Origin: a virus
Virus record (IMG/VR): IMGVR_UViG_3300037459_000089
Location: 1 to 42,971 of that record
Length of the DNA stretch: 42,971 bases
Direction: 5' to 3' (one strand)
Within the stretch, counting starts at the first letter, position 1. Each line of letters starts with the position of its first letter. This document shows, piece after piece, positions 1 through 42,971 of this stretch. The notes under the pieces were generated by a model. That model was not told where the DNA came from. It saw only the letters and a list, made by a program, of their open reading frames with translations, and made no database searches. The translations under genes were made by a program, and so were the position numbers.

Positions 1-149
1 GAGCACGTGCAAGTGTGTCAGCTCGTGATCGGCAACCGCGATCGACCGTTCGGGTTTCATGTTCGTGAACTTGTCGCCGTCGATGATTATCACGGCGTCG
101 AGTTCGGCAAGTAGCTTCATTTTCCACTCGGTCAACATGACTTTCGCGG
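1..149. repeat. Left copy of the terminal redundancy
   Basis: These 149 bases recur at 42823-42971. The only difference I find is c at 127 versus a at 42949. The metallopeptidase reading frame continues without a break from base 1 to base 42822, so this is the overlap of a circular assembly or a terminally redundant genome, with a unit of 42,822 bp. The single difference changes Glu to Asp in the encoded protein and may be a population variant. Confidence 0.95.
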
Positions 150-321
150 CGCACGTTGCCCCGTGATGCGTCACGAGCGATTGTTCACCGGACCCGTCAC
201 CCGTGACGACAAGAATGCCGAGCCGCAACCCGGCTTTTGTGTGTTCTTGATGCCACTCCCGGCGAGCCTTATCGAACACCGCCCGCTCGACCTTCGTTGC
301 AAGTCGAAAAGATTTGTTCAT
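1..321 (-). CDS. Putative phage metallopeptidase, N-terminal part (continues across the contig join)
   Basis: This is the first 107 codons of a 252-residue protein; the rest is at 42385-42822. The ATG at 319-321 overlaps the stop of the preceding gene as ATGA, and a GGAGG lies upstream at normal spacing. The protein has a short basic N terminus, a central THHG segment near residue 51, and a zinc-protease HELTH motif at residues 99-103. This matches the small putative phage metallopeptidase family (HExxH type). The C-terminal 90 residues are charged and rich in Lys, Ala and Asp, probably disordered. The host or phage substrate is unknown. It sits in a run of small accessory genes. Confidence 0.75.
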   Translation of the reverse strand, partial: MNKSFRLATKVERAVFDKARREWHQEHTKAGLRLGILVVTGDGSGEQSLVTHHGATCAAKVMLTEWKMKLLAELDAVIIIDGDKFTNMKPERSIAVADHELTHLHVL

Positions 322-521
322 CGCGTCGGAACCTCCGATCGTAGGCGACGGTCGACCCGTTTGACCGTCGCGAGTGCCAGTTGAACGACCGCGTTCGCGA
401 TCGAACCGTGTGTCGACTTAAGTTTCGCGGCGGCATCGAGTACCGTGATCGCGTCGTCGCTCGTCGGCCGGATCATCGCGTTTTGCCGACGTCGCGCTTT
501 GCTTGTGAGTTTTTTAGACAT
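318..521 (-). CDS. Small basic hypothetical protein, 67 aa
   Basis: I do not recognise the family. The protein is 67 residues and starts with a Lys/Arg-rich stretch (MSKKLTSKARRRQN), followed by a region likely to be helical (AITVLDAAAKLKSTHG) and a basic tail. Its TGA overlaps the ATG of the metallopeptidase gene as ATGA, so the two are probably translated together. The basic start suggests nucleic-acid binding, but that is only an inference. Only a weak G-rich stretch precedes the ATG. Confidence 0.6.
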   Translation of the reverse strand: MSKKLTSKARRRQNAMIRPTSDDAITVLDAAAKLKSTHGSIANAVVQLALATVKRVDRRLRSEVPTR

Positions 522-735
522 CTATCGGACCCCGCCTGTCAGCAACCTCGAAGAATGCAACACCCAGCCGCCGGCCGGCGGAGCGGTTGTGAACAAACTC
601 GACGTTGTTCACAGCTCTACCAACACCCGCCCAAACCACCACCACGCCGCCCGGCACGCTTTTCGGCTCCGAGACGACGGTTTCCGAGCCCGCTCCGCCG
701 TCGTCGTTTGCCAAATGTAACATTTCACACCGCAT
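514..735 (-). CDS. Possible small hypothetical protein, about 73 aa
   Basis: An open frame of about 73 codons fills most of the space between the DUF5131 gene and the 67-residue gene, overlapping the latter by 8 bases. The protein has a short Val-rich hydrophobic stretch (PGGVVVVWAGVG) but no recognisable domain. There is no convincing ribosome binding site at the ATG at 733-735 or at the second ATG at 721-723. The upstream segment 736-775 is AT-rich compared with its surroundings and may hold a promoter rather than coding sequence. Confidence 0.35.
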   Translation of the reverse strand: MRCEMLHLANDDGGAGSETVVSEPKSVPGGVVVVWAGVGRAVNNVEFVHNRSAGRRLGVAFFEVADRRGPIDV

Positions 736-775
736 ACTGTTATTGACAAATTGCGCAGCTAAGAAACTCACAATA

Positions 776-1825
776 TCACACTCCCGCGTCGCGTCGGTCT
801 CGTGACGCACCCGCCAAAAGACCCAGCGTGCCGGATACCGGCGCCACAATCGCCGCCTCGCAAGCCTCGTCGGCCGCTGCCGGCGTTTCGAGCACCGGCA
901 AGGGAATCACAGCTTTCCCGGCGGATCGTTCAACAGCGGCCGCGCCTGCGTGTTTTCGTGCCGGCGGGATCGAACCCGTCACCCCGTCGTAGCACCACGG
1001 AAATTGACGGGTCGGCTCGCGATACCAGTCGGCCGGCGGAACCTTCCCGTTCCCGAGTCGCGGGTTCGCGCCCCACGATTTGACGTAGGTTGGAATCCGC
1101 AATCGTTGACACGCCTCGACGCCCCGTTGCATAGCCTCGACGTCGCACGGCCGGGAACCCGACCCGGTCTCGCCGCCGAAAATCACCCAATCCGGCGGTG
1201 GCATTTTGCAGCCGAGCGCGTACCCCCAAACGAACGGCTTCAGCATCGGCTCGACCGAGACGATCCGGACGCGCGTCGGCACGTTGCGGAGCCATTGCAA
1301 CCGGTCGAGGTACTTCGGCGACTCGATCGACACGCCGGCCCACACGTTCGCCGGACAGCCGTCGGCGTCGAGAAAATACCACGACATACGTTCGGCGCGT
1401 TTCGTCAGAAACACGAAAAAGTGATCCGGATAATCGCAACACTTTTCGACGATCGCGTCAATTTGTTGATCGGTCGCCCGCTCTTGCCAAATGTCGGTTT
1501 GTGATCCGACAAACCATATCGACGGAAACCCGCGAACGTAATCGAACACGGAGAGATCGAGCACGAGTTCGTGCGGCTCTTGCTCCGCCGTGTTGTACTT
1601 CGTGCGCGAGCCGAAACGGCGGTTGACTTTCTCCGCGTAGCAGTTCGCACAACCCGGCGAAACTTTTGTGCAACCCCACCCGCGCCGCGTGTTGCCCTCG
1701 TCGTCGACCCATTGCGTTATGAGCGGGTTGATCGTGCGAGCCCACGACACGGAACCGATCGACCGGTATTGCGATTTCTCCGACCCCGTCGTGCGTCGGT
1801 CCGACTTGGTGCGCGTGCCGCTCAT
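776..1825 (-). CDS. DUF5131 / phage Gp37-Gp68 family protein (radical-SAM-like)
   Basis: The protein is 349 residues. It carries the family signature WTxxT-like N terminus followed by CTKVSPGCANCYAE, whose CxxxxxxCxxC cysteines resemble an iron-sulfur site of the radical-SAM type, and later blocks WFVGSQTDIW, VWAGVSIE, VSVEPML and IFGGETGSGSRP. This is the phage Gp37/Gp68 (DUF5131) family, common in phages and mobile elements; its reaction is not established. The start is fixed by an ATGA overlap at 1822-1825; longer in-frame extensions upstream run through the previous gene and are rejected. The last 60 residues are Ala-rich and variable. Confidence 0.85.
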   Translation of the reverse strand: MSGTRTKSDRRTTGSEKSQYRSIGSVSWARTINPLITQWVDDEGNTRRGWGCTKVSPGCANCYAEKVNRRFGSRTKYNTAEQEPHELVLDLSVFDYVRGFPSIWFVGSQTDIWQERATDQQIDAIVEKCCDYPDHFFVFLTKRAERMSWYFLDADGCPANVWAGVSIESPKYLDRLQWLRNVPTRVRIVSVEPMLKPFVWGYALGCKMPPPDWVIFGGETGSGSRPCDVEAMQRGVEACQRLRIPTYVKSWGANPRLGNGKVPPADWYREPTRQFPWCYDGVTGSIPPARKHAGAAAVERSAGKAVIPLPVLETPAAADEACEAAIVAPVSGTLGLLAGASRDRRDAGV

Positions 1826-2088
1826 ACCATCACCTCGCGTTGCCAACAAACCATATTGCGGCGGATCGTTCGTAGCCGGCGAAACCGTATCCATTGTCCA
1901 TAGTATCTTGACTCGAAGTAATCGACCGCGACGCCGAAAGTTTCTTGCGGTTGCGGATCGGTGAGCAGGAAGCATTCTCTCGGCGGCGGCGAGTTGACCC
2001 ACAGCGAAGAGTGTTCAAAGAGCATCGGTTGCGACCGAATTCCGTCGTCGGTGCGGGCGGTCGGAGATTTCAACACGACGTCGTTCAC
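1822..2088 (-). CDS. Hypothetical protein, 88 aa, GTG start
   Basis: This 88-residue protein is unrecognised. It begins at a GTG that overlaps the preceding stop as GTGA and ends in an ATGA overlap with the DUF5131 gene, so it is locked between two coupled neighbours. It contains aromatic residues in a central block (FGVAVDYFESRYYGQW) followed by a basic stretch (RRLRTIRRN). The open frame continues upstream to 2505, but that extension runs through the membrane-protein gene in another frame and is probably not used. Confidence 0.65.
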   Translation of the reverse strand: MNDVVLKSPTARTDDGIRSQPMLFEHSSLWVNSPPPRECFLLTDPQPQETFGVAVDYFESRYYGQWIRFRRLRTIRRNMVCWQREVMV

Positions 2089-2393
2089 GGTAGCGGCCCC
2101 CTCAAATCGTCGAGAATGTGGGGATTGATCTCGTGCCGGCGTTCGATCACGCGGAGCCGCAACACGACCTCGTCGGCGAGTTCGACGACTCGCGACGAGC
2201 AATCCGCCAGCGCGGCGCCGACGGCAGCGTCGACCGCGTGTTTCGTGACGTCGCACTCCGCCCGCGTCGCCATGACGCCGGCCGCGTACCCGGTCGCGTA
2301 ACCGATCCGCGTCGATTGCTTGTTCAAAACTGAGAACACGCAACCGAACAAGAGACCGACGCCGAAAAGGATTGCATAGCCTCGTTTGTTCAT
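2085..2393 (-). CDS. Small single-pass membrane protein, 102 aa
   Basis: The start is chosen at the ATG at 2391-2393, preceded by TTGGAGCTG at good spacing. Residues 4-20 form one hydrophobic segment (YAILFGVGLLFGCVFSV). The rest is soluble, with an Ala-rich helical part and a likely coiled region (VVELADEVVLRLRVIE). An N-terminal anchor plus a helical domain would fit an inner-membrane spanin or an anchor protein, but I have no motif to decide. It is coupled downstream by a GTGA overlap. Confidence 0.7.
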   Translation of the reverse strand: MNKRGYAILFGVGLLFGCVFSVLNKQSTRIGYATGYAAGVMATRAECDVTKHAVDAAVGAALADCSSRVVELADEVVLRLRVIERRHEINPHILDDLRGPLP

Positions 2394-2785
2394 TTGTGCA
2401 GCTCCAACCCGGCATCGGCCGACGCGACTCGTCCCCCACGGCAACGAGTGCGTCGACCGGCTCGCGGGTAGCGTTCCAAACGGCGGCCGGCGGATCAGCA
2501 AGCACTACGGGTGTCTAAACCCGCCGTTCGCCCTGACCCAACACCGGCCGCCTTGCGCACTGGCGAGCGTCGCCACGATAGGCGACGGAAATGTCCGCAG
2601 TACGGAATAACGGCCAAACCTTATCGGCAAGCCAGAATTAGCCGTCCGCCGCCGTCAACGCTCGCCAGCGATTATCGTCGCGGCACCGACCGGCCACGCG
2701 GAGAAGTTCCCAACGACGAAAACCTCAAGCCCGGTCGGCGCCAGCGTTGCACCGTGCAACGCCACGCAACACACTATCGGGTCGG
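2394..2785 (-). other. 390-base gap with two possible short minus-strand ORFs
   Basis: No long gene is visible here. On the minus strand one frame holds two open stretches: 2655-2774 (39 codons from a GTG) and 2505-2630 (41 codons from a TTG). They lie in the same frame, separated by a single TGA at 2655-2657, and both look protein-like in composition. The second ends in TAG, and TAGTG begins another frame at 2505. They could be two tiny genes, one gene broken by a stop, or chance. I see no clear terminator or RNA gene. Confidence 0.35.
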
Positions 2786-3385
2786 CTAGATTATTGTCAA
2801 CAGGAAAAGTGCGACGGCCCCGAGTGCCGCCAAAACATCAAGGTAGGACACGTTCGCCCGGAAACGACCGATCGGACACTCGAACCCACGAAACCACACT
2901 TGCGACGACAGAAACGCCGGTTTCCACCAATAGACACGCGGACACACGCACCGACTCGCGGCCGTACACCGGAAAATGCCCATTTGATCCGCCTTGCGAA
3001 ACGAGCACCCGGCGCAACATAGCTTGCGGCCAGCGTGTTCCCTTGGCAACGTCGGACCGAGCCACACGGAAATTACCAAACCGACCACGGCCCGCACAAA
3101 CCAGCCGGCCAGCCGGCCGGCGGCGTTCCACGCCTCGACAACGAACGTCGAGTCGTTTTCCGTGATCGAGCGATAGGCCAGAACAACGGCGACGTTCACG
3201 ACTTCGAGAAACTTCGCGGACGGTATCTGCCGCCGGCGGAGTGCGGCGCGATTGTGCTCGGTTCGCGCGAATTCTTCGTCGCGTTGATAACGCTCGATTG
3301 CGTCGGCGCGAGCCGGGTTGATGCCCATTGATTGAACCGCGATCGGCCTACGCTCCGCCGTACTGAATAAATCCGGTCGGTCCAT
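2786..3385 (-). CDS. Membrane protein with Cys-rich loop, 199 aa
   Basis: The start at 3383-3385 has AAGGGA upstream and overlaps the end of the previous gene by 38 bases. The protein has a charged, probably helical N-terminal half, a hydrophobic segment (WFVRAVVGLVISVWLG), a cysteine-rich loop (CCAGCS, then FRC, SRCVCP and FECP) and a second hydrophobic segment at the extreme C terminus (LAALGAVALFLLTII). This layout suggests two membrane passes around a metal-binding or disulfide-bonded loop. It is the last gene of the tail block, a position where lysis genes often lie, but I cannot assign it as a holin. Confidence 0.65.
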   Translation of the reverse strand: MDRPDLFSTAERRPIAVQSMGINPARADAIERYQRDEEFARTEHNRAALRRRQIPSAKFLEVVNVAVVLAYRSITENDSTFVVEAWNAAGRLAGWFVRAVVGLVISVWLGPTLPREHAGRKLCCAGCSFRKADQMGIFRCTAASRCVCPRVYWWKPAFLSSQVWFRGFECPIGRFRANVSYLDVLAALGAVALFLLTII

Positions 3386-5333
3386 TTTTTCGATTCCCTT
3401 CGTAGTCGAGCCAGTGCGACGCCTTGCCGTAAGATTTGAACAACAACGACGAGTGCAAGGCATTACACCCGCCTACGGCCGGAACGGCGTTCACCGGTCG
3501 TTCGCCCGCCGGCGACGTCCAATTTTGCTCGCCGAGCCAGAGCACGCGCGGCGGCACTTCGACAAATACGCCGTCGCGATACCATTGAATATCATCGACG
3601 GCCGACAACACCGCCGGAAAGTTCGGCCCCGAGATCGTAAAGTCGCGTCGCCAAACATATTTCAGCTCCGCCCGCAAGTAGTCGCCCGGACAGACGTTGT
3701 TGAGAACATTCGTCGGAACGAAAGTGATCGCCGCGAACGTATGCGGATCGCCGTTCGGATCGAAAAACAGTGCGGCGTTGAACACGTCCGCCGGAACCGT
3801 GATCGTATATTCCCGATCTTGGCAAATCGGCTCGCCGCCGCCGGCAATGGTCGCGACGATCTCGAATCCGACGTAGACGTCGATTATTTGATCCGGCCGC
3901 GCAAAATCGGCCTTGAGGAAAATACGGATTGTGACAGTCTCGACCGCTTCCGGAGGAAACGGTTCGATCCGCCATTGCAAAGCGCCGTGTAAATGTCCGA
4001 TCGCTAGGAACGTCGGCGACTCGGCGGCGTACTCGTCGATCCCCGTCGTCACCGACCGGAGCCCGTCTACTTGCAAGAGTGTTCCGTCGCCGTTTCGGAG
4101 TTGTTGCAGATTGAAGGCGTCGACGTCGACTCGTATGCCGATCGTGAATTGACAATGCGCTGCATTTTGCATGTACCCATTGACCCACCGCGACAACGTC
4201 TCGAACGGACGGCGCAACGGGTTCGAGTTGACCGTGTGCAGCCAGAAATTCAACCGGTAGTCGACGTCGATGATTATCAAGTCGCCGTTTATCGTATACC
4301 CCGACTTCCGGAAACGGCCGACGAGCGAACGCGGCGTCGGCAGCGATTCCGGAACAATCGGGAACCCCGTCGCACCGGGTCGGTTAAACCCCCGAGCGTA
4401 CCGATTCAGATCGGTATTGAAGTTTGTCGCCGCCGATTGCCCTCGCCGCTTCGAGTCGACTTGATCTAAGCGCATTTCGGTTCGGTGCGCAACGTCGTCC
4501 AAATAGGCGAGAACATCGTTGCGAATGTCGTCCTCCGGCGTGTTGACCTTGAACCGCATTGCGCACGCCGTGATGTTCAGCCAATCAAATTGCGCCCAAG
4601 CGTCGTCGACATAGGCGAACGTGTCGGTTCCGCCAGCAATGCACACGCCGCCGCCGGCCTCGATATGCCCGGCGCACTTGACCATAGCGTTAGCCGAACA
4701 ATTTCCCTTTGCGTTTCGAGACTCGCCGGAACCGAGATAGATCAGCGCCGTATTGTATTGCCCCGGTTGATTGATCTTGATTTTTGTCGGCGTGTTCGGT
4801 GAAAACTTGGAAAGACAAAAGAGCCGAAACGGACCGCCAATCGTCGTCGCCTCGTCGTACACGAAACAAGAGCACAGTGTTTCCGGAAATAGTTGACCGG
4901 TAGGATTAGCTACCGTGCAAGTGTGTTCGCCCGCTCCGCACTCACATATCGTGAACGGCGAGCCGTCGTCGTGCTCGAAGATTTCCCGCGATACGCCGTC
5001 CGTAATTTGTTGCCAACAATTCGCCAGCTCCACCCGCGTTTCGGTCGTAACCTTATAGAAATTGACGTTCGGATCGCCACTACGAAAAAACACATACAAT
5101 CCATTGGCGTCGCGACCCTCGTCGAGATCCGGATCGTCGCCGCCGCCGGGTCGTAGAAACCGACCGCCGTGTATCGAGTGCGCCCCGGCTCCGCCGAGCC
5201 CCGGCGATCCGTCGCACGCAATACAGTGCATTTCGCAGCCGTTGATACGTACGCCGCCTTGTTCCGGCGAGTCCATACACGGCCAAATAATTTGCGACGG
5301 GTCTTCAAATCGTTCGCATTGTGGATTCGGCAC
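3348..5333 (-). CDS. Large virion-associated protein, probably tail tip, 661 aa
   Basis: This is the second-largest gene of the tail block. Its start is a GTG sharing one base with the previous stop (TAGTG at 5331-5335); there is no other sensible start. The N-terminal 200 residues are unusually cysteine-rich for a phage structural protein (CMDSPEQ, HCIACDG, CECGAGEHTC, CSCF). The remainder is beta-rich. No enzyme motif is visible. Its place after the tail hub and a similar 325-residue protein suggests a tail-tip, fibre or receptor-binding component; this is inferred from position. Confidence 0.65.
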   Translation of the reverse strand: MPNPQCERFEDPSQIIWPCMDSPEQGGVRINGCEMHCIACDGSPGLGGAGAHSIHGGRFLRPGGGDDPDLDEGRDANGLYVFFRSGDPNVNFYKVTTETRVELANCWQQITDGVSREIFEHDDGSPFTICECGAGEHTCTVANPTGQLFPETLCSCFVYDEATTIGGPFRLFCLSKFSPNTPTKIKINQPGQYNTALIYLGSGESRNAKGNCSANAMVKCAGHIEAGGGVCIAGGTDTFAYVDDAWAQFDWLNITACAMRFKVNTPEDDIRNDVLAYLDDVAHRTEMRLDQVDSKRRGQSAATNFNTDLNRYARGFNRPGATGFPIVPESLPTPRSLVGRFRKSGYTINGDLIIIDVDYRLNFWLHTVNSNPLRRPFETLSRWVNGYMQNAAHCQFTIGIRVDVDAFNLQQLRNGDGTLLQVDGLRSVTTGIDEYAAESPTFLAIGHLHGALQWRIEPFPPEAVETVTIRIFLKADFARPDQIIDVYVGFEIVATIAGGGEPICQDREYTITVPADVFNAALFFDPNGDPHTFAAITFVPTNVLNNVCPGDYLRAELKYVWRRDFTISGPNFPAVLSAVDDIQWYRDGVFVEVPPRVLWLGEQNWTSPAGERPVNAVPAVGGCNALHSSLLFKSYGKASHWLDYEGNRKNGPTGFIQYGGA

Positions 5334-6310
5334 TAGGTCGGCACCCCGCAGATTATTGGATAAGAACCGAACGCAAACGGCAGCGCTCGCGGCGTTTGCA
5401 TCGGGAAGACGATCACAGCCATGCCCGGCGAACCCATTTCGGAGCCGCCGCCGCCGCCGTCCGCCGGCACGTTGTACGCGCCGCCCCAACAAATCAAGAC
5501 GTCCTCGAACTTGTCCGGTTGTTGCAAGAGATACGGCCGCGCGAACCCGTCGCCACCCATCACCCATCCCGCCGCGCGGTGTTGGTAGCATTGCTCGGCG
5601 TTCGCGAATTGCGTGATTATATTGTCGGCGATCACGTACACGAGTTGACACTCAAGCCACGTCTCGACGCCGGTTCCCGAGTCCGGGTTTTGATCGGTCC
5701 GAAATTCGATTTCGAGATTGCCGTTCTCAAGTAGCGCCGTAAAGTCATCCTCGTTGAGCCGAAAAGTTTCCTCGTTGATTCCGTTCACACCGTCCCGGTC
5801 GAACAGCTCACCGACCTCGTCACCGTTCATAATGATTCGGACGGTATCGAACCCCGGCACAAAGTTTCCAAAGCAACGAACGACCAACATGATCCGCGTA
5901 TCGACGGCGTCGGGCAGATTGCCGAAAAAGAAACGCGGTTGATTCGGAAATCCTATGTCGAATTGTCGCGGCAACAAACCGGAATCGTAAGTGCCGCCGG
6001 GCAGCCTCGCAGTTTCGCCGACGAGATCGAGTGCGCGGCACGGGTGTAACGAAACGAGATCGGCAAAGTCGGCGTGAAACGTGTTCCCGAAATGATCGGT
6101 GCATGGGAACGGCGGACCGCACGGCCACTCGTGAACCCACGGCGTCGCGTGTGCCGGGTCTTTTTTCCGGCGGATCACGGAACCGAACCGCACGCTCGTT
6201 TTGAAATCGGAAGTCCAAAGGCGGGTCAACGTCGGCCGGAACGTCGGCGGCGGCCCCGTACTCTCGCCGCGATACCCCGGAATTGCCGACACGTCGTTTC
6301 GTTCTGTCAT
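5333..6310 (-). CDS. Probable tail-tip structural protein, 325 aa
   Basis: The protein starts at an ATGA overlap (6307-6310) and ends in the TAGTG overlap with the next gene. It is rich in Phe, Gly and Asp with beta-type sequence (FDTVRIIMNGDEVGELF, LNEDDFTALLENGNLEIEF) and has a Gly-run (ADGGGGGSEMG) near the C terminus. The segment FRTDQNPDSGTG could form a turn within a beta-sandwich. I recognise no family. Coupling on both sides with other tail-tip genes supports a structural role. Confidence 0.6.
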   Translation of the reverse strand: MTERNDVSAIPGYRGESTGPPPTFRPTLTRLWTSDFKTSVRFGSVIRRKKDPAHATPWVHEWPCGPPFPCTDHFGNTFHADFADLVSLHPCRALDLVGETARLPGGTYDSGLLPRQFDIGFPNQPRFFFGNLPDAVDTRIMLVVRCFGNFVPGFDTVRIIMNGDEVGELFDRDGVNGINEETFRLNEDDFTALLENGNLEIEFRTDQNPDSGTGVETWLECQLVYVIADNIITQFANAEQCYQHRAAGWVMGGDGFARPYLLQQPDKFEDVLICWGGAYNVPADGGGGGSEMGSPGMAVIVFPMQTPRALPFAFGSYPIICGVPT

Positions 6311-6531
6311 CGCATGACCTCGATGTTTTGGAGAAAACGGACAAACGACACCGCGTCGACATATCTCAAACCGCCCGACTCGCCGTCGTACGGTTCGACA
6401 AGATATTGTTCGACCCAAATAATGCGCCGATCCAAACCCCGTAAAATGGTCGACCACCTACATGAGACCATGACGACACGACCCCAGCCGTCGCCATACC
6501 TATCGCAAAATTCTATCCAACGTCCGATCAC
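6307..6531 (-). CDS. Hypothetical protein in tail block, 74 aa, GTG start
   Basis: The GTG at 6529-6531 overlaps the previous stop (GTGA), and the gene ends in an ATGA overlap. The 74-residue product is rich in Trp, Tyr and Arg (DRYGDGWGRVV, RRIIWVEQYLVEPYDG). The family is not recognised. A small protein between two tail-tip genes may be a structural accessory. Confidence 0.55.
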   Translation of the reverse strand: MIGRWIEFCDRYGDGWGRVVMVSCRWSTILRGLDRRIIWVEQYLVEPYDGESGGLRYVDAVSFVRFLQNIEVMR

Positions 6532-7016
6532 GGCAGCGCACCCGGCAAGAACGAAACATTGCCGCCAGCGTCGATGCCGCCGCCGTCCGTCGTCGGGACG
6601 CGCTTTGTCGGCGGCGCGAGGTGCATTAACCGCGTGTAGTGCAAGATCACGTCGACGCCGCCGATGTTTATCACCGGTAGCGGAATCATCCCGGAGACGT
6701 GCGCGATCGGTTCGCTCGGCGACTCCGGTCCGATCCATAGAAAATACTCGTAATGCTCCGAGAACGCCGGCGGCCCCTCCGTGCGGATTTTGACCTTGTC
6801 GTTTGTGAATAGTTGAAACCATGGCGCCACGTCGAGATATTCGCCAAACGTGACTTTCACAAACGGCTCGCCGGGGATAAGCAACGATCGAACGACGGCG
6901 TACCGCGCCGCACTACCGCCGGCCGGTCGCGCAGTTCGCACGAGCGGGTGTTGATTCGCGAGTTGCATGTCGGCGACAGTCGCTTCGAGTGCCTCGATCC
7001 GATCGCGTTCGCTCAT
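6528..7016 (-). CDS. Tail-block protein with N-terminal coiled coil, 162 aa
   Basis: The start codon shares bases with the preceding TAA (TAATG at 7014-7018). The first 20 residues (RDRIEALEATVADMQLAN) form a short coiled coil, typical of trimerising tail or baseplate proteins, followed by a beta-rich body. The C terminus is Gly-rich. No enzyme motif is visible. A trimeric tail-tip component is my inference. Confidence 0.6.
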   Translation of the reverse strand: MSERDRIEALEATVADMQLANQHPLVRTARPAGGSAARYAVVRSLLIPGEPFVKVTFGEYLDVAPWFQLFTNDKVKIRTEGPPAFSEHYEYFLWIGPESPSEPIAHVSGMIPLPVINIGGVDVILHYTRLMHLAPPTKRVPTTDGGGIDAGGNVSFLPGALP

Positions 7017-9232
7017 TATACCGGCCTCACATCCAAGTCGAGCGCGTCGGTCGAATACCCCGACCGAGTCTCGTCGTAGTGATAATGATGCCCCGTCACG
7101 ACCGAGCGGACAGTCGGACGCGATAGAGCGGTTTGGTCCAGCTCGACTAGTGTGCCGATCGGCTCCGGCATTTCGAGTCCGACCCGCGAGACTTTCAATC
7201 GTATACGATCACGGCCGTACCAAACCGCGGCAAGTTGTGCGACGTGCCGGAGAATATGCGTGTCATTTCGCAGCTCGCGACCGGTTTCCGTAACGAGCCG
7301 CCCCTCGTCGTCGATCGCGGAAACCGTGCCTTGTACGATATGCCACAAATGCGCGTCCGGAACTTGGATCAGCATCGTACGCCGTTGAGCCCCGCGATTG
7401 AGCCCGGAAAGATCGAGGACGACGCGCGGTCGGTTGTACGTCTTGACGTTCACCGTCACGAGCAACGCGCGATGATCGAACACGGGTTTCGTCGACGAGT
7501 CGCCGACAAAATCCGGTTTTCCAAGAACGTGCGCCGCGTGACGAAAGCGTACCTCGATCAGACCGTCGCCGTCGTGCAAGTGTAGGTCGGCCGACACGTC
7601 CGGTAGCGCCTTGAAGTCCGACCGCGTTTGATTCTTATATACCTCGCCGGGTTTCGGCGTGTTCGATACGTCGATAAAAATTTCGTCGCTCGGCGTGTCG
7701 TCGGCTTTTTGCCAACCGACCAGCGCGAACGACCTCGCGAACCGTTTGTTCGCGCGTTCGGCCGTGCGGTCGGTCAAGTCCGGCAACGTCAAGAACTTTT
7801 GAAAACGTATCGTCGGGTCGAACGTCGGCCCGTTGATCTCGGAGTCGATCCGCGCGTCGTCATCCGTCGCCGGGTGCAGCTTGCGTATGAGCGGGTCCGG
7901 GCCGGTCGTTTGCCAGTCGAATCGTTTTGTTTGATCCGGCGGCTCGGCTTGCGAGTCGACCATCCTGAAGACTGCGTACGCTTCTTTGTGTTTGTCAGTA
8001 CGGCGGGTCGCGTCGTCCGCGTTATCGTACGCCACACGTTGCGACGACGTCGCCACCAGCATAAGCCGCGCGAAATTGTGCGACGATTCGAGTTTCGTCC
8101 CGCCGGCCGTGAACATAACTTGCATTGGTTCGCCAGTTACGACGATACGCTCGACACGTTGCGCGTGTTCGTTGCGAACCTCGACGTCGACGTCGGCTTG
8201 GCCGACATAGTCGACCGGCGTCCGGTTCGGATTCGCCGGAACCGTGACCGTCCCGAACGGCGTGCCGGATTCGTCCAATTCCAAATCGTCTTCGAGCATC
8301 GAGAACACGCGGATTCGTACCGGCGCGGACGTCGGCAATCCTGTCACGACGGTCGTGTCGTATTCCAGCACGGCCGAAAGTCCGCGACGTCGGTCAATGA
8401 TCGCTCGAATAATGTCGAGCACGGATCGACCCGCGACGCGGATCGGAAACGTCATCGCGTCGAGATACCCCAAAACGCCGGCGGAGCCGTCGAGTGTGAA
8501 CAGCGGCTCGGTCTCGTCGACGTACCCGTTTGGCGGCACCGTCCAGTGTAGCAACGCCTCGATTATCTGCCGATGCGTCCAGCGATACCCGGTCGTTGTT
8601 TCTAGTTCGTTCCCGAAACCGTACACGGCCGGCAACGTCGGCGGCCCGGTCGCTACCAGCCGATGCGTCGAGCGGTTGCCGAGCACGCCCGGCCCTTTCT
8701 GGTTCCGTGCGTTGAAGTCGAGAACGTCGGTCAACGAATCGAACAACGTCTCGTCGGTCGGTCCGAGTCCGTCGTGAAACATCGGCGAGTCGATCATCCG
8801 GCGAGCCCCGAGAAAATACTCAAGCCCCGCACACTCGAACGATCGCTCGCCGCCTTGCCGTCTCGGCGCCGTGTATCCCGCGATCGTGTCGCCGAGTGCG
8901 ATTGCGTCGCCGGTCATAAAACCGACAAATGATGAGAACGGAACGAGCGGTTCGTCGGACATTATCCGCACGCAAAAGTACAAGCCGGCGAACACCCCGG
9001 CGGTTTGTCGTTGAAACGCCGTACCGAATTCTTGTGCGATACTTCCGAAAAGATATCGAAAGTTGCATTTCGTCGCGCTGTGTAGTGACAACACGTCGGC
9101 GGCGATCGGTTCGAGTTTCGGAGATAGATTCCACGGGTCGCCCCACTTGACGCGCGTGTGAACGTCGACAAAGTATCGCGGCTTTCCCGGCGCACTTACA
9201 CGGGTCGACGTCGTCGTGACTCTATTGCTCAT
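7016..9232 (-). CDS. Tail hub / baseplate-like protein, 738 aa
   Basis: The start is fixed by an ATGA overlap at 9229-9232. At 738 residues this is the largest protein of the tail-tip block. It includes FRYLFGSI near residue 56, a helix with VLDIIRAIIDRRRGL followed by a beta strand (AVLEYDTT), and many short beta blocks. This pattern resembles the hub proteins that close siphophage tail tubes, which often carry a helix of the form xxxII followed by a strand, but sequence alone does not prove it. Order after the tape measure and small baseplate genes fits a tail hub. Confidence 0.5.
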   Translation of the reverse strand: MSNRVTTTSTRVSAPGKPRYFVDVHTRVKWGDPWNLSPKLEPIAADVLSLHSATKCNFRYLFGSIAQEFGTAFQRQTAGVFAGLYFCVRIMSDEPLVPFSSFVGFMTGDAIALGDTIAGYTAPRRQGGERSFECAGLEYFLGARRMIDSPMFHDGLGPTDETLFDSLTDVLDFNARNQKGPGVLGNRSTHRLVATGPPTLPAVYGFGNELETTTGYRWTHRQIIEALLHWTVPPNGYVDETEPLFTLDGSAGVLGYLDAMTFPIRVAGRSVLDIIRAIIDRRRGLSAVLEYDTTVVTGLPTSAPVRIRVFSMLEDDLELDESGTPFGTVTVPANPNRTPVDYVGQADVDVEVRNEHAQRVERIVVTGEPMQVMFTAGGTKLESSHNFARLMLVATSSQRVAYDNADDATRRTDKHKEAYAVFRMVDSQAEPPDQTKRFDWQTTGPDPLIRKLHPATDDDARIDSEINGPTFDPTIRFQKFLTLPDLTDRTAERANKRFARSFALVGWQKADDTPSDEIFIDVSNTPKPGEVYKNQTRSDFKALPDVSADLHLHDGDGLIEVRFRHAAHVLGKPDFVGDSSTKPVFDHRALLVTVNVKTYNRPRVVLDLSGLNRGAQRRTMLIQVPDAHLWHIVQGTVSAIDDEGRLVTETGRELRNDTHILRHVAQLAAVWYGRDRIRLKVSRVGLEMPEPIGTLVELDQTALSRPTVRSVVTGHHYHYDETRSGYSTDALDLDVRPV

Positions 9233-11073
9233 TTGACCAGCTCCCGGCGAGACTTGGAGCCTCTCGCAATGAACACCCGCGGAGCCGGGTCCGATTGTGT
9301 AATTACGACCAGTGTCAAAGTATGAACGTCCGTGTTTGTCGACGCGACGCCGGAGAGCCGGGTCCGAACTATGACTTTCAAAACGTCCGGGGCACCGCCG
9401 GCGGGTAGTCCGGCCCACGTGTGCACGAGTTGAATTGATCCGCGTTGTTTGCCGATCGGAACCGTAACCGTTGGAGCCGTTAGCGGGTCCGGAGCCGGCG
9501 GCGGAGCGTCGTCGCCGATCGCGATCCACAATGCGAACTCGTCGGCACGGTCCGGATCGTCCGGCGGCGCGTCGTACACGGCGGAGATCGTGCCGCCGTT
9601 GATTGCCGTTTGCGCCGCGACGATAGAGTGCGGCGCCGACGGGATCGGAGTTGCCAGCACGTCGCCGGCGACAAGGCGAAACGCCGCCGTCGCTTGATCG
9701 CCCTTGCCCATATTGGCGATATGCAAACTCCGGAGCCCGAAACGGTTTCGCCGGACGATCAAAAGATTGTGAACGCCGGTACCCGTAAGTGCCGGCGTCG
9801 TGATAGGAAAGCCCGTGAACGTGCCGAACGGCGTGTCGACTTCCGGGTCCGGAATCGTGTCGATCGAGTGATAGACCTCGAACACGTCGTCGGTTTCTTC
9901 GAGTTGCCAAACGCCGCGACCGTCGTCCGTCTTGAGTGCCCGCAAGTTGAACGCCGTCTTGCCGGCGTCGGCCGCCGCCGCCCGGATAACCCATAGACCG
10001 CGACCGCCGTCCGCCGCGATAAAGTCGAGAACGTTAAATTCGCCGCGACCTTGATCCGCCCGGCCGGTTTCCCGAACCGCGTATGCCCCGCGACCGGCGT
10101 CGAGATAGCCGTTCAAGTGCGGAACCGTCTCGTTTCCGGCTCCGATTCCGAACGACCCCTTGCCCTCGTCGGCCGGAATCAGCCGGATCGCGAACCGTCC
10201 GGAGCCGTTGTCGTCGCGAGTTTGTTTCACGTGAAACGAGCCGCGGCCGGCGTCGTCCCGCGTTATGATGCCCATATCGAACGACGATCGCCCTTGATCC
10301 GCCCGACCGGCGTCGCGGATCGCGAACGCCCCGCGACCTTGATCTCGTGAATCGGGGAAAAACGCCGCCGATCGAGGAACAAAACCAATGCTGGCGGCCG
10401 GCGGCACGACGTCTAAAATGCCGAGGTCGAGACCGACCCGGAACTCGTCGAGAAACCCGTCGATACCATGTAACCCGGAATGATGCCCGTCGAGCAACGC
10501 GGCGCCGACGTGCAGCGTGTGCGTTGACAAATCACACGGCACGAACGGCTCGGTCGCGACACCCGACCAGCCGTCTTGATCTCCGTCGTGATAAAAGAAA
10601 AACGCCCCGGCGGACGCGCCGGATTCGGACCGCGCCAACGCGATATGATGCCAACCGCCGAACATTACGTGAACCAACGTCGATTGAAAATCCACCACGT
10701 CGACCCCGGCCCGGCGCCAGCGTATCCGATACCGCGTGCCGACACTCCCGGTCGTCCAGTTGATGCCGAAAAAGTTGTCCGGGTTGAGATACCACGAAAA
10801 CAAGTGCGCACGCGACACGGCGTAGACCCAAAAGTCGATCAAAAATTCACCGACGCCGAAATTGAAATCGAACGACGGCGAGATCGTACACGCACCCGCG
10901 ACGCCGAAAGAGTGCATCGACGACGGTCCGAACTTTGTTTGCACGTCGGACAACGCGCCGTGTACCGTGATCGTTTTTGGCGAACCGCCGACCGCCGAGT
11001 CGATGATTTGTTTGGAACCTACCGGCCCGTTGAATTCGAGAAGTAGTTTCGTTTTTGCGTCGTTCTCAGACAC
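9229..11073 (-). CDS. LamG-like tail protein with GRG repeats and Fn3-like end, about 614 aa
   Basis: Two GTG codons are possible starts (11077-11079 and 11071-11073); AGGAG is better spaced from the second. Residues 1-220 look like a LamG/concanavalin-type jelly roll (DFWVYAVSRAH, GGWHHIALARSES, IDGFLDEFRVGLD). Residues about 235-390 hold about ten imperfect repeats of 14-17 residues built on [DA]-x-GRG-x-[FWY]-x-[VIL]-R. The C-terminal part resembles fibronectin-III-like modules (VHNLLIVRRNRFGLRSL) and has one LVAGDVLA element. The same repeats fill the neck gene at 17701-19086. Role: probably adhesion at the tail tip, by domain logic. Confidence 0.7.
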   Translation of the reverse strand: MSENDAKTKLLLEFNGPVGSKQIIDSAVGGSPKTITVHGALSDVQTKFGPSSMHSFGVAGACTISPSFDFNFGVGEFLIDFWVYAVSRAHLFSWYLNPDNFFGINWTTGSVGTRYRIRWRRAGVDVVDFQSTLVHVMFGGWHHIALARSESGASAGAFFFYHDGDQDGWSGVATEPFVPCDLSTHTLHVGAALLDGHHSGLHGIDGFLDEFRVGLDLGILDVVPPAASIGFVPRSAAFFPDSRDQGRGAFAIRDAGRADQGRSSFDMGIITRDDAGRGSFHVKQTRDDNGSGRFAIRLIPADEGKGSFGIGAGNETVPHLNGYLDAGRGAYAVRETGRADQGRGEFNVLDFIAADGGRGLWVIRAAAADAGKTAFNLRALKTDDGRGVWQLEETDDVFEVYHSIDTIPDPEVDTPFGTFTGFPITTPALTGTGVHNLLIVRRNRFGLRSLHIANMGKGDQATAAFRLVAGDVLATPIPSAPHSIVAAQTAINGGTISAVYDAPPDDPDRADEFALWIAIGDDAPPPAPDPLTAPTVTVPIGKQRGSIQLVHTWAGLPAGGAPDVLKVIVRTRLSGVASTNTDVHTLTLVVITQSDPAPRVFIARGSKSRRELVK

Positions 11074-11164
11074 GGACACACGCTCCTATTTCATCGCCTC
11101 GATTTCCGAAGTTGTGTAGAATGTCTCGACTATGAACCGTCACGGATGACCACGCCATCGTCAT
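11066..11164 (-). CDS. Possible 32-aa leader ORF upstream of the LamG protein
   Basis: An ATG at 11162-11164 is preceded by GGAGG at ideal spacing and opens a 32-codon frame that ends just inside the start of the LamG-repeat gene. The product (MTMAWSSVTVHSRDILHN...) has no known domain. It fills the only real gap in the tail block, just after a terminator-like hairpin. It may be a genuine microprotein or a leader that couples translation to the next gene. Confidence 0.4.
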   Translation of the reverse strand: MTMAWSSVTVHSRDILHNFGNRGDEIGACVRV

Positions 11165-11206
11165 AACCGTCCTCCAGCGCCTGACATACTTCCGTAGTTG
11201 AGCCGC

Positions 11207-11228
11207 AAAATCCCGGCACGCGGCCGGG
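11207..11228 (-). terminator. Intrinsic terminator in the tail block
   Basis: Read on the minus strand this is CCCGGC, loop CGCGT, GCCGGG, then ATTTT. The six-pair stem is perfect but the T-tract is short. It lies 12 bases after the stop of the 346-residue tail protein and before the 32-codon ORF, so it could cut transcript levels between the distal tail genes and the tail-tip genes. Confidence 0.6.
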
Positions 11229-11239
11229 TGTGTGGTTTC

Positions 11240-12280
11240 CTATGCAGTCTCGAACGACCAAGTCAAATGATTATAGATATTCGGCCGACCAGTCTCGCCG
11301 GCGACGATCCACCGCTCGAACCAAATCGCCACACCTTCCAAAGTATTGAAGTCGCCGAGTATGATCGCCTCGGCGTCCGTGATCGGCACGACCCAAGTGC
11401 GGCCGGTCGGTTGCGTCGACTCATCGGCGATCGTTTGAATGTTCCCGGCCGGTTGCGAACTCAGCGTCTCGATCGCAAGCATAGTCGGCGGAATCGCGTC
11501 GCAAGTGTCCGTCGTGACGCCGGCGTCGGCCGACGTTCCCATTTGACCGCGACCGGCCGCCGGAATCGTCAACGTCGAGTCGGTCCGACTAAAGTAGTTC
11601 GCGATTTCGCGGACGGTTCCGCCGGAGTCACGGATCAAAACCATTCCCGCGTCCGGCCAGTCGGCGAACGTGTCGCTCGTGACGATCGTGCCGGCTCCGG
11701 CGCCCGCCAGTTGCGTCGTTTGCGACCCGGCTTGTGTGCCCTGCACTTTCATTTTGACCTTGAGCGTTTTAACGTCCGTCAAGCCTTGATTGCGGAACCC
11801 GGCTGACCAGTATTCCTTGTCGCCGGTAACACGCTCCGCGTCGGATACGTCGTCGTGCGAGAACAACGTCGGCTTGACCTCGTTCACCGTAATTACGGCA
11901 GACCCGGTCAACGCCGTCGCGTCGTCGCGTGTGACGATAATCCGTTGATTCTTGTCCGCGCCTTGGATTTGCTTTTGCTCGCCGTTCGCGATCGACACCG
12001 CAGCTCCGACCGAACCGCCCGGCGGAGTCCAAGTGATCGACGTCGCGTCGACTGCCGTGATCGTCCCGGTTCCCGTGTTGCCGTTCCCGTCGCCGATTCT
12101 GTCGATCGTGAACGCCGCGCCGATAACGAACGTCGGGGACGCGGCTTTGACAAACTCGACGACAGTCGCCGACATATAGTTTCCCAGTGACAAGAGTATG
12201 TCGGTTTGTACGCCCAAGTGCGTTGTCGCACCCATGACTCGGACCTCGACCGCGTCGGTCCCGGTTTTTGCGTCTGCCAT
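11240..12280 (-). CDS. Tail structural protein, 346 aa
   Basis: The start at 12278-12280 is preceded by GGAGCTTTAAT and lies 2 bases from the previous stop. The sequence is Thr/Gly/Ala-rich and beta-type, like tail tube and baseplate proteins (TGTGTITAVDATSITW, FAAWP-like blocks, IYNHLTWSFETA at the end). It follows a fibronectin-III-like protein and small baseplate genes. No enzyme motif is visible. It might be a distal tail or tail-tip protein; assignment rests on position and composition. Confidence 0.55.
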   Translation of the reverse strand: MADAKTGTDAVEVRVMGATTHLGVQTDILLSLGNYMSATVVEFVKAASPTFVIGAAFTIDRIGDGNGNTGTGTITAVDATSITWTPPGGSVGAAVSIANGEQKQIQGADKNQRIIVTRDDATALTGSAVITVNEVKPTLFSHDDVSDAERVTGDKEYWSAGFRNQGLTDVKTLKVKMKVQGTQAGSQTTQLAGAGAGTIVTSDTFADWPDAGMVLIRDSGGTVREIANYFSRTDSTLTIPAAGRGQMGTSADAGVTTDTCDAIPPTMLAIETLSSQPAGNIQTIADESTQPTGRTWVVPITDAEAIILGDFNTLEGVAIWFERWIVAGETGRPNIYNHLTWSFETA

Positions 12281-12282
12281 GA

Positions 12283-12786
12283 TTAAAGCTCCGTAATTGT
12301 GACCGTGTTTGCGCCGGCGTTGAACGCGAACTTGCACGCCAACGCCGGCGGGTGTCGTTCGGCCCGGACGTTGACCACGACCGCCGCCGACGCCCCGCCT
12401 AGTTTGTTTTTTGCCGTGACTCGAAAGCTCGTGTCGGCGTCGTCCGCGACGACCGGCACGGAAAATTCGGCGGAACCGTCGTCCGGCAACGTCGCGAACT
12501 CCGCCCAAGAACCGTCGAATTTCTCGACGACATACTCGCTCGCACCCGGCGACGCCGGCCAGCGTATCAGCGCCGACCCGTTCGGCGTTTTGCTCGGCGA
12601 ACCGTCGTCGACAACCTCGAACACGTCACCGTCGACCGCCGAGACCCTCGCCGTCGTGCCGAGCGTTTCGAGAATCGGAATCGAGTTCCGATAAACCGTG
12701 AACGTTACCGGCGGCGGCGCGGCCGACGAGAATACCAGCTCGACCGCCGAGCGTCCGAGTTGTCGCTTGTTGAGTGTAACGGTCAT
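12283..12786 (-). CDS. Fibronectin-III-like tail protein, 167 aa
   Basis: The ATG overlaps the previous stop as ATGA. Two beta-sandwich-like halves are visible; the pattern IRWPASPGASEYVVEKFDG, then FRVTAKNKLGGAS, is typical of fibronectin type III modules (a Trp/Pro strand, a conserved Tyr, and a G-A-S end). Such modules are common in phage tail proteins and bind carbohydrate or other surfaces weakly. It is coupled to the small zinc protein upstream and lies in the distal tail block. Confidence 0.65.
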   Translation of the reverse strand: MTVTLNKRQLGRSAVELVFSSAAPPPVTFTVYRNSIPILETLGTTARVSAVDGDVFEVVDDGSPSKTPNGSALIRWPASPGASEYVVEKFDGSWAEFATLPDDGSAEFSVPVVADDADTSFRVTAKNKLGGASAAVVVNVRAERHPPALACKFAFNAGANTVTITEL

Positions 12787-12965
12787 AAGCTCAAAGCCTT
12801 AGAACCGAACAGCGCGTCAAATGCCCGTTGCCGCTCGATCTCCGCCGGCGTAGGTGGCAAGCAATAATCGTGCGCACTCTCGCCGGCGGCGCGGCAAGTG
12901 TCGCACAACATATCGTGTCCGGTCCGTCCGTCTTTGAGTCCGCAGCCTATGCAGTTTGTACTCAT
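12783..12965 (-). CDS. Small zinc-binding-like protein, 60 aa
   Basis: The start shares bases with the previous stop (TGATG at 12963-12967), and the gene ends in an ATGA overlap. CIGCGL, a His in the intervening loop and CDTCRAAG provide two CxxC pairs about 18 residues apart, a compact zinc-ribbon layout. A third cysteine follows in HDYCLPP. The position inside a tail operon is unusual for a zinc protein. The function is unknown. Confidence 0.65.
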   Translation of the reverse strand: MSTNCIGCGLKDGRTGHDMLCDTCRAAGESAHDYCLPPTPAEIERQRAFDALFGSKALSL

Positions 12966-13384
12966 CAGCTCGTATCCACCATAGTCACAAAAATCGTGAT
13001 CCAGTAATCGCCGGCTCCGGACAACAAACCTCCGACGTACGTGCCGACTTTCGCCGGGTTCGGCGCCCCGTCAACCTCCGGAGGAATGTCGACCGCAATG
13101 ATTCCGACGCCGGCCGTGCTCCGCCCGTAGTCGTCAACGACCGTGACAAACGTGCCGGCGAGATCGCGGAGTATCTTTAGTTTCGCTTCGAGTGCCACAC
13201 CGTCGACGGCGACGACGTCTTGTACGGCTCGGTGCGTCGAATCGTCGCCCGACGTTCCGTGTTCGATCACCACAACGCCGTCCGTGTTCGCCCGCCGATG
13301 CGTGGCGACCTTTTTTGACTTCGACCGGAACCCGGACAATCTGAAAAAGTCGACCGCACCGATTTTCGCTCCGCCGTGTGCCAT
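12965..13384 (-). CDS. Distal tail / baseplate-associated protein, 139 aa
   Basis: The gene lies immediately after the tape measure (9-base gap) and ends in a TGATG overlap. The N terminus is basic, and the centre has DDSTHRAVQDVVAVDGVALEA, a pattern suggesting a tail-tip component that docks through short helices. The C terminus is a strand-rich segment (GGLLSGAGDYWITIFVTMV). The family is not recognised. A position directly after the tape measure is classical for distal tail or baseplate proteins. Confidence 0.6.
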   Translation of the reverse strand: MAHGGAKIGAVDFFRLSGFRSKSKKVATHRRANTDGVVVIEHGTSGDDSTHRAVQDVVAVDGVALEAKLKILRDLAGTFVTVVDDYGRSTAGVGIIAVDIPPEVDGAPNPAKVGTYVGGLLSGAGDYWITIFVTMVDTS

Positions 13385-13393
13385 AACTACGCC

Positions 13394-14920
13394 CTACCTT
13401 ATCTGCAACATCGACTCCGAACTTTGCGGCGTCGACGGCGCCGGCACGTTCGGGCCCTTTAGCCGGACGTTTGTCGCTTTGTTGTTCGCGGTGTTCTCGA
13501 CGGCGTTCGTTTGCTTAATTGATTCTGCAAGAATGCTCATATTCGTCCCGTTCAGCCGCTCTATAGCTTCCATCATCCGGGTAATCATTTCAGCCCCGCC
13601 GAGTTGCCCCTCGATCATTTGACGCGAGTTGCCGCGAAAGTTATTCGCGAGCGTCCCGCCCGAAACGGCAAAGTCGATCATCGTGCGCGGGTCCGTGCCG
13701 ATCAAATCCATAATCTCAAGCACGCCTTGTAAGAAAGCGTTTTCGATTTCCGCAAACACTATGTCGCCGAACCCGCCGGCTTGCGCCTTTGCGCGCAGCG
13801 TCGTCGCGATCGCACGCTCGACACTCTCTTGCATTTCGTCGTGTAACCCGGCCGCTTGGTCGATCAGTGCCTCGCCGGCTCTCGTTCGCCTCGACGTTTC
13901 CGTCACCCCGAGAACCGCCGACGACTCGACGATCGCGATCCGGCGTTGTAAGAACGATTTGCTCGTGCCGGTCAGCTCACGTGCCTCCATAAGCGCAGCC
14001 TTGATTTCGTCGATCGCTTGTTTTCGGAGTTGAATCGAGATCGAGCCGGTCAGTGCTTCTTGATCGCCGCCGAGTAGCTTTCGCTTTTCGTCCGTTCCCA
14101 AAGCGAGAAATTGCTCGATCCCCTGTCCGACCGTTTGCTCGCGGAAAAAACCTTGTTTGCCTAGTTGCTTCAAGAACGCTTGCACTTGCGTTCGGGTGCG
14201 TTGCGGGTTCGGCGAGCCGACCGTCGCCCCGCCGACCGTCGCGAGCAAGTCCTCGATAAACACGGCCGGTTGCGAGAACGTACCCTCGTCAAACGCCGTT
14301 TTGAGCGGGTCGATCGTCACACCGGCGATTTGTCCGATCGTCGCTTTCGCCTTGACCGACGCAACGCCGAGAATGTTTATCAGCTCGCCGACCGTTCCAA
14401 ATTCTTTGGACAACGCCCGCAAGTCGGAGATCGCGACGGCGACCTCAACCGGTTGTTCCTCGACGCGGAACACCGTCGCGACCTGTTTCGCCTCCTTTTG
14501 CGTGCCCCCGGCCGACTCGACGTTGAATAGAATATCGCCGGCTTGTTGTTCGGTGAGTCCGGTCGCGATCGCGATCTCGTTCGACAACGCCGCTCGCCGC
14601 TCGAAACCCGCGACCGTGTCGGACAATTGCAATAGTTTTTTAGTTGTCTCGATACCCGCCTCGATCCGATCGAACGCCAGTCGCGCCCGATCGTCGACGG
14701 CCGTGAGCATTTTGACGACACCGCCGACCGCAGCTCCAAGCGAGATCATTCCGCCGAGTTTGCTTGTGAGTGCGTCGAGACCGCCGCCGGCCTTTTTTCC
14801 GGCTTCCCCCGTCTCTTTAAGTTTCGCGTTTTGCTCGGTCAGCTTCGCATTGACTTTCGACAATTCTTCGAGAACCGCTTGCGCGTCGGCCCCCATTTTA
14901 TACATGATCGCTTTCGCCAT
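13394..14920 (-). CDS. Tail tape measure protein, 508 aa
   Basis: This is the longest mostly helical protein of the tail block. It has an N-terminal coiled coil (AVLEELSKVNAKLTEQNAKL), a short Gly/Ala hydrophobic segment (MISLGAAVGGVV), and long helical stretches poor in Cys and Pro up to a flexible C terminus. It lies directly after the tail-assembly chaperone genes, as expected for a tape measure. If tail length scales at about 1.5 angstrom per residue, 508 residues predict a short tail of roughly 75 nm. The start ATG is 4 bases from the stop of the 36-codon frame. Confidence 0.8.
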   Translation of the reverse strand: MAKAIMYKMGADAQAVLEELSKVNAKLTEQNAKLKETGEAGKKAGGGLDALTSKLGGMISLGAAVGGVVKMLTAVDDRARLAFDRIEAGIETTKKLLQLSDTVAGFERRAALSNEIAIATGLTEQQAGDILFNVESAGGTQKEAKQVATVFRVEEQPVEVAVAISDLRALSKEFGTVGELINILGVASVKAKATIGQIAGVTIDPLKTAFDEGTFSQPAVFIEDLLATVGGATVGSPNPQRTRTQVQAFLKQLGKQGFFREQTVGQGIEQFLALGTDEKRKLLGGDQEALTGSISIQLRKQAIDEIKAALMEARELTGTSKSFLQRRIAIVESSAVLGVTETSRRTRAGEALIDQAAGLHDEMQESVERAIATTLRAKAQAGGFGDIVFAEIENAFLQGVLEIMDLIGTDPRTMIDFAVSGGTLANNFRGNSRQMIEGQLGGAEMITRMMEAIERLNGTNMSILAESIKQTNAVENTANNKATNVRLKGPNVPAPSTPQSSESMLQIR

Positions 14921-14924
14921 GATC

Positions 14925-15035
14925 TCACCGCCAAGTGTGCAAAGTCTGAATTTCCGCGATCGTCGGAGCGTACGTCGGGTCGAGTCCCGAGACCCAAAGT
15001 TGCAGTTTATTCATTTTGAAGCGTACCCTACTCAT
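14925..15035 (-). CDS. Frameshift extension of the tail-assembly chaperone (or 36-aa protein)
   Basis: This 36-codon frame begins at an ATG embedded in the A10 run at the end of the 232-residue gene and ends 4 bases before the tape measure. It can be read as a separate protein via an ATGA overlap, or as the minus-one frameshift extension of its neighbour, giving a 268-residue fusion, as gpG/gpGT in lambda. Its length is short for such an extension. The location between tube and tape-measure genes is exactly where this device is found. Confidence 0.65.
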   Translation of the reverse strand: MSRVRFKMNKLQLWVSGLDPTYAPTIAEIQTLHTWR

Positions 15036-15730
15036 TTTTTTTTTCCGAGTGCCGCGTTCCCGATCAGCATCACATTCGGATAATCGCAAACGGCACGGAC
15101 ACCGTCGCGCAATGCCGTCACGTCGAACAGCTCCAACGCCCGAACCTCGTCGCCGCTTATTCGATAGTTGAGTTGCAAAGCCATCACGACCGTTGAGACG
15201 CAATCGTCCCAAGTCATTTCCGGCTCGCGTTGCCCGCGCTTGTCCGTCATTTGAAACCAAATCTTTTCCGCCCGTTCCCATAGCTCGACGTGTTGCGGGT
15301 GCGGTTTCATGCACGACGCGCCGGACGGCTCTATTCCGAACGTCATCGGCAAAATGTTTTCGCCCGTCCATTTCCTAGCGACGCCGACCGTCCACGACTC
15401 GCCGTCGATGCACCGAACGGCGTGCCCGTCGCACGTCGCGCCCCGTTGAAAGTCACGCGGCGCCGGCCGGTCGGCGAGAAACCAGCCGACCCAATACCGG
15501 CCGACTTGCACCCACTTTTGCCGATCCGGGTAGTAGCCGACCGGCGTCGGGTTGTGCGGCGTGTGCAGCGCTTGCTCGGTCAGCGTCCACACGTGCCCGC
15601 GTGTTTCGTCCGGACCCCGCTCGACGCCGACGATCGAGGAGACCAGCTCCGGCGGGTGTGGAAACTTCAGTACAGTCGCGACGGCCGCCTTGTCCGGTAT
15701 CTGCGTCGAGAAATATAGAAAACTCGCCAT
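15032..15730 (-). CDS. Tail assembly chaperone, 232 aa
   Basis: The gene lies between the tail tube and tape-measure genes. The C-terminal third (WDDCVSTVVMALQLNYR, then ISGDEVRALELFD) is helical and resembles phage tail-assembly chaperones. The N-terminal part is beta-rich (WTLTEQALHTP, VQVGRYWVGWF). The gene ends in codons GGA AAA AAA AAA TGA, a run of ten A that is an ideal minus-one slippery site. The ATG lies 4 bases from the previous stop. Assignment rests on position, C-terminal pattern and the slippery end. Confidence 0.65.
   Translation of the reverse strand: MASFLYFSTQIPDKAAVATVLKFPHPPELVSSIVGVERGPDETRGHVWTLTEQALHTPHNPTPVGYYPDRQKWVQVGRYWVGWFLADRPAPRDFQRGATCDGHAVRCIDGESWTVGVARKWTGENILPMTFGIEPSGASCMKPHPQHVELWERAEKIWFQMTDKRGQREPEMTWDDCVSTVVMALQLNYRISGDEVRALELFDVTALRDGVRAVCDYPNVMLIGNAALGKKK
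15035..15044 (-). promoter_or_regulatory. A10 slippery site for minus-one frameshifting
   Basis: On the minus strand the end of the chaperone gene reads GGAAAAAAAAAATGAG. Zero-frame codons are GGA AAA AAA AAA TGA; slipping back one base gives AAA ATG AGT and opens the 36-codon frame. Any A AAA AAA heptamer in the run would support this. RNA polymerase slippage could give the same fusion. Confidence 0.7.
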
Positions 15731-15734
15731 TTTG

Positions 15735-16685
15735 TTAAATTCCCGATATTGCCTTGTTGATTGTGATCTTGATCGCGTCCGGCGGCGTCGCTTCGTGCGC
15801 GTCTCTCGTCGCCGTCACCCGGATCGTGTAGCCGGCGTCGGCCGTCGATTGTGCCGACAGCGTTCCCCAAGTCGCGATACCGTCCGCGATCTCACACTCG
15901 ATATGTTTGGTCGCCGCGTCGATTTCCAACGTGGCACCCTTAATTGTTTTCGCAAAATACGCACGAGTGACACCCGTGATTGGCACGCCTTTTGAACCGA
16001 GACCCGACGACGTGTCGATTTCGTCGAGATCGAGAACGTCGATCTCAATCACCGGCGCACGCCGGCGGATCGACGCGCCGATCGGAAAGACTTTCCCGCC
16101 GTCCCGTTCGCGGCGGATTTCGGGAGTCACCAGAACCCGTATCCTTTGCACGGTCGGAACTTTCGTGCCGTTCAAGTAGAACGGCCCGACCGTCCAATTT
16201 TCTTCAGCCTCGAACGGCACGGCGTACGTGATGCCCTTTGTGTAAACGATCGGATCGTTTGTCCCGTCGAACACCGGCACGATTCCGTACGTCGCGACCG
16301 CCGGCTCCGGACCGACGCCGGCCTCGATCGACATTAAATACATCAACGCGAGATTGACCGTCGCCCTCATAGCGTCGGCGGCGTCGTAATCCGAGCCTTG
16401 CTTGTACCGTTGAAAGTACAAGTTCGCGGCCGTGTTCGGCGATCCGCCGACGTCGATCGCCTTTCCGTTGAATCCGCAAAACGTGAGCGCGTCCGCGAGA
16501 CTTATCGTTGCGAGTTGAATTTGTGGCGACTCGCCGACTTTCGCGGCGTGCGACGGGTCGATCCGCGACGACCCTTGTCCGATCATTAGTTCGATAGCCG
16601 GGTTGACACTTTGCGATTGAATCGAGTCGAGAACGACCGTCGTGCCGAATTGTGCCGCGCCGAGCGTGAATCCCAGTCCTGCCAT
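15735..16685 (-). CDS. Major tail (tube) protein, 316 aa
   Basis: The protein is beta-rich with a Gly/Thr-rich N terminus (GLGFTLGAAQFGTTVV), a long insert with a helical part (ANLYFQRYKQGSDYDAADAM), and a C-terminal domain that looks Ig-like (YTIRVTATRDAHEATPP). Length, composition and position between tail-completion genes and the chaperone/tape-measure pair fit a siphophage major tail protein. No sheath gene is present, so the tail is probably non-contractile. The next gene starts 4 bases downstream. Confidence 0.65.
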   Translation of the reverse strand: MAGLGFTLGAAQFGTTVVLDSIQSQSVNPAIELMIGQGSSRIDPSHAAKVGESPQIQLATISLADALTFCGFNGKAIDVGGSPNTAANLYFQRYKQGSDYDAADAMRATVNLALMYLMSIEAGVGPEPAVATYGIVPVFDGTNDPIVYTKGITYAVPFEAEENWTVGPFYLNGTKVPTVQRIRVLVTPEIRRERDGGKVFPIGASIRRRAPVIEIDVLDLDEIDTSSGLGSKGVPITGVTRAYFAKTIKGATLEIDAATKHIECEIADGIATWGTLSAQSTADAGYTIRVTATRDAHEATPPDAIKITINKAISGI

Positions 16686-16696
16686 TGTTTAAGCTC

Positions 16697-17206
16697 CTAA
16701 ATTATCATTTCCTCGACAAGATTCATTTTGCGAATCTGCCGTCGTATCTTCACGTCGATGAACTTACCGAGAAACCGCGCTTCGCCGCGAGTCGTCCGTA
16801 TGAGTTCGAGACCCAAGTCCGGAGCGTTCGCGAACCGCCGGCGTAGGTGAACATACCACGGCACCGTAAGTTTGCCCCGAACGAGCGTCGGCTTGCCCGT
16901 GACCTTGATCGTGCCCGGCACCGACATATCCTCAAGCAACCCCGTATGTATGAACGCCTCGCGCCATCGCGGATTTGCTTTCCGCCCCTTCCCCCGCGCC
17001 GCCCGCCGGCGGAACCGATCAGCTCGCGGCTTGAGATTGTACCGACCGACCGCGCCCGCTTTGAACTTCCGCGGATAGATCGTCTTGTGCCAGCGCTTGA
17101 CCGCTTTTCGCAGCGCGTCTTTTATCCACTTGCGAAATCCCTTTTTAAGCGCGAGCGGGTGTGCCTGGATCGTGACAATGTCGACGAATACATATGGATC
17201 GGCCAT
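16697..17206 (-). CDS. Tail completion protein, HK97-gp10-like, 169 aa
   Basis: This is a very basic protein (KKGFRKWIKDALRKAVKRW, RRRAARGKGRKAN) with a C-terminal beta part (VPWYVHLRRRFANAPDLG). The pattern of basic helical N terminus, 'HTGLLEDM' and strand blocks resembles the HK97 gp10-like minor tail proteins that bridge neck and tube. It lies between the tail-terminator candidate and the tube gene, exactly where gp10-like genes sit. The ATG abuts the previous stop. Confidence 0.55.
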   Translation of the reverse strand: MADPYVFVDIVTIQAHPLALKKGFRKWIKDALRKAVKRWHKTIYPRKFKAGAVGRYNLKPRADRFRRRAARGKGRKANPRWREAFIHTGLLEDMSVPGTIKVTGKPTLVRGKLTVPWYVHLRRRFANAPDLGLELIRTTRGEARFLGKFIDVKIRRQIRKMNLVEEMII

Positions 17207-17701
17207 TTAGTCCATCCACCCAATGCCCCACACGGCGTACACCCACGGAATTTGTATGTCCGATCCGTCTTTTTCCCAATTCAGCATCGGACCCTCCACT
17301 CGCTGCGGACCCGTTGAGCGGAAACCGTAGTTTCCCGGCAAGCCCTCGATCCGAAATTCTTCGATCGCTTCAGCCGCGAGATTCATAAACCACATGAGCA
17401 TATTCGATTCACTCTCGGACGGTTCCCCGGCCGGCGGGTCGGCCGCGATAACGATCCACCCGTCATCCTCAAAGTTATGCAAGTCGACCGCGACCAGCTC
17501 CGAAATACGATCCGCATCGGCTCCGGTTCCCAAGACGGCATACGGTCGCACCGGCGTTTGCTCGTAATAGTGAATCGACGGAATCGCCGCCGCCGCGTCG
17601 GCCGCGCCGACCAGCGTTTGAAACGCCGCCGATCGCGAGAGAATCGTTCTCATATGACCGAGCGGCAAAACTTCGCGGGTTGTCGGTTCGATCACGCCCA
17701 T
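17207..17701 (-). CDS. Tail terminator-like protein, 164 aa
   Basis: The start shares bases with the preceding TAA (TAATG). The protein has an N-terminal helical part (ILSRSAAFQTLVGAADAAA), beta blocks with RPYAVLGTG and a helix (MLMWFMNLAAEAIEEF), a layout seen in lambda gpU-like tail terminators. Sequence similarity is too weak to be certain. Position between a head-tail joining protein and a gp10-like protein supports the assignment. Confidence 0.45.
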   Translation of the reverse strand: MGVIEPTTREVLPLGHMRTILSRSAAFQTLVGAADAAAAIPSIHYYEQTPVRPYAVLGTGADADRISELVAVDLHNFEDDGWIVIAADPPAGEPSESESNMLMWFMNLAAEAIEEFRIEGLPGNYGFRSTGPQRVEGPMLNWEKDGSDIQIPWVYAVWGIGWMD

Positions 17702-19086
17702 TATGTAAGCCCCCGTCGAGTGACGCCCGCGCCGACCGTGATGTTCGAGTAACGCATCACCGGGATTTCGTGATGCCCGACTTTACCAATATGCGGCAAA
17801 ATCAGCCAATCGACGCCGTCGATTGTGATCCGATCCTTGTGCGGCACCGGAACCGCGACGCCGTTGACGTCGTCGGCCGCCATCTGCACCGTACCCGTGT
17901 GCAGCGTCCGTTGCACGGTCGGATCACTCTCGTCGTGTCGCGGCTCTTGCTCGTCGAAAATCACGTTGATTGCCCGCGTGCCGCCGACCCCGAATTTGTA
18001 TGTCGCCGCTTGACCCCACATTTTTAGTGCCCTCCCGACAAGATCGAAAGCGTCGGCCGCGAGTGCGAACCCGCCGCCGCCGTGCGCCGCCTGAATCGCG
18101 TCGAACACGTCGCCGGCCGTTGCCGCGAGACCGCCGCCGGCATTAGCGGCGAACACGTCGCCGGCGAGTGACCGCAAGTCGATCGCGGATTGACGGCCGA
18201 AAATGTTAGCGGCGAGATCGTGCAACCCTGGCGAAAGATTCGCGACGAGCACGTCGCCGGCGAGCGTGCGCAATCCGCCGTCGCCGAGATTAGCGGCGAA
18301 CACGTCACGAGCAACGAGTCGCAACCCGGTATCGAAGAAAATCCGAAAGCAACCGCGACCGTCGTCGACGTATCCGCCGGCGAGAATCGCGAACGCCCCT
18401 CGACCAGCTCCGACACGCGATTCGCGGACGTCAAAACGGCCGCGTCCGCCGTCGTTGATAATCGGGAAAAGATCGAACGCCCCGCGGCCCTCGTCGAGCC
18501 GCAACGACCGGAAACCCCATACTCCCCGCCCGTCGTCCAGCCGGCCGGCCCGGATCGCGAACCGACCTTGACCGTCGCCGGCCGGCGTGTACCTCTCTCG
18601 AATGACAAACACGCCACGTCCGAAACGTACATACCCCTCGCGGAGATTCCACACGCCCCGGCCGGCGTCGATCCAACCGCCCTCGAACACCGTGAACGAG
18701 CCCCGGCCGGCGTCGATCCAACCGCCCTCGAACACCGTGAACGAGCCCCGGCCGGCGTCGAGACTGGCGCCCCGGATTTCAAACGCTCCGCGTCCCGTGT
18801 GGTTTTGACCCTCATATAGCACAAACGAACCGCGTCCGTCGTCCAGAGCGAACGCACGGACGTCGTACGGCCCTCTACCGGCATCGGCTCCCGGCGCCCG
18901 GACCGCAAAACAGCCTCGACCGGACGACAGTCGAGAACCGACGACAATGTCGAACGGACCCTTGCCGTCGTCCAGCCGGAGCGCCCGCACCGCGAACGGA
19001 CCCCGGCCGCCGTCCAGTATGCCGACCGCGTCCGGCGGAAAATACTCCGGAAACATCGAGTCGGCGAAATAGCTTGTCGGAAACAT
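17701..19086 (-). CDS. Neck protein: GRG-repeat array fused to a head-tail joining domain, 461 aa
   Basis: Residues about 22-260 hold fifteen or sixteen repeats of 14-16 residues with consensus D-[DA]-GRG-x-F-x-[VI]-R-x-x-x. Residues about 262-350 hold five or six repeats of a second type around L-R-x-LAGDVFAAN-x-GGG. The last 95 residues (TRAINVIFDEQEPRHDES, ITIDGVDWLILPHIG, RYSNITVG) look like a small head-tail joining or connector domain. The gene precedes the tail-terminator candidate, so the repeats would hang from the neck, as whiskers or a collar. The same GRG repeats occur in the tail protein at 9229-11073. Confidence 0.7.
   Translation of the reverse strand: MFPTSYFADSMFPEYFPPDAVGILDGGRGPFAVRALRLDDGKGPFDIVVGSRLSSGRGCFAVRAPGADAGRGPYDVRAFALDDGRGSFVLYEGQNHTGRGAFEIRGASLDAGRGSFTVFEGGWIDAGRGSFTVFEGGWIDAGRGVWNLREGYVRFGRGVFVIRERYTPAGDGQGRFAIRAGRLDDGRGVWGFRSLRLDEGRGAFDLFPIINDGGRGRFDVRESRVGAGRGAFAILAGGYVDDGRGCFRIFFDTGLRLVARDVFAANLGDGGLRTLAGDVLVANLSPGLHDLAANIFGRQSAIDLRSLAGDVFAANAGGGLAATAGDVFDAIQAAHGGGGFALAADAFDLVGRALKMWGQAATYKFGVGGTRAINVIFDEQEPRHDESDPTVQRTLHTGTVQMAADDVNGVAVPVPHKDRITIDGVDWLILPHIGKVGHHEIPVMRYSNITVGAGVTRRGLT
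18656..18762. repeat. 45-bp tandem duplication inside the GRG-repeat gene
   Basis: Two perfect 45-base units (18661-18705 and 18706-18750) are followed by a partial third unit of 12 bases, and the last 5 bases of a unit also precede the first. Each unit encodes one 15-residue repeat (FEGGWIDAGRGSFTV). Exact identity at the DNA level among otherwise diverged repeats marks a recent expansion. Confidence 0.9.
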
Positions 19087-19102
19087 TCGCTTTGCATTCC
19101 AG

Positions 19103-19639
19103 TCACGCCGGCACGTTGAGTGTTATCGCCGTCCTATCCTTCTGACCGTCGATCGCCGCCGTGATCCGGGTCGTCGCCCCGTCCGGCGTTTTGAGTACGA
19201 CCGTCGCCGTCCCGTTGCCGGCCAGCTCCCCGGCGAGTGCCGCGAGAAACACGGCCGCCGCTTGCCGGAGATTGATTCCGTCGACGTTGATTCCGTCGAC
19301 CCCGTCCGCCGCAAGTTTCGGCGACTCCGCGTCCGTTTGCAGCTCCCACACGTCCGGTTTCGTCTCGCCGGCGAACGTGTGGAACGCCCGAAAAAAGTAC
19401 ACGTCGTCGGTCGGTTGTGCCAACAGATCGAGAAAATATGAACCCTTGACGTTGTCGTTGCCCGTGAGTTCCGTCAAGTCGCGCGTTATGTACGCCACTT
19501 GCCAAGTGTCGTCGGCCTTGAGAAATTTTCCGTCACTCAAACGCCGCACGCTCGCCGGCACGGTTTTGCCAAGAATAAAGTCGTCGCCGTCATAGAGCGA
19601 CAGCTCGAAGCGAATCGTATTGTCGGCGTTCGCGATCAT
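19103..19639 (-). CDS. Virion surface / neck-associated protein, 178 aa
   Basis: The start is in an ATGA overlap. The N-terminal half is a beta-rich domain (FELSLYDGDDFILG, VRRLSDGKFLKADD). The C-terminal half carries a helix (LRQAAAVFLAALAGELAGNG) followed by VVLKTPDGATTRITAAIDG, a module I associate with phage structural proteins that carry a helical LRQA...LAALAGE element before a beta-hairpin tip. It probably sits at the neck or in a baseplate-type fibre. It is coupled to the cysteine-rich protein upstream. Confidence 0.5.
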   Translation of the reverse strand: MIANADNTIRFELSLYDGDDFILGKTVPASVRRLSDGKFLKADDTWQVAYITRDLTELTGNDNVKGSYFLDLLAQPTDDVYFFRAFHTFAGETKPDVWELQTDAESPKLAADGVDGINVDGINLRQAAAVFLAALAGELAGNGTATVVLKTPDGATTRITAAIDGQKDRTAITLNVPA

Positions 19640-20787
19640 GCGTGTTCGCTTTGCCTCGCGTGTTGACTACAAAAGCCGCCTTGCCCCGCTTCGTTGTGGC
19701 ACCCACCGACCGAGCAAGAACGGTATCCCGGCGGACCGACCGGACATTCTGGAGAGCCGCAATAATCGATATCGTCCGGCGTCACGTTAACGCACCCGTT
19801 TCGATTGCACACGCCCAGCGAACACGTCACGCTCGCCCCGAGTTTTCTCGCGGTCTCGACGTCGTCGGGTCGGGAGACGACACGCTTCGGCGGCCGCATT
19901 GTGCGTCGATTCATTGCGTGCGCGTACGGCGACGTCGATTTCGAAAATGCTACACCGTCCGGCCCTACGCACCCCGGACACCGACAGTCGGCCGGGTGCG
20001 TCGCCGTTTCCTTTATCAGCTCCGGCGTACGCGACGGCGGTTCGAGATCGAGTGCGCGGCACGAGTCGCACGTATCCCCCTCGCAGCGGACCCGGCGCGG
20101 ACACCCTTGCAAGCACTCGTGCGTGTGCAGCTCGCAAAACGCCGGCGGCGTCGGAAAGGCGGGGCCGACGTTTCGTTGACAACCATTTGCACCGCACACG
20201 CCGCCGCGCAAAAAGCCTTCCCAAAGCGGGTGCGTGTGTTGCCGGCAGTGTTCCGAGCCGGGAATTTTCAGCTCGTCGCACACGGCGCACCGCGACTCGA
20301 AGTACGCGGTTTCGCAATCACGGCACCGATCACCCTGCTGCAAAACGAGTTGAGTTCCACAACCGCCGGCACACGGGAACGTGCGCAAACTGGCGATCGG
20401 CGCACTACAACACGCGCTGCATAGATCGTCTTCGACCCACTTACACGGCATCCCGATTTTTTGGATGCACTCGCGGCAATCCGTATCGGTGCAACCGCAC
20501 TCTCGGCACTTCAGTTTCGAAGCCGGCGACGATCCGTCCGGCGGAAACTTCCGATCGGTTTTTGCCTCGTCGTCCAGCTCGGCGGACAGCCGGTCGAGAT
20601 TGTCCGGAGCCCGCTTCGCCGCCGACACCTTGGGCGAGTTCGGCGCCACGAGTGTCAACAGCACGCCGAGCGCAGCCGCGTTCGCCGTTTGCGCGCGTAC
20701 GTGTGCGTGCGCGTCCATCGGCAAAGACTCGATCGCGGCGGCGTACTTCGTGAATACTTGCCGCACTATCAGTTCGTTTATGTTCAT
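19636..20787 (-). CDS. Multi-zinc-finger cysteine-rich protein, 383 aa
   Basis: The start at 20785-20787 has AGGAGA at good spacing. After a helical N terminus the protein contains more than thirty cysteines in CxxC-type pairs. One segment (CRECGCTDTDCREC, PCKWVEDDLCSACC) matches a zinc-binding motif seen in many phage and mobile-element proteins; later pairs (CAVCDE, CELHTHEC, DTCDSC, CRCPGC, CSVGGCHNEAG) recur with His residues. Such a protein among capsid and neck genes is unusual. It may bind nucleic acid or act in virion assembly; the function is unknown. Confidence 0.65.
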   Translation of the reverse strand: MNINELIVRQVFTKYAAAIESLPMDAHAHVRAQTANAAALGVLLTLVAPNSPKVSAAKRAPDNLDRLSAELDDEAKTDRKFPPDGSSPASKLKCRECGCTDTDCRECIQKIGMPCKWVEDDLCSACCSAPIASLRTFPCAGGCGTQLVLQQGDRCRDCETAYFESRCAVCDELKIPGSEHCRQHTHPLWEGFLRGGVCGANGCQRNVGPAFPTPPAFCELHTHECLQGCPRRVRCEGDTCDSCRALDLEPPSRTPELIKETATHPADCRCPGCVGPDGVAFSKSTSPYAHAMNRRTMRPPKRVVSRPDDVETARKLGASVTCSLGVCNRNGCVNVTPDDIDYCGSPECPVGPPGYRSCSVGGCHNEAGQGGFCSQHARQSEHA

Positions 20788-20821
20788 TTTTCCGCTTCTC
20801 CTATCCGTTCGGTTTCCTTGT

Positions 20822-21151
20822 TCAACCACGCCGCGGCGGCGTGATTTGTATCAATGCCATACCCTTACGCCCGCGTGATTCGTTGCAATGCGTACCGCCA
20901 AGCATCGTCCGCCGACAACAATCCGGCCGTGTGTCGTATATTTGGCACCTCTGTCTTGTACTCAAAAACACACACGGTCGACCATTTTCGGCAAGGACGG
21001 CGTAACCATCCGGCAACGTCTGAAGCGCGTGCGCTGCTATGCGCGGCTCGCGGCGCTGATCGACCGGCGACGCCTCCACCGTCCACGTACCATCACAACA
21101 GCCGCCGCAGTCTGCGCACCGATCGTCGCTTTGTGCGGGTACGTCCGTCAC
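20822..21151 (-). CDS. YkgJ-family CxxCxxCC metal-binding protein, 109 aa
   Basis: The start is in an ATGA overlap. The N-terminal CADCGGCCDG, then RPCVFLSTRQRCQIYDTRP and DCCRR give the cysteine layout of the YkgJ (CxxCxxCC) family of putative zinc- or iron-chelating proteins. Such proteins often occur as stand-alone domains; their reaction is not known. Here it lies between a lectin-like structural gene and a multi-zinc-finger gene. A perfect GC-rich hairpin (20827-20843) overlaps the end of the gene but has no T-tract. Confidence 0.75.
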   Translation of the reverse strand: MTDVPAQSDDRCADCGGCCDGTWTVEASPVDQRREPRIAAHALQTLPDGYAVLAENGRPCVFLSTRQRCQIYDTRPDCCRRTMLGGTHCNESRGRKGMALIQITPPRRG

Positions 21152-22416
21152 GCCGCACCCACCGCGTCGCCTAGACCGAGCGCGTCGCCAAACATGCGAA
21201 CCTGTACAAGCGGCGGTCGCGGATGCTCCACGATATACCCCGCGAGAATTTCCTCGATAAAAAACGTCGTCACACTGAGCCCTTTGTGTAGCAAACCGAG
21301 CATCACAAAATCGTTGATCCCCGGAAAACTTCCGTCGCTCGGTAACACAAATTTCGACGAGTAGATATTCGGCCCTAACGGGAGCGCGTCGAATTCCGAA
21401 AGCGTAAACGTGTCGACGCCGGCGTTTGCTTTCCCGTACAAGATATGTGGATCGCTCGCACTTGCACCTTTGACCGCATGATCGTGCTTCGCGCCAACCA
21501 GCATACCTCGCGGTACCGTCCCGGACGCGAAACGACTCGCGGCTCCGGACACGTCTATATTCCGATCACACGCCCACGCGCCGCCGATCGGCTGAAAACC
21601 ACCCGGCGCCCGGTATCCGGCCCTCGTCGCCGCGTCGTTGTCGTAGAACGCATCGGCCGTACCGGCCGTCAGCGCAGGACCGCCAGCGACGCCGAGTCGG
21701 TCACAAACCGGATTCGCGTCAAAGTATGCAAACGGCCGGAACATGAATTTCGCAAACGCCGCCGTTTTCGGCGCGATGTTCGCGTCGATAGCGTAAGCGG
21801 CGAAACTACACCAGGTCGACCCGCCCGGACCGCCAGCGTTTTTGATTTGTCCTTGTACCTTGAATTCCAGATCCCCAGCCGTCGAGTGAAAATTCTTACT
21901 GATTGCCGAACCGACCGCTGTGTCGTCGATCCACAAAGTAGCGTTGACCGAATTTGCGTGTTGCATCACAAGTTGAAACTCGTACCAACGGTCGGCGAAA
22001 AACGGCCCGGTAGCCAGATCGGTACGCACGCCGTCTTTATCTTGTATGCCGATTTTATTGTCGTTGACGCCGACCCCCTCATAGTAGACGGTCCCGATCT
22101 CCGTCGCCCCGGCGTTGTCGAACACGCGCAAGAAATGATGCCGGGGATTCTCATTTAGATACGTGTCGCGTTGAGCGAACTTGATCTGCGTGATGAACTT
22201 CACACGGTTACTGGAGTCGTCCGTTAAACTCCGACTTCTCAGAAAATTGACCGTCACCTTATCGGCGACCATCTCGGCAGCGTGTGTCTCGCCGTCAGTC
22301 GGCGTGCCTTGATCCTCGACAACCGTGATGCCCGTGCCCAGCTCCGCCCAACCATCCATGAGCAAGAGCGCGGTGTTCGGGAACATACAGTAGATTTGTT
22401 CGAGCGTTTCAGCCAT
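21148..22416 (-). CDS. Lectin-like (LamG/jelly-roll) structural protein, 422 aa
   Basis: Residues 1-230 look like a concanavalin-type jelly roll (TLWIDDTAVG, RWYEFQLVMQHA, FHSTAGDLEFKVQG), followed by a C-terminal domain of unknown type. The first residues resemble a short hydrophobic leader, but no signal cleavage is expected for a virion protein. It lies between a fibre gene and YkgJ, still inside the capsid region. It may be a decoration or adhesion protein. The start is 7 bases from the previous stop; GGGA is the only ribosome-site candidate. Confidence 0.55.
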   Translation of the reverse strand: MAETLEQIYCMFPNTALLLMDGWAELGTGITVVEDQGTPTDGETHAAEMVADKVTVNFLRSRSLTDDSSNRVKFITQIKFAQRDTYLNENPRHHFLRVFDNAGATEIGTVYYEGVGVNDNKIGIQDKDGVRTDLATGPFFADRWYEFQLVMQHANSVNATLWIDDTAVGSAISKNFHSTAGDLEFKVQGQIKNAGGPGGSTWCSFAAYAIDANIAPKTAAFAKFMFRPFAYFDANPVCDRLGVAGGPALTAGTADAFYDNDAATRAGYRAPGGFQPIGGAWACDRNIDVSGAASRFASGTVPRGMLVGAKHDHAVKGASASDPHILYGKANAGVDTFTLSEFDALPLGPNIYSSKFVLPSDGSFPGINDFVMLGLLHKGLSVTTFFIEEILAGYIVEHPRPPLVQVRMFGDALGLGDAVGAA

Positions 22417-22422
22417 AGCTTT

Positions 22423-23802
22423 TCATCCCGTCGCAAGTGTCATCGCGGTAGAGTGATACCAGCCCGTACCGTCAGTCGCTACGACCCATCGTTTGCCGCC
22501 CGTCGTCGCCTCGATCACGGCCTTATAGCCACCACCCAAAGCCGCCGGCGTGCCGAGTTCCGTATCGAGTTCCGAATCTTTCGGCGGATCAGAAAAGTTC
22601 GCCGCCTTGTATCGACCGCGCACGCCGACGACGTTTGCGTCAAGTAGCCCGTGTATGAACGCTTCAGCAAACGGGAGCGACGCCGATCCTAGCGTCGCTT
22701 TCAACGCTTGAGCCGGACCGAACCGACGTTTGATAGCTTGGAAAATATCAAAGTCACCGTCGCGCCCGATGATTACTTGCCCCGTCGTGTTGCCTCGGAC
22801 CGTCAAGTCGTCGCCGGCTCCCGGACAGTCGATAATTTTCCCGTTGATCCGAACGTCGGCGGCGTCGAGTTGTCCCGTGATCTCTGCGGCACCGATGATC
22901 TTAGTCAGCACGTCGGCGACGATCTCCAAGTTACCATCGGTCGGGGAACTTATGTGGATCGCGGAATCTCGGAATTTTAGTTTCGTTGCCACCCCTACAA
23001 GGAGATCGGTCTCGTCAAAGGTGAACACGTTCATTCCGGCTAACTGATCGACCTTTAGATAGACAAGCTGGGTATTGGACCCTTGCAGAAGTTCGCCCAT
23101 CGTCCGCCATTTTACACCTTCCGGCTGTCCCGAATTCGCCGCAAGAACTTGGTCATTGGCGCCGATAGGAAGACGGACGAGGGTGTCAATCCCAGTCGCG
23201 ACAAACAAGTCGCCTTTGGCGTCAACGTCGGTATTCATCACCGCACCGGCCGCGTCGACGTTCACCGCGTCGGTCACGTCCGCCGCCGACTCGATGCCGT
23301 CTAGCTTGATGCCATCCACGCTAACGTCGCGCCCGTCGACGAGTCCCGTGAGAATGAGGTCTCCTGTTATCGTGACGTTTGCTCGGAGAAAAGAGGTCGA
23401 ACTCACGTCTAGTTTTCCAGCGATCCCAAGGATTACTGCGCCCGAACCCAAGTTTGTCAATAACATTACACGATCGGATGTGCTAATGACTTGGATAGTG
23501 AGTCCGCTGTCGCCAAGCAACAGGTCGCGGCCGTTCATGTCCAGGTCGTTGCCGAGCGTCATGACCCCAGCGTCGTCGATCTTCACGAGCGAATCTTGAA
23601 GCGCGCCTTCCGCCCCGTCGAAGCGGGCGATACGCTCGTCGGTCGACACGATAGCGGCTACGGCTCCGATGTCCGCAAGGACCGCCGCCGGCGTCAGCTC
23701 TTGTACGACTTTGTTAATCGCCGTCGTCTTCAGATACCTGTCGATTGTCGTGTCACCGATCACCCTCAAGGCCCGTCGTTTGAGTTTGGTGGCTAATGGC
23801 AT
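22423..23802 (-). CDS. Tail-fibre-like / receptor-binding protein, 459 aa
   Basis: The start at 23800-23802 has a GGAG at good spacing. The segment KLDGIESAADVTDAVNVDA, followed by AGAVMNTDVDAKGDLF, is the hallmark repeat of many phage fibre proteins. Beta-helix-like strands follow (DGNLEIVADVLTKIIG, DLTVRGNTTGQVIIG). The C terminus looks like a fibre tip (YKAVIEATTGGKRWVVATDG). Base composition and codon choice are visibly more mixed than in neighbouring genes, suggesting exchange. Tandem terminators precede it. Confidence 0.7.
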   Translation of the reverse strand: MPLATKLKRRALRVIGDTTIDRYLKTTAINKVVQELTPAAVLADIGAVAAIVSTDERIARFDGAEGALQDSLVKIDDAGVMTLGNDLDMNGRDLLLGDSGLTIQVISTSDRVMLLTNLGSGAVILGIAGKLDVSSTSFLRANVTITGDLILTGLVDGRDVSVDGIKLDGIESAADVTDAVNVDAAGAVMNTDVDAKGDLFVATGIDTLVRLPIGANDQVLAANSGQPEGVKWRTMGELLQGSNTQLVYLKVDQLAGMNVFTFDETDLLVGVATKLKFRDSAIHISSPTDGNLEIVADVLTKIIGAAEITGQLDAADVRINGKIIDCPGAGDDLTVRGNTTGQVIIGRDGDFDIFQAIKRRFGPAQALKATLGSASLPFAEAFIHGLLDANVVGVRGRYKAANFSDPPKDSELDTELGTPAALGGGYKAVIEATTGGKRWVVATDGTGWYHSTAMTLATG

Positions 23803-23839
23803 AGTCTTACGTCTCCGCGGCACAATTTTTGCAACCGCG

Positions 23840-23889
23840 AAAACAAAACGCGGTCGGCAGCGCGGCCGAAACCACGCCGCACGACCGCG
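23840..23889 (-). terminator. Second of two tandem terminators before the fibre gene
   Basis: On the minus strand, CGCGGTCG (23882-23889) pairs with CGACCGCG (23849-23856) around an inner stem GCGGC/GCCGC, followed by TTTTGTTTT. It lies about 40 bases upstream of the fibre start, so read-through from capsid genes would be blocked twice and the fibre gene may need its own promoter. Confidence 0.65.
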
Positions 23890-23900
23890 CAAGGAAACCG

Positions 23901-23920
23901 AAAACGCGCCTTCCGGCGCG
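23901..23920 (-). terminator. First tandem terminator after the capsid genes
   Basis: On the minus strand, CGCGCC, a GGAA tetraloop (GNRA type, which stabilises hairpins), GGCGCG and TTTT. It lies 12 bases past the stop of the decoration protein and should end the capsid transcript. Confidence 0.75.
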
Positions 23921-23932
23921 GCAATCGGACTA

Positions 23933-24268
23933 TTACAATCCGGCGTGTTGCAGCTTGACCAGCACGACGGCCGGACCCGTTACTTTCGTGAGCCAGCAAC
24001 GACCGGCGAACGTGTTCGCCGTCGCCGTCGTCGTCAGTTCTTTCGCCGTGTCGTCCCAATATAGCTTGGCGCCTACGGCCGGAGTGTCGGTCGTTTTACA
24101 CGCCGCCTCGATCACACCCTCCATTTGCAAAACACCAACGGCGTTCGCGGCGACGTCGCGGATCCAGTACCCGACCATATCGCCGACTTTGAAACCGGTT
24201 CCGCTAAGTTGCGCCGTACCGCCGTTAGTGTGGGTAAGCGTCATACCCGTTGAATGCATATTTTTCAT
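23933..24268 (-). CDS. DUF2190 capsid decoration protein, 111 aa
   Basis: The protein has the DUF2190 layout: GDMVGYWIRDVAANAVGVLQMEGV, then GAKLYWDDTAKELT, and a final hydrophobic strand (GPAVVLVKLQH). DUF2190 proteins are head decoration or cement proteins encoded beside the major capsid gene. GGAGCTGAG precedes the start ATG at 24266-24268. It follows the fused capsid gene and is the last gene before the tandem terminators. Confidence 0.75.
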   Translation of the reverse strand: MKNMHSTGMTLTHTNGGTAQLSGTGFKVGDMVGYWIRDVAANAVGVLQMEGVIEAACKTTDTPAVGAKLYWDDTAKELTTTATANTFAGRCWLTKVTGPAVVLVKLQHAGL

Positions 24269-24363
24269 TTTCTCAGCTCCACAAAAAGCCTTGTTTCCCA
24301 GCGTCCGCCGTTGACCAGGCGGAACAAAACCCGAACACGCGCAGGCGGGTAGTTATCCCGCAA
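24265..24363 (-). CDS. Possible 32-aa ORF between capsid and decoration genes
   Basis: A TTG-started 32-codon frame begins right after the capsid stop and ends in TGA overlapping the decoration ATG as ATGA, the same junction style used throughout this genome. The product is basic (LRDNYPPARVRVLF). No ribosome site is visible before the TTG. A weak hairpin (GCGGG, 7-base loop, CCCGC at 24345-24361) overlaps it. Confidence 0.3.
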   Translation of the reverse strand: MRDNYPPARVRVLFRLVNGGRWETRLFVELRK

Positions 24364-24367
24364 AGCG

Positions 24368-27049
24368 CTATACGCCGGGATTCTTTTGCATCCCGCGCCA
24401 GTCGATCGCTTTTGCGGCGAACCGATGCGAGACTTTGAAAGTCGTTCCGTCGACCGAACCGCCGGCGATCTGCGTGATTTGCGGCTGTTCCATACCCGTG
24501 AGCGTAGCACACTCGATCGTGCCGACGCCCATAGAATCGGTGGCACCGTACCACGCCGTATTCGACGACCCGGCTTTCGCCGCGTCCAAGTCGAGAACCG
24601 AGTCCGCGATAACCGACAACGGGTTTTGGCCGCCGACAGCGAACGGGTTCGGAACCGGCGTACTTTTCGCCGGGTCGTTGATCGACGCGACGAGTTGTTG
24701 CGCCAACGTTTCGAGTGCCGCCGGCACGATTAGCCAACGCATCGGAACATTGATCCGGATCGAAGCGTCGATACCAGTTTGCAACCGCATCCCGGCGCGA
24801 GCCGCGCCGAGACTTACCACCGACAACGCGGCGGCGGAAAGCAAGTTGCCATGATCGGCATGGAACAACGCTTTCGTATCCCCCATCGTCTCGCCGTTCG
24901 CGGCAAGAATCATCGTGTCGTAGGCGAGTGCGTTCTCAAGCCTCGCGGCCGCGAAACCCATACGCGACGGGATTTGCGTCAACATATGCAAGTCGTCGTT
25001 GATGAGCGTTTGAAACGTGATCGCGATCAAACGCCCGTAGGTGAGTAGCGCGTAGGTTTCTTCGGCTTCGCCGATCGTCGCGTAAGTATACTCGGCGCCT
25101 TCCTCGACTTTCGCTAGCGCCGGAAACTCCCCGAGCCGGATCGCGTGCAAAGTCTTGAAATCGTTCGCCGTTCGCTTTTGCATCCACGCTTGCCACGTGC
25201 GCGGCGACTCGTCGAACCCGGCCAACGCCGACTTGTTGACCGCGTCCCGCAAGATAGCGACAAAGTCGGACGTCGCGTGCCCTCCAGCTCCGCCGCCGAA
25301 CGCCGCTTGCGTTTGCAGCGCTTGATACGGCATATACGTCGTCGGTTGAAAGACAAGCTGGCAAACTTTTTGCGGCGGCAAAGTTGCCACCGATTGCCCC
25401 CACGCCTCCATATGCCGGCGTGCCATATCGGACAGCCGATGCCCTTGGAACTCGGCGCATCGACCGTGCGGCTTGCCCGCTTCCGTACCGTACGCCGGAC
25501 GCATACCGCGTTGCGTGAGAATCGCGTCGATCATACCCGGCGCAATCGAATCACGATTCAAGTCCGTCCCAACCGAAATGTTTTGGAGCGGCGAATTCCG
25601 TTCGCCCATTTCGTGCAACGCCACTTGCATAAACTCGGTTTCGGTCGTCGAGCCTTGCATCGCGGCGAGAATCGTCGTCGGTTGAATCGAATACTCGGCT
25701 CCGAGTTTCGCGATCGCTTGTTGCCGGGTCTTATCCGACCTCCGTTCGGCCGACAACGCGGCCGCGATCGCGAGCCGCACGTCGGCCGTCGTGATTAGCG
25801 GCTTGTCGGTCGAGCCGATCGGCTTGTCGGTCGCGGCGATCGTGTCCAACGACCCGGCCGACGAGTCGTCCGGCGCCGCCGGGTTGCCGGCGTCATCGGT
25901 TTCGAGCGGCGCCAGTGACGCCCGCAACACCGACTCTTGCCCGGCGTTGAAGGCGTCCATCTCGACCGGCGAATAGTCCGCCGTGATCGGCGGCAACCTT
26001 GCGTCGCCCGCGCCTTCGGACGCCACACCCGCCGTCGCGACGACGGCGGCGGCGGCGGCGGCGGCTTTCGCGGCGCCGGCTTTCTCGGCGGAGGCTTTCG
26101 CGGCCGCTTTCCGTTGTTCAGCAGTCATAGTATGCACTCCCGTTTTCGTGACGGCGTTTGACCGGCGCGGCAACGTGCCGCCCGTGAAAACTGCCCGTGT
26201 GTTTGTTGCACGACTTGCCCGCGTCGCGACTTTGACCGCGTCGCCGAGTGTACCGACCCGGTCGATCATTCCAGCGGCTATACCATCCCGGCCGACCCAA
26301 ACTGTCGCTTTCGCTACGGCTTTCCATTGCTCCGGAGAGAAGACCCTTGCGCGGCGAACGTGCCTCGTAAAGACGGCCTGAAGCGCGTCGACGATTGTTT
26401 GCGAGTGTGCTAGTTGCTCGCTCGTGACCGCGTCGACGCCCTCTTTTTTGAACGGACCAGAGCGAACCACGTGCATCGTGATCCCCTCCATCTTGTCGCG
26501 TTCCGACGCATCCTCGATCACGCCGACCGTACCGACGTTTCCGACTTGGCAAGTTTGATCGGCGAGAATCATCCGACATTGAGAAATAAGCCAGTAGCCG
26601 GCGGACGCGACAACGTCGACGCCGATGCCGATCACCGGCTTTGAGCGGTCGATCGAGCGTATAAGGTCGGCGACGTCCGCGAGCCCATCCGTCGATCCGC
26701 CCGGCGTCCGGAAGTGCGCGACGATCGCCCGGACGTCCGGCGACTCGAATGCCGCGCGAAAGTCCGCCTCGATTTCCTCGATCGAAGCGAGACCGAGAAA
26801 CCGCCGCTCGAACGCCGAAAAACCCCTGCCGATTATTCCGTGAATTGGAACGATCGAGACCGGACCCGATAGGTCGAGGCGTGACTCGGTCGGCTCGTCT
26901 TCGATAAACCCAAACTCAGCGGACATCGGCCGCAGCTCGCCGGCGTCGATCCGGCGCCGAGCCGATCCGGCGGCGGCATACATTGACCGCAAGTGATTTT
27001 CGTCGAGCGCCCACGTCTGCCGGCGTATCCTAGCTAACAGCGATCCCAT
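24368..27049 (-). CDS. Fused S49 prohead protease - scaffold - major capsid protein, 893 aa
   Basis: Residues about 60-280 form an S49 (SppA/lambda gpC-like) protease. The nucleophile is Ser149 in VVASAGYW and the base is Lys201 or Lys202 in SGPFKKEG. Residues about 308-430 are Ala/Lys-rich, then Asp/Ser/Thr-rich, like a scaffold. The C-terminal 460 residues are a major capsid protein of the Mu gpT-like type (VCQLVFQPTTYMPYQ, GEAEETYALLTYGRLI, LNDDLHML-type block, FHADHGNL). Protease-capsid fusions are known in some phages. I prefer the ATG at 27047-27049 (GGAAGGGCGG upstream); ATG at 27067 is the alternative. An internal start lies at 26126-26128. Confidence 0.85.
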   Translation of the reverse strand: MGSLLARIRRQTWALDENHLRSMYAAAGSARRRIDAGELRPMSAEFGFIEDEPTESRLDLSGPVSIVPIHGIIGRGFSAFERRFLGLASIEEIEADFRAAFESPDVRAIVAHFRTPGGSTDGLADVADLIRSIDRSKPVIGIGVDVVASAGYWLISQCRMILADQTCQVGNVGTVGVIEDASERDKMEGITMHVVRSGPFKKEGVDAVTSEQLAHSQTIVDALQAVFTRHVRRARVFSPEQWKAVAKATVWVGRDGIAAGMIDRVGTLGDAVKVATRASRATNTRAVFTGGTLPRRSNAVTKTGVHTMTAEQRKAAAKASAEKAGAAKAAAAAAAVVATAGVASEGAGDARLPPITADYSPVEMDAFNAGQESVLRASLAPLETDDAGNPAAPDDSSAGSLDTIAATDKPIGSTDKPLITTADVRLAIAAALSAERRSDKTRQQAIAKLGAEYSIQPTTILAAMQGSTTETEFMQVALHEMGERNSPLQNISVGTDLNRDSIAPGMIDAILTQRGMRPAYGTEAGKPHGRCAEFQGHRLSDMARRHMEAWGQSVATLPPQKVCQLVFQPTTYMPYQALQTQAAFGGGAGGHATSDFVAILRDAVNKSALAGFDESPRTWQAWMQKRTANDFKTLHAIRLGEFPALAKVEEGAEYTYATIGEAEETYALLTYGRLIAITFQTLINDDLHMLTQIPSRMGFAAARLENALAYDTMILAANGETMGDTKALFHADHGNLLSAAALSVVSLGAARAGMRLQTGIDASIRINVPMRWLIVPAALETLAQQLVASINDPAKSTPVPNPFAVGGQNPLSVIADSVLDLDAAKAGSSNTAWYGATDSMGVGTIECATLTGMEQPQITQIAGGSVDGTTFKVSHRFAAKAIDWRGMQKNPGV
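26137..26141 (-). promoter_or_regulatory. Internal ribosome binding site for a scaffold-capsid product
   Basis: Within the fused gene, GGGAG lies 8 bases before an in-frame ATG (26126-26128; MTAEQRK). Starting here gives a 586-residue product containing the scaffold-like region plus the capsid domain but no protease. This mirrors lambda, where Nu3 is translated from inside gene C. The spacing is ideal, and the codon lies exactly at the domain border. Confidence 0.6.
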
Positions 27050-28667
27050 ATTGCGCCGCCCTTCCATTGCCGGCCGTGCCGGTCGGACCGTCGTCGTCGT
27101 CCGGCGTCGTCACCGAAAACGACGACGCAAGCCGGAGTTCCGCGTCGTTATTGAACTTTTGCTCGATCACCATTTGTTTACGCACCCGCCGCCAGTGTTG
27201 CCCGCGCATTGCGGCTATTTCTTGCGCGCTCATATGCCCGTGCTTGTTGAGAGAAATCCACGCGGCCGATTCTTTGAGCGGGTCGATCCACGGTTTCGCC
27301 GGCATAATCCAGTCGGTCCGCATGAACCGTTCGATATCCATTGCGAACCCCGGAACCTTGATCGTGCCGCGCAGGATCGTCGTCGCCAGCCATCGCCGGC
27401 GGATCGGCATCATTAGGTGTTGCCGGACGTGCGTTCCCCGGCAACCGTAAGTGTTGTGATCTTCGATCATCGTTTGCCGCGCGCCCGAGTAATTACCTTT
27501 CGGCTCGTGCGTGATCGCTTGCCCGGACACGCCGATTCCGGCGCCGATGTTTCCAGCTTGCGCGTTGACATATTTGTCGTAGCCGTCCGCCGGGTACGAC
27601 GGCCGAATCGTGTCGACGTGCTCGCCCGGCTTTCCCCGGACAATCATTCCCGGCTCGAATAGGTTTTGCGGTTGATCGGGGTCCGGCAGATCACCCGGAA
27701 CGGACACGGCACCGGTCGCCGTCGACGTGCCGGCTAACGTCTGCGCAAGGTCGGCGTATTCGCTCGTAAAAATCAGCGACGCGCACGCTTGTATCTTTGC
27801 GGCTTCGAGTGCCCATTCGTCGTAAATATCGAGATCGCGTATTTTCTTGAGAACCGCGATCAGCTCCGACACGCCTCGCGTTTGCAACGGCCGATCTTGT
27901 TTAAACAAGTGCAGCATGTTCCGAGCCGGCACGATGATAGGATCGAGCGGCGAGAACGCCCGCAACCCGACGTCGCGTTGCGTGCGTCGCAAGTGATACG
28001 CGACCGCCGCGCCGACTTCGTTGATCTCGATGCCGCCTCGAATTTCGTGTTTCGATTTCGGATTGAGAATATGCGCGGTTTCGAGTTGCTCGGTCTCGAA
28101 GCGTTGTAGCCGCAACGGGAACTCGCGACTCGGCGTCGTCGTCATAAGAACGAAAAACTCGCCAGCCTCGACGGTTTGCTCGACGGCTTGCCGTTGCGTG
28201 TCGATCAGCGAACACCGTTGTTCGATGTCGCACAACAAACGGTCGTCGGCCCACCGATCCCAAGCCTCGTCGATTTTCTCGTTCAAGTCGTCGTCGAGTT
28301 CGCCGTCCGGTTTTTTCACGGCGGCGAACGGCATGATACCACGCGGCCCGACGACGTTGTTTCCGAACGCCCCGCGAGCCGCACGAGCCCACGGCGTATT
28401 CATCACCGCATCACGAGCACGCGCCAGAATGGTCGGCGCTTCCGGCAAGATCGATAAGTCGGCCGACCCACCTTTGGCCGTCCAATCCGACTCGCCACGG
28501 GTGCGACGCGCGGCGTCGTGAAACACCGATTGCAACAATAGCCGGGTGCGAGCACGAGCGACAAGTCGTTTGTGTGCGAATTGCGGAGCGACGACGCCGA
28601 TCAAACGGTCGAACAACACGCCCGCGTCGAACGGCGTGCCCTTGCGTTTCGGTTCGGCGGGTGTCAT
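27030..28667 (-). CDS. Portal protein, lambda gpB-like, 545 aa
   Basis: The start is in an ATGA overlap with the gpW-like gene. The protein has the lambda-type portal pattern: an N-terminal basic part, RARDAVMNTPWARAARGAF, a wing region (DEAWDRWADD), stem helices (LIAVLKKIRDLDIYDEWAL), NIGAGIGVSGQAIT and KGNYSGARQTMIEDH, then MPIRRRWL. Length fits the family (about 530 aa). It forms the dodecameric DNA gate of the capsid. The gene overlaps the fused capsid gene slightly at its end. Confidence 0.9.
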   Translation of the reverse strand: MTPAEPKRKGTPFDAGVLFDRLIGVVAPQFAHKRLVARARTRLLLQSVFHDAARRTRGESDWTAKGGSADLSILPEAPTILARARDAVMNTPWARAARGAFGNNVVGPRGIMPFAAVKKPDGELDDDLNEKIDEAWDRWADDRLLCDIEQRCSLIDTQRQAVEQTVEAGEFFVLMTTTPSREFPLRLQRFETEQLETAHILNPKSKHEIRGGIEINEVGAAVAYHLRRTQRDVGLRAFSPLDPIIVPARNMLHLFKQDRPLQTRGVSELIAVLKKIRDLDIYDEWALEAAKIQACASLIFTSEYADLAQTLAGTSTATGAVSVPGDLPDPDQPQNLFEPGMIVRGKPGEHVDTIRPSYPADGYDKYVNAQAGNIGAGIGVSGQAITHEPKGNYSGARQTMIEDHNTYGCRGTHVRQHLMMPIRRRWLATTILRGTIKVPGFAMDIERFMRTDWIMPAKPWIDPLKESAAWISLNKHGHMSAQEIAAMRGQHWRRVRKQMVIEQKFNNDAELRLASSFSVTTPDDDDGPTGTAGNGRAAQYGIAVS

Positions 28668-28897
28668 ACGGCCGGCCTCCGAGTTGTGACCCGTTGAAAC
28701 CCGCCGCCGCCCTTCAGCGCCGCGACCCGTTGCCGATATTCTTTGATGAATTTTTCGAGATCGGACAACGGCAGCATTTCGGCTTCGTTGCGTTGATACC
28801 CAAGGCGTTGTACGCGGCCCGTGACGATCGCGTCGCGTGCCGCTTCGTACAGTGCGAGCGTTGCCTCTGCGCTTGTGAGTTCGGTCGCCACGGTCAT
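28664..28897 (-). CDS. Head-tail joining protein, gpW-like, 77 aa
   Basis: The small protein is mainly helical (SAEATLALYEAARDAIVTG; LSDLEKFIKEYRQRVAALKGG) with QRLGYQRNEAEMLPLSD in between, the pattern of lambda gpW and its relatives (about 70 aa). It lies directly upstream of the portal gene as in lambda. ATG at 28895-28897 is the likely start; a TTG seven codons upstream is possible. Neither has a clear ribosome site. Confidence 0.75.
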   Translation of the reverse strand: MTVATELTSAEATLALYEAARDAIVTGRVQRLGYQRNEAEMLPLSDLEKFIKEYRQRVAALKGGGGFQRVTTRRPAV

Positions 28898-28939
28898 AGC
28901 GGCCAGGTATACGCACAACCCGGCCGCGACCGCAAGACC

Positions 28940-29209
28940 TTATTCGGAAGTGATTTCAAACAGTTTGAACTTGACCACGGCCAGTGCGACCAATTTGTCA
29001 AAGTTCGAGATTGTGAGTTTTGACCGACCGTTGATGAATCGCCAAACTTGCGGCGTCGATAGATCGGCCGCTTTCGCTATGCTCGCGTAGGTTTCCTCGC
29101 CGAATTCGATCCGCGTCCATAGCTCGTCACGGACGAAAACCGAGAACGAAACCGCCGCGTCGAGATCGGACGGCGGCCACGGCCACGCTATTTTTTTGCG
29201 TTTCGCCAT
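28940..29209 (-). CDS. Helix-turn-helix (XRE-like) regulator, 89 aa
   Basis: The start shares bases with the previous TAA (TAATG). The centre has a Cro/CI-type helix-turn-helix: TYASIAKAADLSTPQVWRFI, followed by NGRSKLTISNFDKLVALA. The basic N terminus (MAKRKKIAWPWP) may contact DNA too. It is the only clear DNA-binding regulator of the genome, placed at the end of the accessory island, coupled to the topoisomerase-like gene. Confidence 0.75.
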   Translation of the reverse strand: MAKRKKIAWPWPPSDLDAAVSFSVFVRDELWTRIEFGEETYASIAKAADLSTPQVWRFINGRSKLTISNFDKLVALAVVKFKLFEITSE

Positions 29210-30144
29210 TATTCCGCACCGTCTTTCCGACCGAGTGCAAACGCCGACACGACGCCGTAGTCGTCCGCGATCGCTTCGAGCCCGGTCCGGAGTCCATTTT
29301 CTTCGAGTATTGCGCCGCTCCAAGTCCGCTCGTCGATCTCCGCGTCGATCGTACGTTCGATCATCTCGACCAGAACGCTCGGCTGCAGCGCGTCGAGTTC
29401 CCATGACTCGTCGCCGTGTTCGTCCTTGTACTTCGCGAACCGCGCGTCGGACATTTTCGCCGGGTTCGGCGGCGGATCGTACTCGTCGACTTGTGCCCGC
29501 GTCAACGCAATACGAACGACCTCTACCTCGAAGCTCAACTTGACCGGCGTGCCGAGAAGCAAGTTTAACCGCTCGCGAATGTCGCGGGTCATATCAAGCC
29601 CGCTCGGATCGTGATCGCCCAAGTAAATCAACAAAGCCTCTTGCCCACCACGATGATAACGTTCCATCCGGCGCGCGGCGTCGTACATCGCGCTCTGACT
29701 CACGTAACCCTTGCACGCGAACACCGGCGCACGGCGTTTGCGTGCTCCGGCATGCGCGATCGAGACGAGTGCCTCTTTCTCGATCCATACCTCGACGACC
29801 CGCTCTTGCGTTTGCCAAAGGTCGAGTTTGAAAGAATGAGCGGCGGAGCGAACAATGTCGGTCGGAGATTCCCACGTCGCGACCGACCGGAGTGAACGCC
29901 CTCGATCCTCGATCGCCGACCAGTCTATGAGCCCCGCGAGGCGTCCGTCGTTGATAATCGCCCCGAGCCGCTTGTATGAGCGGGTCGTGTTTTCGATCCA
30001 CGCCCGCGCGACGAATTGATAGTAGAGTTGCCGGAGTGTCAGCGTGTAGCCTTCCTCGCCATACTCGGCAATGATTTCGTTCGCTCTTTCGATCGTCGCT
30101 TGCGACGACGCCGAAAACGCCTTGCGAATAAAACTGCGTTTCAA
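29209..30144 (-). CDS. Spo11 / topoisomerase VI subunit A-like protein, 311 aa, TTG start
   Basis: A TTG start overlaps the previous stop as TTGA (30141-30144). A winged-helix-like part with TLTLRQLYYQFV places Tyr41 and Tyr42 like the catalytic tyrosine of topoisomerase VI-A/Spo11. A Toprim fold follows: Glu122 in VEVWIEKEALVSIA, and Asp177/Asp179 in LLIYLGDHDPSGLD. All the residues needed for tyrosine and metal chemistry are visible. The ATPase subunit (GHKL) needed by topoisomerase VI is absent from the genome. Similar stand-alone proteins occur in other phages without a proven role. It is coupled to the HTH gene downstream. Confidence 0.75.
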   Translation of the reverse strand: MKRSFIRKAFSASSQATIERANEIIAEYGEEGYTLTLRQLYYQFVARAWIENTTRSYKRLGAIINDGRLAGLIDWSAIEDRGRSLRSVATWESPTDIVRSAAHSFKLDLWQTQERVVEVWIEKEALVSIAHAGARKRRAPVFACKGYVSQSAMYDAARRMERYHRGGQEALLIYLGDHDPSGLDMTRDIRERLNLLLGTPVKLSFEVEVVRIALTRAQVDEYDPPPNPAKMSDARFAKYKDEHGDESWELDALQPSVLVEMIERTIDAEIDERTWSGAILEENGLRTGLEAIADDYGVVSAFALGRKDGAE

Positions 30145-30878
30145 GTTGCACCGCCGTTCGTTCGCTTCAGTACCCGCGCCGCCGGAACGAACTCGTTGCA
30201 CCGCCCTACGCCGGCCGCTTGGTGCGCCGCGTCCGACCACTCGAACCCGTCCACCGCCGAGTACGGAACTTTCAGCCTCGCCGGCAAGTCGTCCACATTG
30301 TCGCCAAGTGCGAGCGGGGCGATCGCGATCATGTTCGTGAGCGGGTAGAAGTGACACCACTCGCCCGCCTTGCGGTATTCGGTCTCGAACTCAAGCGAGC
30401 CGCACACCGGACACACGTACACTACCGACCGATTGACGTTCGCCGACGCGACCGAGTGCCCGAGCGTGCCGTCCGCTCGGATTTGAATTCTAACCCAAGC
30501 CCGCACTTGCGAGCCGAGCATTTGAAACGGAACGTCGCCGCCGATTGATTGCAGGACTTGATTGTCGAAATAATGCTGATAACGCAAGGCGAGTTCGCGT
30601 ACGCCGAAACAGTCGAGCAGCAACGCATACGCCAACGCGTTTCGGTTGCCGGCTCTCAAAATCGACGTGCCGCGCCCGCCGCGAGTGTCGTCGTAGACGT
30701 TCGGACCCCACTCGAACCCGAAAAACGTCTCGCCGACTTTCGCCGGCGCGTACGGCAGCAAATCCTTAATTTCCGCGACGCCGTTTCGCACACACACTCG
30801 ATCGACCGAAACGATCCGATCGTCGAGCCAGCCGTGATAGACCCGGTCCGTCAAGGTTGCCGGTTGTTCTTGTGTCAT
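30141..30878 (-). CDS. DUF6166-like protein with zinc ribbon, 245 aa
   Basis: The start at 30876-30878 has GGGGA six bases upstream; a GTG at 30930-30932 is possible. The N-terminal half (RVYHGWLDDRIVSVDRV, FFGFEWGPNVYDD, ALAYALLLDCFG) resembles DUF6166. The C-terminal half has YVCPVCGSLEF and a second weak cysteine, a zinc-ribbon-like feature. The function is unknown. It is coupled by a TTGA overlap to the topoisomerase-like gene, so the two may act together. Confidence 0.55.
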   Translation of the reverse strand: MTQEQPATLTDRVYHGWLDDRIVSVDRVCVRNGVAEIKDLLPYAPAKVGETFFGFEWGPNVYDDTRGGRGTSILRAGNRNALAYALLLDCFGVRELALRYQHYFDNQVLQSIGGDVPFQMLGSQVRAWVRIQIRADGTLGHSVASANVNRSVVYVCPVCGSLEFETEYRKAGEWCHFYPLTNMIAIAPLALGDNVDDLPARLKVPYSAVDGFEWSDAAHQAAGVGRCNEFVPAARVLKRTNGGAT

Positions 30879-30963
30879 TGGTTCCCCGCTTTCCCGCCGC
30901 TCGGCGGCGGCGTATACTTCTTTCGATTCCACCGACGCCGGCGTTACGATCCGCCGCCCGTCG

Positions 30964-31000
30964 CGACCGGCCGGATTTGAGCCCCGGTCGGTCGTTTTTT
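30964..31000 (+). terminator. Plus-strand intrinsic terminator at the end of a minus-strand gene
   Basis: On the plus strand, an 11-pair stem (30964-30974 with 30984-30994, one G-T pair) has a 9-base loop and is followed by six T. It is the strongest hairpin-plus-T signal I see on the plus strand. The nearest gene ends here on the other strand (TAA at 30999-31001), so it would stop antisense transcripts running rightward. Confidence 0.6.
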
Positions 31001-31205
31001 AATCCTCGATCGCGATCAGCCCTTTGTCGGCGAGTGTGTCGAGTTCCGACTTATTTTCGATCTTGCCGTCGCTCCACAAGAGCAACCCCGGAATACCGGT
31101 CGCCCGGATCGTCAAACCCCGATCGAGTCTTTGCAAAATCCCGAAGCCCCGCACCGTCAGACCGCGAGCGATAATTTCGGCGTAATCGGCTTTCGATATT
31201 GTCAT
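30999..31205 (-). CDS. Small hypothetical protein, 68 aa
   Basis: The ATG at 31203-31205 lies inside the previous gene in another frame (155-base overlap). The product has LTVRGFGILQRLDRGLTIR followed by ELDTLADKGLIAIED, a short alpha/beta pattern that could be a small winged-helix or a part of one. The family is not recognised. It precedes the plus-strand terminator. Confidence 0.55.
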   Translation of the reverse strand: MTISKADYAEIIARGLTVRGFGILQRLDRGLTIRATGIPGLLLWSDGKIENKSELDTLADKGLIAIED

Positions 31206-31449
31206 GCGTCGTCGCCGAACCGTTGCGACTCCGACAATCGCACGAACTTGCGTCGACGAGCCCCACGATCGAACCCGGCGTCGAACAATGCCGACACGAC
31301 GCCTTGCCGTTTCGTGAGACCTCAAAGCGCAGAACCGCAGCTTTCAGCCAACGGCCGCAATGCGTCGTCGTGCCGCCCACGTCGGCGTAGTGTGTCTCGC
31401 GGCCGTGCGACGTGCGGACGATCACCGTCTTATATTGTTTTAGTTTCAT
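31051..31449 (-). CDS. Small zinc-binding-like protein, up to 132 aa
   Basis: The start is in an ATGA overlap (31446-31449). The first 60 residues look protein-like, with HYADVGGTTTHCGRWL and CRHCSTPG suggesting a Cys/His zinc site. The last 50 residues, which overlap the next gene by 155 bases, are Arg/Ser-rich and look like the shadow of that gene. The functional protein may end near residue 85, or the stop may have been lost by mutation. Confidence 0.5.
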   Translation of the reverse strand: MKLKQYKTVIVRTSHGRETHYADVGGTTTHCGRWLKAAVLRFEVSRNGKASCRHCSTPGSIVGLVDASSCDCRSRNGSATTHDNIESRLRRNYRSRSDGAGLRDFAKTRSGFDDPGDRYSGVALVERRQDRK

Positions 31450-31649
31450 AGTACCGGCATCACAAAAGTTTTGCCCTTTGACGGACACCGGGAGACCTCT
31501 AAGACGATCCGAGCCCTCAGTTCCGCTTCGAGCGTTTCGAGCGCTTGCGACGACACGCGCACAACCGGAAAATCGCCGCCGCGCATGTTCTTTATCTTTT
31601 CGAGAATGAATTTCCGAACGTGAGTTTTGTTGATAAGTGTGCCGATCAT
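31446..31649 (-). CDS. Possible histone-fold protein, 67 aa
   Basis: The start is in an ATGA overlap (31646-31649). Helix 1 is KTHVRKFILEKIKNM; the loop contains VVRVSSQALE; helix 2 (ETLEAELRARIVLEVSR) is followed by KGKTF. Archaeal and bacterial histones show the same order: helix, then R-V-S-x-x-A-x-x-x-L, then a long helix, then a G-[RK]-K-T-type turn. The third helix is missing here. The match is by pattern only; an unrelated small helical protein is the alternative. Confidence 0.5.
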   Translation of the reverse strand: MIGTLINKTHVRKFILEKIKNMRGGDFPVVRVSSQALETLEAELRARIVLEVSRCPSKGKTFVMPVL

Positions 31650-31903
31650 TCGCAACCCTCCGCCAGCGCGGCTGAAATACAAAGAAGCGTGCGGCCGTCG
31701 AGTTGAACGTCAAACCGCTTAGCGGCCCTTTTGATGAGTGCAGCCCAAACCGGTCGGCGGTCGCCCCTACTAACGGCGTGCATGATCGCCGACGCGATAT
31801 TCTCATCAGCGATTCCTACCGCCCATTCGTGAGCCACGGGTATGCGCCTTCCTCTATGACGCGGTGGCCGCAATGCCTTTGCGATTCTATCCAGGCCGAC
31901 CAT
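31646..31903 (-). CDS. Paralogue A with LDGRTLLC motif, 85 aa
   Basis: The start shares bases with the preceding TAA (TAATG), and the gene ends in ATGA. The C terminus (LIKRAAKRFDVQLDGRTLLC then ISAALAEG) is similar to the neighbouring 120-residue protein, including the exact string LDGRTLLC followed by a short helix. The N-terminal halves do not match clearly. No known family. The pair probably arose by duplication. Confidence 0.6.
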   Translation of the reverse strand: MVGLDRIAKALRPPRHRGRRIPVAHEWAVGIADENIASAIMHAVSRGDRRPVWAALIKRAAKRFDVQLDGRTLLCISAALAEGCE

Positions 31904-32265
31904 TACGACACACCGCCTCTCGCGTCCGACACGCCGCAACCCTCGTCGAGTTCGGCGTCGGCCGTGACCGTGTCGCGTCGCCGTTGTCCGACTTCGATCG
32001 CGTCCGTGTTCACCGCTTGCCGCTCGACGGCGTGCGCCAGTGCGCGAGCCACGCACAAAAGCGTGCGCCCGTCCAGCCGCGTTCTCGATAAGCCGGCGGC
32101 CGCATTGAGAAGGTCGACCCACTCGGTCGCGACGACGTCGACACGCGACGACACCCCGCCAATGTTTACGGCGAGAACCGAAAGCGCGTCGAGAACGCGG
32201 ACCGACCGATTCGATCCGTTCACCGTTTTCCTCAAACGAACGTCAATGTTGCCAGTCGAAAACAT
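31903..32265 (-). CDS. Paralogue B with LDGRTLLC motif, 120 aa
   Basis: This is the first gene of the accessory island. CGGAG eight bases before the ATG at 32263-32265 decides the start; a GTG at 32272-32274 is possible. EWVDLLNAAAGLSRTR, then LDGRTLLCVARALAHAVERQ, matches the C terminus of its neighbour. The tail is acidic and Gly-rich. A promoter-like site lies about 60-85 bases upstream, just after the packaging terminator. No known function. Confidence 0.6.
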   Translation of the reverse strand: MFSTGNIDVRLRKTVNGSNRSVRVLDALSVLAVNIGGVSSRVDVVATEWVDLLNAAAGLSRTRLDGRTLLCVARALAHAVERQAVNTDAIEVGQRRRDTVTADAELDEGCGVSDARGGVS

Positions 32266-32321
32266 TTTGAGCACTCCGAAAGGAGAATTCCACCGGCCGG
32301 CGACACCGCCGGCACACCCAC

Positions 32322-32350
32322 AACCTATCGTCGCGTTGTTCCCCCGTCAA
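32322..32350 (-). promoter_or_regulatory. Promoter-like site for the accessory island
   Basis: On the minus strand TTGACG (32345-32350) is followed by a 17-base spacer and TAGGTT (32322-32327). The -35 has five of six consensus bases; the -10 keeps the three most conserved positions (T, A and final T). It lies between the packaging terminator and the first island gene, where a promoter is needed. Confidence 0.5.
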
Positions 32351-32381
32351 CAATGAAACCCGCGTCCAGCCGAGAAACACG

Positions 32382-32407
32382 AAAAAAACCGCCGGATTGC
32401 CCGGCGG
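32382..32407 (-). terminator. Strong intrinsic terminator after the packaging block
   Basis: On the minus strand CCGCCGG, a 5-base loop (GCAAT), CCGGCGG and seven T. The 7-pair stem is perfect. It lies 34 bases past the stop of the zinc-ribbon gene and separates terminase transcripts from the island. Confidence 0.85.
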
Positions 32408-32440
32408 ATCGTATTGATTGTGGAACAAAGCGGTCGCGGA

Positions 32441-32935
32441 TCACGTGTGCAACACCCGAAACCGCGTCAACGCATACCCGGTTCGCGGGTCCGTGCAGTT
32501 TTGACATTGATAGTAATACAACGAACCCGGGCGGCCGTCCTTCAGCTTTGATCGGCCGTACTTATGCACACGCTCCGAGTTGCACGTCGGGCAACGAACC
32601 ATCGGGATTGATTGAATCGCCGGCGGCACCGGTTGCGCGCCGTCTTTCGGTTGTACGGTCCACGGCGTCGATTGCGGCCGTGCCCCGCCCGACAGTTTCC
32701 ACGGTATATCCGACTTGCCGGTCGGCTCGAAAGGCTCGTCGGGTTTTTCCCTCGCCGGGTTGACCAGCTCGGCAACCGCCGGCGCCGGCAGTTGCTTTTC
32801 TTCGGGCGCATCTTCCGGCGGTTTGTCACGCCCCGCGACTTGCTCCGCCAGTTGCGATTTCTGTCCGATGATCGGCGGCGTGTCACCCGTCAAGGTTTCC
32901 GCTAGATCGTCGGGGATGCTCGTTTCGTGCGTCAA
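32441..32935 (-). CDS. Pro-rich protein with C-terminal zinc ribbon, 164 aa, TTG start
   Basis: A TTG three bases after the terminase stop is preceded by GGAG and gives a protein that begins MTHETSIPDDL. Longer in-frame versions run back through the terminase gene and are unlikely. The first 115 residues are Pro/Glu/Lys-rich and disordered. Residues about 118-150 hold MVRCPTCNSERV and YYQCQNCTDP, a zinc ribbon. It may be a terminase partner or regulator; the function is unknown. It is followed by the strong terminator. Confidence 0.65.
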   Translation of the reverse strand: MTHETSIPDDLAETLTGDTPPIIGQKSQLAEQVAGRDKPPEDAPEEKQLPAPAVAELVNPAREKPDEPFEPTGKSDIPWKLSGGARPQSTPWTVQPKDGAQPVPPAIQSIPMVRCPTCNSERVHKYGRSKLKDGRPGSLYYYQCQNCTDPRTGYALTRFRVLHT

Positions 32936-32937
32936 TG

Positions 32938-34956
32938 CTAACTCCGGCGGAGCCCCCGGCCCGGCGGCCGGCTCGACGCCGGCGGCCGATCCGGACGCCG
33001 GGGCGGCGCCGGCATCACCGCCGGCGTCGGCGGGTTTTCCGGTATCGTCAATAGGTTGTGAAAGTCCGCGATCGCCATCGCGTACACCCTCACGTCGAGA
33101 TAATGCACCGCTTGATTCGCCGTCTTGGGTTCCCACACTTTTACCCGATGATTTCGTCCGTGAATCTTTTTGTTTACCCATACCTGATGTTCTCCGCAAA
33201 TTTGCTCGAAGTAGTCCGCCGACGTGTCGGCGTGAAAGTTACACGACCCCGGCTCGCCGGCCGGAACCCTCAACAGTCTATGCAATGAGTCTTTGTAGTG
33301 CCCGACGTTGATATGATAAAGCGTCACGCCTCGCGGGTCGATCGTACCTTTGAGCGTATATTGCACCCGCGTCGGCTTGATCGGCCAGTCGGCACGGTCG
33401 CGGCCCTTGACCGCATACACTCCCGGCGTGCTTTTCGCGAACTCGTAGACCTCCGCCGTCCGATATGCCGAGTCGACCGCCATCCACGACGCCGGCATCG
33501 TCAACCCCTCCGATCCGATCACCGGGTAGCCGGCCGAACCGATTGAAATCAAGTCCTCGAATGAATGACAAACACCCTCGCGAATCGAGTACGACCGGCG
33601 GCCACGGCCAAAACCGACCAGCTCATACACAAAGTAGTCGAGTTGCACGTCGACGCCCATGACGATCGCCTTGACGCCGGCCGGCACGTGCCCGCGCGGG
33701 TATGAGTTCTCGGTCCGGCCGGAGATCGCGGTCGGTTCGATTTTCTCGGCGACGTCCGTGAACGGTTCGCCGAGCCATTGATTCGTGAATACCCGTAGTT
33801 TCTCGACCTCGTCTTTGCACCGCAGAAATTGCACGGCCGTATCGGTGAAACTCCGCCACGGCGAAAGTCCGCAGCCGATATGATATCCGATTCGCCGGGT
33901 CTCTCGCGGCGGCTTGTCGGTCGCCGGCCGCCATTGCACCCGCGCAGCCTCGCCGGCTTCCGGCTCCCCGCCCTCGATCGCATAGACGACGCGAGCACGG
34001 TCGACGATGCTCGGACAGTCGATCGGCAACCGCTCGACTATCTTCAAGCCACGTTGAACCCACACGCCACGCGCGACCATAAACCACGCCGCCGGCGAGC
34101 GTGTGCCGAGCCCGCCGTCGCGTATTTTCGCCTTGCATTCGCAGCACTCATAGTAGGCGAGCCCGCCGCCCTCGATCGCGTCGACGGTCTTTCCGGCCGG
34201 CCACTTGATTTGTCGCAGCGACAAGACTTGATACGTGCCACACTCCGGACAGGGACAATGGAATTCGCGACGGTCAGTTTTTTGCAACGCCGTCCAGCCG
34301 GCGGCGTCCGGTCGAGTCGGACACGTCGTCGCCATGACTCGACCACGATGCCCCCACGTCGTTATCCGGTCGGCCGCTAGTGTGAGAACCTCACCGAGTT
34401 TCCCGGCTTGCACTTCGCATTGATCCAGCTCGTCGAAAAACAAATACCGAGCGAGTTTTCGGATCAGCGTACGCGGCGCACGCGGCCACGCCATATTGAT
34501 CGAGCGGTTTCCGCGTAGCGTCACCTTGCCGGCACTAGCGAAACCGTCGTGTGGAATATGCCGGCGGAGTCGCGGCGACGCCTCGATCATTCGCTTGATC
34601 CGGCCGGTCGCCTCGTCGGCGGCGTCGTCCTCTGTCGGATGAACGACGATGGATTGACCCGGATCGCAGTCAATCGCATACCCCATACAGTTATATAGAC
34701 TCTCGGAACCGCCGGACCGGTTCGACTTGATAACCAGAACCGACAGAACATCTGGGTTCGCGAATTGATCTTGCGGCTCTAAGAAATAAGGCGTCCGCCC
34801 GACGTCGTATCCGCCGGGTTGTGCCGCGTCCTCGGCAGCGAATACCCGGTATTTCGTTGCCCATTGCGTCGGCGTGAGTCGTTGCGGAACCGCGATCCGG
34901 TCCTCGATCACATTCGCGGCGTCGAAAGACAAACCACTACCGACCGCGATCTTCAC
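32938..34956 (-). CDS. terL: Terminase large subunit, GpA family, 672 aa
   Basis: This is the ATPase-nuclease motor that packages DNA into the prohead. The ATPase shows an adenine-side/Walker A region around residues 75-88 (VIKSNRSGGSESLYN), with a deviant P-loop as in lambda gpA, and Walker B at LFFDELDQ (Asp175, Glu176). A zinc-like insert with CPCPECG and CCECK lies at 234-274. The nuclease domain begins at VMGVDVQLDY (Asp436). The C terminus is Pro/Arg-rich. GTG at 34954-34956 with a GGAGAGGGG upstream is the likely start, overlapping the small subunit by 20 bases. Length fits GpA (about 640-670). Confidence 0.93.
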   Translation of the reverse strand: MKIAVGSGLSFDAANVIEDRIAVPQRLTPTQWATKYRVFAAEDAAQPGGYDVGRTPYFLEPQDQFANPDVLSVLVIKSNRSGGSESLYNCMGYAIDCDPGQSIVVHPTEDDAADEATGRIKRMIEASPRLRRHIPHDGFASAGKVTLRGNRSINMAWPRAPRTLIRKLARYLFFDELDQCEVQAGKLGEVLTLAADRITTWGHRGRVMATTCPTRPDAAGWTALQKTDRREFHCPCPECGTYQVLSLRQIKWPAGKTVDAIEGGGLAYYECCECKAKIRDGGLGTRSPAAWFMVARGVWVQRGLKIVERLPIDCPSIVDRARVVYAIEGGEPEAGEAARVQWRPATDKPPRETRRIGYHIGCGLSPWRSFTDTAVQFLRCKDEVEKLRVFTNQWLGEPFTDVAEKIEPTAISGRTENSYPRGHVPAGVKAIVMGVDVQLDYFVYELVGFGRGRRSYSIREGVCHSFEDLISIGSAGYPVIGSEGLTMPASWMAVDSAYRTAEVYEFAKSTPGVYAVKGRDRADWPIKPTRVQYTLKGTIDPRGVTLYHINVGHYKDSLHRLLRVPAGEPGSCNFHADTSADYFEQICGEHQVWVNKKIHGRNHRVKVWEPKTANQAVHYLDVRVYAMAIADFHNLLTIPENPPTPAVMPAPPRRPDRPPASSRPPGRGLRRS

Positions 34957-35440
34957 CGTGCGGCGCCCCTCTCCGCCGGCGGAGTTGTGCCGCGTCGGCC
35001 TCGGCGCTTTCGCGTGCCCGGTTGCGAATCGACAAACGCAAAGCGTCGAACCGAGTCTTGCAAAGTATTTCCAGCTCCGCCGGCGTCTTGCCGGCGTGTG
35101 CGACCGGCATGGTCAATTCGCACTCGTCGATGCCGGAGCAAAACAAGTCCGCCATCGCTTCCAAGTCGTGCAAGTATTGTTCGCGTCGGACGTACGCCCC
35201 GCGAATTCGCAACGTCTCGGCGATCGTTTTCGCGAGGCGTGCTTTTTTGATATCGGTATCGAGCGACGACGCCTCGGAGTCGCGGCCCTTGTTCACTGAC
35301 TTGACCCACTCGGCGACGGCGTCCGTATCCCACGGCGCCGACGTCGTGAGTCGCCAACGCGGATCGCGGAGCCAGCCGCGAAACGTCCGCACGTTGACGC
35401 CGAGCGCGGCGGCGACTTCCTTTTGTGTTCGAGCGATCAT
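34937..35440 (-). CDS. terS: Terminase small subunit, Nu1-like, 167 aa
   Basis: The start is in an ATGA overlap with the methyltransferase gene. The N-terminal helix-turn-helix (EVAAALGVNVRTFRGWLRD) is like lambda Nu1 and binds the packaging site. A central helix follows (DIKKARLAKTIAETLRIRG) and a C-terminal helical part (ELEILCKTRFDALRLSIRNRA). It pairs with the large subunit to start packaging and overlaps it by 20 bases. Confidence 0.85.
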   Translation of the reverse strand: MIARTQKEVAAALGVNVRTFRGWLRDPRWRLTTSAPWDTDAVAEWVKSVNKGRDSEASSLDTDIKKARLAKTIAETLRIRGAYVRREQYLHDLEAMADLFCSGIDECELTMPVAHAGKTPAELEILCKTRFDALRLSIRNRARESAEADAAQLRRRRGAPHGEDRGR

Positions 35441-36195
35441 TCATTTGCCCCGACGATATGCTCGCCGATCCATTGTGCGACTTGCGGAACTACGGCGTTC
35501 CCTAGTCCCTTCAGTCGGTCCACCCGTCCGGAAACCCCATAAGCCACTCGATCCAAGCCGGATTCAGTTGTCCACCACCCGACCCGCTCCCGTCCGGTCG
35601 CGGATTCCAAGTCTTGACCGCCTCGCGCAAATTCACGCCGCCCGACCCGCGTGCGTCTTTCGTCGCTCGCGATTCCGCGCCCCGCTCCGCGTCCCATTTG
35701 TTCGGCGTAGGCAACCACGAATACCCGGTCGCGAATATGCGGCGCACCAACGGCGGCCGCCGGGAGGCAATCCCATTCGACACAAAACCCGCACGCGGCC
35801 AAGTCTCGCACCACGCCTCCAAACTCCCGTCCAGCATTAACTGACAAGAGCCGGACGACATTTTCGACCACGACCCATCGCGGTTTAATTTCGCGAACGA
35901 CGCGAACGAACTCCGGCCAGAGCCACCGCACGTCGTCCGCTCCGCGTTGCTTGCCGGCGGCGGAGACGGGTTGACACGGGAATCCGCCGACCACAACGTC
36001 GACTCGTCGCAAGTTTCGTTTTCCGACGTCGAACACATTGTCGAACCTTTCAGCGTCCGGCCAGTGCCGCGCGAGAACGTGGCGGCAAAACGAGTCGATC
36101 TCGACTTGCCAAACGCAACGCATACCCGCCCGCGTGAAACCGAGATCGAGACCGCCGATTCCCGAGAACAATGATCCGAACGTCAAGCCGGTCAC
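35437..36195 (-). CDS. DNA (cytosine-5) methyltransferase, 252 aa, GTG start
   Basis: All key blocks of C5-methyltransferases are visible: FSGIGG (residues 10-15, SAM binding), GGFPCQP with catalytic Cys74, VVVENV (108-113), APHIRDRVF (151-159) and GNAVVP (232-237). The target-recognition region between 160 and 230 is short, which makes the protein small for its family. A GTG start overlaps the previous stop (GTGA at 36192-36195). It probably protects phage DNA against host restriction, or marks it; the target sequence is unknown. It sits directly before the terminase genes. Confidence 0.9.
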   Translation of the reverse strand: MTGLTFGSLFSGIGGLDLGFTRAGMRCVWQVEIDSFCRHVLARHWPDAERFDNVFDVGKRNLRRVDVVVGGFPCQPVSAAGKQRGADDVRWLWPEFVRVVREIKPRWVVVENVVRLLSVNAGREFGGVVRDLAACGFCVEWDCLPAAAVGAPHIRDRVFVVAYAEQMGRGAGRGIASDERRTRVGRREFARGGQDLESATGRERVGWWTTESGLDRVAYGVSGRVDRLKGLGNAVVPQVAQWIGEHIVGANE

Positions 36196-36626
36196 AGTTT
36201 CGCAATCCAGCTCGCGACCTCGTCGATCGAAACCGCGAGATAGTTGACCATCCGATACATGAGTTCCGGCTCGCCGCCGTCCTCGCACAAAAGAATACAC
36301 GTAAACTTGCCAGCGCCGACGGCCCACCCGAGTTCCAAGTGTGCGGAGCGCCCGCACGGAAGCACCAAAACGAAAGCCGACGCGGCCTTCATCGCGGCAT
36401 AGTCCAACCAAAAACCCTCGAGCGCCGAGTCGTCGGCATACAGTTGCCGGCGAAACTCGTCGGGTGTCCAGGTTTGCCACGCCGGGTCAATGTCCGACCA
36501 CGCGAAACCAGTATTCCCCGGCGCGGGGTTGCGATAGTCGTAGACGTCGTGGCCGACGTCACGCAACGCACGGACGACGGTTATTTGTTTCCGGTTTCGC
36601 CAGCTCGACGCGACGTAGATTCTCAT
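36192..36626 (-). CDS. Nucleoside 2-deoxyribosyltransferase-like protein, 144 aa
   Basis: The ATG at 36624-36626 overlaps the previous stop as ATGA. The N terminus (MRIYVASSWRN) and GHDVYDYRNP, then SAHLELGWAVGAGK with the probable catalytic Glu, follow the pattern of the nucleoside 2-deoxyribosyltransferase / dNMP hydrolase superfamily. Such enzymes move or remove bases from deoxynucleosides. It is coupled to the cytosine methyltransferase, so a role in nucleotide or DNA-base metabolism is reasonable. The exact substrate cannot be read from the sequence. Confidence 0.75.
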   Translation of the reverse strand: MRIYVASSWRNRKQITVVRALRDVGHDVYDYRNPAPGNTGFAWSDIDPAWQTWTPDEFRRQLYADDSALEGFWLDYAAMKAASAFVLVLPCGRSAHLELGWAVGAGKFTCILLCEDGGEPELMYRMVNYLAVSIDEVASWIAKL

Positions 36627-36766
36627 TGACATAACCCGAGCCCCCACAACGCGGCGCGCAGCACGAACAACGCCGCAACCCACACGACAAACACGACGAG
36701 CGCACGCCGAACACCGACAAAGCGGGTAGGGTGTGCGTTATTTTTCATTAAATTGATACTTTTCAC
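36623..36766 (-). CDS. Small membrane protein, about 47 aa
   Basis: The hydrophobic segment ALVVFVVWVAALFVLRAAL makes one membrane span. Three starts are possible: ATG at 36820, GTG at 36766 and ATG at 36748. A GGAGG lies 12 bases before the GTG, and a two-codon ATG-GCG-TGA there overlaps it as GTGA; I prefer the GTG. The gene ends in an ATGA overlap with the deoxyribosyltransferase-like gene. It is the first gene after the origin-like gap. Confidence 0.55.
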   Translation of the reverse strand: MKSINLMKNNAHPTRFVGVRRALVVFVVWVAALFVLRAALWGLGLCQ

Positions 36767-37129
36767 GCCATCCCCTGACCTCCTGCCTCTCGTTTCGGCC
36801 TTGGAGTACCTACTAAACATGCGTTATTACGCCAAAAACGCCGCTTTTGTCGCTTCCGATAGCCGTTGACGGTCTTGAAACGCGGCTTTGATCCGCCTCG
36901 CAGGATCGCGGCGTGAGAGTTTTCCACCGGTTATCCCCGGATATCCACCATTTCTTAAAACCTCGAATCGAGCGAGAGTGAAAAACAACGGGAACCGTAA
37001 ACCATTGTATGCACGGCACTTGCGAACGGCGAACGCTCCGAGCCCGGCGCCTCGACACGGCGGACAAGCGGCGAGGGTTTAACACCCCCAACCGCTTGCC
37101 GCCCGTCCGCACGCCTTGCGTCTACGGCA
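36767..37129. other. Main non-coding gap, candidate origin region
   Basis: No convincing gene is present on either strand; a 99-codon minus-strand frame (36813-37112) is Arg-rich and looks spurious. The gap holds three DnaA-box-like 9-mers (see 36920-36949), an AT-richer stretch after them (36950-36960 and 36980-37010), and a perfect 12-bp palindrome GGCACTAGTGCC at its right border (37126-37137). It separates the last accessory gene from the packaging block. Confidence 0.5.
36920..36949 (+). other. Three phased DnaA-box-like 9-mers
   Basis: TTTTCCACC (36920-36928), TTATCCCCG (36931-36939) and ATATCCACC (36941-36949) each match the consensus TTATCCACA at six or seven of nine positions and are spaced 11 and 10 bases apart, close to one helical turn. 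Their place in the largest gap makes them an origin candidate. Confidence 0.45.
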
Positions 37130-37606
37130 CTAGTGCCCCGTGTCGCCGCCTTGATCGACGCGCTTGCCGTCAGCGTGCGTGCCGACCGCAGCTTCGCCGG
37201 CGTCCGGCACGGCCGGCGGCGGCGTTTCAACGCGATTCTTGACGTCGTCAATCGTCCCGGTATAGCCTGGCGGCCGGTCGCCGACCGCAACCGACCCGTC
37301 GACGGCGGCGGCCGCTTGTTCCGAGCAACGCCGAAACGGAATGATCTCGACGTCTAAGTCGACGAGCAAGATCATATGTCGCTCGGTAAACCGGACCGCC
37401 TCGCCGGCGTTGAACGCGAACGCTTTCGGAACGCCGTCGACGCAACACAAGAACCGTTGCCCGACACTGTCGTCGCACCGCTTATAAGTCTCAGTCGAGC
37501 CGGATCGAGGCGGCGGGTCGGTCAGCGATTGCCCGCCGTTGCCGCACATCGGATACCCGGTCGCGGCGTCCGAAACCACAATAAAAAACTCCGATTCAAA
37601 TTTCAT
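37130..37606 (-). CDS. Hypothetical protein, 158 aa
   Basis: CGGAG eight bases before the ATG at 37604-37606 decides the start. The N-terminal 100 residues are globular with several cysteines (YPMCGNGG, KRCDDS, RFLCCVDGVP) and hydrophobic strands (MILLVDLDVEIIPF). The C-terminal 50 residues are Pro/Gly/Asp-rich and disordered. The family is not recognised. It is the last gene before the origin-like gap. Confidence 0.65.
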   Translation of the reverse strand: MKFESEFFIVVSDAATGYPMCGNGGQSLTDPPPRSGSTETYKRCDDSVGQRFLCCVDGVPKAFAFNAGEAVRFTERHMILLVDLDVEIIPFRRCSEQAAAAVDGSVAVGDRPPGYTGTIDDVKNRVETPPPAVPDAGEAAVGTHADGKRVDQGGDTGH

Positions 37607-37635
37607 CGTACACACTCCGATCTATAGAACCCGTG

Positions 37636-38145
37636 TCATCGACTCGGCACCGTACCGAGTCCGCACCCCTCCGGTAAAGCACATTTCCAAAGCGTTTGCA
37701 AAGACGAGTAGTCGAGCAAGTCGACAGACCCGTCGTTGTTGAAGTCCGCCCACTCGCACGCCTCGGCCGGCTCTTGTGCCGGCCCCGTCATGCACTCGAC
37801 CATACCAGCGAGCGACGCATCCGTGCGAGCCTCGACGGCGACGCACCCGACGACCAGCGACATAGCCAAACACGCCATGACAAGCAGCAACGGCCACGAC
37901 GCGACAAAGTCGCGGACCGCTCGACTCAAATGCCCTTGGAGAATTTCGCGACATACGTGACACAAGTCGCCGAGCCTCGCAGTGTGTGTGGTTCCATGCT
38001 CGCCTTGATCCCAGCGTGCCGAGTAGTCTTGAACTCGAACGACCGTGTCGAAAACGACGGCGGCCGCCTTACCGGCCGGGTCTTTTGCTTTGCCGCACGC
38101 TCGGCACTTGTGGGTCGCGATCGCTTGTTCGGGTAGTTTTGCCAT
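37636..38145 (-). CDS. Zinc-finger / membrane protein with dockerin-like EF-hand, 169 aa
   Basis: The N-terminal part has CRACGKA and LCHVCREI, a likely zinc site. A hydrophobic span follows (WPLLLVMACLAMSLVVG), then an outside tail with WADFNNDGSVDLLDYSSLQ, a dockerin/EF-hand calcium loop with Asp, Asn, Asp, Gly and a final Asp. Loops of this exact style (DxNxDGxVDLLD) are frequent in Planctomycetes secreted proteins. The fusion suggests a membrane-anchored protein with a cytoplasmic zinc domain and an external calcium motif. Its start is chosen by an AAAGG upstream of the ATG at 38143-38145. Confidence 0.65.
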   Translation of the reverse strand: MAKLPEQAIATHKCRACGKAKDPAGKAAAVVFDTVVRVQDYSARWDQGEHGTTHTARLGDLCHVCREILQGHLSRAVRDFVASWPLLLVMACLAMSLVVGCVAVEARTDASLAGMVECMTGPAQEPAEACEWADFNNDGSVDLLDYSSLQTLWKCALPEGCGLGTVPSR

Positions 38146-38174
38146 TAGTCCGGACGCCTTTCGATTACCGTTTC

Positions 38175-38894
38175 CTAGTAGGGCAGCGTGACGCCGATCC
38201 GCTCCGCCGTGCGGCGTGCGTCGGCCGCACAGCCAAAATACTCGCGCATCAATCGAATCGCCTCGATCACGGCCGCCTCGTCGGGTTTCGGCGTCGGCCG
38301 TCGCTTGATTTCGACCGTGAACCGCTCGTCGACGAAACACGTCCGATGCCGATGAGCGTTCAACAACGAAAGCCAGTGCGACCCATACAAACCGACCCGC
38401 GAATCGAATCGGAGCGCGTGCCCTTTGACCAGACCGAACGAGTCGAGACCCACTTGCCCCGTTATCCGAAACGGCGCTTGCGGCGCATATGCCCCGCGTG
38501 ATCCGGCGGCGTTCCAGCCGCATAGGTACGCGCCGCAAGCCTTGCCGGTCGCGATCGTCGCTTGAGCGGCTTCCGTAGCCGTCTTTCGAGACAATCTAGG
38601 CGGAGTCGCCGCGACGCGCTTGATCCGCCGAACCGGCCGGAGCCAACGCCGGCGGACCGAGATGACGTCCGGATCGAGAATCCACACGTCGGAGCGTTTC
38701 CAGTGTTTCGCGATCCACGCCCGCGCTTGTTGGAGTTCGAGCCGCGTGTCGCCGTACTCGATCACACCGCACGATTGTCGATTCAGCTTGCGAAACTCCG
38801 CCGCCTCGCCGCTCGGCACGCAGAGCAACGGTTTCTCGACCGCCTCGAGGGCGCGCACGGTTTCGGGTCCGCGCACGCACGGAATCGCGATCAC
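38175..38894 (-). CDS. Glycosyltransferase-like protein (TET-associated GT type), 239 aa, GTG start
   Basis: A GTG overlapping the previous stop (GTGA at 38891-38894) starts the protein right at the first strand, VIAIPCVRGPE. DVWILDPDVISVRRRW carries the DxD-type Asp pair (74, 76) of GT-A glycosyltransferases. The order fits the small glycosyltransferases found in phage base-modification clusters. The acceptor may be DNA bases or a protein. It is coupled to the ParB-like protein, a pairing that occurs in such clusters. No motif settles the donor or acceptor. Confidence 0.5.
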   Translation of the reverse strand: MIAIPCVRGPETVRALEAVEKPLLCVPSGEAAEFRKLNRQSCGVIEYGDTRLELQQARAWIAKHWKRSDVWILDPDVISVRRRWLRPVRRIKRVAATPPRLSRKTATEAAQATIATGKACGAYLCGWNAAGSRGAYAPQAPFRITGQVGLDSFGLVKGHALRFDSRVGLYGSHWLSLLNAHRHRTCFVDERFTVEIKRRPTPKPDEAAVIEAIRLMREYFGCAADARRTAERIGVTLPY

Positions 38895-39559
38895 GAATTG
38901 CCTTGTTGTTCCTGACATCGTCGCAGAAAATCCGCACAACGGATCACGCGGCCGATTCGCACCGCCCGCGTGTTGCCGTAGCTTTTCGTTTGTTTCAAAC
39001 CGAGAAACGCTTTCAGCTCCGACCAGTCGTTCCCCCCGGCCGTGATAATCACAACGTACTCGTGTTTCTCGCCGAACACCGCCGCGATCGGATATTTCGG
39101 CGTTGCCCCGACCGCCGCGTCTCGCGTGACGATCGGAGCATCTCCGGCGTCCGGGTCGATCTCAATATCGAATAGCGTCCCGTCAAGCGTGTCGAGGCCC
39201 GCGAGCAATTTGTCGAGTTGCTCGTCGTTATACTCCGCCAAGTCGGCGGACCGATTCGAGGCGAGCATGACCCGCAACGCCCGGTCGTCGTCGCAGTCGA
39301 TGAATTGAACCGGCAGTTCCGTGAAACCAAGTCCGACGGCGGCGTCGAAACTATGATTCCCGACGAGTATGAACCGCGTCGACTTTTGCACGACCAGCGT
39401 GCCGAACCAACCGTTCGCCTCGATCGACGCGGCGATCGCGTCTACGTCGCCGATTCGCGGATTGTCCGGGTGATGTTTGAGCGTCGCGACGTCGACGTCG
39501 GTCGACTTTTTCGACAAGCCCTTCAAAAGATCGTGGTCGTCTCTTTTCTTCTTTGCCAT
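38891..39559 (-). CDS. ParB-like (ParB/Srx fold) protein, 222 aa
   Basis: Residues 25-105 have the ParB N-terminal pattern: LKHHPDNPRIGDVDAIAASI, then TLVVQKSTRFILVGNHSFDAA, where GNHSFDAA takes the place of the GxHR-type box. The helical part ALRVMLASNRSADLAEY follows. In phages this domain occurs in nucleases, CTPases and proteins linked to DNA modification; a DNA-partition role is unlikely. ATG at 39557-39559 is the likely start. The gene ends in a GTGA overlap with the glycosyltransferase-like gene. Confidence 0.75.
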   Translation of the reverse strand: MAKKKRDDHDLLKGLSKKSTDVDVATLKHHPDNPRIGDVDAIAASIEANGWFGTLVVQKSTRFILVGNHSFDAAVGLGFTELPVQFIDCDDDRALRVMLASNRSADLAEYNDEQLDKLLAGLDTLDGTLFDIEIDPDAGDAPIVTRDAAVGATPKYPIAAVFGEKHEYVVIITAGGNDWSELKAFLGLKQTKSYGNTRAVRIGRVIRCADFLRRCQEQQGNS

Positions 39560-39568
39560 ATTCAAAAC

Positions 39569-39826
39569 CTAACGTCGAGAAAACGCGCGGAGCCGAAAAC
39601 CCGCCAGAGCGGACGGAATGAAAACAGCCGGCCGGGTGACGCATACGCTCGCACCCACCAACGAATACCCGGCGGCGTCGAACGCCCACCCGGCCGCCTC
39701 CGTCGCGACCTTCGCGGTTTCCAAACTCCGGCGAAAGTCGTCCGTCTCAACCTTCATTTCGATGGCGATCGTCGCGGGCGCGCCGTATCGGAACGGGTCT
39801 CCGCCGCCTTGATTTGCTTGTGCCAT
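39569..39826 (-). CDS. Small hypothetical protein, 85 aa
   Basis: The product is MAQANQGGGDPFRYG... with a helical centre (DFRRSLETAKVATEAAGWAF) and a hydrophobic C-terminal third, possibly one weak membrane segment (AAGYSLVGASVCV). GGTGG lies a few bases before the ATG. It overlaps the previous gene by 73 bases. No family is recognised. Confidence 0.55.
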   Translation of the reverse strand: MAQANQGGGDPFRYGAPATIAIEMKVETDDFRRSLETAKVATEAAGWAFDAAGYSLVGASVCVTRPAVFIPSALAGFRLRAFSRR

Positions 39827-40083
39827 GATCCGACCACCGTTAAATCGACATTGGTCGCCCGAAAGTATCGGACGACTTCGTCAAGTTCGGCGACGTGCGT
39901 GAGTAGCGCGTCGCGGACGTTTTGCGGTTTCCTTTTTGCGAACGCGAGCGTTTTCGTGGCTACGTCTTCGAGATAAGCCAGTTGACTCGCATGATTCCAG
40001 TCGGCGCACCAAGAGTGCGACCGGCCGCTCCGCGTACACGTCGCGACCGAGACGCGGAGCGACAGCCGCACAAATTCCGGCAC
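39754..40083 (-). CDS. Hypothetical protein, 109 aa, GTG start
   Basis: A GTG at 40081-40083 preceded by GAGGG starts the protein directly at the previous stop (TAG at 40084-40086). The centre is helical (LAYLEDVATKTLAFAKRK; ALLTHVAELDEVVRYFRA). The last 25 residues overlap the next gene and may be unstructured. No known family. The gene follows a lipoprotein gene. Confidence 0.5.
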   Translation of the reverse strand: MPEFVRLSLRVSVATCTRSGRSHSWCADWNHASQLAYLEDVATKTLAFAKRKPQNVRDALLTHVAELDEVVRYFRATNVDLTVVGSWHKQIKAAETRSDTARPRRSPSK

Positions 40084-40266
40084 CTAATCGCCCTCAAACG
40101 GACTAGCGAAAAACGAGAAATCGCACCCGACGTTGAGCCAGTCGGGCGAATCGCGTGATTCGCAAGAAAAGTGATCGAGCACGTTCAACGGGTTGACGGT
40201 ACACGCGCACAAACTACCAAGCACACTCGCACCGATCACCTTCCACCACAGAATTCCTTTTTTCAT
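40084..40266 (-). CDS. Small lipoprotein, 60 aa
   Basis: AGGAGA precedes the ATG at good spacing. The N terminus is a signal peptide (KKGILWWKVIGASVLGSLCAC) with a lipobox-like LCAC, so it should be lipid-modified. The mature part is about 38 residues with four acidic residues at the C terminus. A small lipoprotein next to a secreted protein gene suggests an outer spanin-like lysis role, but no inner partner overlaps it. Confidence 0.6.
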   Translation of the reverse strand: MKKGILWWKVIGASVLGSLCACTVNPLNVLDHFSCESRDSPDWLNVGCDFSFFASPFEGD

Positions 40267-40270
40267 TTCG

Positions 40271-40327
40271 TTAATCTCCTTTTCGTCCCACGGTTTCCGT
40301 TAGGCGGTCGACACGCAACGTGAGCAC
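40271..40327 (-). CDS. Possible 18-aa leader ORF before the lipoprotein
   Basis: A GTG at 40325-40327 is preceded by GGGAGG and opens an 18-codon frame that ends 4 bases before the lipoprotein ATG. Its end contains the AAAGGAGA ribosome site of the lipoprotein, so it may act as a translational leader. The product is too short to assign. Confidence 0.3.
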   Translation of the reverse strand: MLTLRVDRLTETVGRKGD

Positions 40328-40373
40328 GTCGAAACTACCTCCCGTTGATGAGTTTCAGAATACGAGCGTCGCG

Positions 40374-41462
40374 TTATCGCGGCGGCCCTCGAATACCATG
40401 AACGCCGCGTGCGTACACGAGAAAATGTTTCCACCAACAGCGCACGCGCTCATCACCGGCGGACGGCCAGAACACAACGCCAGCGACCAGCTTGCCCGGC
40501 GTGTAGACGTCCGGATATAGCCCGTAGTATGTTTGGTGCATTTCCGCACCGCGTTGCCAGTCGTAGCCGGTTGGATAGTCGTAGTCCATCCGCCAAGTCC
40601 GCGACCGCGGTTTATCTTCCGGCGTTCTTTCCCATCCCGACGCGAGCGATAGCCAAACGAGTACCTCACTCGTCGTTGAGGACCGCCGGACCGCCTCGCG
40701 AAAGTGGTAAAGCTCGGTCGGCCAGTATCCGGACATTCCGGCAAAGTGCGAGATCACAAGATTTTCGGGAACCGGCAGAAACTCCGTCCAACCGTCCGCC
40801 GAGTCGCCCGGCCACGTCTCGCGCCGCGACCGTGCGTTGTAGTAATGGATCATCACACCGGGGATCACGTCCATTGCGACAAAAACAAACGTGTTCAGCT
40901 TCACGGACAACGCCAGCACGTCGAACGTGTCGTCGTCGCCCGGCGGCCAATACGTTTCGTGTTCGAGAATAACGGCACCGACTTTGACCGGCTTTGCCCG
41001 CTCGACAATCGACACGAGCCGCGCTCTAAACCTTGAAACCTCTTGAAGAAATACGTCGTCGAAAACCATAAGCCGACCGCGGTCGGCGTTTTTTAGCGGC
41101 GAATAGTTGACAGTGATCGTGCAACGCTCTCCGGCGTTCACACACGCCGCGACGCATTGCTCGACCCATGAATCCGGAACCCCGATTCCAAGTGCGCAAG
41201 CGTTTGTAATCCGCACGTATTCTATCAACACACGCGGCGTCGAGCGTATTCCGGATTTGAGGGGGTACGAGAAATGGATTTTCGGGAACGGCTTGATCGC
41301 GGACAGCTTGACCGCCAAGTCGTCGACGCCGCACGTGTCCACGGCGACGGGTACCGTGGACGACTCCGGCTCGACGCGAAACAACGGATCAGCCGATACC
41401 GCGAAGACAAGCAACCCAAACAACACAAGCAACCCAAGCAATTTGATAACCTGGTATTTCAT
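40374..41462 (-). CDS. Secreted protein, possibly glycosidase-like, 362 aa
   Basis: A clear signal peptide (residues 1-25, cleavage after FAVSA) means it is exported by the host. The body has alternating helices and strands compatible with a TIM-barrel glycosidase (VKVGAVILEHETYWPPGDDD with a candidate Glu, LNTFVFVAMDVIPGVMIH, LVISHFAGMSGYWPTELYHF, MHQTYYGLYPDVYTPG). No family-specific motif is certain. It could degrade host surface sugars or act on the cell wall during exit. AAAGGA precedes the ATG, which overlaps the previous stop (ATGA). Confidence 0.55.
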   Translation of the reverse strand: MKYQVIKLLGLLVLFGLLVFAVSADPLFRVEPESSTVPVAVDTCGVDDLAVKLSAIKPFPKIHFSYPLKSGIRSTPRVLIEYVRITNACALGIGVPDSWVEQCVAACVNAGERCTITVNYSPLKNADRGRLMVFDDVFLQEVSRFRARLVSIVERAKPVKVGAVILEHETYWPPGDDDTFDVLALSVKLNTFVFVAMDVIPGVMIHYYNARSRRETWPGDSADGWTEFLPVPENLVISHFAGMSGYWPTELYHFREAVRRSSTTSEVLVWLSLASGWERTPEDKPRSRTWRMDYDYPTGYDWQRGAEMHQTYYGLYPDVYTPGKLVAGVVFWPSAGDERVRCWWKHFLVYARGVHGIRGPPR

Positions 41463-41578
41463 TTTCCTTTACCTCTTAAAAGCCGACTTACGCCGGCGGC
41501 CACACCACACAAAAGCATTAGCGCCAACAACACGGCATACATCGCGTCGCCGACCGTCCAAACGAATCCACCGATCAT
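41459..41578 (-). CDS. Small single-pass membrane protein, 39 aa
   Basis: CGGAG lies nine bases before the ATG. The sequence is one hydrophobic span (MYAVLLALMLLCGVAAGVS) with a basic C terminus (RLLRGKGK), so the tail would face the cytoplasm. The stop overlaps the start of the secreted-protein gene as ATGA. A tiny membrane protein coupled to an exported protein might be a holin or pinholin; this is inference. Confidence 0.5.
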   Translation of the reverse strand: MIGGFVWTVGDAMYAVLLALMLLCGVAAGVSRLLRGKGK

Positions 41579-41582
41579 TTCG

Positions 41583-41759
41583 TCACACTCCGAAAATTGT
41601 GAGAGACCGTGCCGCCGGGACACACGCCCCGACGCGAACAAACATAAGCGACTGAAAAGTGCGTGACCCGTCGACGACATAGAAAATGTACCCGCCTGTC
41701 TGGTGGTCTACTTGCACCGAATAAGCGTCAACACGTCGACGGCGTCGTGGGTTCCTCAT
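41583..41759 (-). CDS. Hypothetical basic protein, 58 aa
   Basis: AAAGGG six bases before the ATG at 41757-41759 decides the start. The N terminus is a run of Arg (RNPRRRRRVDAYS), followed by a beta-type segment (GGYIFYVVDGSRTFQSLMF) and a hydrophobic C terminus. No family is recognised. It precedes the 39-aa membrane protein by 4 bases. Confidence 0.5.
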   Translation of the reverse strand: MRNPRRRRRVDAYSVQVDHQTGGYIFYVVDGSRTFQSLMFVRVGACVPAARSLTIFGV

Positions 41760-41790
41760 ATTGTGCCCTTTCAATCTATGCCAGCCGCGA

Positions 41791-41811
41791 GACCGGCACG
41801 GTCCCTTTTTT
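41791..41811 (+). terminator. Weak plus-strand terminator-like hairpin
   Basis: On the plus strand GACCG, a 3-base loop, CGGTC, CC and six T. The stem is only five pairs. As at 30964-31000, it points rightward and touches the end of a minus-strand gene (TAG at 41812-41814). Confidence 0.35.
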
Positions 41812-42165
41812 CTACCCCGCAGCCCGCTTTCTAAACTTCGAACGCGGTAACTTCGTGCGGTTTTTTTTGTTTATCTTCGCGATCTCGCGCCGCGTGTTTT
41901 CAAAGTTTTTCATCAAGTCACATTGCAGCCTCGACAAAGTGTCGTCGTTTCGTTGCATCATAAGCCGGGTGGCGATCAGCTCGCCGGCTATCGTATCGAG
42001 CGCGTGAGTCGTCAGCCGCGCAGAGATCGCTGGACTCTCGGAAATTATCTGACGCAAAAGCGCGATCGCCGTCCCAACCGCGTCCGCGTGTGCGACCGTC
42101 GTTGTCGGCGCCGCCACGTCGACCGCCAAACTCAAACCGCCACAATGCGGACACGTGATCCGCAT
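41812..42165 (-). CDS. Small zinc-motif protein, 117 aa
   Basis: GAGG before the ATG at 42163-42165 decides the start. The N terminus MRITCPHCGGLSL has one CxxC pair. The rest is helical (AIALLRQIISESPAISARLT; IAGELIATRLMMQRNDDTLS; KNFENTRREIAKINKKN) with a basic tail. A single CxxC may bind zinc by dimerisation. The function is unknown. Confidence 0.6.
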   Translation of the reverse strand: MRITCPHCGGLSLAVDVAAPTTTVAHADAVGTAIALLRQIISESPAISARLTTHALDTIAGELIATRLMMQRNDDTLSRLQCDLMKNFENTRREIAKINKKNRTKLPRSKFRKRAAG

Positions 42166-42184
42166 CGGCCCGCCCTCGAATACC

Positions 42185-42388
42185 TCAAGATTTTTCGGTA
42201 CGCCCATTTGCACAAGCCCAATCGCTAGTCATATCCGCGAGCGCCTCGAACAATCGGGGACCGACCAGAATCAAAGCGACGGTTTCACGGCACTTCGGAC
42301 ATTTGAACGGCACGCCCATTTTCTTACCGAGTAGAATAGCCAACCCAATACAACGCCCGCACGACGGACACTCCGGCGACGCGATCAC
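42185..42388 (-). CDS. Zinc-ribbon protein, 67 aa, GTG start
   Basis: A GTG overlaps the stop of the metallopeptidase gene (GTGA at 42385-42388). ECPSCGRC and FKCPKCRE give two CxxC pairs about 20 residues apart, a standard zinc ribbon, with a hydrophobic part between them (IGLAILLGKKMG). The last residues are acidic and Trp-containing. It may bind DNA or another protein; position beside the metallopeptidase may be functional. Confidence 0.65.
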   Translation of the reverse strand: MIASPECPSCGRCIGLAILLGKKMGVPFKCPKCRETVALILVGPRLFEALADMTSDWACANGRTEKS

Positions 42389-42971
42389 GACGCAACCGCC
42401 GCAGTTTTTCTCTTGCGACCGGCGGCGCCTTTCGGGTGTTTCTTTGCGGCGTCGCGTTTCGCAATCAAATCCTCGTCGCTCGCCGGATCGTCGGCCGACT
42501 CGGCGTTCGACAAGAGTGTCCGGTTCGAGTCTTTGTCTTTCGCGTCGCGTGCCCTTTGTTCTTTCGACCGCTCGCCGCCGGCGCATGTTTCGACGAGTTT
42601 CTCGGTCGCGGTTTGCTTCGTCGCGATCACGTCCGGCGTGAGCGTCGGCGCGACGGCCGCGTCGTCCATGAACGGAAAGATTACCTGACCGACTTTCGCG
42701 ATCGCCCTCGCCTCGATCGCGTTCTCACCGTGCCGCTCGACGCACTCGACGAAACCGGTCAAGTGCCAGTCGTCGCGGATCAGCTCGATACGTGCGACGC
42801 CGTTGTCGTCTTTCGCCGGGTCGAGCACGTGCAAGTGTGTCAGCTCGTGATCGGCAACCGCGATCGACCGTTCGGGTTTCATGTTCGTGAACTTGTCGCC
42901 GTCGATGATTATCACGGCGTCGAGTTCGGCAAGTAGCTTCATTTTCCAATCGGTCAACATGACTTTCGCGG
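42385..42971 (-). CDS. Putative phage metallopeptidase, C-terminal part (continues at base 321)
   Basis: This is the right-end part of the gene that starts at 319-321; codons 108-252 plus the stop are at 42385-42822, and 42823-42971 repeats the left end. After the HELTH zinc motif come VERHGENAIEARAI and a long charged tail rich in Lys, Glu and Ala with KHPKGAAGRKRK near the end. The catalytic HExxH is intact, and the open frame crosses the join without disruption. The gene ends in a GTGA overlap with the zinc-ribbon gene. Confidence 0.75.
   Translation of the reverse strand, partial: AKVMLTDWKMKLLAELDAVIIIDGDKFTNMKPERSIAVADHELTHLHVLDPAKDDNGVARIELIRDDWHLTGFVECVERHGENAIEARAIAKVGQVIFPFMDDAAVAPTLTPDVIATKQTATEKLVETCAGGERSKEQRARDAKDKDSNRTLLSNAESADDPASDEDLIAKRDAAKKHPKGAAGRKRKTAAVAS
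42823..42971. repeat. Right copy of the terminal redundancy
   Basis: These 149 bases repeat 1-149 with one difference (a at 42949, c at 127). See the left copy for the meaning. Confidence 0.95.

Follow-up and report, generated by a model that had tools for sequence, protein, structure and literature searches.

Eight small genes between the terminase and head genes of a GpA-terminase phage: probable moron-type cargo that includes a Mini-A gene

Introduction

Why do eight small genes lie between the terminase and the head genes of a phage, and do they work together? The locus that raises this question is found in a single IMG/VR viral contig (IMGVR_UViG_3300037459_000089), which was analysed over its full length of 42,971 nucleotides and is referred to as the window. 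A first-pass annotation, made from the letters alone, had described the genes as an accessory island with its own promoter, the products of which might form a joint DNA-acting system. Our analysis supports the accessory nature of the island, and nothing shows that its genes form one system.

Results

Genome setting

The ends of the window, positions 1-149 and 42823-42971, are identical except for one mismatch. As this overlap corresponds to a terminal redundancy of 149 bp, the genome is probably complete and circularly mapping with a size of about 42.8 kb. According to codon statistics convincing coding signal lies on the minus strand over the whole contig. The head genes comprise a GpA-type terL, a lambda-family portal gene, an S49 protease-capsid fusion and a gpW-like gene. 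One 899-aa ORF (24368-27067) carries both the S49 protease and the major capsid domains, and a DUF5131/phrog_2045 protein is encoded at 776-2002. Rfam and tRNA scans were empty, and no tyrosine integrase was found in the near-complete genome.

Layout of the island

Eight minus-strand ORFs extend from 32265 to 28940 between a terL/Zn-ribbon pair and the gpW and portal genes, confirming the seven or eight inserted small genes listed previously. The Zn-ribbon protein (32441-33181, minus strand), encoded by an ORF 3' of terL, is a core packaging neighbour outside the island: a homologue directly follows terL in relative L126 (42% over 58 aa), and Zn-ribbon ORFs are likewise located 3' of terL in L112 and L116. 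Since a Zn-ribbon ORF after terL recurs in relatives we assign this gene to the core and place the insertion between Zn-ribbon and gpW.

The first two ORFs, ld120 (31903-32265, minus strand) and ld85 (31646-31903, minus strand), are the LDGRTLLC paralogues 1 and 2 of an unknown family; their paralogy, also noted in the first-pass annotation, is confirmed (48% over 33 aa). The codon signal is weakest in ld85, the one island ORF whose reading frame is not favoured by codon statistics. The two paralogue genes are followed, again on the minus strand, by the gene for a 67-aa alpha3-truncated-histone-like protein (31446-31649; phmmer, hhalign and shuffles), a CxxC zinc-binding-like ORF (zn132, 31051-31449) and a 68-aa ORF (s68, 30999-31205), the latter two being called from ORF and codon statistics. 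The final 50 codons of zn132 overlap s68, and coding signal is absent there; s68 has no match to any family in Pfam or phrog. The remaining three minus-strand genes encode a DUF6166-domain protein (30141-30878), which had been recognised as DUF6166-like before and scores above the Pfam cut-off (PF19663, 31.1 bits versus 27), a Mini-A protein with a Topo VI-A/Spo11-like winged-helix domain (WHD) and a TOPRIM domain (29209-30144, TTG start; phrog_6247), and a small HTH protein with weak HTH matches only (28940-29209). Beyond the island lies the gene for the gpW-like head-tail adaptor (28664-28918, minus strand; phrog_118, E 5e-6), the true start of which is probably the ATG near 28897.

Stop-start overlaps of the ATGA, TAATG or TTGA type are present at five junctions, namely ld120/ld85, ld85/histone-like gene, histone-like gene/zn132, DUF6166/Mini-A and Mini-A/HTH. 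The proposed coupling by overlapping codons is thus seen at these junctions but does not run through the island as one string, as a 121-nt gap and a 12-bp hairpin (30963-30995) divide it after s68 into groups of five and three genes. The overlaps suggest co-translation inside each block, which would fit a functional operon. The DUF6166-Mini-A-HTH section reads on into gpW.

Terminator, second hairpin and promoter

An intrinsic terminator (CCGCCGG-GCAAT-CCGGCGG-T7) is located at 32389-32407 on the minus strand and ends the terS-terL-Zn transcript. In a strict scan it is the sole minus-strand terminator of the window, with 0.2 expected from shuffles, so that the strong terminator postulated for this site is real and well above chance. 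It had, however, been taken to open the island, whereas it follows the Zn-ribbon gene, which belongs with terL. A wider scan adds just one equally strong hairpin in the window, the 12-bp hairpin with its T-run between the two gene blocks, and both strong hairpins consequently fall in or at the island. The terminator-like hairpin at 30963-30995 faces the plus strand, and no plus-strand gene is apparent there. An own promoter for the island could not be substantiated: the best sigma-70-type site, TTGACG-17-TAGGTT at 32350, does not rise above chance level, as the strand holds 10 sites of this quality and 10.3 are expected from shuffles.

The terL-portal gap in relatives

We collected terL relatives from Planctomycetota genomes and, via alignment, from viral contigs, and determined the terL-portal gap in the 68 relatives in which both genes could be placed. 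Terminase, gpW and portal genes are not always contiguous: the gap varies between 0.2 and 6.7 kb. It is shorter than 1 kb in 51 of the 68 relatives and at least 2.5 kb in nine, as against 4.3 kb in the window, so that the island is inserted between genes which in relatives lie next to each other. In the long gaps read in detail, the cargo includes thymidylate synthase (ThyA), dATP/dGTP diphosphohydrolase, PRA-PH/MazG-like, methyltransferase, PALP or SASA esterase genes. Terminase-portal cargo of 2.6-6.7 kb is present in the related viral contigs L148, L166, L168, L171, L172, L174, L176 and L190. As eight of the nine relatives with long gaps seem to belong to a single marine clade, the independent events are few.

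For close relatives, terL, DUF6166, capsid and LDGRTLLC queries were all without match in the viral contigs; the terL query returned nothing from genome contigs and the DUF6166 query nothing from phages. Matches of an LDGRTLLC profile in Planctomycetota were rejected, being at chance (best E 6e-4 per genome, 382 genomes). Because no relative with the exact island was found, the evidence for acquired cargo is the variable gap rather than a vacant site in a near relative. There are no flanking repeats of note around the island, and its tetranucleotide composition shows no shift that would mark it as foreign.

The Spo11-like protein is a Mini-A

The reading of one product as Spo11/topoisomerase VI-A-like holds: the protein matches phrog_6247 with an E of 7e-99 and is 40.7% identical, over 95% of the query, to gp49 of Pseudomonas phage NP1, a named Mini-A example (PMC7614492). 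Mini-A proteins are truncated Top6A homologues in phages and archaeal viruses (PMC7614492, PMC8185306, PMC11302465). Judged by these matches, the protein is a member of Mini-A, a previously named phage family. It retains the motifs LRQLYY, WIEKEA and GDHDPSG, and R38, Y41, Y42, E122, D177 and D179 are invariant in 23 relatives; from what is known of the family, we take the motifs with Y41/Y42, E122 and D177/D179 to be the catalytic tyrosine, the TOPRIM glutamate and the DxD, respectively. Foldseek with a model of the protein recovered generic Rossmann/TOPRIM-like folds and not Topo VI-A, and the Mini-A alignment, used as a profile against the PDB, gave no match. A search of the contig for GHKL, the Topo VI-B part, with PF02518 was empty, with control genomes being positive in 14 of 14 cases.

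In NP1, Mini-A has ligase, Sak4, primase, Cas4 exonuclease and helicase genes as neighbours, and at another locus a polymerase and endonuclease V are nearby. Clusters of neighbours in viral contigs, read by eye, comprise tyrosine integrase, D5-type primase-helicase and exonuclease; at 19 loci an integrase-like member of such clusters lies no further than about 5 kb from Mini-A. The placement among head genes is unusual. Near two other Mini-A genes we observed ORFs resembling GHKL ATPases, L006:7773-9212 (HATPase_c, E 8e-4, below cut-off) and L010:4946-6373 (no Pfam match), which might possibly form a split type IIB topoisomerase.

None of the 50 Mini-A viral contigs searched, several of which are fragments, contains DUF6166, while a control genome was positive; the gene set thus does not travel together. 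The other small genes of the island have no detectable relatives in Mini-A loci, and PADLOC defence models, a library without anti-defence systems, matched none of the eight proteins. The search of related phages for the same gene set, suggested by the first-pass annotation, hence found the traceable components scattered, the outcome which that annotation itself had named as speaking against a joint system.

The 67-aa histone-like protein

In the PDB, the 67-aa protein matches best with HTkC (9F2C), an archaeal histone of the face-to-face type, at a phmmer E of 0.077, non-significant alone. As compared by hhalign, the protein matches an alpha3-histone profile with 71% probability, an approximate value as the profile includes a partly reconstructed HTkC row. 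This profile was built from ten sequences, HTkC and nine from Planctomycetota genomes, and the HTkC query (55 residues) contains a first methionine and a few C-terminal residues that were added by family pattern beyond the letters of the PDB alignment; since the sequence was reused in the profile and the pairwise comparison, these scores are approximate. The score of the 67-aa protein was reached by none of 2000 shuffles and is the best among the 413 ORFs of the window. A single-sequence model shows two helices only at low confidence (pLDDT 58.7). The sole histone match in viral contigs, in L204, was discarded as it lies within an unrelated 883-aa ORF. Taken together, the earlier histone-like reading holds weakly, and by sequence the protein is possibly an alpha3-truncated miniature histone.

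Discussion

We consider it likely that the island is moron-type cargo at a variable terL(-Zn ribbon)-gpW/portal site of a GpA-terminase phage, probably consisting of two blocks with independent genes. The blocks, ld120-ld85-histone-like gene-zn132-s68 and, behind the hairpin, DUF6166-Mini-A-HTH, were probably acquired separately, and their genes probably act independently. Mini-A is probably a DNA-cutting enzyme that serves recombination or topology. It would act as a dimer, with the tyrosines of both winged-helix domains attacking DNA and the TOPRIM domain holding Mg2+, resulting in a Spo11-like break, either transient or permanent. The neighbours of Mini-A in other phages suggest that the phage may employ it for recombination-dependent replication or topology. 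The histone-like protein may bind or bend DNA.

Two alternatives give the genes a common task. In a late packaging or genome-structuring module Mini-A would resolve tangled or branched DNA ahead of terminase and the small histone would pre-compact it; the site between terL and gpW within the minus-strand gene cluster and the topoisomerase-like nature of Mini-A agree with this, but no member was found at this site in relatives of the same terminase type (one search without positive control in the searched set) and the terminator parts the island from terL transcription, making such a module unlikely. A single DNA-acting operon, in which the histone-like and HTH proteins steer Mini-A to cut DNA of the host or of rival phages for anti-defence, superinfection exclusion or host takeover, could draw on the translational coupling within each block, the intact Mini-A active site and a possible DNA-wrapping protein in the adjoining block. 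Yet neither the 0 of 50 Mini-A contigs with DUF6166 nor the occurrence of Mini-A elsewhere beside replication and integration genes (integrases, primase-helicases, Cas4-type exonucleases, ligase, Sak4) conforms to the joint system originally proposed, the PADLOC models yielded no match and the hairpin splits the island, so that we regard this operon as likewise unlikely.

A further reading, a two-component chromatin-cutting system of the phage directed against host or competitor DNA, would have the stand-alone miniature histone shape the substrate of a Spo11-like Mini-A nuclease that has no partner and is controlled by the HTH protein; it appears very improbable. That Mini-A is a remnant, or a selfish element of recombinase-like type that does nothing for the phage, is hardly credible: its distribution is sporadic and integrase-like genes occur near it at the 19 loci mentioned, but the active site is intact and the codon signal is in frame. 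Moron-type cargo thus remains our preferred explanation.

Mini-A belongs to the Spo11 family and has been reported from phages, but the reviews cited above give no tested function for it. The copy described here is intact, no B subunit was found with it, and it lies among head genes, outside the usual replication neighbourhood; it thus offers a compact case for asking if Mini-A can act on its own. If confirmed, a tailed phage with a stand-alone miniature histone would broaden the category of 'phage histones'; otherwise the island is an example of the variability of the terminase-portal gap among GpA-terminase phages.

Like phage morons and the terL-portal cargo of relatives, the island consists of extra genes between conserved head genes with a terminator ahead. 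It differs from morons in that it has no recognisable own promoter among the sigma-70-type sites scanned, and from the cargo of relatives, which carries ThyA, MazG-like, methyltransferase or esterase genes. The 67-aa protein resembles alpha3-truncated histones (HTkC, 9F2C) in its profile match over almost the whole chain, the RVS...ALE pattern and a chain end just past the loop-2 region, but has an insertion of about 10 residues between helices 1 and 2 and lacks the final D of RKTxxxD; described 'phage histones', in contrast, have a C-terminal helix, which is missing here. With the Mini-A family (NP1 gp49; phrog_6247) the protein shares its length, the LRQLYY tyrosine motif of the WHD, the TOPRIM glutamate, GDHDPSG and the lack of a B subunit, none being found in the window. 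Whereas known Mini-A genes are located in replication/recombination or integrase regions, this one lies between terL and gpW.
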